Assembly: GCA_945874535.1 (NCBI GenBank)
Contig: CAMCGZ010000019.1
Coordinates: 1 to 48,644, forward strand
Origin: Bdellovibrio sp. ZAP7
Lineage (GTDB): Bacteria; Bdellovibrionota; UBA1018; CAIMNF01
DNA: 48,644 nucleotides
Reading direction: 5' to 3'
Below are positions 1 to 48,644 of the stretch, one piece after another. The notes under the pieces are model-generated. The model was not told the DNA's origin. It did not search any database and saw only the letters and a program-made list of their open reading frames with translations. Both the position numbers and the translations under genes were made by a program. The stretch's first letter is position 1. The number at the start of each line of letters is the position of its first letter.

Positions 1-1
1 T

Positions 2-3000
2 TTCGTCAAACGGCTCATTTCAGAAAGGTCACCGAGAAAGCTCGGCATCGTGGGGGACTTCTCCCACTTGAAGCTCTATCTCTTTCCCCCCGGGGTCGGT
101 GTGGTGAATCCCCGGATCCGGATCGACCGGGAGAACGTTTCGAGACTGCCAATCGATGGCGAAATCGAGGCGGGTGAACTCAGGGTGGGTTTCGCTCCCA
201 TTCAGATGCTCTCGGGAACGCTGCATGTGTCCGAGGTCGAAGTCCGTTCGGGAAAGGTGAAGGCCTTGATTCACTCCCAAGTCTGGAGCGAAAGGGGCCG
301 TAAATCTTCCGGAGGGAAACTCGACTGGCAGGACCTGTTTCAGTTGCAGATCGACGGATTCCGCTTTGTGGACACGAAGCTCGATGTCCAGTTTGAAATG
401 CCCGATCGGGAGAATTCCTTGCTGGGTGCCGACCTCGTGGTGACGGATCTGGCTCTGGGAAGGGGGAAGGTCGGAGGAAAAGACGGGATCGTATCGCGGG
501 CAGAAGTGAATTCGATTCGCGTTCAAACCCCCGAGGGTTGGAAACCCCTTCCGGTGCGAGAGGCGGTGAGTCTGAAATGGAGTCTCGGCCTGAACGACAG
601 TGGATTGGAAATCGATCCGTTCTCGGCCGAACTGGCTGGGGTTCGTCTTGAAATGAAGGGTCGGGTGGATGGGAATCTACTGGATCCCGCGAGTACTCCA
701 AAGGTTCAGGCAAAAGTCCGTGCAGAGGCGGATCTTTCGACGTTCTTCCTCTCCAATCTGGATGCCAAGGATTGGAGCGGGGAGCTGCGGATCACCTCCT
801 CGCTTCAGGCCCAATTGAAGGACTTCATGAAGACCCTCAAGGCGAATTTCGAGTTTGAGGGGCGAGGGATCCAATGGCGACGGATGAGGGCGGACCAGGT
901 ATCGGCCTCGGGAGCGTTGGATCTTGCGAATCATCGGATTGATCTCGGGCACTTCGAGGCGCTCGACGCAAGCGGGCCGGGCGGGGGCGGGAGACTCCGA
1001 ATAGGTAACACCAGAATCCCGCTTACTTTCGGAGAGGCCTTCGACCTCGGTGTACAAATCGATAACGGCGAGTTGCACTGGCTCGGCGGTGCGGTACCCG
1101 AAGCGCTCGCCCCCCTGGAAGGCACCATCACGGGCAAGATCGACGCACGCTTCCAGCCCGAACGCAGATCCTGGAAGCTCAAGACGAAGGTGGGCCTCGC
1201 GGTCGCGGGCTTCCAGCTGACTAACCAGTCGCTGGATCGTCCGAAGCCCATGGTCAGGATTCTGGGCCCGCGCAAGACCATTCGTTTGGATGGCGGACTC
1301 GAGATCGGACCGGAGGGTGTCGAATTCAAGGAACTCGGGCTCGCGATTGAGAAAACCCGATTCAAAGTGACCGGTGGGGTTCGCGGTGACACGGGCTTTG
1401 ACTTCAGGGCCAAAGGGCCCGTGGACATGAAGGAGATCCATGAGATTGCGGGGAGCCGCATTCTGGGAGAGGGGGAGCTCGAGGCGCACATTCATGGGAA
1501 ATCGGACGGGGTGATTCTGGACTTCGATACCCGCCTTGCCAACGCTGAATACCTCGACCTCAAGCTTGGAAAGTTGAAGGGGCGGTTGACGTATGATGAC
1601 GGTTTGTCCGAACTCCGATTCACGGGAATTCACGCCAGCCATAAGAACACTTACTATTCACTTCCGCAGGGCTCGATCGACCTTTCTGGGTCCGATGAGC
1701 TTTATCTCCCGATAGAAATCCACTCGGGTCGTATCGAGGATTTGGCCGAAGTGTTGGGCAGTCTCATTTCCAAGATCAGTTGGTTTCCCCATTCGCTCAA
1801 AGGAGAAGTTCACGGCAACCTCGAAATCGGCGGCAAAGTCCAACTTCCCGAGATGCTCATCGCTGCGAGGCTTGAAGGTTCGGATTGGTCCTGGATGGGT
1901 GAGAAGGCGCGTCGGGTGAAAATGTCGCTCGGTTATGACCGGGGGACTTATTACGCACGAGAAGCGAACATCATCAAATCCTCGGGATCCATTCGTGGCG
2001 GGGTCGAATTCAAGAGTTCCAGTGATGAGATGACCTGGAATTTCAAAACCGATGGTTTCAGCTTCGGGGACATCGACTTCCTGGAGCGTCTCGAGATTCC
2101 GGCAAAGTCGAAAGTCGAGGTGTCCAGCGCCGGCGGCGGAAAAATGGGACGATTGAAGTCCAAAACGGAAGGCAGGTTTTTCGATACCCGGATCAAAGGT
2201 GAGCGCTTCGATTCATCCGGTTTCTCGCTTGAGACGGGCGAGAACACGCTTCGCGCATCCGCTGGAATCTTTGGTGATCAGTTGTCAGCCCAGGTGAAGG
2301 TTTCGCTCCTTCCGAGACAGCCCTGTTCGGTCAGGCTGGAAGTGAACGACTTCGACTTCTCCCCCTTGCTCCTGATTCTGAATCCCAAATTGCTCGATGA
2401 TCTGTCACTGGTGGGGGTGATGAGTGGTCAGCTGTCTCTCGAATTCTTGAGTACCCAGGCGGAACTCGCGCGAGGGCAGTGGTCGGTGGATCGCTATGAG
2501 CTCGCCAAGACAGGGTTGAACATGCGCTTGGTTCGGCCCTTCAGCGTCCCGATCCAACTCGGATACTTCCAGATTCCACCGCTGACTTTCAAATTCAATG
2601 ACTCCGAAGTCTCGGTGCAGGGGGAGGGACGGAGGGGGGATGTCGACATCCGGATCCAAGGCCAGGCGGAACTGGCTCTGGCGGAATTCCTGAGTCCGAT
2701 GATTCTTTCGGCCAAGGGCAAGGTCTTGCCTGATATCCGGATTCACGGCCCCTTGAAGACCCTTCGCCTCGACGGGGAGCTGGCTTTGCTTTCCGGAGGT
2801 TTGACCATTCGAGGCCTGCAATCACCGATCGAGGATCTGGACGGAACCATCCGTCTTCAACAGGGGAATATTCTTTTCGAGAATGTGGAGGGATACCTCG
2901 GAGAAGAAGTCGTGTCACTGGGGGGCCGGATTCTGACTTTCACCGATCGATTCCCTGAATTCGACCTGCGCGCGCAGCTCGACAACAACAAGATCAAGAT

Positions 3001-3994
3001 GGATCCGTTCGATCTGATTCAGGCTAAAGGCACACTCCTGCTGAAGGGAAAGGAACCTCCCTATCTCATTACGGGCGCCCTCGATGTGGTTCAGGCACTT
3101 TGGACCAGGAGCTTCTCCAAGCAAGGGGGAGCGGTCGGCAATCGCGGGGATCGCTTCATGCCCAAGGATCTCGAGAAAAGGACTTCCGGTGGGTGGTGGG
3201 TGATGGATCTCGGAGTCAATGCCCCGCAGGGGTTCTTCATCCGGAACGAGATCCTCGATGCTGAGTTCAAGGGAAGGGCCAGGTTGATTGGCGAGCCCGA
3301 GAGTCCGAAACTCCTCGGAGAAGGGCAGTTGGTCCAGGGAAAGGTCTTGTTCAAGGACCGGCCTTTTGTTTTCGAGAGCGCCAAAGTGATCTTCGACGAC
3401 CCTTATTCGATCAATCCGCGCTTCACCGCGACAGCTATCAGCGAGGTGAATCAGTACAAGATCCGAGTTCTGGCATCCGGTAGATCCACTCAGTGGAAGC
3501 TGGAATTCAGCAGCACGCCGTTTTTGCCCGAGAACGAGATTTTCTCGGTGCTGTCCTCGGGAAGCGCGTCCGGCGATGCGGGGCGGTTCCAATTCCGGGA
3601 TCGGAGTCTGGTCAATCAGGGTGAAGCCGCATCATTGATCCTGCACTCGATGGACTTCAGCAAAGATGTCCAGAAAAAGACCGGGTTCCAATTCGATGTC
3701 CAGGAGGCGATTGACAATCAGACCGCTGCGAGTATTTTCAGGCCCCAGAACCTTTCCGACAATATCGCCGCACCGAAGCTGGTTCTGAAGCGTAGTCTCG
3801 GCCGGAACCTCAGTTTTTCATTCGGGAGTACGGTGGGGATCGGATCGAGGAGTCTCCGCGAGGTCAACGCCGAGTACAAGGTCTCAACGGGCATGTCGAT
3901 GATGGGTGTCTGGAACAACATCGAAGAAGCGAACTCGAGGGAAACCCGTACTTCTTTCGGGCTCGATCTCAAGTTCAACAGGAGATTCAAGTGA
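2..3994 (+). CDS. tamB: TamB-like translocation and assembly module protein (5' end outside window)
   Basis: The reading frame is open back to base 2, so the gene starts upstream; the GTG at 50 is only an internal codon. About 1330 residues are visible. It is a long, low-complexity beta-rich protein with AsmA/TamB-type repeats (many short amphipathic strands, repeated Gly/Asp turns) and a C-terminal DUF490-like region ending in Arg-Arg-Phe-Lys. Family knowledge: TamB-like proteins are anchored in the inner membrane, span the periplasm as a beta-taco, and work with a BamA-family barrel in outer-membrane assembly or phospholipid transport. The stop overlaps the next start (GTGA, 3991-3994), so the partner barrel protein is probably translationally coupled. 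The expected N-terminal membrane anchor is not visible because of the truncation. The family call is firm; the exact role (TamB against another AsmA-family member) is less so. Confidence 0.85.
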   Translation, partial: FVKRLISERSPRKLGIVGDFSHLKLYLFPPGVGVVNPRIRIDRENVSRLPIDGEIEAGELRVGFAPIQMLSGTLHVSEVEVRSGKVKALIHSQVWSERGRKSSGGKLDWQDLFQLQIDGFRFVDTKLDVQFEMPDRENSLLGADLVVTDLALGRGKVGGKDGIVSRAEVNSIRVQTPEGWKPLPVREAVSLKWSLGLNDSGLEIDPFSAELAGVRLEMKGRVDGNLLDPASTPKVQAKVRAEADLSTFFLSNLDAKDWSGELRITSSLQAQLKDFMKTLKANFEFEGRGIQWRRMRADQVSASGALDLANHRIDLGHFEALDASGPGGGGRLRIGNTRIPLTFGEAFDLGVQIDNGELHWLGGAVPEALAPLEGTITGKIDARFQPERRSWKLKTKVGLAVAGFQLTNQSLDRPKPMVRILGPRKTIRLDGGLEIGPEGVEFKELGLAIEKTRFKVTGGVRGDTGFDFRAKGPVDMKEIHEIAGSRILGEGELEAHIHGKSDGVILDFDTRLANAEYLDLKLGKLKGRLTYDDGLSELRFTGIHASHKNTYYSLPQGSIDLSGSDELYLPIEIHSGRIEDLAEVLGSLISKISWFPHSLKGEVHGNLEIGGKVQLPEMLIAARLEGSDWSWMGEKARRVKMSLGYDRGTYYAREANIIKSSGSIRGGVEFKSSSDEMTWNFKTDGFSFGDIDFLERLEIPAKSKVEVSSAGGGKMGRLKSKTEGRFFDTRIKGERFDSSGFSLETGENTLRASAGIFGDQLSAQVKVSLLPRQPCSVRLEVNDFDFSPLLLILNPKLLDDLSLVGVMSGQLSLEFLSTQAELARGQWSVDRYELAKTGLNMRLVRPFSVPIQLGYFQIPPLTFKFNDSEVSVQGEGRRGDVDIRIQGQAELALAEFLSPMILSAKGKVLPDIRIHGPLKTLRLDGELALLSGGLTIRGLQSPIEDLDGTIRLQQGNILFENVEGYLGEEVVSLGGRILTFTDRFPEFDLRAQLDNNKIKMDPFDLIQAKGTLLLKGKEPPYLITGALDVVQALWTRSFSKQGGAVGNRGDRFMPKDLEKRTSGGWWVMDLGVNAPQGFFIRNEILDAEFKGRARLIGEPESPKLLGEGQLVQGKVLFKDRPFVFESAKVIFDDPYSINPRFTATAISEVNQYKIRVLASGRSTQWKLEFSSTPFLPENEIFSVLSSGSASGDAGRFQFRDRSLVNQGEAASLILHSMDFSKDVQKKTGFQFDVQEAIDNQTAASIFRPQNLSDNIAAPKLVLKRSLGRNLSFSFGSTVGIGSRSLREVNAEYKVSTGMSMMGVWNNIEEANSRETRTSFGLDLKFNRRFK

Positions 3995-6561
3995 AGGGGG
4001 CGTGGCACAGGATCGCCTTACTTCTGAGTCTCGCATTCTTTGCAGAGCCGGTGTTCGCCATTCCTGTTTCCGAGATCCGCTTCGAGGGAGTTCCTGTCGA
4101 GTTGGTGGATCAGGCCAGGGTGGTTGGTGCGTTCAATCCGGGTGATGAGTATGAATCGTCCCGTGCGGAACGGAGTCGCTTAAAATTGACGGAGTACTTC
4201 ACCTCCAAGGGTTATCCCGATGCCCGGGTGGTCGCAGAGATCGTCCGGGATTCGGGTGATGCCGATCTGGTCTTCCGGGCCAAGCTCGGAAGTCCGCTCA
4301 GGATATCGATGGTTCGCTTCGATGCCAAAGAAGGGAAGATCCATTCCGAGCTGTTGCAACGTTTGCAGGCCGCGGTGGAATGGAAACCGGGGGAGCCACT
4401 GGATCGGGATCGTATCCGTGAAATGCGTCGAGCCGTGGATTCCGTTCTTGGATCGCAGAACTTCATCGACTCCAGAGTGATCGACATTGTGATCGAGCCC
4501 GCCAAAGAGGGTCCGGTCGTCCGGTTTGATGTTTTTCTCGGTCAAAAAGTCGTCCTTTCTGTCCAGGGAAACGAAGCGTTTTCCAGGGCCGAGTTGATGT
4601 CCATCATCGAATCCCAGAGGGCGATCGGACTGGGCCGGGATTATGTTTCGGTTTTGGTCGACCGGATTCGGAGCGAGTACATCGATCACGGTTACAGGCA
4701 GGTTCAAATCACTCCGCTCACCTTTGAGGCGACGGGGGATGAACCGAAAAAACTCATCTTCAAGATCGAGGAGGGTCAACGCGCCAGGATCCGAAACCTA
4801 GATTTCGAGGGGAATGAAATTTTCACCGATAGCGAGCTTACGGAAGTGTTTTACCGGCTTTCTTCCGACCGGATCCGGGCCAGAATCTACAACGGCAAGA
4901 TGGTCGATGATGCTGCTGCCGCACTCATCGAGGAGTTGAAGAACCGGGGGTACCTATCGGCCAAATTGATCGCCATCAAGACGGAAGAATCGGAGGCCGG
5001 CTCTGGTGTCAGGATCCGGTGTTTTGTGAACGAGGGAGTTCAGACCCGGATCCAGAGCATCGACTTCAGAGGGAATGTGGTGATCGATCAGCCGCGCCTG
5101 TTGGCCCTTCTCGGATTCACCGAAGGTGAGCCTTTGAGCTTGCCCAAGCTCGAGGATGGTATCGATCGGATCAAGCAGGAGTACCGGAATCTCGGCTACA
5201 TGGATTTCCTGATCACGAACGAGAGCGATCAGCAGTTGGTCAGTTATTCCGAAAAAAACCAGTTCGCTTACCTGAGTTTCGATTTTGACGAGGGCGGTAG
5301 ATACTCTCTGGGTAAATTCGAGATTTACGGAAACGATGCCACCCGAAGAAAAGTGATCGAGCGTGAGATTCTGGTACGTCCCGGCGAGACCCTTGGAGAG
5401 GGACAGATTCAAGCTACGGAGGACAATCTCCGTCGACTCGGTATCTTCAGTCAGGTCAATCTCGAGTCACGTAACGATCCTGAACTTCCTCAGGTGCGGG
5501 ATCTGAAGGTTTCGGTCCAGGAAGCGGTTCCCGGAAACAGCACGGCAGGTATCGGATTCCGGAACGATCTCGGTATCCGGACTTTCGGCGGGGTTTCTTA
5601 TTCCAATCTTTGGGGGTTGAACCACACCTGGGCCCTGGATGTGACCTTGAACCGGCGTCTGACAATCTACCGTTTCATGGAGTATACTGCACAGGTCACC
5701 TACACGATGCCTTGGGCATTTTTGGGTCCAACCACGTTCAAGCCGAGCCTGAGCGCGGAGAAGCGGCAGTACATCCAATTTGATGCCGAGACCTTCGCCT
5801 TCAACATGAACCTCGACCGGATGCTGTACTCACCCCTCCGCATCTCTGGCTCACTTGGCTACGCTCTTGAACGGGTCCGTCAGTTCAATGCGATCGATGC
5901 GACCCAGAATCAGCAGATCACCATCGGTTCGATCACGCCCACATTGAGAATCGATTTGCGTGACGATCCCTACTCGCCCAAGCGGGGATTCTACGCCACC
6001 GGCTCCTTCGAGTTCGCTGACTCCTTTTTGGGGACCCAGACTGAGCCCGTTCCCGTGAGTTACGGAAGGTTCAGGGCCCGGGCCGATTACTACCTCAATT
6101 TGATCCCGAATCTCGTTTGGTACTGGAGTGTGCGGGGCGGGTGGCTGAAGAACTATGTGAGCCCCCTCCTTCCGGACGGAACCGTGGATCCCCGCATCAC
6201 GGTTCCCCTGATCAAGCAGTTCGCGCTCGGTGGGGTGAACTCCATCCGGGGGTTCGCGGAGCAGGAGATCAACGTGCAGGCTCGGGACCCGGATCGACGG
6301 GTCCAGGGAAGCTTGAGCTACGTTAACTACCGGACTCAAATGGACTTTTTCGCCAACCCCAATCTGGCAGTAGGCCCCTTTCTGGATGCCGGAAACCTTC
6401 AATTGGATGCTTTTTCTCTGGGCAATTTGAGGCTCGGCAGTGGGGTCGGGATGCGTTATTTGACGCCTGTCGGCCCGGTCAATTTCGATTGGGGATTCAA
6501 ACTTCATCCCCGGCCGGGTGAGTCACCGAGCGTGTTCTATTTTTCCCTCGGTGTGATCTAA
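3991..6561 (+). CDS. BamA/TamA-family outer membrane assembly protein with about six POTRA domains
   Basis: The 856-residue protein starts with a GTG overlapping the tamB stop and has a clear signal peptide (about residues 1-23, ending VFA before IPVSE). It then shows about six consecutive POTRA-like units (roughly 24-95, 97-180, 181-262, 263-348, 349-433 and 434-510), several opening with a pattern like 'i..i.f.GN'. A C-terminal 16-strand-type Omp85 barrel follows, carrying the conserved SIRGF motif near residue 750 and an aromatic-rich C-terminus. E. coli BamA has five POTRA domains and TamA three, so by number this is BamA-like, but the tamB neighbour suggests a TamA role. It may serve both functions, or a separate BamA may exist elsewhere. 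It acts in the outer membrane inserting barrel proteins. No promoter is seen between it and tamB. Confidence 0.88.
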   Translation: MKGAWHRIALLLSLAFFAEPVFAIPVSEIRFEGVPVELVDQARVVGAFNPGDEYESSRAERSRLKLTEYFTSKGYPDARVVAEIVRDSGDADLVFRAKLGSPLRISMVRFDAKEGKIHSELLQRLQAAVEWKPGEPLDRDRIREMRRAVDSVLGSQNFIDSRVIDIVIEPAKEGPVVRFDVFLGQKVVLSVQGNEAFSRAELMSIIESQRAIGLGRDYVSVLVDRIRSEYIDHGYRQVQITPLTFEATGDEPKKLIFKIEEGQRARIRNLDFEGNEIFTDSELTEVFYRLSSDRIRARIYNGKMVDDAAAALIEELKNRGYLSAKLIAIKTEESEAGSGVRIRCFVNEGVQTRIQSIDFRGNVVIDQPRLLALLGFTEGEPLSLPKLEDGIDRIKQEYRNLGYMDFLITNESDQQLVSYSEKNQFAYLSFDFDEGGRYSLGKFEIYGNDATRRKVIEREILVRPGETLGEGQIQATEDNLRRLGIFSQVNLESRNDPELPQVRDLKVSVQEAVPGNSTAGIGFRNDLGIRTFGGVSYSNLWGLNHTWALDVTLNRRLTIYRFMEYTAQVTYTMPWAFLGPTTFKPSLSAEKRQYIQFDAETFAFNMNLDRMLYSPLRISGSLGYALERVRQFNAIDATQNQQITIGSITPTLRIDLRDDPYSPKRGFYATGSFEFADSFLGTQTEPVPVSYGRFRARADYYLNLIPNLVWYWSVRGGWLKNYVSPLLPDGTVDPRITVPLIKQFALGGVNSIRGFAEQEINVQARDPDRRVQGSLSYVNYRTQMDFFANPNLAVGPFLDAGNLQLDAFSLGNLRLGSGVGMRYLTPVGPVNFDWGFKLHPRPGESPSVFYFSLGVI

Positions 6562-6568
6562 TTTCGAA

Positions 6569-6597
6569 TTGACTGTGGGTCCACCCTGCGGTAATCC
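6569..6597 (+). promoter_or_regulatory. Candidate sigma-70 promoter for rplM-rpsI
   Basis: A TTGACT -35 box (6569-6574) is followed after 17 bases by TAATCC (6592-6597). A transcription start 6-8 bases further on would fall at about 6604, only a few bases before the rplM ATG at 6607. The -35 is good and the -10 mediocre. Confidence 0.5.
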
Positions 6598-6606
6598 TTC
6601 AAGGCT

Positions 6607-7119
6607 ATGTTTCAACAAAAGTCTTATTTAGCTAAAAAAGCGGGCGCGCATTTCTTCGAGATCAAGGGCCCCAACGCTCCTAAATGGTACGTCGTGGACG
6701 TCAAGGACCAGGTTGCAGGCCGCATTTCTTCGATGATCGCAAAGATCATCACCGGAAAGCACAAAGCGACTTACACTCCCAGCGTGGATACGGGTGATTT
6801 CGTGGTCGTGTTGAACGCCGATAAGGTCGTTCTGACCCGTAATAAAATGGATACCAAGATTTACCGCGATTACTCCGGCTACATCAGTGGTCTGAAAGAG
6901 AAGACCGCGCGCCAGATGTTGGCGACCAAGCCCGAGGAGATCATCCGTCGTGCAGTGTGGGGCATGACCAACAAGTCGACCCTCGCCCGTCACCAGATGA
7001 AAAAACTGAAAATCTATGCCGGATCCGAGCATCCTCATCAGGCACAGAAGTTCGAAGAGCTTCCTCTTGCGGCCAAGCGTCGCTCGGCTCTGACCAAAAA
7101 AGTCGTTAAGAAGGCGTAA
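6607..7119 (+). CDS. rplM: 50S ribosomal protein L13
   Basis: The 170-residue protein matches L13 along its length: [13 protein letters not shown] near residue 27, [19 protein letters not shown], the [12 protein letters not shown] region and the family hallmark [13 protein letters not shown] near residue 140. L13 binds 23S rRNA early in assembly of the large subunit. It is longer than the usual ~142 residues, with about 20 extra residues at the N-terminus and a basic C-terminal extension rich in Lys and Arg. The ATG at 6607 is the only sensible start; an AAGG lies just before it (6601-6604) but very close. The gene is followed after 8 bases by rpsI, the near-universal bacterial order. Confidence 0.97.
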
Positions 7120-7127
7120 GGTAGAAT

Positions 7128-7529
7128 ATGTTGGAAAAAGAAATTCATCAGGTTGGTAAGCGCAAGACTGCAGTGGCCCGGGTTTATCTCCGTCCGCGCA
7201 AGGGCGAAGTCGGTTCTATTCAAGTGAACGGCCGTTCACTCGAGGACTATTTCCCACGTCCGGCCCTCCAAAAAATCGCCATGCAGTCGCTCGATCTGAC
7301 CAATAACAACGGTCAGTACGATGTGTTCGTGAATGTCGCCGGTGGGGGCATTTCCGCTCAAGCGACCGCGGTCCGTCACGGAATTGCAAAGGTTCTGAAT
7401 GCAATGGATCTCACCTTCCGTCCGGTTCTCAAGAAAGCCGGCTTCCTCACTCGCGATGCCCGCGAAGTCGAGCGGAAAAAGTACGGCCTCGCCGGTGCGC
7501 GTCGCCGCTTCCAGTTCTCGAAGCGTTAA
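7128..7529 (+). CDS. rpsI: 30S ribosomal protein S9
   Basis: The 133-residue protein has the S9 features: an early VGKRKTAVARVYLRP segment, VNGRSLEDYFPRP, a GGGISAQATAVRHGIAKAL-like middle, and the basic C-terminal tail ending RRRFQFSKR, which reaches into the ribosomal P site to contact tRNA. Length is normal. It is the second gene of the rplM-rpsI pair and is closed by an intrinsic terminator at 7559-7596, so this pair is probably one transcription unit. Confidence 0.98.
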   Translation: MLEKEIHQVGKRKTAVARVYLRPRKGEVGSIQVNGRSLEDYFPRPALQKIAMQSLDLTNNNGQYDVFVNVAGGGISAQATAVRHGIAKVLNAMDLTFRPVLKKAGFLTRDAREVERKKYGLAGARRRFQFSKR

Positions 7530-7558
7530 TCGATTCTTCGAGTCAGTCAAGGTTATGG

Positions 7559-7596
7559 CGGTCTGGGTCCGGTTCGGATCCAGACCGTTTTTGTTT
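7559..7596 (+). terminator. Rho-independent terminator after rpsI
   Basis: A 12-bp stem is formed by CGGTCTGGGTCC (7559-7570) and GGATCCAGACCG (7576-7587), with one G-T wobble and a 5-base loop. TTTTT follows at 7588-7592, then GTTTG. This is the clearest terminator in the window and ends the ribosomal protein transcript. Confidence 0.93.
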
Positions 7597-7634
7597 GAAC
7601 TTTATTGTCGGGGATCGTTGATTTCATGCATAAT

Positions 7635-8426
7635 ATGAGCATGAAATCACTATTCGTTCTGGGATTGCTTGTGTGGGGAGTCGCGATGTCCATGCCGGTT
7701 TCGGCCGGAGTATTGGCGAGTGTGAACGGGAAGAGCATTACCGATGAGGATTTTCAGGCTCTGATCGCTGGCCTCCCGATGCATCAGCGGGACCTCGCAC
7801 AGAAGGACCCTGCCACCAAGAAGCGGATCATTCAGGATCTGGTCGATCAGGAGCTCATGGTTCAGGAGGCGGCTGGCGAGAAATTGGACTCTTCCCGTGA
7901 GTTCAAGGATGCCCTGCAGGTGATGCGGAAGCAGGCTCTGGTGAATCTGCTGGTGTCGAAGCGCCTCGCCCCCAAGATGACCGAGGCGACTGTGAAGGAT
8001 TTTTATCAGCGCAATAAGACCCGGTATTCGACCGATCAGGTGCACGCCCAGCACATCCTCCTGACAACCCAAACCGACGCAGATAGTGTTCTTGCTGAGG
8101 CCAAACGCGGCGTGGATTTCCAGCGTCTAGCAGAGCAACGCTCCAAGGATCCCTCCGCCAAGACCACTCGCGGAGATGTCGGATATTTCTCGAGGAACAT
8201 GTTCGACGAGGCATTCACCCGTGCTGCTTTCGGGGCAGGAATCGGCGAGATTGTGGGCCCTGTGAAAACCTCCTTCGGATTCCATGTGATCAAAGTAGTG
8301 GACCGGAAGGTCGGCAAGACTCCGGACTTTGTCGAAGTGGAGCAACAGGTCCGGGCGGACGTTCAGCGGGACATCCTCCGGAATTATGTGACAGAGTTGC
8401 GCCGTAAAGCGAAAATCAAAGAGTGA
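7635..8426 (+). CDS. Periplasmic parvulin-type peptidyl-prolyl isomerase (SurA/PpiC family)
   Basis: The protein has a signal peptide (MSMKSLFVLGLLVW..., cleaved near PVSAG) and a SurA-N-like helical chaperone region at about residues 25-125. A parvulin (rotamase) domain follows at about 135-235, opening VHAQHILL and containing GDVGYFSRNMF and GFHVIKV. It is expected to isomerise prolyl bonds and chaperone outer-membrane proteins in the periplasm, which fits the BamA/TamB genes upstream. The frame also offers a TTG at 7605 and an ATG at 7626, but these would put charged residues ahead of the signal peptide, so the ATG at 7635 (or 7641) is preferred. No good Shine-Dalgarno is visible. The stop overlaps the possible GTG start of the next gene. 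Confidence 0.9.
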   Translation: MSMKSLFVLGLLVWGVAMSMPVSAGVLASVNGKSITDEDFQALIAGLPMHQRDLAQKDPATKKRIIQDLVDQELMVQEAAGEKLDSSREFKDALQVMRKQALVNLLVSKRLAPKMTEATVKDFYQRNKTRYSTDQVHAQHILLTTQTDADSVLAEAKRGVDFQRLAEQRSKDPSAKTTRGDVGYFSRNMFDEAFTRAAFGAGIGEIVGPVKTSFGFHVIKVVDRKVGKTPDFVEVEQQVRADVQRDILRNYVTELRRKAKIKE

Positions 8427-9403
8427 GTCGAGGCATGCAGACGAGGCGGAAGGCTTCGTTCCGATCGGGTGAGGCAGCCCTGGCGTTTACCGGTTTTCTC
8501 TTCACCTTTCTGGGGGCACTGACCACCCGGTTCCAGGATTCTGTGCGTTCGGATGCTGAGAGTGTCTCGTCTTTTTTCATTCTGATCGGATTCCTGCTGG
8601 TGTCCTCGATCTGTTCCGGGGTCCTCTTCCGCAATCTCAGGGCCCGTCCCGGGGAGGGGATGTGGGCCTTCGGTCTGGGGTTCATCCTGGTTGCCCCTCT
8701 GTTTTGGGGTGTGGACCGGATCGAGGGGGTACTCACACGGGAACTGCTTTTGAAGAAGCAGGAGCCGCGCGATTTTTCCGAGTTGAGCGGTCATTGTGGT
8801 GTCAGGGCAGGGCGATCCATATCCCGCTTGTATCAGCAGGTTTTCCGGAGTCCGAATCATGCCGCTCTCTACGATTTCGAGCTCGGTAACCGGTGCCGGT
8901 TGAGCCACTTCCAGCTCCTTGAAAAGGAGTCCGTCCCTCTGTGCAAACAGGAGGAGCATCCGGTTGAGTGCCGGATCCGTTGGATGAATGCTTTTTCGGA
9001 GCTCGGTTATTGGAATTATCAGGCACGTAAATATTTTTTTGACCAAGTGATGAAGGAGTGGACGGAGTCCCGTAAAGAAGAACTTCTGCTGCTATACGCA
9101 CTCAGGGATCAGGAACTCGAGACCCGGCGCCAAAACCTTCTTCGACAAGCAGGTCTGGATGAGAGCATGAGCCCTTGGGCGGTACTGATACAGCAAAGAG
9201 ATGAGTTGAGTCACCTCGAGCTGAGTATCCAGTTGTTTGAAAAGGTCCAGGAAGCCTTGCCCGAGCAGAAGGGTCTGCCGTCTCCGCAGTTGTTGAAATT
9301 CAAGGATCTCCTCGCAGAGATGGAGCCGAAACGTCAGCGTCTGGTCGAAATCAAAAAGAGTATCGAAACTCTCGAACAAGGCAAGACCACGGGTCAGTTG
9401 TAA
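8423..9403 (+). CDS. Hypothetical membrane protein with C-terminal helical/coiled-coil region
   Basis: I do not recognise this 326-residue protein. About three hydrophobic segments are visible near residues 19-34, 48-68 and 78-97, followed by a ~220-residue soluble part that is highly charged and helical. Its last ~100 residues read like a coiled coil (repeated Leu/Glu/Lys heptad-like spacing up to the end). Four cysteines occur in the middle (near residues 124, 153, 173 and 181). A GTG at 8423 overlaps the upstream stop as GTGA; an ATG at 8435 with GAGG one base before it is an alternative. The overlap suggests co-expression with the foldase gene. Its 3' end overlaps the convergent response regulator gene by 10 bases. 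The function is unknown. Confidence 0.7.
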   Translation: MSRGMQTRRKASFRSGEAALAFTGFLFTFLGALTTRFQDSVRSDAESVSSFFILIGFLLVSSICSGVLFRNLRARPGEGMWAFGLGFILVAPLFWGVDRIEGVLTRELLLKKQEPRDFSELSGHCGVRAGRSISRLYQQVFRSPNHAALYDFELGNRCRLSHFQLLEKESVPLCKQEEHPVECRIRWMNAFSELGYWNYQARKYFFDQVMKEWTESRKEELLLLYALRDQELETRRQNLLRQAGLDESMSPWAVLIQQRDELSHLELSIQLFEKVQEALPEQKGLPSPQLLKFKDLLAEMEPKRQRLVEIKKSIETLEQGKTTGQL

Positions 9404-10821
9404 TCCTTTGCTGTGATTCCGTATTTCTCGAGCTTCCTGAGCAGGGTCTTTTTGGGAATGTTCGCATGGAGTGCGGTCTGGTTGATCTTGCCCCTGAACG
9501 CCCGGAGTGCGTTGATGAGAAACTGCTTTTCGAATTCCTCTTTGCTGGCTTGAAAATCGAATTTCTGGATGCTCATCCTGAAACTCATGGCCTCGCCTTC
9601 CATCGGGACGGAGCCTTGCTCGAGTCCGATTTCTGCTACCGCCTCCGGAGGGGTGACCTTGCGGATCCGCTCCGGGAGTGATTCGACAGTGATCCACTCA
9701 CCCGACTCCAGAACGAATGCATGTTCAAGGACGTTCTCCAGTTCCCGGATGTTACCGGGCCAACGGTGTGAACGGAGAGATGACATGGCCTCCGGAGTCA
9801 GTCCACGGACTTCTTTACCGTAGCGTTGATTGAACTTGTCGACAAAATACCGTGCCAGGGACTCGATGTCATTCTTCCGGTCCCGCAGAGGCGGGAGTTG
9901 GATCGGAAGCACATTCAGGCGGTAAAAAAGATCTTCTCGAAACGAGCCGGACTCGATCATCGATTCCAGGTCGCGATTGGTCGCGGCGACGATCCGGACA
10001 TTCATCTCGATTTCCCGGTTCGATCCGACAGGTGTGAATTTCTTCTCCTGAAGTACGCGCAAGAGCTTCACTTGCATGGATGGTGGAATCTCGCCGATCT
10101 CGTCCAGGAACAGAGTGCCACCCTCGGCATACTGGAATTTTCCGATTTTTCTGGTGTCGGCACCGGTGAAGGCGCCTTTTTCATGGCCGAAGAATTCACT
10201 CTCCATCAGAGTTTCCGGAATTGCAGAGCAGTTCACGGCGACGAACCGGTTGTCTTTTCTCGGGCCGTTATAGTGGAGGGACTGGGCGACCAGCTCCTTG
10301 CCTGTTCCGCTTTCTCCGCGGATCATGACAGCCGTTTCGACCCGGGCGAGACGGTCGATCACGCTGAAGATTTTTTTCATCTCATTGCTCTGGCCGACAA
10401 ATTCGTTCCCGCTCGGAAGATTGAAGACCGGCGCGGAGTAAGAGAGTTTCTTCACCATGTTCTGACTGCGGAATGCCTGATCGATCATGTAGACCAGGTT
10501 GTCGGAACGGACCGGTTTCTCTAGGTAATTGTAGGCGCCGAGCCGGGTCGCTTCCACCGCATCTCGGATATTGGAAAAAGCGGTCAGGATGATGACCATG
10601 ATGGAAGGATCATGGGCTTTGATTTCCTTCAGGGCCTCGATGCCCGACATCCGGGGCATGTTCACATCCATGAGGACCATGTCGTATTCCCCGGCCCGGA
10701 CGCGGGTGACCGCTTCGTCTCCATCTGCGGCCTGATCGACCCGATACATCCCTTCGGTGAGCGCGGAGGTCACTGTGCTACGGAGGCCGGCATCATCATC
10801 AACCACGAGGATATTACGCAT
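9394..10821 (-). CDS. NtrC-family sigma-54-dependent response regulator
   Basis: The 475-residue protein has three textbook parts. A receiver domain (1-120) carries acidic pocket residues D8-D10, phospho-acceptor D52 in MVLMDVNMP, and EKPV with the conserved Lys. An AAA+ domain (about 145-380) has Walker A GESGTGKE, the sigma-54 contact loop GAFTGA, Walker B GTLFLDEIGEI and an arginine-finger region. A Fis-type helix-turn-helix forms the C-terminus (INQTALHANIPKKTLLRKLEKYGI). It should activate RNA polymerase holding sigma-54 at promoters bound far upstream. Its start overlaps the histidine kinase gene by 8 bases, so the two form a cognate pair. No convincing sigma-54 promoter was found in this window, so its targets probably lie elsewhere. 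Confidence 0.96.
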   Translation of the reverse strand: MRNILVVDDDAGLRSTVTSALTEGMYRVDQAADGDEAVTRVRAGEYDMVLMDVNMPRMSGIEALKEIKAHDPSIMVIILTAFSNIRDAVEATRLGAYNYLEKPVRSDNLVYMIDQAFRSQNMVKKLSYSAPVFNLPSGNEFVGQSNEMKKIFSVIDRLARVETAVMIRGESGTGKELVAQSLHYNGPRKDNRFVAVNCSAIPETLMESEFFGHEKGAFTGADTRKIGKFQYAEGGTLFLDEIGEIPPSMQVKLLRVLQEKKFTPVGSNREIEMNVRIVAATNRDLESMIESGSFREDLFYRLNVLPIQLPPLRDRKNDIESLARYFVDKFNQRYGKEVRGLTPEAMSSLRSHRWPGNIRELENVLEHAFVLESGEWITVESLPERIRKVTPPEAVAEIGLEQGSVPMEGEAMSFRMSIQKFDFQASKEEFEKQFLINALRAFRGKINQTALHANIPKKTLLRKLEKYGITAKDYN

Positions 10822-12829
10822 GTCTTGTCTCCTTGTTCTTACTTGTCAAAATGGCATTGAGAGGAAGTCCGGGGCGGACCACTTGGGCTGGAGTCAGCTC
10901 CATGGGGAGTCGGATCCGGAATCGGGTTCCGATCCCCGGGCGGCTGTCGACAGACAGTTCACCGCGATGGGCTTCGATAAAGTAGCGGGAGAGGTAAAGA
11001 CCGAGGCCGGTACCCTTCACGCTACGGGTCGTATCGTTGTTGATCCGGTAGAAGCGGCTGAAGAGATTGCCGATCTCGTCTTCGGGAATTCCGATTCCCT
11101 GGTCCTCGATCGTGATGTCCACATGGTCTCCTGACTCGCGAGTGGTCAAAGTAACGGCGGTTTTCTCGGGCGAATACTTGATCGCGTTGTCGAGGAGGTT
11201 GGATAGGACCTTCGAGATGAGAGTTGCGTCGATGCGGATCGGAAACAAGGGTTCAAAATCGAGCCTGACTTCGATCTGCTTGGCTTGCGCACCGAAACGG
11301 TGCTTGAGTACCACCTGCTCGAGAAGCTGATTGAGGTCGCGGGATTGGAGATTCACACGGATTCCCTGGCTGTCGATCTGGGTGAGTTCGAGAAGGGAGT
11401 TGATGAAATGATTCAATTCATCGTTCGCCGAAAACAGGTGATTCATCGTTTCGAGGTCACGGGATTCGAGGCGGTTGCCCAGCGAGCGCTTCAGTTGCTC
11501 GGTGAGGCCTTGAATCTTGGCCACGGGGGTTTTCAAATCATGGGTCACCAATTGCAGGAAATTGGTTTTCATCTCTTCGACTTGGAGGAGGGCCCGGTTT
11601 TGTTTCTCGAGCTCGAAGCGTTTCCTGTTTTCCATGTAGAGCCGGACCGGGATCATGAGATAGAAGCTCATGGCCATGGCCAGATAAGGGGCTCCGAGAG
11701 GGATCCAGATGTTTCCGACCCAAGGGAGCGGTTGCAGGAGGATGAGTGAGCCGGCGAAAGTTCCCGCGATCAGGGTCAGGGTCAGGAGAATCAGTCTGCT
11801 GGGGCGGATTCGGGAAGAAGCGAGAATGACCAGCAGCGAGAGCAGGAAGGCAATGAGGGCGACTACGGCATGCGGTGTTTCACGTATTCCCTGTCCGTTC
11901 AGGATCGAGTCGAGAATGTTCGCTTGCACCAGGATTTTTGGAATCGCGGTGCCACCTCCCGGAGCGCTCACCAGGGTGTAGTCATTCGGATTGTCCCGAT
12001 GGAAAACCCCGACCAGGATGATTTTGTCGCGCAGAGTCCCTTGGGGAATTTTTCCTTCCACCAGGTCGACAAACGAGTATCTCGGGTAGGAGAAGGACTC
12101 GTATTCGGGCTCATAAACTTTTCCTTCGGACTGATGGAGTCCCAATAGGAAATAGCGGGCCTCCGAATCGGCAGCAGCGTAGCTTCCCGGGGGTTCGGAA
12201 AAGGACTGCTCCGGGAAGATCCGGTTGGCGAGGGCCAGTTCAAAGGCGGGTTTCTGATAGAGAGAAAGCAAGGCGCGGCGGGTGACCTTGTCTTTTCCGA
12301 ACACGGTTCCATCGCGGTGGACCACTGCCATGGCTTGAGGAAGTTGGCTGAGGGGATAAGGTGCCATCACTTCTCCCGTCGGGTCATAAGGGATTCCGAG
12401 TACGACCGGAGTGCCTCTGGCGTTCAGTCTGACCATCGAGCGGTAGAGCTCCTTCACCGCATCGGTTTCGAAACTCAGAGCATCGATCCGTTGTACCCGC
12501 GTGAAATCCACAGCGTATCCGATTGCCCGAACACCGTGGGACTCGAGTGCTTGAATCGCCTTCACATGAGACGAAACGGTGAGAGGGGAGGTTTCGTTGA
12601 GTTGATTCACGGTCTGGTCATCGAGAGTGATGATGACCATGCCGGGATCGACTGAAGGCTTTTTGGAGAGCCAGAGCCGGAAATCATAAAGCGGAGCTTC
12701 GAGGAACGACAGAGGGGAGGTGGATGCGGTTGCGGCGATCACGACGGCCAAAAGTCCCGGGAGGAGCAGCTCCTGCCAGGGTTTTCTTGTCTTGGGAATG
12801 CGGGAGAGCCAATCTTGGAGTCTTTTCAT
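10814..12829 (-). CDS. CHASE2-domain sensor histidine kinase
   Basis: The protein of about 671 residues has an N-terminal membrane segment (about 22-40) and a large extracytoplasmic CHASE2 sensor domain (about 45-310). Three closely spaced membrane helices follow (about 318-400), then a short linker, a HisKA domain with the phosphorylated His near residue 430 (THDLKTP), and an HATPase domain. The ATPase shows N-box SNLLDNAIKYSPE, G1 DQGIGIP and G2 GTGLGLYL. Family knowledge: CHASE2 senses unidentified periplasmic signals. The first codon may be ATG at 12829 or GTG at 12832; neither has a good Shine-Dalgarno. It is coupled to the response regulator downstream, and its promoter region carries an inverted repeat (12833-12867), so autoregulation is possible. 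Confidence 0.93.
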   Translation of the reverse strand: MKRLQDWLSRIPKTRKPWQELLLPGLLAVVIAATASTSPLSFLEAPLYDFRLWLSKKPSVDPGMVIITLDDQTVNQLNETSPLTVSSHVKAIQALESHGVRAIGYAVDFTRVQRIDALSFETDAVKELYRSMVRLNARGTPVVLGIPYDPTGEVMAPYPLSQLPQAMAVVHRDGTVFGKDKVTRRALLSLYQKPAFELALANRIFPEQSFSEPPGSYAAADSEARYFLLGLHQSEGKVYEPEYESFSYPRYSFVDLVEGKIPQGTLRDKIILVGVFHRDNPNDYTLVSAPGGGTAIPKILVQANILDSILNGQGIRETPHAVVALIAFLLSLLVILASSRIRPSRLILLTLTLIAGTFAGSLILLQPLPWVGNIWIPLGAPYLAMAMSFYLMIPVRLYMENRKRFELEKQNRALLQVEEMKTNFLQLVTHDLKTPVAKIQGLTEQLKRSLGNRLESRDLETMNHLFSANDELNHFINSLLELTQIDSQGIRVNLQSRDLNQLLEQVVLKHRFGAQAKQIEVRLDFEPLFPIRIDATLISKVLSNLLDNAIKYSPEKTAVTLTTRESGDHVDITIEDQGIGIPEDEIGNLFSRFYRINNDTTRSVKGTGLGLYLSRYFIEAHRGELSVDSRPGIGTRFRIRLPMELTPAQVVRPGLPLNAILTSKNKETRHA

Positions 12830-12832
12830 CAC

Positions 12833-12867
12833 AACCGGTGACGCATGGTATCAAAATGGCACCGGTT
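12833..12867. repeat. Perfect 8-bp inverted repeat in the histidine kinase promoter (candidate operator)
   Basis: AACCGGTG (12833-12840) and CACCGGTT (12860-12867) form a perfect inverted repeat separated by 19 bases. The right arm abuts the candidate -35 box and the left arm lies just downstream of the -10, near the expected transcription start. This layout suits a dimeric DNA-binding protein, but binding is inference. Confidence 0.45.
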
Positions 12868-12873
12868 TGTAAA
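12845..12873 (-). promoter_or_regulatory. Candidate promoter of the histidine kinase/response regulator operon
   Basis: Read on the - strand, TTTACA (12873-12868) is followed by 17 bases and TACCAT (12850-12845). The predicted start of transcription, near 12838, would leave a leader of only about 9 bases before the ATG at 12829. Confidence 0.45.
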
Positions 12874-12894
12874 GAGGTCGCCCGGATTAAACGC

Positions 12895-14463
12895 TTATTG
12901 TTTAATGATCACCCGGTCTAGAAGTGGAAGGCCCATGTGGTTGAACCTCAGGTTCCGGAGTGACTTGGAGATCAGGTGGGTGGCGGTTTCTTGAAAGAGT
13001 GGGCTGATCACCGCTTCTTCCACGCAAAGGAGCTTTTGTGCCTGATCGAAAGCGCGGGCTGCCAGTACGGGGGTTTTGGCGCGGACCCCTTCGAACAGGT
13101 ATTGGTCAAAAAAAGGATTCCGGTATCGGACCCGGGCATGGGCGGCCTCGCCGCTGTAGGGGAGCAAGAAGTCCTGTGGAGATAGGACTTTGGCCGTCCA
13201 GGTGATCAAAGTCGCATGGTATTCACCGAGGTCCATGTAGGTGGTGTAGTCCTGGCTGGGAAGGGCGTCGAGCTCCACAGCGATCCCCAGCTGCTCCGAG
13301 ATTCGGCTCTGAAGTTTTTTACCGATCGAGATGTAGGGCTCTGAAATACCTGTCAGGATACGGAGTTTGAATTGATTGCTGACGATGAATCGGGATTTTT
13401 GAAGGCGTTCCCGGGCGAGCTTGCCGTCCTTCGGCAGACGGTGATTGCCAGCCGAACCGGGAAGGGGGGGCAGAATCAAGGAAGGGTGGGGCTTCAGGAG
13501 GTCGGATCCCTCCGGCCGAATCTCTTCCGGGTCGAACGAGTGCAAGATGGCCGCACGGAAATCCCGATTGGTCATGGGGTATCTGGCAGCGTTCAGAGTC
13601 AGGAGATGTCCCCTCATCAGAGGCTGCTTCAGGATTGCGGAACGGTCTTTGACGGAGGGAATGACAGCCGAGGGCAGATTCCATAAAAACCGGAAGCTCC
13701 CGCCTTCATAGCGTTTGAGCGCCTCCTGATGACTGCTGAGGATGTGAAACTCGATCCGGTCGACATTGGACCCGCCCTCAACCGCATGATGCGGATTACG
13801 CTTCAGGACGGCCATTTTTCCGGGCTCATAGCTTTCCCAAACGAAGGGTCCCGCCGAAACCAGCACCCCGGCGCGCCACCAGTTGGACCCGTATTTCTCG
13901 ATCAGATCCTTACGGACAGGGAATAAAGGCCAAAAAGCCGTGTTTTGTTCCCAGTTTGCCGAGGGGCGCTTCAGCTTGATCTTGAGCGTGTAGTCGTCGA
14001 CTGCCCGGATTCCGACTTGGCTCGAATCCTGGATTTTTCCTGAATTGTATTCTCGTGCGTTCTCAATATCGAAAAGATAATACGTGTAAATGGAAGATGA
14101 GGTCGGTGCGATCAGACGGATCCACGCATCAGCGAAGTCCTTGGCGTAAACAGGTCGGCCGTCGGACCATTTGGCTGTTTTTCTGATCTTGAAAGTGTAG
14201 GCTCTCCCGTCGTCCTCACGGCTGAAGGACTCAGCCAGCGCCGGAGCGAGAGTTTCGCCCGGGCCACCCTGTTTGAAGAGTCCCTCGTGGACCGTGAGCA
14301 CCAAGGGGGCATCGATCATGGTCGAGGTTCCATTCCAATCCAGACTGACCGGTGCGGTGGGAAGATGGACTTGCAGGGTCTCAGCCCGAAGACCGGAATG
14401 TGGAAGAAAAAGGGACACGGAAAAAAACAGTTTCCACACCCAAGGTGACGTCCACGCGTTCAT
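12895..14463 (-). CDS. OppA-like peptide ABC transporter substrate-binding protein
   Basis: The 522-residue protein has a signal peptide (about 1-27, ending GLRA before ETLQVHLP). It also has the SBP_bac_5 fold pattern: early 'PVSLDWNGTS...', 'VHEGLF', 'LAPALAESF', 'YTFKIRKTAKWSDGRPVYAKDFADAW', then GPFVWESYEPG and a C-terminal region with LITWTA. These are marks of the OppA/MppA/DppA group, which captures peptides in the periplasm for import. No permease or ATPase gene is adjacent. The start overlaps the PBP1 stop by 4 bases (14460-14463), so it is translationally coupled to a murein synthase. This makes a murein-peptide ligand an attractive guess, not a demonstrated one. A 7-bp inverted repeat (ATTAAAC/GTTTAAT) spans its stop codon at 12886-12906 but lacks a T-run. 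Confidence 0.9.
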   Translation of the reverse strand: MNAWTSPWVWKLFFSVSLFLPHSGLRAETLQVHLPTAPVSLDWNGTSTMIDAPLVLTVHEGLFKQGGPGETLAPALAESFSREDDGRAYTFKIRKTAKWSDGRPVYAKDFADAWIRLIAPTSSSIYTYYLFDIENAREYNSGKIQDSSQVGIRAVDDYTLKIKLKRPSANWEQNTAFWPLFPVRKDLIEKYGSNWWRAGVLVSAGPFVWESYEPGKMAVLKRNPHHAVEGGSNVDRIEFHILSSHQEALKRYEGGSFRFLWNLPSAVIPSVKDRSAILKQPLMRGHLLTLNAARYPMTNRDFRAAILHSFDPEEIRPEGSDLLKPHPSLILPPLPGSAGNHRLPKDGKLARERLQKSRFIVSNQFKLRILTGISEPYISIGKKLQSRISEQLGIAVELDALPSQDYTTYMDLGEYHATLITWTAKVLSPQDFLLPYSGEAAHARVRYRNPFFDQYLFEGVRAKTPVLAARAFDQAQKLLCVEEAVISPLFQETATHLISKSLRNLRFNHMGLPLLDRVIIKQ

Positions 14464-16811
14464 TCCAGTGGTTTCTCGTAGTCCGGCAGACAGGTGGTTT
14501 TTTTAGGTTCGCGTCCCACGATGACTTTTTCGAGAACCACTTGTGACTCGGGACATGAATCGGTGGCGCGCTGTCCGGAGCGTGAGTCGAGTCTCATGTC
14601 CACGAGGTGATCGCTTTCGGGGAATGGCAAAGCCGGCTCGTATTGAAGAGTCCGTTTCATGATTTCGACCCAGACCGGCAATGCGGCCGAGGCACCGGTC
14701 AACCTGACCCGTTTTGGAATGCTTTTATCTTTCTTCCTGGCCTCTGTGATCGCTTCTTCGATCAAGCCCTGATCCAGGCCTGCCCAAACCAGGGCGGTGA
14801 GTTGAGGGGTGTAGCCTACGAACCAGGAATCCCGGTAATCATTCGTTGTTCCAGTCTTGCCTGCTGCAGGACGGTCGAACCCGAGTTGCGAGACGAATGA
14901 TGCGGTTCCTTCGGTGAAAACTCCCTGAAGCAGATAGGTCATCATGTCTGCCACGCCCGGATCGATCCTCGGAGAGGCGCGGTACTCGCTCCGGTAGAAT
15001 TCCGAGCCGTCCGGATTTTGAATGGCCTTGATCACAAAGGGATCTCCGCCCCTGCCGTGATTGGCGAAAGTCATGTAAACCTCGAGGAGCTCCAGGGGGT
15101 TCACTTCGACACTTCCCAGGGTGATCGAAGGAACCTCGGGAACCCGGGTGGACATTCCCAGGGTCTTGGCGGTTTCCGAGACCTCGCCCAAGCCCACGCG
15201 TTTTGCCAACCGCGCTGCAGTCGTATTGATCGATTTTGCGATCGACGACTTGAGCGGGATCCAACCGAGTTTCTCTTTCTCGTAATTCGAGGGTTTCCAG
15301 ACCGGTTGTTTCGAGTCGTAGATCCAGCCCCATTCCTGGTCGAGTAGCGGATAGGCAGGCGTGAAGGTGTTTCCACTGTTGTCTTCGAATGTCCTGAATG
15401 CGGTCGCGTAAACCACGGGTTTGAAGGTGGATCCCGCCTGGCGTTTCATGTTCAAGATGCGGTTGAAGTTGCTCTTCGCATAGTTCCGTCCGCCGATCAG
15501 GGTCCGGATCTCGCCGCTGGTGTGATCCACTGCTGCGACGGCACCCTGAAGCTCGAGTACCCCCTTCAGCTTCAGGCGCATCTCAACCGCCTCAAGGCCC
15601 CGCTGAAGGGCTTCCTGCGCAATCTGGTTCAATCCGAGATCAAGCGTGGTGTAGACCTGCAAACCGAGCTCAGGAATCTCGTTTTCTTCGAAGCGGTCTT
15701 TCATCAGCGAAGTCAGCTCGGCTTTGACGAAATCCACGAAATAGGGAGCCCTGTTCCCGGCTTGAGGAGCCTTGGCCAGTCGGATCGGTTGCTTCAGCGC
15801 TCGCTGGAACTCGTCCTCTTTGATCCTTCCGGTCTCGAGCATCCGCTCGAGCACATAACGCTGTCGGGTCTTGGCACGGTCCATGTGACGGTGGGGTGAA
15901 TAGAAGACCGGCCCTTTGATCAATCCCACCAGCAATGCGATCTCTCCTGTGTTGAGCTCGCTCACGCTCTTACCGTAAAAGTACTTGGCTCCTTCCGAGA
16001 ATCCGCGGATCTCGAAGGAACCGATCTGCCCCAGAAAAACCTCGTTCAAGTAGCGCTCGAAAATCTGTTTCTTGCTGTACTTGAGTTCCAGAACCGGAGC
16101 GAGGAAGAGCTCGTTGATCTTCATGAAGAGATTGCGGTTGCGCCTCTCCATCAGGTTTTTGACCAACTGCTGGGTGATGGTGCTCCCGCCTTGGGAGAGT
16201 GACAGGGTTTTGAGATCCACAAAAATCGCCCTGAGAAACCCACGCGGATCGATACCGAAATGCTCGTAAAACCGGTTGTCCTCGGCGGCCATCACGGCGA
16301 GCGGGATCTGTTCGGGGAACTCCTCGAACTTGAGGACCTCCCGGATCTGATTCTTGTCGGCACTCAGTGTTCCAACGAACTCAGGTTCCAGGTACACGTC
16401 ATCAATCGGACCGTTATCGGTTTGAATGGAGATCAATGAAGAGGTGGGGCCTTTTCCTTCGAACTGGAACGAGATCCTCTTGTCACGGAGGGAGAGGGTC
16501 GGATGTTGTTCCGGAATGAGGAAGTCGGGGTAGCGGGTCGAGTGGAGGATGATCGAAAGCTCATTCGGCGAAACACGGACCGAATATCCCAGTGATCTGA
16601 TTTTGCGCTCGAGGGTGCCACGGGCCATCGGAGGTGCGATTCGGGTGACGCTAGAATAGATGCGGGTCGGAATGAATTCGAGAGGGGCTTCGAATGCGGC
16701 ATCGACTTGCCTGTACAGGTAGAAAAAGAAGGTCACGAAAGCCAGGACGAGGAGGGCCGATGCGATCACGAACCCGCGGCGATTTCGGGCGATTTTATTT
16801 GTAAAATTCAT
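14460..16811 (-). CDS. Class A penicillin-binding protein (PBP1B-like bifunctional murein synthase)
   Basis: The 783-residue protein has one N-terminal membrane anchor (about 14-32) and a UB2H-like segment (about 45-140). A GT51 glycosyltransferase domain follows, with catalytic Glu177 in EDNRFYEHFG and GGSTITQQLVKN. The C-terminal transpeptidase carries SxxK with Ser461/Lys464 (STFK), SxN (SIN) and KTGT. It polymerises lipid II into glycan strands and cross-links them on the outer face of the inner membrane. The UB2H-like part resembles E. coli PBP1B, which needs the lipoprotein LpoB; no LpoB-like gene is seen here. Start ATG at 16811 has an AAGGG sequence upstream. Transcription probably comes from the - strand promoter at 16832-16860. 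Four bases overlap with the OppA-like gene downstream. Confidence 0.95.
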   Translation of the reverse strand: MNFTNKIARNRRGFVIASALLVLAFVTFFFYLYRQVDAAFEAPLEFIPTRIYSSVTRIAPPMARGTLERKIRSLGYSVRVSPNELSIILHSTRYPDFLIPEQHPTLSLRDKRISFQFEGKGPTSSLISIQTDNGPIDDVYLEPEFVGTLSADKNQIREVLKFEEFPEQIPLAVMAAEDNRFYEHFGIDPRGFLRAIFVDLKTLSLSQGGSTITQQLVKNLMERRNRNLFMKINELFLAPVLELKYSKKQIFERYLNEVFLGQIGSFEIRGFSEGAKYFYGKSVSELNTGEIALLVGLIKGPVFYSPHRHMDRAKTRQRYVLERMLETGRIKEDEFQRALKQPIRLAKAPQAGNRAPYFVDFVKAELTSLMKDRFEENEIPELGLQVYTTLDLGLNQIAQEALQRGLEAVEMRLKLKGVLELQGAVAAVDHTSGEIRTLIGGRNYAKSNFNRILNMKRQAGSTFKPVVYATAFRTFEDNSGNTFTPAYPLLDQEWGWIYDSKQPVWKPSNYEKEKLGWIPLKSSIAKSINTTAARLAKRVGLGEVSETAKTLGMSTRVPEVPSITLGSVEVNPLELLEVYMTFANHGRGGDPFVIKAIQNPDGSEFYRSEYRASPRIDPGVADMMTYLLQGVFTEGTASFVSQLGFDRPAAGKTGTTNDYRDSWFVGYTPQLTALVWAGLDQGLIEEAITEARKKDKSIPKRVRLTGASAALPVWVEIMKRTLQYEPALPFPESDHLVDMRLDSRSGQRATDSCPESQVVLEKVIVGREPKKTTCLPDYEKPLE

Positions 16812-16820
16812 TCTTTACCC

Positions 16821-16850
16821 TTGACTCCACCACTATGCGCTTCGTATTTT
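16821..16850 (+). promoter_or_regulatory. Candidate promoter of the outer membrane barrel gene
   Basis: TTGACT (16821-16826), an 18-base spacer and TATTTT (16845-16850) give a good sigma-70-like promoter. The start would be near 16857, leaving a ~20-base leader that includes the GGAGG ribosome binding site at 16864-16868. It is interleaved with the opposite-strand PBP1 promoter. Confidence 0.65.
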
Positions 16851-16860
16851 CGGATTTCAA
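16832..16860 (-). promoter_or_regulatory. Candidate promoter of the PBP1 gene
   Basis: On the - strand, TTGAAA (16860-16855), a 17-base spacer and CATAGT (16837-16832) precede the PBP1 ATG at 16811. Its boxes interdigitate with those of the + strand promoter, so the two polymerases would occupy the same DNA. Confidence 0.55.
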
Positions 16861-16876
16861 GATGGAGGATCACACC

Positions 16877-18307
16877 ATGAGATTTTTTGCGAAAGTGTCA
16901 CGCGCCGCGTTCCTGGTTTCGGGAGTTGTTTCGGCTTGGTCCCCATCCGCAAGCGCATTGGATCTCGACTGGCACGGCCAGTTTCGCGGAGAGACTCACA
17001 CTCTCTTCGGCTACGCCAATGCGGCCCAATCGGCCTTGGCACCCACGGGCTATTCCATTCCGAGTAACGGTGAGTCGCCCGCATCCTTCCAGAATCTTTT
17101 TTTGAGACTCCGCCCGAAGGCGATCGTCAATGACAACATCACGATTCATTCAGACATCTGGCTCGGTGCTCCCGATACGGGGATCTTCGGTGCCAATGGG
17201 CGGACCTCGAGGGTGAATCAATCCCGCGCCAACCAAGCTGCACTCAGTGCGCAAACGCTCTTTGCCGAATTCGCCAGTGACTTCGGGACGGTGCGTGTCG
17301 GTCGGGTTCCGCTTCACTACGGTCTGGGTCTGGTTTGGAATTCGAATCCGAACGGGTGGGATCGCCTGCCTTCAAACGGTGACGCCGTCAGCATGGTTAC
17401 CAAGCTTGGTTCGTTCAAGTTCATGCCTGCCTTCGTGAAATACCAGCACAGCAACACGGCAGGCACGGGAAGTGTCGGAAACGCGGGGAATAGTGACTAC
17501 GTACTCAGCCTGAGCTACACCAACGATGACGAGCAGATGGATGCAGGAATCATGTTCATGCGCCGGATCGCGGGTCAAAACGCGAATGTGACCAATCCTT
17601 TCTCGCTCGGTGGGGTCTCGACCTCCGGCTTTGCTTACAATCTTTGGGATATCTACGGCAAAAAGAAGCTCGGCATCCTGACCCTGAAGGCTGAGATTCC
17701 GGTCATTTCGGGAACCTATGCCGGGAATCCCTACAGCACGGTTGCCGGGGCCCTTCAAGCCGAGGCGGATCTTGGCGACCACTGGAAGCTGAAGCTCAAT
17801 GCCGGTTCCGCAAACGGACAAGGAAATGGCCCCCAGACGTCACTCGGAACCTTTTATTTCCATCCGGACTATCGCCCGGCGCTCATCTTGTTCAACTACA
17901 ACCTCCGCAATATCACGCAAAACGCGGGAACCAACGGTTCCCCATTTGATGCGGGCGTCACCAACGCCCGCTTCCTGGCCCTCTCTGCCGACTTGACTGC
18001 CGGTAAGTTCACCCACGTCTTCAAGGGCATGTATGCCATGGCGGATCAGGCGGCCGATGGTGTGAATCAGTTTTTCAATACCTTCACCGGCGCTTACGAG
18101 GCCGCGGGTGGCAGCGCGCAGAGCACGGATCTCGGTTTTGAAGTCGATTACCAGCTCGGTTATCAGTGGGATGAGTCTATCCGCTTCGGTGCCGACTTCG
18201 GTCTCTTCATGCCCGGAAAGTTTTTCGAATATGCCGGGAATTCAGCGGTGGCGAACGTCAATCGGGCGATCTTCGCCTCAAGCCTGAACATGATGGTTCG
18301 CTTCTGA
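16877..18307 (+). CDS. Porin-like outer membrane beta-barrel protein
   Basis: The 476-residue protein has a signal peptide (MRFFAKVSRAAFLVSGVVSAW..., cleaved near ASA before LDLDWHGQF). It then shows alternating short hydrophobic/aromatic strands and Gly/Asn-rich turns along its whole length, ending MMVRF with the C-terminal aromatic residue typical of outer membrane barrels. The start is set by GGAGG at 16864-16868, eight bases before ATG 16877; an in-frame ATG at 16835 lies inside the promoter. It may be a diffusion channel or a structural outer-membrane protein; no substrate can be read from the sequence. It is divergent from PBP1 and has its own strong promoter and ribosome binding site, suggesting high expression. 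It ends 9 bases before the stop of the convergent SDR gene. Confidence 0.85.
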   Translation: MRFFAKVSRAAFLVSGVVSAWSPSASALDLDWHGQFRGETHTLFGYANAAQSALAPTGYSIPSNGESPASFQNLFLRLRPKAIVNDNITIHSDIWLGAPDTGIFGANGRTSRVNQSRANQAALSAQTLFAEFASDFGTVRVGRVPLHYGLGLVWNSNPNGWDRLPSNGDAVSMVTKLGSFKFMPAFVKYQHSNTAGTGSVGNAGNSDYVLSLSYTNDDEQMDAGIMFMRRIAGQNANVTNPFSLGGVSTSGFAYNLWDIYGKKKLGILTLKAEIPVISGTYAGNPYSTVAGALQAEADLGDHWKLKLNAGSANGQGNGPQTSLGTFYFHPDYRPALILFNYNLRNITQNAGTNGSPFDAGVTNARFLALSADLTAGKFTHVFKGMYAMADQAADGVNQFFNTFTGAYEAAGGSAQSTDLGFEVDYQLGYQWDESIRFGADFGLFMPGKFFEYAGNSAVANVNRAIFASSLNMMVRF

Positions 18308-18316
18308 GGGAGGGCT

Positions 18317-19087
18317 TCAGCCCCGGATGGTCCGGTACATCCGCGACATCAGGGCGTCGAACCAGCTTCGCGGGAGCATTTGGATCAAGGGGTAGATGAT
18401 CCGGAACGGCGCGGGGGCGATGCTCCATGCGCGCTTTCCGACCACTCCTGAGACGAAGACCCGGGCTGCATCGTCCACTTCCATCAAGAAGGGCATCTTG
18501 CCCTTGTTGTGGGTAGTCAGTGAGGTGCGGATGAATCCGGGAACGATGGTCACCACGGAGATTCCGTGGGGTTTCAGGTCCACGCGCAGTCCCTCGAGGT
18601 GATTGGTGAGTGCGGCCTTCGAGGTCGCGTAAGCACCGCTGGTGGGCATGCCCCGGGCTCCTGCAATGCTGCTGACGCCGGCCAGGGTGCCTCGTCCTCG
18701 GGCCAACATCTTGAGTTTCATGTGTTCGAGCCCGTGGATGGCAGAAAGGACATTGACCTCGAGGATTCGCTTTGCAGAGGTCCACGCGTCCGGGCCGAGC
18801 GAGCTCCGGCCGGTGATTCCCGCATTGGCAATGAATGCCGTGGCACCGTCGAGCTCCAGATCGAGCCCATCGAGCGCCTTCTCGAATGCGTTCTCGTCCG
18901 AGACGTCCGCGCCCCTGTAAAACACCCGGGGTGCGCCGGCCTGCAGGCATTCTTCGCGAACCTTTTCGAGGAGTTCTGTTCTCCGGGCGAGCAGGCCGAT
19001 CGCCCAGCCTTTTCTGGAGAACTCCAGAGCCATCGCTTTACCGATGCCGTCACTGGCTCCTGTGATGATGACACTTTCTGCTTTCAT
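18317..19087 (-). CDS. Short-chain dehydrogenase/reductase (classical SDR)
   Basis: The 256-residue protein shows the classical SDR signatures in order: the NAD(P)-binding TGASDGIG near residue 10, an N-A-G motif (IANAGITG) near residue 90, the catalytic Ser in VSSIAG, and YxxxK as YATSK near residue 155. A hydrophobic C-terminal extension (about 215-250) resembles membrane-associated SDRs of lipid metabolism. The start is ATG 19087, immediately before the dinucleotide-binding strand; upstream in-frame sequence to 19195 lies within the neighbouring gene. It forms a TGATG overlap with the epimerase gene, so the two are co-translated. The substrate is unknown; a lipid or sugar carbonyl reduction is possible. 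Confidence 0.9.
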   Translation of the reverse strand: MKAESVIITGASDGIGKAMALEFSRKGWAIGLLARRTELLEKVREECLQAGAPRVFYRGADVSDENAFEKALDGLDLELDGATAFIANAGITGRSSLGPDAWTSAKRILEVNVLSAIHGLEHMKLKMLARGRGTLAGVSSIAGARGMPTSGAYATSKAALTNHLEGLRVDLKPHGISVVTIVPGFIRTSLTTHNKGKMPFLMEVDDAARVFVSGVVGKRAWSIAPAPFRIIYPLIQMLPRSWFDALMSRMYRTIRG

Positions 19088-20082
19088 CACAACCACCCGT
19101 TCAACTTGTACCAGGCCGCTGTGTGGTGCACGCCCGTTTCGAAAGTGAACTTCGGTTTGAATGAGAGCTGGTCGAAGGCTTTCTGTGAAGAGCAAATCCA
19201 GTAATCCGGATCGAGCTCGTTCAGCTTGTCACGATTGAGAGGTAGGCTCTTTTTCAGGATTCTGCCCGCGATGGTGCCGCCCGAGGCGAGTAAGGACACC
19301 ACGCCTCCCGGAAGACGCACACGGATCGGATCGACCTTGAGTTCCTTTGCGATGAGGGTCATGAGTCGCTCATAGGTGTAGATCTGCCCGTCGCTGACAA
19401 AAAATCGTTCTCCGCTTTCGAAACAGGTTTCCGGAGCGCTCAATGCATTCATCAGGACCTGGATCAGATCCTCGACATGGATCGCGCTGTAGTATTTGTG
19501 GCCGGTGGGGGATTTTGCCGGCAAAATCGGCATCCAGTTGCGTTGAATCGATTTGAAAAACAGATAGAAGTTCCGATCTCTCGGCCCATAAACAGTGGGG
19601 GGACGGATCACGAGGTAAGGAAGCTTGCCCTTCAGTTCATCGAGATAGAGTTCCCCGCGCAACTTGCTTTCGCCGTACATCGAGACCGGGTGATCGGGCT
19701 CGGATTCAGTTCGCGGAGCGAGTCCGACAGCCGGTCCTCCGGCTGCTAGCGAAGAGACATAAACGAACCTCTTCACTCCGGCCGCGGCTGCGGCCTGGGC
19801 GAAGTTGCGCGTGCCCTCGGAATTGAAACGGAAGTAGGTGGAGCGATCCGGTGCCGCAGTGAGCCCGGCAAGATGGAATACAGCATCCATGCCTTCGCAC
19901 GCACGCTTCAGTGAGTCCCGGTCGAGGATGTCGCCGCTTTTTCTAGAAAAGGGAACGCCCTTCAGGAATTCGGTCGACGCACTCGGGCGCATGATCGCGT
20001 GCACCTCATGCCCGCTTTCTGCCAATGATGCGACCAGTCCGCTTCCGATGAAACCGCTTGCTCCGGATACGAGAATTCTCAT
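19087..20082 (-). CDS. NAD-dependent epimerase/dehydratase (extended SDR, 3-beta-HSD-like)
   Basis: The 331-residue protein starts MRILVSGASGFIGSGL, with the extended-SDR glycine motif GASGFIG at residues 7-13. It continues with VFHLAGLT, a Ser in YVSSLAAGG, YGESK (YxxxK) near residue 145 and RPPTVYGPRD. These place it in the family of sugar-nucleotide epimerases and sterol/flavonoid-type dehydrogenases. The start is ATG 20082, preceded by AAGGGAG; the longer in-frame extension to 20580 crosses the divergent MBL gene and is not coding. It is the first gene of a two-gene unit with the SDR. It diverges from the hydrolase gene with only 15 bases between starts, so its promoter must lie inside that gene. 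Confidence 0.9.
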   Translation of the reverse strand: MRILVSGASGFIGSGLVASLAESGHEVHAIMRPSASTEFLKGVPFSRKSGDILDRDSLKRACEGMDAVFHLAGLTAAPDRSTYFRFNSEGTRNFAQAAAAAGVKRFVYVSSLAAGGPAVGLAPRTESEPDHPVSMYGESKLRGELYLDELKGKLPYLVIRPPTVYGPRDRNFYLFFKSIQRNWMPILPAKSPTGHKYYSAIHVEDLIQVLMNALSAPETCFESGERFFVSDGQIYTYERLMTLIAKELKVDPIRVRLPGGVVSLLASGGTIAGRILKKSLPLNRDKLNELDPDYWICSSQKAFDQLSFKPKFTFETGVHHTAAWYKLNGWL

Positions 20083-20097
20083 AATCTCCCTTATATC

Positions 20098-20913
20098 ATG
20101 CTGGAAAAGGAAATGCGCATCACGGTTCTCGGATCCGGAACCTCCACCGGAGTTCCCCTGATTCATTGCCGTTGCCGAGTCTGCCGATCGACGGATCCGC
20201 GGAATGACAGGACCCGGACTTCGGTGTGGGTGCGGGTCGCGGGTAAAAGTCTTTTGATCGATATTTCCCCTGACTTCAGGCGGCAAGCACTTCGGCACCG
20301 GATTCCTCGCTTGGACGGCATCCTGATCACCCATCCTCATGCCGATCACATCGGCGGCTTGGACGAAATCCGGAGTTTCAATTTCATCCAGAAAGAACGC
20401 ATTGCCGCATGGGGTCATGATTGGACCCTGGAGGAGCTTCCATCCCGCTACCCTTATATTTTCAAACCCACCGGAAAGGTGGAAGGGGGTGGGATCGCCC
20501 AAGTGGATCTGCGTCCTTTTCATTGGAATCGCAGATTCAAAGTGGCGGGGATCCCCGTTCTGGCCCTGCGCCTTCCCCATGGGTCACGATCCACGGCCGG
20601 TTTCAGAATCGGTGATTTCGCTTATCTGACAGACTGTAGCGAGATTCCTGCCGAAGCGATGCCCCGCTTGCGCGGGCTCGAGCTCCTGGTTCTCGATTGC
20701 TTGAAGTTCGCCGAGCACGATACGCACCTGAACTTCGAGCGGGCTCTGGATTACGCGGCGCGAATCGGAGCGAAGAAAACCGTATTGACCCATCTCAGTC
20801 ACGATTTTGACTACGTGCGGGATTCGAGAAGACTCCCTAAAACAGTCGCACTGGCGTATGATGGTCTCACTATCAATATTAGGAAGTCCCTGAAGTCGAG
20901 GAGAAGCCCATGA
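20098..20913 (+). CDS. MBL-fold metallo-hydrolase (PhnP-like)
   Basis: The 271-residue protein has the beta-lactamase-fold metal site THPHADHIGG (His79, His81, Asp83, His84), further metal ligands in LRLPHGSR and TDCSE, and a late LTHLSHDFDY. The N-terminal GSGTSTGVPLIHC plus CRCRVC (Cys24, 26, 29) matches the PhnP-like group, which binds a structural zinc there and hydrolyses cyclic phosphodiesters. A nuclease or lactonase-like activity is the alternative. The start could be ATG 20098 or ATG 20113; an AGGA lies two bases before the second, which begins directly at the first beta strand. The stop overlaps the ald start as ATGA (20910-20913), so the two are coupled. Confidence 0.88.
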   Translation: MLEKEMRITVLGSGTSTGVPLIHCRCRVCRSTDPRNDRTRTSVWVRVAGKSLLIDISPDFRRQALRHRIPRLDGILITHPHADHIGGLDEIRSFNFIQKERIAAWGHDWTLEELPSRYPYIFKPTGKVEGGGIAQVDLRPFHWNRRFKVAGIPVLALRLPHGSRSTAGFRIGDFAYLTDCSEIPAEAMPRLRGLELLVLDCLKFAEHDTHLNFERALDYAARIGAKKTVLTHLSHDFDYVRDSRRLPKTVALAYDGLTINIRKSLKSRRSP

Positions 20914-22016
20914 TCGTCGGAGTGCCCAAGGAAATCAAAAATAAGGAAAACCGTGTTTCCATGGTGGTTGCTGGAGTGAGAGCGCTCACCCAAGCCGGCC
21001 ACAAGGTGCTGGTTCAGAGCACCGCGGGTCTCGGAGCCGGGATCACGGATCAGGAATATGCGGCGGCCGGTGCGACCATTGTCGACACTGCCCGCGATGT
21101 TTTCGCCAAGTCCGACATGATTGTGAAGGTGAAGGAGCCTCTTCCGGAAGAATACGAAATGTTGCGTGAAGGGCAGATCCTTTACACCTACCTCCACCTT
21201 GCGGCGGATGAGCGCCTGACGAAGGCATTGCTTGAGCGTAAAATCGTGGGTATCGCGTACGAGACCATTCAGCCTGCCGACGGATCCCTCCCTTTGCTCG
21301 CACCCATGAGTGCGGTGGCAGGGCGGATGGCGACCCAGATCGGTGCCACCTACCTCCAGAAGGATCATGGTGGAAAAGGCATGCTTCTCGGGGGTGTGAC
21401 GGGCGTGGCCCGGGCCAATGTCACCATCCTCGGTGGCGGAGTGGTCGGTGTGAACGCAGCAAAAATGGCCGTCGGGCTCGGTGCGAAAGTGACGATCCTG
21501 GATGTGAATGTGGACCGTCTCGAGTACTTGAACGACATTTTCGGCAACTCCATTCACACCCTCTATTCCAACAATGAACAGATCGAGCGCTCGGTGATCG
21601 AGTCGGATCTCGTCATCAGTGCGATCCTCGTTCCGGGTGCGAAGGCCCCCAAGCTGGTCACCCGTCAGATGGTTTCCAAGATGCAGCCCGGTGGCGTGAT
21701 CATCGACGTAGCAGTGGACCAGGGTGGAGCGGTCGAGACCTGTCGCCCCACATCTCACGAGCATCCGACCTATACCGTGGACAACATCATTCACTACGCC
21801 GTTCCGAATATGCCGGGCGCAGTTCCCCGCACATCCACTTATGCGCTCACCAATGTGACCTTGAAGTATGCGCTCATGCTGGCCAACCTCGGTTGGAAAG
21901 AGGCGGTTGGGAAGGATCCGGCGCTCTTCAAGGGTGTGAACATTTGCAGCGGTAAGCTCACTTACAAGGCTGTAGCCGAGGATCTGGGGTTGCCTTACGA
22001 GGCGCTGAAGCTCTAA
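20910..22016 (+). CDS. ald: Alanine dehydrogenase
   Basis: The 368-residue protein is collinear with alanine dehydrogenases: it starts [18 protein letters not shown] and has the substrate lysine in MIVKVKEP and the catalytic His in YLHLAAD. The Rossmann glycine motif is [15 protein letters not shown] near residue 172, and the C-terminal part contains the [13 protein letters not shown] segment. It interconverts L-alanine and pyruvate plus ammonia with NAD, usually for alanine use as carbon/nitrogen source or for reductive amination. An amino-acid catabolic role would suit an organism living on proteins, but that is inference. Its start overlaps the MBL gene. The FliL-like gene follows after 10 bases and may be in the same transcript. 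Confidence 0.97.
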
Positions 22017-22026
22017 ACTGGACAGG

Positions 22027-22518
22027 ATGAGCAAACTCCCCTTGATCCTGGGCCTTCTGAACACCGTGGCCATAGCCGCGGTGCTCGGCCTATTCGTGTT
22101 CACCAAGGTCCTCTACAAGCGGCCAGCGATCACCGAAGCCCAGGAGCGGGCCAGGCTCGCGGGTAAAGCCAAGACCTCGGTGGTTTTGCCCTCGGCAAAG
22201 CGGGCCATGGTGAAGCTCGATCCGGTCACGGTCAATCTTGATCCCTTCACCGGAACGGATGGCAAACCCAAGGTTCATTATGCCGCGATCACTCTCACGG
22301 TCGAAATCCGCGACGAAAAAGAGCTCGAGCGCTTCAATGCAGCCAAGGCAGTTGTGCTCGACAAGGTGATTCAGGGACTTTCCAAGAAAAAGTTCGAGGA
22401 TTTGAATCAAGTCCAGGGGCGCTATGTGTTCCGCTCACAAGTCATCGAAGCGGCGAACGAGTTCTTCAAGGTTCCGATGGTGACCGAGATTTATTTCAGC
22501 GACTTCTTGCTTCAGTGA
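22027..22518 (+). CDS. FliL-like membrane protein (orphan)
   Basis: The 163-residue protein has one N-terminal membrane segment (about 5-27) and a short linker. A periplasmic domain of about 100 residues follows, with 'DPVTVNLDPF', 'HYAAITLTVEIRDEKELERF' and a C-terminus reading VTEIYFSDFLLQ. The last is the FliL hallmark (E. coli FliL ends in a similar 'V.DVLFTSFVIQ' pattern). FliL surrounds the flagellar stator units and has an SPFH/stomatin-like fold. No other flagellar gene lies in this window, so this copy stands alone next to alanine dehydrogenase and may be a paralogue. Its TGA stop abuts the convergent bactofilin stop with no spacer. Confidence 0.82.
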   Translation: MSKLPLILGLLNTVAIAAVLGLFVFTKVLYKRPAITEAQERARLAGKAKTSVVLPSAKRAMVKLDPVTVNLDPFTGTDGKPKVHYAAITLTVEIRDEKELERFNAAKAVVLDKVIQGLSKKKFEDLNQVQGRYVFRSQVIEAANEFFKVPMVTEIYFSDFLLQ

Positions 22519-22857
22519 TTACATTTTGACCCGGGCTTCGAAGATCGCTCCCGGATCCACTTGCAAATTGGGCGTCTTCAGTTGGCCGAGGACGCGTCCT
22601 TGGCCGGTGATCCAGACCTTTTTGGTGCAATGGATCTCGCCATGGACAAAGCCGTCTACAATCAGGGTTTCTCCGGTCACTTTGCCCTCGATCATCGATC
22701 CCTCTTTGAGAATGACCGTACTCCCGGGGCGGCCCCGGACTTCGCCGATCACCTTACCGTAGAGATGGAGCTCTGTTCTCACTTCCAGGCTACCCTCGAT
22801 CGTGATGTCCGAAGCGATGACGGTGAGTTCGCTACGCTGAAGCCGGTTATTTTCCAT
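22519..22857 (-). CDS. Bactofilin (polymer-forming cytoskeletal protein)
   Basis: The 112-residue protein is a compact bactofilin domain with short hydrophobic strands at regular spacing, as in the right-handed beta-helix. Recognisable stretches are 'SDITIEGSLEVRTELHLYGKVIGEV', 'SMIEGKVTGETLIVDGFVHGEI' and a final 'PNLQVDPGAIFEARVKM'. Bactofilins assemble nucleotide-free filaments, often at the membrane, and recruit cell-wall enzymes to set local shape. N- and C-terminal tails are short, as in minimal bactofilins. The start overlaps the upstream membrane-protein gene by 11 bases, so translation is coupled and that protein is the likely partner. Stop codons of this gene and the FliL-like gene touch. 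Confidence 0.93.
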   Translation of the reverse strand: MENNRLQRSELTVIASDITIEGSLEVRTELHLYGKVIGEVRGRPGSTVILKEGSMIEGKVTGETLIVDGFVHGEIHCTKKVWITGQGRVLGQLKTPNLQVDPGAIFEARVKM

Positions 22858-23620
22858 ACTTGAATGTCTGGTTGAGAATCAATCGGTTCCCGAGATCGAA
22901 CATGAAGACCTGGATCTCGGCGAGTTGCCGCGGGGATTCGTAAGGGCCGAAGCGGGCCTTGAGCACCCGGAATCTTGCAACAGAGTAGTATTCCCCACGG
23001 CCCACGTCGAACAAGGCGGAGCCGCTGGAGGTGTTGAGCACTCCTTCTGGGTGTGCAAACAGGCGATCGTTCGCCCTACCGAGAGCGATCAAACGCCCCT
23101 GTTGACTGCCTTTACCCGGGTCCCGGTACACCACGTTGACTGTGAAGTTCGCGTACTTGCCTTGCCACTCGAGGCGCGGATCGTCGAGGCGGACGGTGGG
23201 GGTGACCCCCGCCGGAGGAGCGGAAATGTTGTCAGCCAAGCCGTTCCAGATGCCATCTTTTGCTGTGAGGGGTTCGCCGGGGCCGGGCGAGGGGGCTTCC
23301 TCGGTCGCCTTCGGGTCTGAACCCTGTGGGGCGGGCGTCAATGCGCCACCGGTCACCGGTGCGCCTTTTTTCTCGAGAGCGATTTTCAGTTCCTGCACTT
23401 CATTTTCCAGCTCGGACACCAACTCAGGACGCGCCAAGCGCTCTGAAAAGTAAAGTCGGAGAGCAAACACAGAGGAAAGGATGGAAACTGCGAGAAGCAG
23501 CCAGGCCGACCACGATGCACGATGAATCCAGCGGACGGGGACTTTGAAGGTGCGTGGGTTCAGGTTTTCTTCATGGACCTGAATTGTCAGAACCTTGTCG
23601 TTTTTTCCGGTAGTTCCCAT
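22847..23620 (-). CDS. Single-pass membrane protein coupled to bactofilin, function unknown
   Basis: The 257-residue protein has a ~32-residue basic cytoplasmic N-terminus, one membrane helix (about 36-55), a short coiled coil (about 62-86) and a Pro/Gly-rich linker (about 87-120). A periplasmic domain of ~135 residues ends in LNQTFKYGK. The N-terminal architecture resembles membrane-anchored M23 peptidases often found next to bactofilin genes. However, no LytM metal motif (HxxxD or HxH) is visible, so it is probably not a peptidase. The C-terminal domain is not one I recognise. The overlap with the bactofilin start and a good promoter at 23629-23658 make this a two-gene operon. It may anchor or position bactofilin filaments. 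Confidence 0.78.
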   Translation of the reverse strand: MGTTGKNDKVLTIQVHEENLNPRTFKVPVRWIHRASWSAWLLLAVSILSSVFALRLYFSERLARPELVSELENEVQELKIALEKKGAPVTGGALTPAPQGSDPKATEEAPSPGPGEPLTAKDGIWNGLADNISAPPAGVTPTVRLDDPRLEWQGKYANFTVNVVYRDPGKGSQQGRLIALGRANDRLFAHPEGVLNTSSGSALFDVGRGEYYSVARFRVLKARFGPYESPRQLAEIQVFMFDLGNRLILNQTFKYGK

Positions 23621-23628
23621 TCCGTCCT

Positions 23629-23658
23629 AAGATAGCACCGCAAGACGGGCGGGGTCAA
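23629..23658 (-). promoter_or_regulatory. Candidate promoter of the membrane protein-bactofilin operon
   Basis: On the - strand TTGACC (23658-23653), an 18-base spacer and TATCTT (23634-23629) precede the ATG at 23620. The predicted start (about 23622) is almost at the start codon. An AGGA at 23628-23625 could serve as ribosome site only if transcription starts further upstream. Confidence 0.55.
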
Positions 23659-23694
23659 ACCGCTTAAAGGTTTTGAAAGGGAAATCCGATCCGG

Positions 23695-25083
23695 ATGATG
23701 ATGAAGATCCTTTTCGTCGATTCCAGTGCCGACCTGCCGATCCAGTACCTGGAGCCGCTCCGCAATCGCGGTTGGGGTGTGATCCGTGCCCGCAGTCTTG
23801 AAGATGCCGACCGGATGATGCGTCTGCACGGAGACCAGCTCGACGGCGTGGTCGTCGGAGAAAAATTCGTCTCGTTCGCAGAACAGCATGAGCCTTCGTT
23901 TGTAGTCCTCACCCGGGAGTGGAGTGAGTCGGAAGTCCAGGCGCATCGGAATTCGGCGAATCCTGCTGTGGCTTATCTTTCATACGGAGTCGCAATCGAA
24001 GCGGTGATCGCGGCATTCCATTCTTCGGCGGCTCCTGTGGCATTGGGTGCGACCGGCACCGACGGTGTTGCGATCGGTGTACCGGTCGAGTCCTCGATAG
24101 CAGAACTCCCGCTCGAAGATTTCTCATCGATTTTGAGTCAGAAGGAGCCCACCCGGAATTTCACCCGGACGCTGACGCTCAATGCCCCGCGGTTTTTGCT
24201 CGGAGGGATCGACACCCTCAGTCCCGAGCCGGTACAAGAACCGGTTCAGGAGGCAGCACCAGCCGCAGATTTCGGAAGCACCACAATTCTGGATCGAACC
24301 CAGGTCGCCGATGCGCTCGGCCTCACCGATCAGGAAGGCGGATCGAATGAAGCTTACAGCTTCGAAGCCGATCTCGGTGCGGAGCTCGGAGCTGCCGTCG
24401 AGGAATCCTTCAGTGGTTCCGAAGCATCGGCGGGAGCCCAACAGGTTTCCACCCGCTTCCAGCACGTTCCGACGGGCGGAGGGTCCGACCTTGAAACGCT
24501 GAAGAATTATCTCGCGCTTCGCGAGCAGGACGTGGCGGTTCTCTCGGGTCAGTTCCGCTCTTCGCAAGAGCGGATCAAGCAGCTTGAAGGACAGGTCAAG
24601 ATGGAGCGTGCCCGCAGCGCCGAGCTCCAGCAGTTGCTCCTGAAGAGTGAGCAGAAAATCAAAGGTTACGACCAGGAAAAGCAGATCGAATTCGAGGTCA
24701 TGGAAAAGCAAATGGAGGATTTGAGTGCCCAGCTCAAAGACAGGACCGAAAAGGTCCGGACCTTCGAGGCCAAGCTCAAGTTGACCCACGAGGAGATCTC
24801 CCGGGTGAAAGAACGGGTGAAGGTCGATATCCGGAAAATCCGGGTACGTGAGAAGGAACTCGAGAGCCAGCTCGAAATCCTGAAAAAGGACTCTTCCGCA
24901 CTGATCCAGGCCCGGGATGAGAAAATCCTCGAACTCAAGCGCAAGGTGGACCTTCTCGAGTTCAATATGGAGCTCGTCCAGGAACAGTTCCAGAAGGAGC
25001 GCCAGACCGCGGACGATCTCAAGATGCGACTCCGGGATGCTGCCGAGGCGATGAAGCACGCCAACGGACTCCTCGAGCAGTGA
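23695..25083 (+). CDS. Pseudo-receiver domain protein with long C-terminal coiled coil
   Basis: The 462-residue protein starts with a response-regulator-like domain (about 1-112): MKILFVDSS as strand 1, a strand-3 segment LDGVVVGEKF, FVVLTRE as strand 4 and AYLSYGV as strand 5. The usual acceptor Asp and the strand-5 Lys-Pro are both missing, so it should not be phosphorylated in the normal way. An Ala/Glu/Pro-rich disordered part (about 112-265) follows, then about 195 residues of almost unbroken heptads (265-460). This is the architecture of FrzS-like polarity proteins of Myxococcus, though similarity in sequence is not established here. Three consecutive ATG codons begin at 23695; AAGGGA lies 12 bases upstream. 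No operon partner is obvious: bactofilin genes diverge on one side and kdsB follows after 56 bases. Confidence 0.8.
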   Translation: MMMKILFVDSSADLPIQYLEPLRNRGWGVIRARSLEDADRMMRLHGDQLDGVVVGEKFVSFAEQHEPSFVVLTREWSESEVQAHRNSANPAVAYLSYGVAIEAVIAAFHSSAAPVALGATGTDGVAIGVPVESSIAELPLEDFSSILSQKEPTRNFTRTLTLNAPRFLLGGIDTLSPEPVQEPVQEAAPAADFGSTTILDRTQVADALGLTDQEGGSNEAYSFEADLGAELGAAVEESFSGSEASAGAQQVSTRFQHVPTGGGSDLETLKNYLALREQDVAVLSGQFRSSQERIKQLEGQVKMERARSAELQQLLLKSEQKIKGYDQEKQIEFEVMEKQMEDLSAQLKDRTEKVRTFEAKLKLTHEEISRVKERVKVDIRKIRVREKELESQLEILKKDSSALIQARDEKILELKRKVDLLEFNMELVQEQFQKERQTADDLKMRLRDAAEAMKHANGLLEQ

Positions 25084-25139
25084 TTCCCGAGCATAATTCG
25101 CTCACGTGACGCAACGCGCATGGTCTAGAATGGTGTTCC

Positions 25140-25886
25140 ATGAACGTCGTGGCCGTCATTCCCGCCCGTTATGGATCAACGCGTCTCCCCGCAAAGCCCT
25201 TGGCCGATATTCTCGGTAAGCCCATGGTCCAATGGGTGGTGGAGGGAACCCGTCAGTCCCGTCTTTGTACCCGGGTGGTGGTTGCGACCGATGATGAGCG
25301 CATTGAGGCCGCGGTTCGAGCCTTCGGTGGCGAAGTGGTGATGACTTCTCCTGACATTCAAAGCGGAACAGACCGGATGGCCGCAGTCGCCCGGGTGATT
25401 CCCGGTGACGTGTTTGTGAACGTTCAGGGGGATGAACCCCTCATCGACGGTGCTGCGATCGATCTTGCGGTCGCTCCGGTGTTGGAAGGACGATACGATC
25501 TGACCTCGCTCAGAGTTCCCCTCCGTTCACGCGAGGATCTGGAGAGTCCGAATGTGGTGAAGGTCATCGTCGATGATCAAGATCGTGCTTTGTATTTCTC
25601 CCGCTACCCCATTCCCTATTCGAGACTCCTCCCCGCATCGGCCGAGGCGCCCTACCTCTGTTCCCAGCATGTGGGAGTTTATGTTTACCGCAAAGAAACG
25701 CTCCTCCGGGTGAGTGCTCTGCCTCCGACCGCGCTCGAGCGGGCGGAGAGTCTCGAGCAGCTCCGCGCCATGAAAGCGGGCATCGCTATCGGAGTATTTG
25801 AAACCTCGTTCCAGTCGGTAGGGGTGGATGCGCCGGAAGATCTGGAAAAAGTTCGAAACATCCTTTCAGGGAGACAGCATGGCTAA
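25140..25886 (+). CDS. kdsB: 3-deoxy-manno-octulosonate cytidylyltransferase (CMP-KDO synthetase)
   Basis: The 248-residue protein matches Kds[17 protein letters not shown] at the start, [45 protein letters not shown] and a late [12 protein letters not shown]. It couples KDO to CTP, giving CMP-KDO for lipid A-core assembly, and so marks a lipopolysaccharide-making cell. The ATG at 25140 follows a TAGAAT box (25126-25131) by only eight bases. If that is the -10, the leader is nearly absent; no good -35 is visible. The stop overlaps the pyrG start by 8 bases. Since pyrG makes CTP, the two neighbours supply substrate and use it. Confidence 0.97.
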
Positions 25887-27537
25887 GCAGAAGAAGTATA
25901 TTTTCGTGACCGGTGGGGTGCTTTCGAGCATCGGAAAAGGGATCGCTGCAGCCTCACTGGGGATGCTCCTCGAGCAGCGAGGCATCAAGGTCACCATGGT
26001 CAAGATGGATCCTTACCTCAATGTCGATCCCGGGACCATGAGTCCTTTCCAGCATGGCGAGGTCTTTGTTCTCGATGACGGCACCGAAACCGATCTCGAT
26101 CTCGGCCACTATCAACGTTATGTCCAGAGTGCGACCTTCACTCGCAAGAACAGTTTCACCGCGGGTCGGGTGTACGAGGCGGTGATCCGTCGCGAACGCG
26201 AGGGCGGATATCTCGGCAAGACCGTGCAGGTGATTCCTCACGTGACCGATCAGATCAAGGCCAATATCCGTGCCGCCATGGAAGACGCCGATCTGGGCAT
26301 CATCGAAGTGGGAGGCACGGTCGGGGATATCGAAGGCCTGCCCTTTCTCGAGGCGATCCGCCAGATCAAACATGAAGAGGGGGCACAGAACGTCCTGTTC
26401 GCTCACCTGACTCTGGTTCCTTACATCGCTGCAGCCAAGGAACTGAAAACCAAGCCCACCCAACACAGTGTGAAGGAACTGCGGGAGATCGGTATCCAAC
26501 CGGACATTTTGATTTGCCGGACGGATCGTGCCCTCGAGCGGGATATCAAGGACAAAATCGGCCTGTTTTGCAATGTGCCGGGCGACTCTGTGTTCAGCGC
26601 CCGGGATGCCGAGAGTATTTATGATGTGCCGCTTTTGTTGGCGGAGGAGGGGCTTGACGACAAAGTGCTCGAGAAGCTCGGCATCTGGACCGGCCGCCCG
26701 GATCTCTCCCGGTGGAAGGCGATGGTGGAGGCGATTCACAAGCCGAAGCACGAGGTCCGTATCGGGATCGTGGGCAAATACACCGATTGGGCCGATACCT
26801 ACAAATCGATTTCCGAGTCCCTCGTCCACGGAGGCGTCGCCAATCAGGCCAAGGTACTTCCTGTTTATATCGACAGTGAGAAGCTCGAGAGCGGAGATCT
26901 TTCCGAACTCGCAACGGTGAGCGGGATCCTCGTGCCCGGTGGGTTCGGCGAGAGAGGCATCGAAGGTAAGATCAAGGCGATCGAATATGCCCGGACACAG
27001 GAAATTCCTTTTTTCGGTATTTGTCTCGGCATGCAACTCGCCACCATCGAATTCGCACGCCATGTGTGCGGTCTCGAACAAGCCAATTCTGCCGAGTTCA
27101 AACCCGGCAGCGACCAAAACGTAATCGATCTCATGGATTCACAGAAGGCTGTAACCGATCTTGGCGGAACCATGCGCCTTGGGGCTTATCCCTGTGACGT
27201 CCTCCAGAAGCACAACGGAAAGACCACTCACGCTTATGGCGCCTACCAGAACGCCCGGATCTCCGAGCGCCATCGGCACCGCTTCGAAGTCTCGAATTCG
27301 TTCCGCCCCCGCCTGGAAGAGAACGGTCTCTTGGTGAGTGGCCGGTATCGCCACAGCACCGGTGAAGAATTGGTGGAGATGGTCGAACTCCCCGAGCACC
27401 CGTGGTTCCTCGGATGCCAGTTCCATCCCGAGTTGCTCTCACGGCCGTTGTCTCCACATCCACTTTTTGTCCAGTTCATCAAGGCCGCCTTGGTGGCCGC
27501 GAAAGGGACTCAAGCCCGTTTGAAAGGGATCAAGTAA
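25879..27537 (+). CDS. pyrG: CTP synthase
   Basis: The 552-residue protein has the amidoligase domain first ([15 protein letters not shown], then [29 protein letters not shown] and [11 protein letters not shown]). A class I glutamine amidotransferase domain follows, with nucleophile Cys382 in FFGICLGMQ and the His-Glu pair in CQFHPEL near the end. It converts UTP to CTP using glutamine or ammonia. The chosen start, ATG 25879, has AGGGAGA at 25868-25874 and begins at the normal N-terminus; the longer in-frame reading to 25828 lies in kdsB. The kdsA ATG follows the stop with zero spacer. Confidence 0.98.
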
Positions 27538-28398
27538 ATGTTGCACACATCTGTTCCTCCGATGACTCTGATTGCCGGTCCTTGTGTGATCGAAGATGAA
27601 GGTCTCGTCATGGAGATCGCCACCGAACTGAAGCGCCAGTTGCATGGAATGCCGGTGCAACTCTTCTTCAAGGCATCTTTCGACAAGGCAAACCGCTCCT
27701 CCATCGACGGGTTCCGGGGTCCGGGGATGGTGGAAGGACTGAAGATTCTCGGTAAAGTGAAAGAAAAAACCGGATTGCCGGTCGTGACAGACATCCACAC
27801 GCCAGATCAGGCTGAAGAAGTCGCCAAGATCGTCGATTTTTTACAGATCCCGGCTTTTCTTTGCCGGCAAACCGATCTGATTGTCTCAGTGACCGAGGCG
27901 GCCATCAAATGGAACCGCAAGCTCAATGTCAAGAAGGGGCAATTCCTGGCTCCCTGGGACACCAAAAACATTGTCGAGAAGGTCCGCGCGGTCGAGTCCA
28001 AACACGGCCCAAAAAAAGTGGATCTCCATCTGACAGAGCGTGGGAACAGCTTCGGTTACAACTCACTGGTGGTCGATATGTCGTCTTTTCAGACGATGAG
28101 TAAGTTCGGAGTCCCGACCATCTACGACGCCACTCATTCGATTCAGAGTCCCGGGGGTGGTCCGGGCGGTAAGTCAACCGGCGGAAGACGGGAGATTCTC
28201 GAGGTCCTCGCCCGCGCCGCCTTCGCGGCGGGTGCAGACGGTCTTTTCATGGAGTGCCATCCCCGTCCCGAACTCGCCAAGAGTGACGGTCCGAATGCAT
28301 TCTACCTCGAGCATGTCGGAGAGTTCATCCGGCAGATCCTCGAATTCCGGAAGCTCGCCAAAACCTTTCCGAAACTCCTTCCCGAGACCCGCGCATGA
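27538..28398 (+). CDS. kdsA: 3-deoxy-8-phosphooctulonate synthase (metal-dependent type)
   Basis: The 286-residue protein carries the KDO8P synthase signature: LIAGPC, LFFKASFDKANRSS, PVVTDIHTP, PAFLCRQTDL, KKGQFLAPWD and GPGGKSTGG-type loops. It condenses phosphoenolpyruvate with arabinose-5-phosphate. Residues Cys16, His200, Glu239 and Asp250 align with the four metal ligands known from the Aquifex enzyme (Cys11, His185, Glu222, Asp233). This enzyme should therefore be the metal-requiring class, in contrast to the E. coli type, which has Asn in place of the Cys. It sits directly behind pyrG and overlaps kdsC by 4 bases. The arabinose-phosphate isomerase gene (kdsD) is not in the window. Confidence 0.97.
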   Translation: MLHTSVPPMTLIAGPCVIEDEGLVMEIATELKRQLHGMPVQLFFKASFDKANRSSIDGFRGPGMVEGLKILGKVKEKTGLPVVTDIHTPDQAEEVAKIVDFLQIPAFLCRQTDLIVSVTEAAIKWNRKLNVKKGQFLAPWDTKNIVEKVRAVESKHGPKKVDLHLTERGNSFGYNSLVVDMSSFQTMSKFGVPTIYDATHSIQSPGGGPGGKSTGGRREILEVLARAAFAAGADGLFMECHPRPELAKSDGPNAFYLEHVGEFIRQILEFRKLAKTFPKLLPETRA

Positions 28399-28922
28399 AG
28401 CTTCTTTCGATCGATGAACAGGAGTTCCAGAAACGCCTCTCCCGGATTCGCCTCCTCTTGCTCGATGTCGATGGCGTTCTGACCGACGGAACGATCTTTC
28501 ATGTGCCCGGACAGGGGTGGACGCGGAGTTACAGCATTTATGATGGTTACGGAATCAAGTTGCTCCAAAAACTGGGCATTCCGGTGGGAATCATCAGCGG
28601 TGGGGCTTCGGAAGAGTTGAAGGAGCGGATCCGGTATCTCGGTATCCGACATGCGGTTCTCGGAAGCGAAGACAAGTTGGCCTCGCTCAAGCAATTGTCT
28701 GCCGAGACGGGAGTGCCTCCTGACTTGATTTGTTTCATGGGAGACGAACTGTTCGACATGCCTGCACTGAAAGAGGCCGGACTCGCCATCACGGTACCGG
28801 ATGCGATGCCTGAGGTGTTCGGGATTTCCCATGCGGTGACCTCCCGTGCAGGAGGAAAAGGAGCTGTTCGCGAAGTGATCGATCGAATCCGCCAAGCGGT
28901 TTCCGGAGCGGGTCGGGAGTGA
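28395..28922 (+). CDS. kdsC: 3-deoxy-manno-octulosonate-8-phosphatase
   Basis: The 175-residue HAD-family protein has motif I LLLLDVDGVLTDG (Asp24 nucleophile, Asp26 acid/base), the KdsC-specific IYDGYGIKLL, motif II IISGG, a motif III Lys in EDKL, and motif IV MGDELFDMPAL. The last usually reads GDD.NDLP, so the second acidic residue here is Glu. It removes phosphate from KDO8P to give KDO, linking kdsA to kdsB. It is a C0-type HAD without a cap domain and acts as a tetramer in characterised members. It overlaps kdsA by ATGA and the next gene by GTGA. Confidence 0.95.
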   Translation: MKLLSIDEQEFQKRLSRIRLLLLDVDGVLTDGTIFHVPGQGWTRSYSIYDGYGIKLLQKLGIPVGIISGGASEELKERIRYLGIRHAVLGSEDKLASLKQLSAETGVPPDLICFMGDELFDMPALKEAGLAITVPDAMPEVFGISHAVTSRAGGKGAVREVIDRIRQAVSGAGRE

Positions 28923-29746
28923 ACGCTCTCCGGGTCCTCATTCTGATGCTCTTGGCCTCCTGTGGTCCGGGTCCCGGATGCATCCCACGTTTTGCGGATC
29001 TGAAAACGCAGTATCCGCACGTGATCTATCATGGACCACGTGAGCCCGGTGAGGTCGTTCTCAAGCGCTATCCACCCGAACACTGGGCATCCCTCGGTCA
29101 GATCGCACGCAAAGCCCAGGGCGCCATTCTGGTGTCCGAAGATTGGGCGTTTTTCCAGCATCAGGGTTTCGATGAAAAGCAGATCCGGGAGACCTTGAAA
29201 GACAGCCTGGAAGAAGGGCGCTTCACTCGCGGTGCCAGCACGATCACCCAACAGGTGGTTAAAAATGTTTACCTCAGTCATGAGCGGAGCCTGATCCGGA
29301 AAGCCCAGGAGCTCTGGTTGGCGTCCAAAATCGAAAAAGTGGTCGGTAAAAAAAGGATTCTCGAGGTGTACCTGAATATTGCAGAGATGGGAGACGGTCT
29401 ATTCGGGATCGGGCAGGCGAGCCGCAGGTACTTCGGCAAATCCCCCTCCGCTCTCAGTGCAAAAGAGGGTGCTTTCCTGGCCATGTTGCTACCTTCCCCC
29501 AAGAAATATGCCGTTTCCTTCCGCAAAAAAGAGCTGACCCCGTTCGCCCGCAGGAGAATCCGGGCCATTTTGAACAAGCTCGTTGCAGCGGGGTACCTCA
29601 CCCCTGAAGAGAGGGATCAGGAATGGCGGACGCCGCTCACATTCGAGGCCAAGGCTGATGTGAGTATTCCTGTTGAGGAAGACACTGACGAAGAGGTGGA
29701 AGATCCTGAAATCATGGATCAGGGTTTGCACTCCGGAAATTCTTGA
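28919..29746 (+). CDS. Monofunctional GT51 peptidoglycan glycosyltransferase, predicted lipoprotein
   Basis: The 275-residue protein has a GT51 domain: the catalytic Glu74 lies in SEDWAFFQHQGFD, with GASTITQQVVKN, the R-K-x-x-E segment RKAQELWLASKIEKV, KRILEVYLNIAEMGDGLFGI and YFGKSPSALSAKEGAFLAMLLP. It polymerises lipid II but has no transpeptidase domain, like MtgA. The N-terminus is unusual. Instead of a plain membrane anchor it reads LILMLLASCGPG, a good lipobox (L-A-S-C) with the Cys near residue 15, so it may be a lipoprotein. It starts with GTG overlapping the kdsC stop. A very acidic C-terminal tail (about 240-265) is extra. The transpeptidase gene downstream could provide the cross-linking partner. 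Confidence 0.9.
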   Translation: MNALRVLILMLLASCGPGPGCIPRFADLKTQYPHVIYHGPREPGEVVLKRYPPEHWASLGQIARKAQGAILVSEDWAFFQHQGFDEKQIRETLKDSLEEGRFTRGASTITQQVVKNVYLSHERSLIRKAQELWLASKIEKVVGKKRILEVYLNIAEMGDGLFGIGQASRRYFGKSPSALSAKEGAFLAMLLPSPKKYAVSFRKKELTPFARRRIRAILNKLVAAGYLTPEERDQEWRTPLTFEAKADVSIPVEEDTDEEVEDPEIMDQGLHSGNS

Positions 29747-31050
29747 GTCACAATGGAGACATGCGGCACGTTGACAACGGATCTGTCAATTTTCAAACGC
29801 GGTCGACTGGAATCGTTAAGCTCACGCTGATTCTGGCATTCTTGGGGATGATTTTCCTCGGGGGCTGGTACTTCGGGGCTCGGATCGGTCGAAGCGGAAT
29901 GAGTATCGAGCGAACCGGGGAGCAAGCCCTTCTCACCAAAGGCGAGCTCCGTTCCCGTTTGGCTCAAGTCGGTTCCGGCCAGGAGATTTTTGAATTCAAA
30001 CAGAATGAAGTCACGCTTCCGGGCATTGCCGAGCCCGTCATCCTGGATTACGCCTTCGACCCGAGCCTCCAAGCCATGGCTGAGGATCTCCTCGGGAAGT
30101 ACCGTCCGGACCTTGGAGTGATGGTGGCAATGGACGCCTCGACGGGACGGGTATTGGCCATGGCATCGTCCAATAAATCTTTCGAAATCGAAGGTAATCC
30201 TGCGATTCAAACGACTTTTCCGTCCGCATCCGTCTTCAAGGTGGTGACCGCCGCTGCTGCGATCGAACAACAAAAGGCCAATCCCCATACCCTGATTGCT
30301 TATGCGGGGCGGGATCACACGCTTTACAAGTCTCAGGTCCTGAAAGAAAAAGTTTCGGGCTGGAGGCGGATTTCCTCGCTGAAAGAGGCATTCGGGAAAT
30401 CGATCAACACCGTGTTCGGTCGATTGGCGGTATTCAATATCGGCAAAGAACCACTCCGGGCTTTCTCCAATCGTTTCGGTTACAACGAACAGATCGAGTC
30501 CGAGTTTCCTGTGGAGCTCTCACACTCGGCCAATCCCGGCGATTCTTTCGAACTGGCTGAAATGGCTTCGGGTTATACGCAGGACAATGTGATGACTCCA
30601 CTCCACGGGGCGATGATTGCTGCGGCCGTCGCCAATGATGGAGTCATGATGCAGCCCTATTTCCTGAATGCGGCCTACCTGAAGTCCGGGAAAACGATTT
30701 ACCGATCGGAGCCCGCCCCCCAGGTGAATACGGTGACTCCAGAGACAGCGAAAGAATTGAGAACTCTGATGGCTGAAACGGTCATGAACGGGACCTCCAA
30801 GAAGGCATTCCGCGGGTTTTTCCGGGGGCGCTTCAGTGAGCTTCAGGTGGGCGGGAAAACCGGGCACCTCACCGACCGGAACTTCAAGGGCCGGGTGGAT
30901 TGGTTTGTGGGCTTTGCCCAGGCTCACGGACGCAAAATCGCGGTTTCGGTGATGACCATGCATAAAAAATACTGGACCGTGAAGTCATCCTATCTGGCCA
31001 GGCGGACCTTTGAGACCGCCTTCAGTCAGAAAAAAGTGGCTGAACGCTGA
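29743..31050 (+). CDS. Penicillin-binding transpeptidase, short form
   Basis: The 435-residue protein has one N-terminal membrane helix (about 27-46) and a transpeptidase domain (about 105-430). The domain has SxxK at Ser163/Lys166 (SVFK), SxN in GKSINTVFG, and KTG in VGGKTGHLTD. It lacks the long dimerisation domain of PBP2/PBP3 and any glycosyltransferase domain, so it is a minimal class B-like protein similar to the transpeptidase half of PBP A-type proteins. It should cross-link murein and could act with the GT51 protein encoded just upstream. The start is uncertain: TTG 29743 overlaps the previous stop, whereas ATG 29761 has GGAG only two bases before it. It is the last gene of the kds operon; a hairpin (31057-31088) lies behind it. 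Confidence 0.9.
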   Translation: MSHNGDMRHVDNGSVNFQTRSTGIVKLTLILAFLGMIFLGGWYFGARIGRSGMSIERTGEQALLTKGELRSRLAQVGSGQEIFEFKQNEVTLPGIAEPVILDYAFDPSLQAMAEDLLGKYRPDLGVMVAMDASTGRVLAMASSNKSFEIEGNPAIQTTFPSASVFKVVTAAAAIEQQKANPHTLIAYAGRDHTLYKSQVLKEKVSGWRRISSLKEAFGKSINTVFGRLAVFNIGKEPLRAFSNRFGYNEQIESEFPVELSHSANPGDSFELAEMASGYTQDNVMTPLHGAMIAAAVANDGVMMQPYFLNAAYLKSGKTIYRSEPAPQVNTVTPETAKELRTLMAETVMNGTSKKAFRGFFRGRFSELQVGGKTGHLTDRNFKGRVDWFVGFAQAHGRKIAVSVMTMHKKYWTVKSSYLARRTFETAFSQKKVAER

Positions 31051-31056
31051 TTTTGT

Positions 31057-31088
31057 AAAGCCCATTCATTTCAGGGCTTTGGCCCTGA
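31057..31088. other. Overlapping alternative hairpins downstream of the transpeptidase gene
   Basis: AAAGCCC (31057-31063) can pair with GGGCTTT (31074-31080). Alternatively TCAGGGC (31071-31077) pairs with GCCCTGA (31082-31088). The two hairpins share bases and exclude each other. No T-run follows on either strand, so a standard intrinsic terminator is unlikely; the region lies upstream of the isc promoter. Confidence 0.4.
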
Positions 31089-31102
31089 TGTAGCGGAAGG
31101 GT

Positions 31103-31131
31103 TTGAAATCCATACAAAAAAGTAGTATTTT
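31103..31131 (+). promoter_or_regulatory. Candidate promoter of the iscS-iscA-ferredoxin genes
   Basis: TTGAAA (31103-31108), a 17-base A-rich spacer and TATTTT (31126-31131) form a good sigma-70-type promoter. The transcription start near 31138 would leave about 12 bases before the iscS ATG at 31150, with no clear Shine-Dalgarno in them. No IscR-like box was recognised. Confidence 0.65.
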
Positions 31132-31149
31132 CATTGCCGAAAGACTTCC

Positions 31150-32346
31150 ATGATTTATCTCGACGGCCATTCCACAACTCCCTTGGCGCCCGAAGTGTTC
31201 GAGGCGATGAAGCCCTATTTCCTGGAACGATTCGGTAATGCATCTCAAGGCTTGCACCGTTACAACTGGGAGGCTCGGGCGGGAGTCGATCAGGCAAGAG
31301 AACGGGTCGCGAGCGCTCTGGGAGTCCGTGAGAGGGAAATCGTCTTCACCAGCGGAGCCACCGAAGCCAATCATCTGGCTTTGCTCGGCTCGGTGCCCGC
31401 CCTACTGGCGTCCGGCAAAAAAAGAATCCTCTCGATCCGAATCGAGCACGCTTCGGTTCTCGGGGCCCTCGAGCTGATGGAAGAACGGGGTTGCCGGGTA
31501 GATTGGATCCGGACGGATGGTGCCGGCCGGGTTGATTTCGAACACCTTCGTTCTCTGATGAGCGACGATGTGGGCTTGGTTTCGGTGGCGTTGGCCAACC
31601 ATGAGATCGGAACCCTTCAGGATTTGAAACGTATTTCCGATCTTGCGAGAGCTCATGGTTCCCGGGTCCATACCGATGCGGTCCAGGCTTTTGGGAAGGT
31701 CCGCTTCACGGCTGATTCCATCGGGGCCGATTTAGTCACGATCAGTTCGCACAAGATCCGAGGACCTAAAGGTATCGGAGCCCTTTATGTCCGGAGGAAG
31801 AACCCGCGGATCGAGCTCGAGCCCCTCTATCTCGGAGGAGGGCAGGAGCGCGGACTCCGTCCCGGCACTCCGGATACCCCCGCCATTGTGGGATTCGGCT
31901 TGGCCGCTGAGTTGTCCGTTCAAAACCTGGATCGGGAGGTCGAGCGCTTGAGTCGCCTCCGCGATCGTCTTTGGTTCCACTTGTCAGGTTCGATCGATGG
32001 ATGGGTCCGGAACAGTCCTCCGGACGGACTTCCCAACAATCTCAATCTCTCGATCGAGGGCGTGGACGGTGCAGCACTTTTTGGAAGACTGAAACAGGTT
32101 GCGGTCAGCAATGCCTCGGCCTGTTTGAATGGAGTTCAGGATTACTCACAGGTTTTGACCGAGCTCGGAGTCGGCCGGGACCTTGCCCGGGCCACGATGA
32201 GGTTCGGCCTGGGAACATGGAACACCGAGACCGAGATCGACGCGGCTGCCACCGAGATTGTCGAAGTGGTCCGTGACCTGAGAACCATGGAACGTCGATT
32301 TGCCGAACAGACAGGAACTTTTTCAATGAACGGAGAAAAACTATGA
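31150..32346 (+). CDS. iscS: Cysteine desulfurase (IscS/NifS family)
   Basis: The 398-residue aminotransferase class V protein begins IYLDGHSTTPLAPEV and has FTSGATEANHLAL. The PLP-binding Lys202 is in SSHKIRGPKG, and the sulfur-accepting Cys325 is in SNASACLNG. Family knowledge: it takes sulfur from cysteine, forming a persulfide that is handed to Fe-S scaffolds. The long Cys-bearing loop without the deletion seen in SufS supports the IscS/NifS group. It starts the three-gene set iscS-iscA-ferredoxin and overlaps iscA by ATGA (32343-32346). No iscU, hscA/B or iscR gene is adjacent, so the scaffold must be encoded elsewhere. The symbol is by family and not by proven orthology. Confidence 0.93.
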   Translation: MIYLDGHSTTPLAPEVFEAMKPYFLERFGNASQGLHRYNWEARAGVDQARERVASALGVREREIVFTSGATEANHLALLGSVPALLASGKKRILSIRIEHASVLGALELMEERGCRVDWIRTDGAGRVDFEHLRSLMSDDVGLVSVALANHEIGTLQDLKRISDLARAHGSRVHTDAVQAFGKVRFTADSIGADLVTISSHKIRGPKGIGALYVRRKNPRIELEPLYLGGGQERGLRPGTPDTPAIVGFGLAAELSVQNLDREVERLSRLRDRLWFHLSGSIDGWVRNSPPDGLPNNLNLSIEGVDGAALFGRLKQVAVSNASACLNGVQDYSQVLTELGVGRDLARATMRFGLGTWNTETEIDAAATEIVEVVRDLRTMERRFAEQTGTFSMNGEKL

Positions 32347-32672
32347 TCACCATGACCCAACAAGCCATCCAGGAGATCAAAAGGATTCGTGAAGCCGATG
32401 TATCCCAGAACTCTGCTCACCTGAGAGTGCGTGTAGTAGGCGGTGGCTGTTCCGGGATGAGTTACAAACTCGACTTCGAAACCGTGCCTCCAGTCGGGTC
32501 GGATCGGATTTTCGAACAGGAGGGTGTGGCACTTGTGATCGACCAGAAGTCCCTCTTGTACCTGAGCGGGACTGAGCTCGACTTTTCGGGTGGACTGAAC
32601 GGAAAGGGTTTTGTATTCAGTAACCCGAACGCCAAACGGACCTGCGGTTGCGGGTCCAGTTTTTCCACCTGA
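32343..32672 (+). CDS. A-type iron-sulfur carrier protein (IscA/ErpA/SufA family)
   Basis: The 109-residue protein has the full A-type carrier motif: Cys36 in GGGCSGM and the C-terminal Cys101-Gly-Cys103 pair (CGCGSSF). These three cysteines bind a Fe-S cluster or iron between subunits. It delivers clusters to target proteins after assembly. Whether it is IscA, SufA or ErpA cannot be decided from the sequence; the neighbours iscS and an adrenodoxin-type ferredoxin favour an Isc-like context. Its start overlaps the iscS stop and the ferredoxin gene follows 14 bases after its stop. Confidence 0.95.
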   Translation: MITMTQQAIQEIKRIREADVSQNSAHLRVRVVGGGCSGMSYKLDFETVPPVGSDRIFEQEGVALVIDQKSLLYLSGTELDFSGGLNGKGFVFSNPNAKRTCGCGSSFST

Positions 32673-32686
32673 AGAGGAAGAATCCC

Positions 32687-32980
32687 ATGCCCAAGATCAA
32701 GTTCATGCCCTCCGGAATTGAAGTTCAAGCGAGGGACGGGGAAGCCCTGCTCGATATCGCCCTGGCGAATGATGTTTCCATTCAGCACGCCTGCGGCGGC
32801 TTCTGTGCCTGCACCACTTGCCACTGTGAAATCCTCGAAGGTGAATCGAATCTTCTTCCACCCGATGAGGACGAGCTTGAGCGTCTCGGAGTACTCGATC
32901 AGCGCACGCCTCGCTCCCGGTTGGCCTGTCAGTCCAAGGTGAAGGGTGATGTGACCGTTCGCGTAGTCAACCCTGAGTAG
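32687..32980 (+). CDS. fdx: Adrenodoxin-type 2Fe-2S ferredoxin
   Basis: The 97-residue protein holds the cysteine pattern C-x5-C-x2-C...C as Cys36, Cys42, Cys45 and Cys81, the spacing of adrenodoxin/Isc ferredoxins. Two extra cysteines (40 and 47) fall within the loop. It supplies electrons for cluster assembly on the Isc scaffold. Start ATG 32687 is fixed by AGAGGAAG at 32673-32680, six bases before it; the in-frame extension to 32648 is the end of the carrier gene. Its 3' end overlaps the convergent serpin gene by 14 bases, so no terminator separates them. Confidence 0.94.
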   Translation: MPKIKFMPSGIEVQARDGEALLDIALANDVSIQHACGGFCACTTCHCEILEGESNLLPPDEDELERLGVLDQRTPRSRLACQSKVKGDVTVRVVNPE

Positions 32981-34172
32981 GGTCGAAGACTTTTCCGATG
33001 AAGTAGATTTCTCCGCTTTCGGGATTCATGAGCAAGTAGACAAAGGGCTCATCCGCGTAAAATGGAACCGCAGAGCCCTCAAACAGGGCTGAGCGTTCGA
33101 GAGTTACCGCTGTTGCGGCAGCCGCTTCAGTTCCTTCTTCCCGGACATCGACTGAGATGGCCTGGATCACCTCGGTTGCGGTCAAATCACCTGACTTGAG
33201 GACCTTTGGAAAAGCCCCTTTCGCAAAGAGGTCTCCAAATCCGGCGGTTTTCATCAGGGGTTGGAGACTTTTTTTCAAGCTCACCGAGAATCGCGGCAGC
33301 ACCAGATCCACCTGACGGTCTTTCCATTTCCCCTTCATTTCCTTCAGGGAGTCGGACCCGATCCGTTCTTCGGTGGAGGTCAGGTCGAAGCGCTTCTTCG
33401 GCAGACCGATCAGCATCACCAATGGGGTGTCGAGGTAGGGCAATTCGACCCAGCGGGAAACCTGGTCTTCCTGATACCGGAACCTGGCCTTCTGTTGCAT
33501 CAGCGGCACCACTTTTGAGGCATGGGGAGACGGTTGGAACCTTCCCTGGATCGTCCGTTCTTTAGCAAAAGGGCGGCTCCAGAGCGCCTTCAAGTAGAGA
33601 GTATTCAGAACCAATGCGGAAACGCCGGGCTTGAGCTGGTCCATCAATTGCTGAATCTTGCCGGAGGTCGCCTTTTCCACCCAGGCATTCAATTCCTTCA
33701 GCTGGAGCCGTTGAACTTCGGCACGGAGTGGGGTGATGCCTTTCTTGAAATCCGGGTGGATCTGCTTCGGATCCTTGAGCCAGACGGAATTGGTGATCGA
33801 AAACTCGAAACTCTTCTTGTTCTTCAGGGTTTCATCGAGGAGCAGGAACTCGGCGGATGCGATCGGGCTTGGAGTCTTGTTGATTCCGAACAGGGCCTCG
33901 ATCGAGGATTTCGCGTTCATCGAAGCGCCGGGATGCAGGAGCCCGAAGGCCAGCTTGAGGCTGAGCGGCGAGAGAGCCACATTCTTCGGATCCTTCGAGA
34001 GCAGCCGGTACAAATCGAACAAGGATTGAGAAGGCGCGACCACCTTGTTCCCGTCGGAATCGGCTGCAGAAAGAATCTCGGGAGCGGCCTTGGCAGCCGT
34101 TTCGGGAGTCCGGTTGCAGGAAATGAGGAAGGAACAGAGCAGAAGCGGGGCGCAAGCAATGGAGGGTTTCAT
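32967..34172 (-). CDS. Serpin-family protease inhibitor, predicted lipoprotein
   Basis: The 401-residue protein has a lipobox L-I-S-C ending at Cys19. A complete serpin fold follows: 'VALSPLSLKLAFGLLHPGA', 'NSVWLK', 'ALVLNTLYLKALWSRPF', 'WVELPYLDTPLVMLIGLPKK', and the terminal 'PFVYLLMNPESGEIYFIGKVFDP'. The reactive-loop hinge EEGTEAAAAT (345-354) is the consensus of inhibitory serpins, with small residues that allow loop insertion. By standard 17-residue spacing P1 would be Ser361, with Arg360 beside it; the loop after P1 is about four residues longer than in alpha-1-antitrypsin. So the target could be a trypsin-like or an elastase-like protease. It is the last gene of the long tdk-opp unit, 19 bases after oppC, with AGGAGG close to its ATG. 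Confidence 0.93.
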   Translation of the reverse strand: MKPSIACAPLLLCSFLISCNRTPETAAKAAPEILSAADSDGNKVVAPSQSLFDLYRLLSKDPKNVALSPLSLKLAFGLLHPGASMNAKSSIEALFGINKTPSPIASAEFLLLDETLKNKKSFEFSITNSVWLKDPKQIHPDFKKGITPLRAEVQRLQLKELNAWVEKATSGKIQQLMDQLKPGVSALVLNTLYLKALWSRPFAKERTIQGRFQPSPHASKVVPLMQQKARFRYQEDQVSRWVELPYLDTPLVMLIGLPKKRFDLTSTEERIGSDSLKEMKGKWKDRQVDLVLPRFSVSLKKSLQPLMKTAGFGDLFAKGAFPKVLKSGDLTATEVIQAISVDVREEGTEAAAATAVTLERSALFEGSAVPFYADEPFVYLLMNPESGEIYFIGKVFDPTQG

Positions 34173-34191
34173 GCCCTCCTAGAATAGCACG

Positions 34192-35028
34192 TTACTGCCC
34201 GGACTGAGAGCCGATCGAACTCTTCGGGTCGAGAATGTCCCGGAGTGAATCCCCCAGGAAATGAAAGGCGATCATCGTGATGAAGAGCGCCATTCCGGGA
34301 AAAATCATCAGGTGCGGGTAGCTCTGGATGCCCCGGAACCCCTCGTTGGCGAGGGTGCCCCAGCTGGAATAGGGCGGTTGGAGTCCGAGCCCGACAAACG
34401 ACAAAAAACTCTCGGTCAGGATGTTGTTCGGAATTTGAAAGGTGAGCGAGACAATCATCGGACCGAGGAGATTCGGAACGATGTGACGGAACAGGATACG
34501 CCCGTGGGTCAGGCCGATGGCCCGGCCTGCCTCCACATAGGGAAGCTCGCGGGCCTGGAGCACCAACGCGCGGACTAATCGGGCCTGGGTCACCCAGGTG
34601 GTCATCCCGATTGCCAGGAAAATGCCTGTGAAGCCCCTGCCCAGAAGGAGGGTCAGCAGGATGGCGAGCAGCAACATCGGGAAAATATAAAATAGATCCA
34701 CGACTCCCATCAGGACCCGGTCCCAGGTTCCTCCGAAGTATCCCGCCACTGCACCGGTTGCTGTTCCGAGCACCAGTGCGAAAATCGCTGTGCAAAATCC
34801 GACCGCAAGTGAAAGACGTGCCCCGAACAGGATCCGGCTGAAGAGATCCCGCCCCAGCACATCCGTACCCATCCAGAATCCCCGGACAGGGGGCGAGAGA
34901 TTCGGACCGACCGATACGGCGTCGTAGGCAAAAGGTGCGACCCAGTCGGCGAACAGTGCCAGAATGCACAGAATGAGCAGGGCTCCGGCGCTCCAGATGA
35001 ACCTCTTGTCTTTCATGAATCTTCCCAT
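34192..35028 (-). CDS. oppC: Peptide ABC transporter permease (OppC type)
   Basis: The protein of about 278 residues has an N-terminal membrane segment, an OppC-N extracytoplasmic stretch with FWMGTDVLGRDLFSRI, and five further helices. The cytoplasmic EAA loop (YVEAGRAIGLTHGRILFRHIVPN) contacts the ATPase. It ends with the family's GDSLRDILDPKS. Start candidates are ATG 35031, ATG 35028 (TGATG overlap with the oppB stop) and ATG 35016 with GGGAAG upstream; 35028 is used here. Together with oppB it forms the inner-membrane channel for oligopeptides. No ATPase genes (oppD/oppF) and no binding protein gene lie in this operon; binding-protein genes occur at 12895 and 46950. Confidence 0.93.
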   Translation of the reverse strand: MGRFMKDKRFIWSAGALLILCILALFADWVAPFAYDAVSVGPNLSPPVRGFWMGTDVLGRDLFSRILFGARLSLAVGFCTAIFALVLGTATGAVAGYFGGTWDRVLMGVVDLFYIFPMLLLAILLTLLLGRGFTGIFLAIGMTTWVTQARLVRALVLQARELPYVEAGRAIGLTHGRILFRHIVPNLLGPMIVSLTFQIPNNILTESFLSFVGLGLQPPYSSWGTLANEGFRGIQSYPHLMIFPGMALFITMIAFHFLGDSLRDILDPKSSIGSQSGQ

Positions 35029-35954
35029 CATTTCACATTCTCCAGGCGCACCCGGGGATCGATGATTCCATAGGTGAGATCGACGAACAGATTGCAAAGG
35101 ATCAGGATCATTCCGTAAGTCAGGGTCATTCCCATGACCAAGGGATAGTCCCGATCAATCACCGACGTCACAAAATACTGACCGAGCCCCGGAATCTGGA
35201 AGATGGTTTCCACCACATAGCTTCCGGTGATCAGGGAAGCGGTGATCGGTCCGAGCAGGGTCACCACCGGAATGAGGGCATTTCGAAGAGCGTGTTTCAA
35301 AATCACCGTGCGCTCATCCAGTCCCTTGCTGAAGGCCGTCCGGATGTAGTCGGCATGAAGGACTTCGAGCAATGTGGTGCGAGTCATCCTCGCAATGATG
35401 GCCAGAGGCCGGAGTGACAGTGTCACGATCGGCAAGACCATCGAGAGCTTGTCCTCCCAAAGTGCGGGGGGCAGCCAGCCGAGCCAGTTCGAGAAGAGCA
35501 GTACGAGAAGGGTGGCAATCAGGTAAGTGGGCAAGGTGATCCCCGAAACCGCGATGAACATCGCCGAGAAGTCGAGCCAGGTTCCCCGCTTCCAAGCGGA
35601 GACGATTCCCAGCAACAGCCCGATGACCAAGGAGATCAGCAGCGCGATCCCGCCCAGTTGGAATGACGCGGGTAAGGCCTCCCGGATGATCTCGGTGACA
35701 GGAGTTCCGACATAATGGAAGGACTCACGTAGATCACCGCGCAAGAGATCGGCGGACCAGACTAGGAACTGTTTCGGCAAGGGCTGGTTCAGACCGTACT
35801 TGGCCTCGATGTTGGCTTGGATTTCGGCAGGCCAGACTTTCTCCCCATCGAAGGGTCCTCCCGGAGCCAGGCGAAGCAGGAAGAAGGTGGTCACCACCAG
35901 GAAGGTGAGTGTCGCCAGGGTCTGGATCATGCGTTTGAACAGGTAGGTTGCCAT
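35028..35954 (-). CDS. oppB: Peptide ABC transporter permease (OppB type)
   Basis: The 308-residue protein is a typical OppB/DppB: MATYLFKRMIQTLATL as first helix, LRLAPGGPFDGE, YGLNQPLPKQF and WSADLLRGDL. Its EAA loop is LEVLHADYIRTAFSKGLDERTVILKHALRNA, and its end VDLTYGIIDPRVRL is the diagnostic OppB tail. The start is ATG 35954 with GAGGAA upstream and overlaps the DUF429 gene stop as TAATG; longer in-frame sequence lies in that gene. It pairs with OppC. The coupling to a DUF429-like and a sugar kinase gene is unusual for an opp locus. Confidence 0.95.
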   Translation of the reverse strand: MATYLFKRMIQTLATLTFLVVTTFFLLRLAPGGPFDGEKVWPAEIQANIEAKYGLNQPLPKQFLVWSADLLRGDLRESFHYVGTPVTEIIREALPASFQLGGIALLISLVIGLLLGIVSAWKRGTWLDFSAMFIAVSGITLPTYLIATLLVLLFSNWLGWLPPALWEDKLSMVLPIVTLSLRPLAIIARMTRTTLLEVLHADYIRTAFSKGLDERTVILKHALRNALIPVVTLLGPITASLITGSYVVETIFQIPGLGQYFVTSVIDRDYPLVMGMTLTYGMILILCNLFVDLTYGIIDPRVRLENVK

Positions 35955-36871
35955 TATTCCTCTTCTTCCTCTTCCGGCGCATAGTGGGATTCCAGATCCA
36001 GTAGCGAGGACTTGGGATGGCAGATCCATCCAGAATCGACCGGAAACCCTTTTGGTGGAGAGACGCACTCCCCGCGATCCTGAAGCAGTACAGTGTAGGC
36101 CGAAAGAAACGCATCGAAGGCATTCAAGTTCTGGGTCAGCTTCTTGAGATCCCGATCATAAATGAAAATGTCGAGACTCTCGCACATGCGCTCGATCAGT
36201 GTCTGCCTCGCTTGGGCACCGGTTTCGATCTGACGGTGCTGGAGAATCGTCCGCTGGGGGATCTTCAGGTGGGGCATGAGTAGCGCCACCGAGAGCTTGG
36301 GAAGGACCTCGAGCAACTCGTAGTGACGGAGATGCATTCTCAGAAAATGCATCCGGGCAGAAAGAGGGGCGCGGTTTCCTCCGAGGGTCTCGTCGATCTC
36401 AAAGCGGATCTTCTCGGGCAATCGTCCGAGGACTTCGTTTTTAAGATAGAGCTCCACCGGTCGTTGGGTGTAGGGGGTGAAGTATTCCTTCAACCGCATG
36501 TTGCGTCTCGAAGCGGTTTTCTTGCGGGGACGGGCAAGCGAGCTCCGTACTGCATGATTCCGCATCCACTTCACCTCGGGTACAGTGCAAGCGGCGGGCA
36601 TCGGGCAGGACTTCCGGGTACAAGTGATGCAGGGCGGGAGCGTGACCGGAACATTGACGCCGATTTTCAGATCCGGATGTCCGTCCGCATGATCGAGTAG
36701 GGTTTGAACCAGGACTTCGTCCGAACTGGCGGTTTCATCGGCACCGATACCGGGGTGCACATCGAGGACAAAAACTTTTTTCTCTTTCGGGTAATACTCG
36801 AGGACGGCCAAAGTGGTTTTGGCATTCTTCGCACCCGAAAGATCGAGACCCAGGTAACGCTTCTGGTTCAT
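35954..36871 (-). CDS. DUF429-like predicted RNase H-fold protein with a four-cysteine cluster
   Basis: The 305-residue protein begins YLGLDLSGAKN (Asp10), has IGVNVPVTLPPC in the middle and NAFDAFLSAYTVLLQ near residue 265. This arrangement recalls DUF429 proteins, thought to be RNase H-fold nucleases. Where the family usually has an acidic residue in 'iDaP' this one has Asn73, so activity is doubtful. An insert carries Cys81, Cys84, Cys89 and Cys95 (C-x2-C-x4-C-x5-C), a likely zinc or iron-sulfur site. The end is a run of Glu residues. It is fully embedded in an operon: ATGA overlap with the GHMP kinase upstream and TAATG with oppB downstream. The family call is tentative and the function unknown. 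Confidence 0.62.
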   Translation of the reverse strand: MNQKRYLGLDLSGAKNAKTTLAVLEYYPKEKKVFVLDVHPGIGADETASSDEVLVQTLLDHADGHPDLKIGVNVPVTLPPCITCTRKSCPMPAACTVPEVKWMRNHAVRSSLARPRKKTASRRNMRLKEYFTPYTQRPVELYLKNEVLGRLPEKIRFEIDETLGGNRAPLSARMHFLRMHLRHYELLEVLPKLSVALLMPHLKIPQRTILQHRQIETGAQARQTLIERMCESLDIFIYDRDLKKLTQNLNAFDAFLSAYTVLLQDRGECVSPPKGFPVDSGWICHPKSSLLDLESHYAPEEEEEE

Positions 36872-37947
36872 GTCCTGACCGTGAGTCCGTGGGGGACCGC
36901 TTCGAAGGGAAGAGCCCGGATCTCAGAGGATTTCAGAACGGCCTGTTTCACCTTTTCGCGGATCTCAGGATTCTTCTCGGGGAGCAGGATGAAGAAGCAC
37001 CCGCCACCACCCGCCCCGCAAACCTTGAATGCGACATCAGTCACTTCGCGGGCTCTTGCACAGGCTGCTTCCATTTCGGGAGTGCTGATTCCCGGGGCCA
37101 AGGTTCTCCGTGTCTCCCACTCTTCGCGTACAGCTGCGACCACGGCGTGGAAGTCGCGCTTCTGGAGCGCTTCTTCGAGTTTGGCGGTCGCAGTGACGAT
37201 CGCCCGGAATTTGCGATCGATCTCGGGATCCTTGTCAATCAACCCCTTGAACAATTGCCAGTTGTTGATTCCCGAGTTGCGCGATTTTCCCGAATAAAAC
37301 AGAAGCGTCCGGGCCTCGAGCTCTTTCAGGGTTTCGACCGGGAGCGTTTCGCGCGTATTCCGGGCGATGTTCCAGCTCAGCACCTGGAGGCCCCCGAAGG
37401 CGGCGCCATAGTAATCTTGCAGTCCGGCGGGCCCGTAAAGGACCTGGCTCTCGACATCGCGGGTCAGAGAGATCAGGAATTCTCCGTCACGTTCCAGGTC
37501 CAAAGGGGTCCGTGGATTCATCCACTTCCAAAGAGCTCCGATGATCGAGATGCTGAGTGCCGAAGATCCGCCGAGTCCGGCACCGGCAGGACTCTTCGCC
37601 TCGGTGCGGATTTCGAGAGAAAGCGCTCTCGGATTACTGTGCAGCTTGCCGAAATACCGGAGCAACCGGACTGGCAGATCGAGCTCAGGAATGGCGCGGG
37701 TGTGTTCGTCGAGAATTTCCTCCCAGGAGAATTCCTGCGACTTCGAAAGATCCACCGAAGAAATCCTTACGGAAGGGGTGCCTGAAGGTTCACACTCGAG
37801 GATGGTACGGGCGAAAAGATTGACTCCGAAGTTCACAGTCTTCGGGGCGTCCAGTAACAGGTAAAGGGGCCAGATGTCGACGGTGCCCCCTGCCAGGTCC
37901 ACGCGGACCGGGGCCACCGATTCGATTCTCATTTTTTCAATACTCAT
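36868..37947 (-). CDS. GHMP-family sugar kinase (heptose kinase HddA-like)
   Basis: The 359-residue protein has the three GHMP motifs: PVRVDLAGGTVDIWP near residue 12, the phosphate loop SPAGAGLGGSSALS near residue 120, and CGAGGGGCFFIL near residue 315. Conserved YGPAGLQDYYGAAFGG also fits the group of D-glycero-D-manno-heptose-7-phosphate kinase and fucokinase-like enzymes. A product feeding glycan or LPS synthesis is likely, but the substrate cannot be fixed by sequence alone. Upstream lies hpt (21-base gap), downstream the DUF429-like gene (4-base overlap). No other heptose genes (gmhA, gmhB, hddC) are in this window. Confidence 0.85.
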   Translation of the reverse strand: MSIEKMRIESVAPVRVDLAGGTVDIWPLYLLLDAPKTVNFGVNLFARTILECEPSGTPSVRISSVDLSKSQEFSWEEILDEHTRAIPELDLPVRLLRYFGKLHSNPRALSLEIRTEAKSPAGAGLGGSSALSISIIGALWKWMNPRTPLDLERDGEFLISLTRDVESQVLYGPAGLQDYYGAAFGGLQVLSWNIARNTRETLPVETLKELEARTLLFYSGKSRNSGINNWQLFKGLIDKDPEIDRKFRAIVTATAKLEEALQKRDFHAVVAAVREEWETRRTLAPGISTPEMEAACARAREVTDVAFKVCGAGGGGCFFILLPEKNPEIREKVKQAVLKSSEIRALPFEAVPHGLTVRT

Positions 37948-37968
37948 GGCGAGTCTCCTCGAGTCGGA

Positions 37969-38514
37969 TCAATTCAGGGTTCCGATATAGGGCAGGCCCC
38001 TGAATTTCTCTGCGTAATCCAGACCATAGCCTACCACGAAGCGGTTGGGAATCTCGAAGCCGATGTAATCGATCTGCAAGTCGGTCGATTTCAAAGCCTC
38101 CGGTTTGAACAGCAATGCCGCCGTGCGGAGCGATGCCGGATTTTTCACTTTCAGGTAGGAGATCAGATAAGACAGCGTGAGTCCGGTATCGACGATGTCC
38201 TCGACGATGAGCACATGTCTTCCGGTCAGGGGTTCGTTCAGGTCGAGAGTGACCTTCACCTCTCCCGTGGATTCGGTGTGATTCCCGTAGCTCGACACAC
38301 CGAGGAATTCGCAGACCACCGGCATTCTGAGGTGCCGGAGCAGATCAGAGTAGAACACCACGCTACCCTTCAGGGTGCAAATGGCCGTGATCTCCTGGTC
38401 CCCGTAGGTCTCATTGATTCTTTGTGCCAGTTCGCGTACCCGAGTGGCGATGTCCGTTTCGGAAATGTAAACGGGGGGCTCGAAGAATTTTACCGGGCTC
38501 TGCTCATCAGACAT
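37969..38514 (-). CDS. hpt: Hypoxanthine phosphoribosyltransferase
   Basis: The 181-residue protein matches purine phosphoribosyltransferases: ICTLKGSVVFYSDLLRHL, the PRPP-binding loop VLIVEDIVDTGLTLSYL, the K-x-x-x-L-R-T-A-A-L-L-F-K-P-E segment, YIGFEIPNRFVVGYGLDYAEKFR and the final LPYIGTLN. It converts hypoxanthine (and often guanine) to the nucleotide with PRPP. The ATG at 38514 overlaps the upstream phosphoribosyltransferase gene by 8 bases. It forms a salvage block with that gene and tdk. Confidence 0.96.
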   Translation of the reverse strand: MSDEQSPVKFFEPPVYISETDIATRVRELAQRINETYGDQEITAICTLKGSVVFYSDLLRHLRMPVVCEFLGVSSYGNHTESTGEVKVTLDLNEPLTGRHVLIVEDIVDTGLTLSYLISYLKVKNPASLRTAALLFKPEALKSTDLQIDYIGFEIPNRFVVGYGLDYAEKFRGLPYIGTLN

Positions 38515-39328
38515 AGGCGTTATTCATGATTTCACCGAACCCGCCACCCCCGGGTACGATGTACTGGTTGTTGTTGAGTCCCCGTTCCTGATCCCAGTGG
38601 GTTCCCGGAATGGTGGAAAGGACGGCCTCGGGCGAGAGGCCCCGGTCGAGCCGGATGGCATAAATGATCAAAGACGGGTGGGTGTCGCGCAACTTCTTCA
38701 GGTACTCCGGAGTCACGATGCAGTGGATGGCGATCGCCTTTGCGGGTTGCCCATAAGAGCGGAAGAGATTCATGGTTTCCACAAGGGTGGAGCCGGTGGC
38801 ACCCATCGGGTCCGGAATCAGCAGGATGCTCCCGTCGACACTGCCACCGATCTTGTGACCCGAGACCGCACTCCCGGTCACGTGGTGGGCGGAGTCGGTC
38901 TGCCTCGCGATACTGATATGATCCTGTCTGACCAGCCGGGGATTCAGCAGGTGATTCAGAGACCGGAAACAGATGTGGGAGGGGAGTGTGCCCGCACGGG
39001 CAAGATTGACGGTGACCGCTTTCGTTTCAGGATCGAGCAAAAGGGCCTCGAAGAATCCTTCTGGATGACTCTCGGCCATCCTGGTCCGGACTCCGGTTTT
39101 TATCTTCGGGAACTCGGAATTCACCACTGCCCGGATCAGTGAAGTGTAAATCGATTCCACGAGGGTGTTGATCAGCGGTTGTTCGGTGTCGGCCGAGCAA
39201 AGTTTCGCGAGTTCACTTTGCAAAAAGGGATCCGACAGCAAATGCACGTTCGGACCGTAACGGTGTTCCTGCTCGGGAGCCCGCTGAGCGGAGTCGTGAA
39301 GATAATGGGAATCCTTAAGCGGTTTCAT
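38507..39328 (-). CDS. Uracil phosphoribosyltransferase-like protein
   Basis: The 273-residue protein has the UPRTase order: 'VHLLSDPFLQSELAKLC' early, 'IYTSLIRAVVNSEFP', the PRPP loop LIPDPMGATGSTL near residue 190 and 'AIAIHCIVTPEYLKKLRDTHPSLIIYAIRLDRGLSPE'. The C-terminal uracil-binding part (VPGGGGFGEIMNNAYV) departs from the usual PG.GD..DR.FGT, so base preference may differ from uracil. The start is ATG 39328, overlapping the tdk stop by 14 bases; the longer in-frame stretch to 39493 belongs to tdk. It is longer than E. coli Upp (208 residues), mainly through its N-terminus and an insertion in the middle. Base salvage is the likely role. Confidence 0.83.
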   Translation of the reverse strand: MKPLKDSHYLHDSAQRAPEQEHRYGPNVHLLSDPFLQSELAKLCSADTEQPLINTLVESIYTSLIRAVVNSEFPKIKTGVRTRMAESHPEGFFEALLLDPETKAVTVNLARAGTLPSHICFRSLNHLLNPRLVRQDHISIARQTDSAHHVTGSAVSGHKIGGSVDGSILLIPDPMGATGSTLVETMNLFRSYGQPAKAIAIHCIVTPEYLKKLRDTHPSLIIYAIRLDRGLSPEAVLSTIPGTHWDQERGLNNNQYIVPGGGGFGEIMNNAYV

Positions 39329-39971
39329 TCTTCTCGAGCAGCTTGCCCGTTTTTCCGCCGGGAAAGAGTCCCGGTTGGAAGGAGATGATGGGATTCGGCT
39401 CGTGACAGAACCGGCAACGGGCTTCGTAATAATCGTGGGCTCCGACCAAAACCTGGTTTTCCATGGTCGCAGATCCCGGCTCGATTTCGGCAACCATGCG
39501 TTGTGAGCGGGTGGCGGGTGATCCGCACACCACGCAAACGGCGGAGAGTTTGGTCACGGACTCGGCTACGGCAAGGAGCTTCGGCATGGGTCCGAAGGGT
39601 TGGCCACGGAAGTCCATGTCGAGCCCGGCGAGGATCACCCGAGTTCCCCGATAGGCAAGCTTCTGGGCCACATCGACCAGGGTGTCATCAAAGAACTGGG
39701 CCTCATCGATGCCGACCACACGGGTATTGTCATCGACCTTCTCGAGGATCTCCCGTGCGGATTGCACCGGGGTCGACAGGATCCGGTTCGCATCATGGCT
39801 CTGCACGTGATCCACGCTGTAGCGCTGATCGATCACCGGCTTGAACACCTGGATCTTCTGCTTCGCGTACTGAGCACGCTTCAGGCGGCGCATGAGTTCC
39901 TCGGTTTTCCCGCTGAACATGCTCCCGCAAACCACCTCGACCATCCCCTGCTGAATCATCCCCAAAGACAT
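39315..39971 (-). CDS. tdk: Thymidine kinase (type II)
   Basis: The protein of about 218 residues has the P-loop GSMFSGKT (near 16-23), Walker-B-like VVGIDEAQFFDD, the lasso-type LDMDFRGQPFGPMP, and a zinc site from CVVC and CRFC. It phosphorylates thymidine or deoxyuridine. The first ATG (39971) and a second at 39959 (MIQQGMVEV) are both plausible; comparison with the Bacillus enzyme's short N-terminus does not decide. It is the first gene of a long unit (tdk-UPRT-hpt-GHMP-DUF429-oppB-oppC-serpin) behind a TTGACA promoter. If that promoter is used, the leader would be very short or absent. Confidence 0.96.
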   Translation of the reverse strand: MSLGMIQQGMVEVVCGSMFSGKTEELMRRLKRAQYAKQKIQVFKPVIDQRYSVDHVQSHDANRILSTPVQSAREILEKVDDNTRVVGIDEAQFFDDTLVDVAQKLAYRGTRVILAGLDMDFRGQPFGPMPKLLAVAESVTKLSAVCVVCGSPATRSQRMVAEIEPGSATMENQVLVGAHDYYEARCRFCHEPNPIISFQPGLFPGGKTGKLLEKNETA

Positions 39972-39978
39972 GGTTCAG

Positions 39979-40007
39979 GGTTAACCGAGCGGGGGAGGGG
40001 GTGTCAA
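39979..40007 (-). promoter_or_regulatory. Candidate promoter of the tdk-serpin operon
   Basis: A perfect TTGACA (40007-40002) on the - strand is followed by 17 bases and TTAACC (39984-39979). The -10 is weak, so an activator might be needed. A start 6-8 bases on would fall at about the first base of the tdk ATG (39971). Confidence 0.5.
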
Positions 40008-40008
40008 G

Positions 40009-40025
40009 GATTCGACGATCGAATC
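40009..40025. repeat. 17-bp palindrome next to the tdk -35 box (candidate operator or metG hairpin)
   Basis: GATTCGA-CGA-TCGAATC is a perfect 7-bp inverted repeat with a 3-base centre. It ends one base before the tdk -35 box, where an activator or repressor could bind. It could alternatively form a small hairpin after the metG stop, but no T-run follows. Confidence 0.45.
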
Positions 40026-40061
40026 TTGCGGTGCCCCAAGAAATTGAAATTCAAAGAGATT

Positions 40062-41546
40062 TCAGGCCTTGGCGGGCTCCATCCGGGGAAAGAGAACCGG
40101 TGGATCCGACAAGTGGTAGGTCTCAGGCACCAGGCGCAGGAGGCCCGGCGAACGCCCCAATGCGGACAAGGCCTTTTCGCCGGTATCCGGCAGGAAGGCG
40201 GAGAGCACTTGGGAGACCACATCGATTCCGTAAAGACCGTTCACCATGACTTCGACAAAACGAGTGCGGGAATCGGGATCGGCATCTTTCAATGCCCAAG
40301 GTGCCTGATCATTGATGTAGCCGTTCACCCGGTTCACCTCGATCCAGAGTCGATCCAGCGCCCGGTGGTGTTCTCTGCGCCCCATGAGGTCTTTCATTTC
40401 GGCGATGAAGGGTTCGAAATTGAAATGGAGCGGGACCCCCGAGACGAGGATCTCGTTCCCGATCCGCTTTCTGGCAAGCTTCACCACGCGCATCAGGAGA
40501 TTGCCATAGTCGTTACCGAGCTCGGACTGGTGGCGCTTCAGCAGATCTTCCATGATGAACGCCCCGTTGCTGTTGGAAGGAATCGCTCTCAAAATGTAGT
40601 ACCGGAACGAATCGACGGGGACCTTCTCGATGACGTCGAAGGGGTCCACACCGTTCCCGAGACTCTTCGACATTTTCTTTCCGTCGGCGGCCAGAACCAT
40701 CCCGTGAACATAGATTTGTTCAGGAAGTGGAAGGTCCGCCGCATGGAGCAGGATCGGCCAAATAACGGCATGGAACCACAAGATGTCCCGTCCGATCACG
40801 TGGGTCGAGTTCGGCCAAAAATGCTTCGGCTCTGAAGCGGTGTAGTAATTAATCAGGGCGTCAAACCAGGTGTAGATCACGTATTCGGGACGGCCCGGGA
40901 CGGGAATGCCCCAACCTTTCGAGGGACGGGTGATCGAGAGATCGCGCATCGGCTCGCCTTCAAGACGGGAGAGGATTTCTTTGCGCGACAATTCCGGTAC
41001 GACGAACTCGGGATGATTCCGGATGTGGTTCACGATCCAATCCTGGTAGCGCCCGGTCTTCATAAAGAAGCCTTCTTCCGTCACGGTTTCGAGCGGTTTG
41101 TAATGGGCAGGGCATTTTCCATCCGGAGCCTGGAGGTCGGTGTAATAGGCCTCGCAATTGGTGCAGTAGAGCCCTTCGTATTTTCCGAAGTAGATGTCAC
41201 CCTTTTCTTCCAGTTTCTTCCAGATCGAGTGGGTGGCTTGCTCGTGGCGCGATTCGGTGGTCCGGATGAATTCGTCGTAAGAGATCCGGAGCTTCTCACA
41301 AAGATCTTTGAAGTGGACCACGTTCGCGTCCACGAACTCGCGGGTGCTCATTCCGGCGCTTTCCGCGCTCTTCACCAGGTTCTGTCCGTTTTCGTCCGTA
41401 CCGGTCAGAAAAAACACTTCATGACCGGTGAGCCGGTAGAAGCGAGCATAGGAATCTGTGACGATCTTCTCGTAGGCGTGGCCGAGGTGAGGCCTTCCGT
41501 TCGGGTAGTCGATGGCTGTGGTGATGCTGAAACGGGGTTGGGACAT
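40062..41546 (-). CDS. metG: Methionyl-tRNA synthetase (short form)
   Basis: The 494-residue class I synthetase has HLGH (20-23, HIGH motif), a connective zinc region with YCTNCEAYY and a later CPAH, VIYTWFDALINY, HVIGRDILWFHAVIWP, and KMSKS at 291-295. It joins methionine to tRNA-Met. The zinc region has one C-x2-C/C-x2-H knuckle, as in Thermus-type enzymes. The C-terminal tRNA-binding domain of the long form is missing; the protein ends soon after the anticodon-binding helices. It is the last gene of the GldG/DUF4340/Yip1 unit, 21 bases after the Yip1 gene. That is an unusual location. Confidence 0.97.
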   Translation of the reverse strand: MSQPRFSITTAIDYPNGRPHLGHAYEKIVTDSYARFYRLTGHEVFFLTGTDENGQNLVKSAESAGMSTREFVDANVVHFKDLCEKLRISYDEFIRTTESRHEQATHSIWKKLEEKGDIYFGKYEGLYCTNCEAYYTDLQAPDGKCPAHYKPLETVTEEGFFMKTGRYQDWIVNHIRNHPEFVVPELSRKEILSRLEGEPMRDLSITRPSKGWGIPVPGRPEYVIYTWFDALINYYTASEPKHFWPNSTHVIGRDILWFHAVIWPILLHAADLPLPEQIYVHGMVLAADGKKMSKSLGNGVDPFDVIEKVPVDSFRYYILRAIPSNSNGAFIMEDLLKRHQSELGNDYGNLLMRVVKLARKRIGNEILVSGVPLHFNFEPFIAEMKDLMGRREHHRALDRLWIEVNRVNGYINDQAPWALKDADPDSRTRFVEVMVNGLYGIDVVSQVLSAFLPDTGEKALSALGRSPGLLRLVPETYHLSDPPVLFPRMEPAKA

Positions 41547-41567
41547 GATCCTCCCACCCTAACAGAC

Positions 41568-42308
41568 TCAGGAGGTTCCGAAAAGAGCGGCCATCAGACC
41601 GATGCCGATCGCCATGAGGCCACCCACGAGGCATCCGATTGCGAGCATGCCCAGGAGACCGGGAAGCAAAACCAACACGAGCGCCCGGAGTCCCGAAATC
41701 CGGAAACGGACCTTCAGACCGAGCAGGAGCAGTGCCGCGCTGTAGATCCAGCCTATGAACCCGCCGATCCCTACAGGCAGGAAGCCGAGCCAGGACGCGA
41801 TCAGTCTCGGAGCCGAGGAAAATGCGACGATTCGAACGAAAACCGGAATTGCGACCGGATCCTCGCCCTGGTTCCTGCGGCGGATCAGTAACCACGCCCC
41901 TACAAACAGGCTCATTCCCGAGATCGTGAAGTTGAACACGGACTGGAACGGGGAGAGCGCGATTCCGGAAAGTTCCGCGAGCCACGCCGGAATCGCGGAA
42001 GGTTCTGCGCGCTGGTTCCAAAGGGTGTCGGGGAGCTGGTTCCAAAAGGGCAGAGTCTCGAGCTGTCGTTTCACCCGGAGAATGCCGTCGAGCAAGGACT
42101 CGTTCTTGACCAAGCGGGTGATCCACTCGAAACCCGCGGCGACCCAATTCACCAAAATCCCGAAAACCAGAGCCCGGCTCAGCGAGTATGAGGGAAATCG
42201 ATCCTTGAAGAAACGGACCGGCTCCGTCAAAAGCAGGATCAAGTCGTTCAAGAAAGTCCTGACGGGTCCCGGTTCAGGGTTGACTGCAGGCAAGTGCTCT
42301 TCTGTCAT
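41568..42308 (-). CDS. Yip1-domain-like integral membrane protein
   Basis: The 246-residue protein has a ~35-residue cytoplasmic start with 'LLLTEPVRFFKDR', which resembles the opening of bacterial Yip1-domain (YIP1/DUF1282-type) proteins. About five hydrophobic segments follow (near 45-62, 118-142, 165-185, 189-210 and 215-242). Function in bacteria is unknown. It starts directly at the DUF4340 gene's stop with no spacer and lies 21 bases before metG, so it belongs to the ABC/GldG operon and may act in the same membrane complex. Confidence 0.72.
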   Translation of the reverse strand: MTEEHLPAVNPEPGPVRTFLNDLILLLTEPVRFFKDRFPSYSLSRALVFGILVNWVAAGFEWITRLVKNESLLDGILRVKRQLETLPFWNQLPDTLWNQRAEPSAIPAWLAELSGIALSPFQSVFNFTISGMSLFVGAWLLIRRRNQGEDPVAIPVFVRIVAFSSAPRLIASWLGFLPVGIGGFIGWIYSAALLLLGLKVRFRISGLRALVLVLLPGLLGMLAIGCLVGGLMAIGIGLMAALFGTS

Positions 42309-43700
42309 TCACTTCAGTTTCCATGAATCGGGACTGAAAGGGAATGCTTTTCCGAGTTTGCTCTCGAGCTCGAAGGCCTCGTTCCGCGGTGATCCGGCAA
42401 TCCGGACCCAACTCCGTCCTTTAGAAGTGTAAAACTCGAGGCGGTGCCGGTCGGTCTTTTTGGCGTCTCCCAAAGTCAGCAGTACGGTCTCACCTTCGGC
42501 CTGGGGAGCAGGCGAAGTGATCGAAGGCGAGTGGGATTCCGACATCAAATTGAGCAATTCGCGTACTTTCCCGGTGTCCAGTTTCGGCTCGCCGGATTTC
42601 TGAACCCAGGTCTTTCCGTCAAATGACCAGCTCAAAACCTGAGAATAGGCCTTCCCCTCGAGCTTGAACTCCGTCACGGCGATCTTCTCTCCTTGGGTCA
42701 GAAGGAGATTGCGTCTCAGGTAGTTCAACGATCGGTCGAGTTGCACGTTCAGATTTCCGTCGACCTCGACTGGCTCTTTCAGGAGGGGCGACTTCAGGTA
42801 GTACGAGGTCAATTGGGACCCCTTCAAAACCTTCGAGAAGATCTCGATGCTTCCTTTTCCGGCAGAGCCTTGCCAGGAGAGTTTCAGGATGGATTTCATC
42901 CCTTTCAAGATCGAAGCGTCCGGAAAATCCTTGGCTCGGGCCTGCGAAAGAGATGAAAGGAGGGTTTCGATCCGCTCGTAGTCCCCCTCGAGTCCGTTTA
43001 CCGTCCACAGGCCGTTCTTTTCGGTGCCGGTGACTTTCCCGGAAGAACCTTCCAGGGTGAACCCATCAATTCCTTCCCGGGTGAATGAGAAGAGCTTCTT
43101 GTCCCGATACCAGGCGACGTTCTTTCCGAGGACATTGTTCTTGTAGAAGTTACCGATCAAAAAAATAGTTTTCTCGTTGAGCTTACCGTCTTCCATGGAG
43201 CCCACAAACTGCTTGTCGCCCACCGGGTGCGGCTCGCCGAACCAAGCGATGAAGGTTTTTCCGTTTTCGAGAACCACTTCGATCGACTCACTCCCGGTTC
43301 CTTCACGTCTCTTTTGCCCGAGTCCGTATTCCTCGATCAGGCGTGCGCGCTTTTCGGGGGAGTCCTCCGACAGATCGACCGTTTCGGTCGCCGACATCGA
43401 ATTCAGGTTCGACAGCAGGTCTCCGACGTGGTCGGGATCGGCCGGGAGATTGACCGGTTCGCTGATGTTCCAGGACTTGGCGTCTGGGCTGGAGCGGGTC
43501 AGCGTGATCGAGGTCCCGGCGTCACGGATCCGGATAGACCGGATTGGTCGATCTTCAGCGATCGGAATCGGCTTCTTGAGCAGAGCGTCTGCACGCTCTT
43601 TTTTGGGCTTGTGCGAGTACTGCAACCAGTAGGCAAAGCTGCCTGATACCAGCAGCAGGGCGGAGAGAACGAAGGGGGCTTTCCAGTTCGGCTGTCTCAT
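42309..43700 (-). CDS. DUF4340-domain protein of a GldG-type ABC system
   Basis: The 463-residue protein has one N-terminal membrane helix (about 9-27). Extracytoplasmic DUF4340-like repeats follow, with stretches such as 'WNISEPVNLPADPDHVGDLLSNLNSM', 'EEYGLGQ', 'FGEPHPVGDKQFVG', and again 'WVQKSGEPKLDTGKVRELLNLM'. DUF4340 proteins usually accompany a GldG-type membrane protein and an ABC ATPase/permease, as here. Their role is not established. The gene lies 19 bases after the GldG-like gene and abuts the Yip1-like gene. Confidence 0.85.
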   Translation of the reverse strand: MRQPNWKAPFVLSALLLVSGSFAYWLQYSHKPKKERADALLKKPIPIAEDRPIRSIRIRDAGTSITLTRSSPDAKSWNISEPVNLPADPDHVGDLLSNLNSMSATETVDLSEDSPEKRARLIEEYGLGQKRREGTGSESIEVVLENGKTFIAWFGEPHPVGDKQFVGSMEDGKLNEKTIFLIGNFYKNNVLGKNVAWYRDKKLFSFTREGIDGFTLEGSSGKVTGTEKNGLWTVNGLEGDYERIETLLSSLSQARAKDFPDASILKGMKSILKLSWQGSAGKGSIEIFSKVLKGSQLTSYYLKSPLLKEPVEVDGNLNVQLDRSLNYLRRNLLLTQGEKIAVTEFKLEGKAYSQVLSWSFDGKTWVQKSGEPKLDTGKVRELLNLMSESHSPSITSPAPQAEGETVLLTLGDAKKTDRHRLEFYTSKGRSWVRIAGSPRNEAFELESKLGKAFPFSPDSWKLK

Positions 43701-43719
43701 GACGGGTGACCTCGCGCGA

Positions 43720-45108
43720 TCAGAGTTTCTTGCGTCGGATCCACATCAGGATTCCGAACACGGCGATTCCGAGCGGAACAGCGACCACAGAAATCCAGAA
43801 GATCGCGATTCCCTGGTTCTGGGACAACTCCATGGTTCCGGCTTCGCCTTCTTTCGAGCGGATGGAGATCATGCTCTCGTCTTCAACGGCCCAGCTGACC
43901 GAGTTCAAGAACAGGTCGAGGTTTCCTCCGAAGCGGGAGTACTGATTGTTGGCAAACTGACTCGATCCGAACACCACAATGCGGGTCTCTTTGGTGGCTG
44001 GTGTGTCTTTGCGCTTGCCTTGCACGCTGGCGGCTGCGGAGAGCGGACCGGCCAGATCGGCTCCAGCGGTGTACTGTGCGGCTCCTTTTGCTAACCCGGA
44101 AAGATCGGATTCCGCCCAGGCTTTGGGGGTGGTCTTGCCGATGAATGATCCCTTGAGTCCATCGGGGAGTTTCTCGATCACATCCACAGGGCGGGTGAAC
44201 GGGAAGTAGCATTGTTCTCCGAAGTCCTTGACGATTGTGTTCTCCTTGTTGAACTGGGCAATGATCGGCACCGATGCATCCACGCCGAGCATCTTCGAAA
44301 CCGGATCGATCACGAGTCCCGACCCGATCTCGAAGCCCCATTCTTTCAGCAATGCTTTCAATTCCTTGGTCTGATCGGTGTGGGTCACCACGGCATCGAT
44401 ACCCACCACCAGGCGTCCCCCTTCGGAGAGGTACTGGTTCAGAACCTTGATTTCGGCTGGAAACAGGGCCTTGTTGGCGCCCATCATGACCACCGCGGAG
44501 CACTCGCCGGGAATTTTGGTTTCTTGCGAAAGTGTGAACTCCCGGAAGAGATAAGACTGGTCTTCAAGTCCCTTCTTCGCTGAGGCGAGACCTTGGGCTC
44601 CCTGGTCACCGAGAGACGCTTCTCCATGTCCGTTCACCATGCAGATGGTGGAGCGACCTTCGCGGGTCAGCTTGATGATCTCGTTGGTGATCTTATCTTC
44701 GCTGATCTCTTCAACCTTGGCCGACTTTCCCTCGTAGCTCAGCACTAGGGTGTCCATCTTCTTGATGCCCGCGGCCTTGGCCCGGGTCGGCTCTTTGTTG
44801 GGGTCGACCAGTTCGAACTTGAACTTCCCGGAGGCCTTCCGGTAGTTGTCGAACACGGGGCGATTACGTTCTTTTGCGCTGATGTCGCCATAGAAAGTGG
44901 CGTTCAAATCGCTTTTCAGCGATTTCATGACCTTCTCGGTCTGATCCGAGAAGGTGTGGAGCTTGTTCCTGGTGAGGTCGGCTTTTTTCGGATTCTGGGC
45001 CGCGATAAAATTCACGACCCCGAGGATGCCGATGACGGTCAAGGTTACAAAAGCCGAATTCACTCCGAAAGAGACTGCGCGTTTTTTCGATTCATTCTTT
45101 GGATTCAT
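43720..45108 (-). CDS. GldG-family ABC-associated membrane protein
   Basis: The 462-residue protein has membrane helices at both ends (about 17-37 and 430-455). The large extracytoplasmic region between them contains 'KADLTRNKLHTFSDQTEKVMKSLKSDLNATFYGD', 'VFDNYRKASGKFKFELVDPNKEPTRAKAAGI', 'MVNGHGEASLGDQG' and a late 'RIVVFGSSQFANNQY...GGNLDLFLNSVSWAVEDE'. These are the marks of the GldG/ABC_transp_aux group. In Bacteroidetes, GldA/F/G are linked to gliding, but homologues in other phyla have no proven role. It sits two bases after the permease gene. Confidence 0.9.
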   Translation of the reverse strand: MNPKNESKKRAVSFGVNSAFVTLTVIGILGVVNFIAAQNPKKADLTRNKLHTFSDQTEKVMKSLKSDLNATFYGDISAKERNRPVFDNYRKASGKFKFELVDPNKEPTRAKAAGIKKMDTLVLSYEGKSAKVEEISEDKITNEIIKLTREGRSTICMVNGHGEASLGDQGAQGLASAKKGLEDQSYLFREFTLSQETKIPGECSAVVMMGANKALFPAEIKVLNQYLSEGGRLVVGIDAVVTHTDQTKELKALLKEWGFEIGSGLVIDPVSKMLGVDASVPIIAQFNKENTIVKDFGEQCYFPFTRPVDVIEKLPDGLKGSFIGKTTPKAWAESDLSGLAKGAAQYTAGADLAGPLSAAASVQGKRKDTPATKETRIVVFGSSQFANNQYSRFGGNLDLFLNSVSWAVEDESMISIRSKEGEAGTMELSQNQGIAIFWISVVAVPLGIAVFGILMWIRRKKL

Positions 45109-45110
45109 GA

Positions 45111-45893
45111 TTATCTCCAGCGGTACGAGTCGAGGACACGGTGGGTGAAAAACAGACCGAGTCCGGCGAAAGAAAGGTAGAAGATCACGTCAGTGGAGTC
45201 GATGATCCCCTGACTGAAATTGTTGTAGTGTTGAATCAGCGACAGGTAATCGAGGAAGTCACTGAAGACCGGACCTGCCGATTGAGACGCCCAATTCACG
45301 AGCCAGAAGAAGAGTCCCGCTGCGAAGGTCAGGGCTCCTGCCACGATCTGGTTCTCGGTCATGGAAGAGAACAGCACGCCCATCGAGATGTAGCATCCCG
45401 TGAGTAGCAGAGTCCCGAGATAGCTCGTGAAAATGACTCCCGGGTCAGGGTTTCCGAAGATGATCAGCACCACCGGATACACCAGGGTGAGGAGAACCAT
45501 AGTCGCTACCAGGAGAAAAGCAGAAAGGAACTTGCCGATGATGATCTCGGTCAGAGTCAGTGGCGCGGTCAGCAGGAGCTGCAGGGTTTGCATTTTCCGC
45601 TCCTCGGCGAAGAGGCGCATCGTCACGAATGGAACCAGGAACAGGAGGATCACGTTCATGTTTCCATACAGCGGGCGGATCAGCCCGTCGGTGAGGCTCA
45701 GGCTCTTCCCCATGCCGAACTGCTTGTATTGCAGGCTCTGCATGTTGAAATGGGACAGATTGAAAAAGAACATCCATCCCATCAGGATCAGGAATCCCGC
45801 GATCACGATGTAAGCGATCGGAGAGGTGAAGTAGGTCCGGTAATCCTTGGTTGCGATGGTCCAGGATTTGTTGAAGTTGAAGGAGAATTTCAT
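45111..45893 (-). CDS. ABC-2 type permease (GldF-like)
   Basis: The 260-residue protein has six hydrophobic segments (about 27-47, 75-95, 108-130, 140-162, 170-190 and 225-250). It also has the ABC-2 pattern 'KDYRTYFTSPIAYIVIAGFLILMG', 'PFVTMRLFAEERKMQTLQLLLTAPLTLTEIIIGKF' typical of GldF/NosY-like permeases. It forms the channel for the ATPase encoded just upstream (4-base overlap) and is followed by the GldG-like gene two bases later. The substrate is unknown. Confidence 0.93.
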   Translation of the reverse strand: MKFSFNFNKSWTIATKDYRTYFTSPIAYIVIAGFLILMGWMFFFNLSHFNMQSLQYKQFGMGKSLSLTDGLIRPLYGNMNVILLFLVPFVTMRLFAEERKMQTLQLLLTAPLTLTEIIIGKFLSAFLLVATMVLLTLVYPVVLIIFGNPDPGVIFTSYLGTLLLTGCYISMGVLFSSMTENQIVAGALTFAAGLFFWLVNWASQSAGPVFSDFLDYLSLIQHYNNFSQGIIDSTDVIFYLSFAGLGLFFTHRVLDSYRWR

Positions 45894-46819
45894 GAGTTGC
45901 CCTCCTGTGTGGTGAGCTGCAGGAAGACTTCTTCCAGGCTCAGTTTCTCGGCTGCGAATTCCAATACGCCCATTTTTGAAGTCACCGCCGCTTCGACGAT
46001 ACGGTCTCGATGAAGTGCGCCGTCCGGCAGCATCTCAACCAGAAGGCGGGTGCCCTCGAGGTCGACTTGTTTCACGCCCTGAAGGCCGCGGATGGCTTCG
46101 ATCCCGACCGGGTTCGGATCCTTCACGTCCAGGTGGAACAGGAGTCCCTGCCGCATGCGGGTGGTGAGTCGCTCGATCGAATCCTGGGCGACAATCTGAC
46201 CTTTGTTGATCACGATGATTCGCTGACAGGTGGCTGTGACCTCCGGAAGGATGTGTGAGCTCAGGATCACTGTGTGTTGACCCGCCAGGCCCTTGATCAG
46301 CTCACGGATTTCGATGATCTGGACGGGGTCCAGACCGACGGTCGGCTCGTCCAGGATCAGGACCTTCGGTTCGTGAACCAGGGCTTGGGCCAATCCCACG
46401 CGCTGCTGGAAGCCCTTCGAGAGGTTGCCAATGACCCGTTTGCGCACTTGCGTCAGACCGGTCCGCTCAATGGCGCGGTCGACCGAACTTTTGATCCGGT
46501 TTTTTGGCACTTCGTGTAGGCGTGCCGCATAAGAAAGGTAGTCCTCGACCACCATTTCCGGATAGACCGGCGGGATTTCGGGAAGGTATCCCACGTTCCG
46601 TTTCACGGCTACGGGCTCGTCGAACACATCGTGCCCAGCCACTCGCGCGATGCCCGAGGTGGCCGGCATGAAGCCCGTCAGGATCTTCATGGTGGTGGAT
46701 TTTCCGGCCCCGTTCGGGCCGAGAAAGCCGACAATTTCTCCGGCTTCCACTTTGAAATCGAGATTGGAAATGGCGGCCCGCGGGCCGTAAAGTTTCGACA
46801 GACCTGAGACTTCAATCAT
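45890..46819 (-). CDS. ABC transporter ATP-binding protein (GldA/NatA-like)
   Basis: The 309-residue protein has Walker A GPNGAGKST, a Q-loop before 'VYPEMVVEDYLSYAARLH', signature LSKGFQQR, Walker B VLILDEPTVGLD and a switch His in ILSSHILPEV. A ~90-residue C-terminal domain follows. It energises the ABC-2 permease. The start is ATG 46819, preceded by AAGGAG at 46829-46834; a longer in-frame reading to 46903 covers the promoter. It heads the six-gene unit ending with metG. Confidence 0.95.
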   Translation of the reverse strand: MIEVSGLSKLYGPRAAISNLDFKVEAGEIVGFLGPNGAGKSTTMKILTGFMPATSGIARVAGHDVFDEPVAVKRNVGYLPEIPPVYPEMVVEDYLSYAARLHEVPKNRIKSSVDRAIERTGLTQVRKRVIGNLSKGFQQRVGLAQALVHEPKVLILDEPTVGLDPVQIIEIRELIKGLAGQHTVILSSHILPEVTATCQRIIVINKGQIVAQDSIERLTTRMRQGLLFHLDVKDPNPVGIEAIRGLQGVKQVDLEGTRLLVEMLPDGALHRDRIVEAAVTSKMGVLEFAAEKLSLEEVFLQLTTQEGNS

Positions 46820-46846
46820 GATCGCATGCTCCTTGATTTCAGAACA

Positions 46847-46876
46847 ATAGAATGGGGGCCTCTCCACAGTTGTCAA
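46847..46876 (-). promoter_or_regulatory. Candidate promoter of the ABC/GldG-metG operon
   Basis: TTGACA (46876-46871) on the - strand, an 18-base spacer and TTCTAT (46852-46847) give a start near 46840. That leaves a ~20-base leader containing the AAGGAG ribosome site at 46834-46829. The -35 is perfect, the -10 weak. Confidence 0.5.
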
Positions 46877-46949
46877 GAGCCCTTGCGGCGACCCTCCATT
46901 CATGACACTTTATGGGTCTGATCATCCACTGCCGGGGAGGAAGAATTTC

Positions 46950-48644
46950 ATGGCCCGATTGATTCTTGTCGCATCATGTCTTGCTTGGTCCTGGATCGCC
47001 GGTCCGGACGCTCTGGCGCTTTCGCCCTTCGGCAAACAGGCCGGTGCCGCTTACCGTGCGTTACCAACCACCAGCAAAGGCGGAACCCTGTACTTGAGGC
47101 TCGCCTCGAATCCGAAAGTGCTGAACCCCTTTGTTACGGGAGATGTCGACTCTTCCAATGTGATCGACTTCCTTTTTGCCCACTTGCTCCGCAAGGACTA
47201 CGAGACGGGTGAGTACTATCCCGAACTGGCCGAAAAATTCGATGTCTCGAAGGATCGAAAAATTCTGACTTTCACTCTGAGAAAAGACGCCGTTTGGGAA
47301 GACGGGACTCCCGTCACCACGGAAGATGCCGAATTCTCTTTCCAGACGCTCATGAACCCGAAAACCGATGCCGCGCCCCTGCGCACTTATTTCGAAGGTT
47401 TCAAGTTCGAGAAAGTCGACGGAAGGACCTTTCGTTTCCTGGTCGACAAACCCAATGTCAACACGGTGGACGAGACTCTCGATGACTTCCTGATCATTCA
47501 AAAGAAACAGTTTGCAGGCGCGGCGGACTTCAACAGGTCCAAGGGGATCATGGAGCCGGTGGGGAGCGGGCCTTACCGGCTCAAGTCCTTTTCGCGCGAT
47601 CAGAAGCTCGAGCTCGAACTCAAGAAGGACTGGTGGGGCTTCAAGACCAGTGAGTTCAAGAACCAGTACAACTTCAACTCGATCTTGTTCCGGATCATTC
47701 CAGACTCCGCTCTCTCGTACGAGAAGTTCATCAAAGGCGAAATCGACGTTTATGAAATGAATGCCGAGGTTTTCGGAACCCGGGTGAAGGGCTCCGACAA
47801 GGACCGTTTCGGAACCGACGAAAAAGACCCGAAGCCCCTCTGGGCCAAACACTTCATGACCCAGTCTCCGGCGCCTTGGTCTTACATCGGTTGGAATCTG
47901 AGACAGCCGGTGTTTGCCGGGAAGAAAACGCGCCAGGCCCTGGCCCATCTCATCGACACGGATGAGATCATCCGCAAGGTTTACCATGGCGAGGCCCGTC
48001 CTTGCATTGGACCTTTCGGTTCGAGTACTCCGAACACCGCTCCGGATCAGGCCAAGAAAGCCTTCAAGTACGACCCTAAAAAAGGCCTCGCGCTTCTCAA
48101 GGCAGACGGATGGAGCGATCTCGATGGAACCAACACGCTCTCGAAGATGATCGCTGGTAGGAAAGTGAAGTTCGAGTTCACTCTCCGCTACAATTCGGAG
48201 AATCCGATGCGGGCCAAGATCGCCCAGATCGTGAAGGAACAGTTCAAAAAGGCGGGAATCACCGCCCAGGTCCAGGCACTTGAGTTCAACACCTTGCTCG
48301 GCTACATGGAGAACCGCGATTTTGACGCGATCATCATGGGTTGGGGTAAGGGGAGCCTGAATGCCGACTCGAAGCAGATCTGGCACACCAAGTCCGCAGA
48401 GAACAAGGGCTCGAACGCTGTCGGGTACTCGAACCCCGATGCCGACAAGTTGATCGAACAGGCTACTGCAGAGCTCGACGTGCAAAAGCACTTCAAGTTG
48501 AACCAGAAGATCGGAGCGATCATCTACGACGACCAGCCTTATGCATTTCTGGTCGAGGTTCCAGGATTCATGGCCGGTTTTCAAAACGGCCGGTTCCGCG
48601 CGTCCCGCTGGGTGATGAAGTGCAGTGACACCGCTCCGGTCTCG
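46950..48644 (+). CDS. OppA-like peptide-binding protein (3' end outside window)
   Basis: The frame is open from ATG 46950 to the window end, giving 565 residues without a stop. A signal peptide (MARLILVASCLAWSWIAGPDALA) is followed by SBP_bac_5 features: GTLYLRLASNPKVLNPF, LLRKDYETGEYYPELAEKF, LTFTLRKDAVWEDGTPVTTEDAEFSF, GSGPYRLKSF, APWSYIGWNLRQPVFAGKKTRQALAHLID and a late IIMGWG segment. It should bind peptides for an Opp-type importer. The start is supported by GGGGAGG at 46934-46940. Translation runs divergently from the ABC/GldG operon with 130 bases between. It differs clearly from the OppA-like protein at 12895. Permease genes might follow outside the window, or it could serve the oppB/oppC pair at 34192-35954. 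Confidence 0.92.
   Translation, partial: MARLILVASCLAWSWIAGPDALALSPFGKQAGAAYRALPTTSKGGTLYLRLASNPKVLNPFVTGDVDSSNVIDFLFAHLLRKDYETGEYYPELAEKFDVSKDRKILTFTLRKDAVWEDGTPVTTEDAEFSFQTLMNPKTDAAPLRTYFEGFKFEKVDGRTFRFLVDKPNVNTVDETLDDFLIIQKKQFAGAADFNRSKGIMEPVGSGPYRLKSFSRDQKLELELKKDWWGFKTSEFKNQYNFNSILFRIIPDSALSYEKFIKGEIDVYEMNAEVFGTRVKGSDKDRFGTDEKDPKPLWAKHFMTQSPAPWSYIGWNLRQPVFAGKKTRQALAHLIDTDEIIRKVYHGEARPCIGPFGSSTPNTAPDQAKKAFKYDPKKGLALLKADGWSDLDGTNTLSKMIAGRKVKFEFTLRYNSENPMRAKIAQIVKEQFKKAGITAQVQALEFNTLLGYMENRDFDAIIMGWGKGSLNADSKQIWHTKSAENKGSNAVGYSNPDADKLIEQATAELDVQKHFKLNQKIGAIIYDDQPYAFLVEVPGFMAGFQNGRFRASRWVMKCSDTAPVS

Follow-up and report, generated by a model that had tools for sequence, protein, structure and literature searches.

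The question raised by this locus is whether a relative of Bdellovibrio carries a working inhibitory serpin on its cell envelope and, if so, which proteases that serpin would trap. The window, a stretch of 48,644 nucleotides that makes up one whole contig, holds the single serpin copy found in a 2.42-Mb genome of 39 contigs. A protein search for relatives in named genomes yielded only two loci, both in environmental metagenome-assembled genomes, one of them from a pond, and the host is a freshwater Bdellovibrio relative. The gene and the parts of its product lie as follows.

32967..34172, minus strand: serpin gene, 401 codons plus stop, with the ATG at 34172-34170
34116..34172, minus strand: lipoprotein signal peptide, residues 1-19, with the lipobox LISC (L16-I17-S18-C19)
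34032..34115, minus strand: probable tether, residues 20-47, none of the 28 positions invariant, pLDDT below 50 for residues 15-44
33108..33140, minus strand: hinge, residues 345-355 (EEGTEAAAATA), with 8 of its 11 columns unchanged across the genus
33066..33107, minus strand: reactive-centre loop, residues 356-369, no invariant column, with the likely scissile bond Arg360-Ser361 at 33095-33090

An earlier note had called a serpin at 32967-34172 without stating the strand. The open reading frame exactly fills these coordinates on the minus strand, and its product of 401 residues bore out the call, as the Pfam search revealed a single family, Serpin (PF00079; MEROPS I4), with an E-value of 1.3e-69 over residues 52-398. 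This match scored 235.7 bits against a cut-off of 27 and was full-length, spanning profile positions 8-370 of 370, while an NCBIfam search of the protein returned no family. The opposite-strand frame at 33522-34187 was taken to be a shadow ORF because the conserved frame is that of the serpin. A recent foreign origin was also rejected on base composition, since the GC content (0.553) and GC3 (0.687) of the serpin gene match those of its neighbours.

The lipobox that had been read at residues 16-19 was present, and its Cys19 was invariant in all nine genus orthologues, each of which carries Lys or Arg at position 2 followed by a hydrophobic stretch. The protein is thus predicted from its N-terminus to be probably lipid-anchored to the cell envelope. 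The residue following the lipobox cysteine (+2) was Asn or Thr across the orthologues and never Asp; in E. coli, a residue other than Asp at this position leads to the outer membrane. An outer-membrane location is predicted for the serpin from its Asn at +2. Residues 20-47 probably form a variable, disordered tether between the anchor and the serpin domain.

The inhibitory hinge motif of serpins, P17-P9, has been given as ExGTEAAAA (PMC8233489, PMC10090351), and EEGTEAAAA at residues 345-353 fits this motif with its small residues. The whole segment E345-E346-G347-T348-E349-A350-A351-A352-A353-T354 was found at the residues where it had first been noticed, and it was nearly invariant across the genus orthologues. 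In the alignment of the nine orthologues, the mean entropy of the hinge (residues 345-355) was 0.36 bits, compared with 1.34 bits for the core. The protein is a real serpin and, by appearance, probably a working one of the inhibitory type.

The reactive-centre loop behaved very differently from the hinge. Residue 360 was Arg, Arg, Arg, Lys, Ser, Thr, Thr, Ala and Leu across the nine orthologues, two of which need a one-residue loop gap, so that their residue 360 depends on where the gap is placed; residue 361 was Ser, Thr or Gly in all nine. Residue 360 was the most variable position in the segment 340-378 and the twelfth of the 341 ungapped core columns, equal variability being also found at several positions outside the loop. 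Because residue 360 varies most while only Ser, Thr or Gly occurs at 361, the two are the likely P1 and P1' residues, which places the likely scissile bond at Arg360-Ser361. This comparison agrees with the earlier assignment of the scissile region to these residues, but canonical spacing does not: strict P17-P1 counting from Glu345 puts P1 at Ser361, and Arg360 as P1 requires a loop that is one residue short. Counted from Gly347 in the hinge to Phe377 in the "PF" motif, the loop comprised 31 residues, compared with 26 in conserpin. The corresponding distance is 27 residues in alpha-1-antitrypsin, in line with the previous estimate of a loop about four residues longer. Such a length is nonetheless ordinary for bacteria, as the loop of chloropin (8gxv) also has 31 residues.

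The AlphaFold2 model, built from 27 aligned serpins, displayed a serpin fold with a mean pLDDT of 83.7 and a pTM of 0.80. Structure prediction of the loop had been proposed as a check; residues 351-365 of the model, like the linker at residues 15-44, had pLDDT values below 50, these two segments being its low-confidence parts. A Foldseek search with the model against the PDB gave 415 matches at E <= 0.001, and the 50 listed were all serpins or serpin complexes; the predicted structure was closest to native miropin (5ncs), followed by Serpina3n, conserpin, antithrombin and chloropin, all of them inhibitory serpins. The shutter and breach residues Ser68, Ser71, Asn190, Trp198 and Glu345 were retained, and the Lys290 position was conservatively changed to Arg294. 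The shutter His334 position was occupied by Gln337 in all nine genus serpins, and Gln was also found there in 4 of 18 other serpins from the phylum. Additionally, residues 153-163, between strand s1A and helix F, were seemingly several residues shorter in the genus alignment than in conserpin or chloropin.

The neighbouring genes are arranged as follows.

34173..34191, minus strand: gap of 19 bp between oppC and the serpin gene, containing an AGGAGG motif that lies two bases ahead of the ATG
34192..35097, minus strand: OppC-like ABC transporter permease (PF00528 and PF12911), co-directional with the serpin gene and directly upstream of it
35028..36068, minus strand: OppB-like ABC transporter permease (PF00528), as the listed ORF, the true start probably lying inside it
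32648..32980, plus strand: ferredoxin-like gene (fdx), convergent with the serpin gene, identified by eye from sequence and synteny

The fdx and serpin genes overlap by 14 bp at their 3' ends, and oppC and the serpin gene possibly form an operon. Upstream of oppB, positions 35954-36871 on the minus strand encode a 305-residue protein with no Pfam match, which shares 95-96% identity with its counterparts in the two closest relatives. We found oppC 5' of the serpin gene and in the same direction in nine of nine serpin-bearing genomes, and oppB was also upstream wherever the contig reached that far, the contig of G008 ending inside oppC. On the other side, fdx, iscA and iscS converge on the serpin gene, with another gene in between in G002; this is a 1412-codon ORF (L015:10428-14666) with a lipoprotein-like N-terminus of its own. 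A replacement serpin was looked for in the oppC-fdx interval of G004, G007 and G012, the last from the sister genus, but unrelated ORFs were present there instead. With gene content that differs between genomes (L041:6395-12287, L040:9688-12208 and L039:5395-6165), the interval resembles an exchange slot.

Within the genus, the serpin was found in 9 of 12 genomes, including that of the window, and always at this locus. In G005, one of the genomes with no detected serpin, the best oppC match had 37% identity and was not a clear orthologue. In a tree with other serpins of the phylum, the nine genus serpins formed one group with full support, and the simplest reading is a single origin at the locus followed by losses. 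The serpin was 80% identical to that of the closest relative, G009, compared with 95% for oppC and 97% for pyrG, and its identity fell to 34-44% in six of the eight genus relatives. Its dN against G009 (0.128) was the highest of the 14 genes compared, while its whole-gene dN/dS was 0.087, with dS near saturation; this whole-gene comparison gave no sign of positive selection. The serpin is fast-evolving yet constrained, under purifying selection. Since eight further genomes of the genus carry an orthologue at this site and the reading frame is under such selection, the gene is far beyond what chance would produce.

Bacterial serpins had been described as uncommon in the earlier note, and membrane-tethered ones as rarer still. 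The first statement holds in a relative sense, as 48 of the 291 genomes sampled across the phylum contained a serpin. As for the second, the other phylum serpins read outside the genus mostly had an ordinary signal peptide, but at least three of them (L003, L062 and L071) carried a clear lipobox, and L054, L056 and L072 a borderline one. Because of these lipoboxes, and because some prokaryotic serpins have been classed as membrane anchored (PMC8233489), tethering is not unique to this genus.

Other features of the genome concern the way of life of the host. Nine Flagellin_N matches, one of them weak, were present on contigs C11, C16, C3, C17 and C1, and six to nine were present in every genome of the genus, a large set for a 2.4-Mb genome. 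Type II/IV pilus-type ATPases were also encoded. The flagellin set and these ATPases fit a Bdellovibrio-like life, although they do not prove it.

Which proteases might such a serpin meet? Predicted from P1 alone, the residue at position 360 would direct the serpin to trypsin-like proteases in four species, to elastase-like proteases in four and to chymotrypsin-like proteases in one. The proposal of a shield against trypsin-like proteases therefore suits the four species with Arg or Lys at this position but not the five others, which have Ser, Thr, Ala or Leu. From these sequences, target preference looks to shift between species while the anchor and the hinge stay fixed. A bolder and less likely reading is that a tethered serpin at a fixed locus has been re-aimed repeatedly within this one genus, tracking the proteases of prey, grazers or the surroundings of a host. 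In that case its P1 residue would switch among trypsin-like, elastase-like and chymotrypsin-like specificities against a constant anchor and hinge.

The serpin might instead protect the cell from itself, neutralising its own secreted S1 or subtilisin-like S8 proteases that leak back or misfire in the envelope. Keeping an inhibitor alongside one's own proteases is an established strategy, and the genome of the window contains nine S1 (PF00089) and seven S8 (PF00082) matches. However, S1 and S8 proteases were found in all 13 genomes, whether serpin-bearing or not, and serpin presence did not track the number of either; the three genus members without a detected serpin had 15, 12 and 8 S1 matches, compared with 5-13 in the nine with it. 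In 60 S1 candidates, HtrA/DegP-sized frames being left out, we also read residue 189, which lies six positions ahead of the active Ser. Of the five candidates inspected in the genome of the window, none was an Asp189 trypsin with a GDSGG motif: the two with GDSGG had Gly or Ser at position 189, two had GNSGS with Asp, and one was without a readable motif. The sole canonical Asp189-type protease seen was in G010, whose serpin has Leu360, and Arg or Lys at position 360 was not seen to go together with an Asp189 trypsin of the same genome. The idea that the serpin guards against a trypsin made by the cell itself is therefore unsupported, and self-protection as a whole appears rather doubtful, the genome's own S8 proteases being possible targets. 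By elimination, foreign proteases are the better guess.

It is unlikely that the serpin, instead of shielding the surface, faces the periplasm as a housekeeping inhibitor linked to peptide uptake and co-expressed with OppBC. Its position directly downstream of oppC in each of the nine serpin-bearing genomes, only 19 bp away in the window, would agree with such a role, but the unrelated genes in the same interval of G004, G007 and G012 indicate that the site may simply be an insertion slot, and free change of target class by the loop is unexpected for an inhibitor of one housekeeping protease. A non-inhibitory serpin, kept as a carrier, a chaperone, a structural lipoprotein or the like, is very improbable. 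In its favour, non-inhibitory serpins do exist, Gln337 replaces the shutter His throughout the genus and no other gene compared with G009 has a dN as high; but the small-residue hinge, which is usually lost in non-inhibitory serpins, is almost invariant here at P17-P7 despite the 34-44% overall identity in six of eight relatives.

What the gene quite likely encodes is an inhibitory serpin that sits in the cell envelope as a lipoprotein. Once the protein is exported, cleavage by a signal peptidase ahead of Cys19 would leave a lipidated cysteine at the N-terminus, from which the serpin would hang on some 28 residues of flexible linker. Any protease that cut the exposed loop, with Arg360-Ser361 as the likeliest site, would become trapped as the small-residue hinge inserts into beta-sheet A, leaving the protease covalently bound and distorted. 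The envelope would in this way be shielded from trypsin-like proteases, and in sister species this trap would be directed at proteases of other types.

The role of bacterial serpins has been described as enigmatic (PMC8233489). The protein described here is in itself a normal serpin that adds a member to the known bacterial serpins, and what makes the locus modestly interesting is that P1 has been swapped naturally while the gene has kept its place. Nine sister species that share this anchored serpin and its locus, but differ in the residue that chooses the target, constitute a ready comparative set, which is suited to asking which protease each serpin traps and whether that protease is the cell's own or foreign.

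Among known systems, the best sequence match in the PDB was conserpin (5cdx; E-value of 7e-40), which differs in being an engineered, synthetic consensus protein with a loop five residues shorter; to our knowledge, no lipobox is to be expected in it. The human C1-inhibitor and alpha-2-antiplasmin have Arg at P1, with one residue fewer in the part of the loop that precedes it, and the likeness is in this spacing only, as both are secreted plasma proteins. Chloropin from Chlorobium limicola (8gxv) is an environmental bacterial serpin with the same 31-residue loop and an Arg-Ser bond, but its Arg occupies the canonical P1 spacing, whereas the Arg of the present serpin comes one residue earlier. 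Miropin inhibits broadly via several loop bonds. Found in the host-associated oral bacterium Tannerella forsythia, miropin shares only 24% identity with the serpin described here, but it was the best structural match and is also a bacterial inhibitory serpin. Its authors are reported to have suggested that miropin is surface-exposed, with a fraction in the periplasm (PMC4604654).
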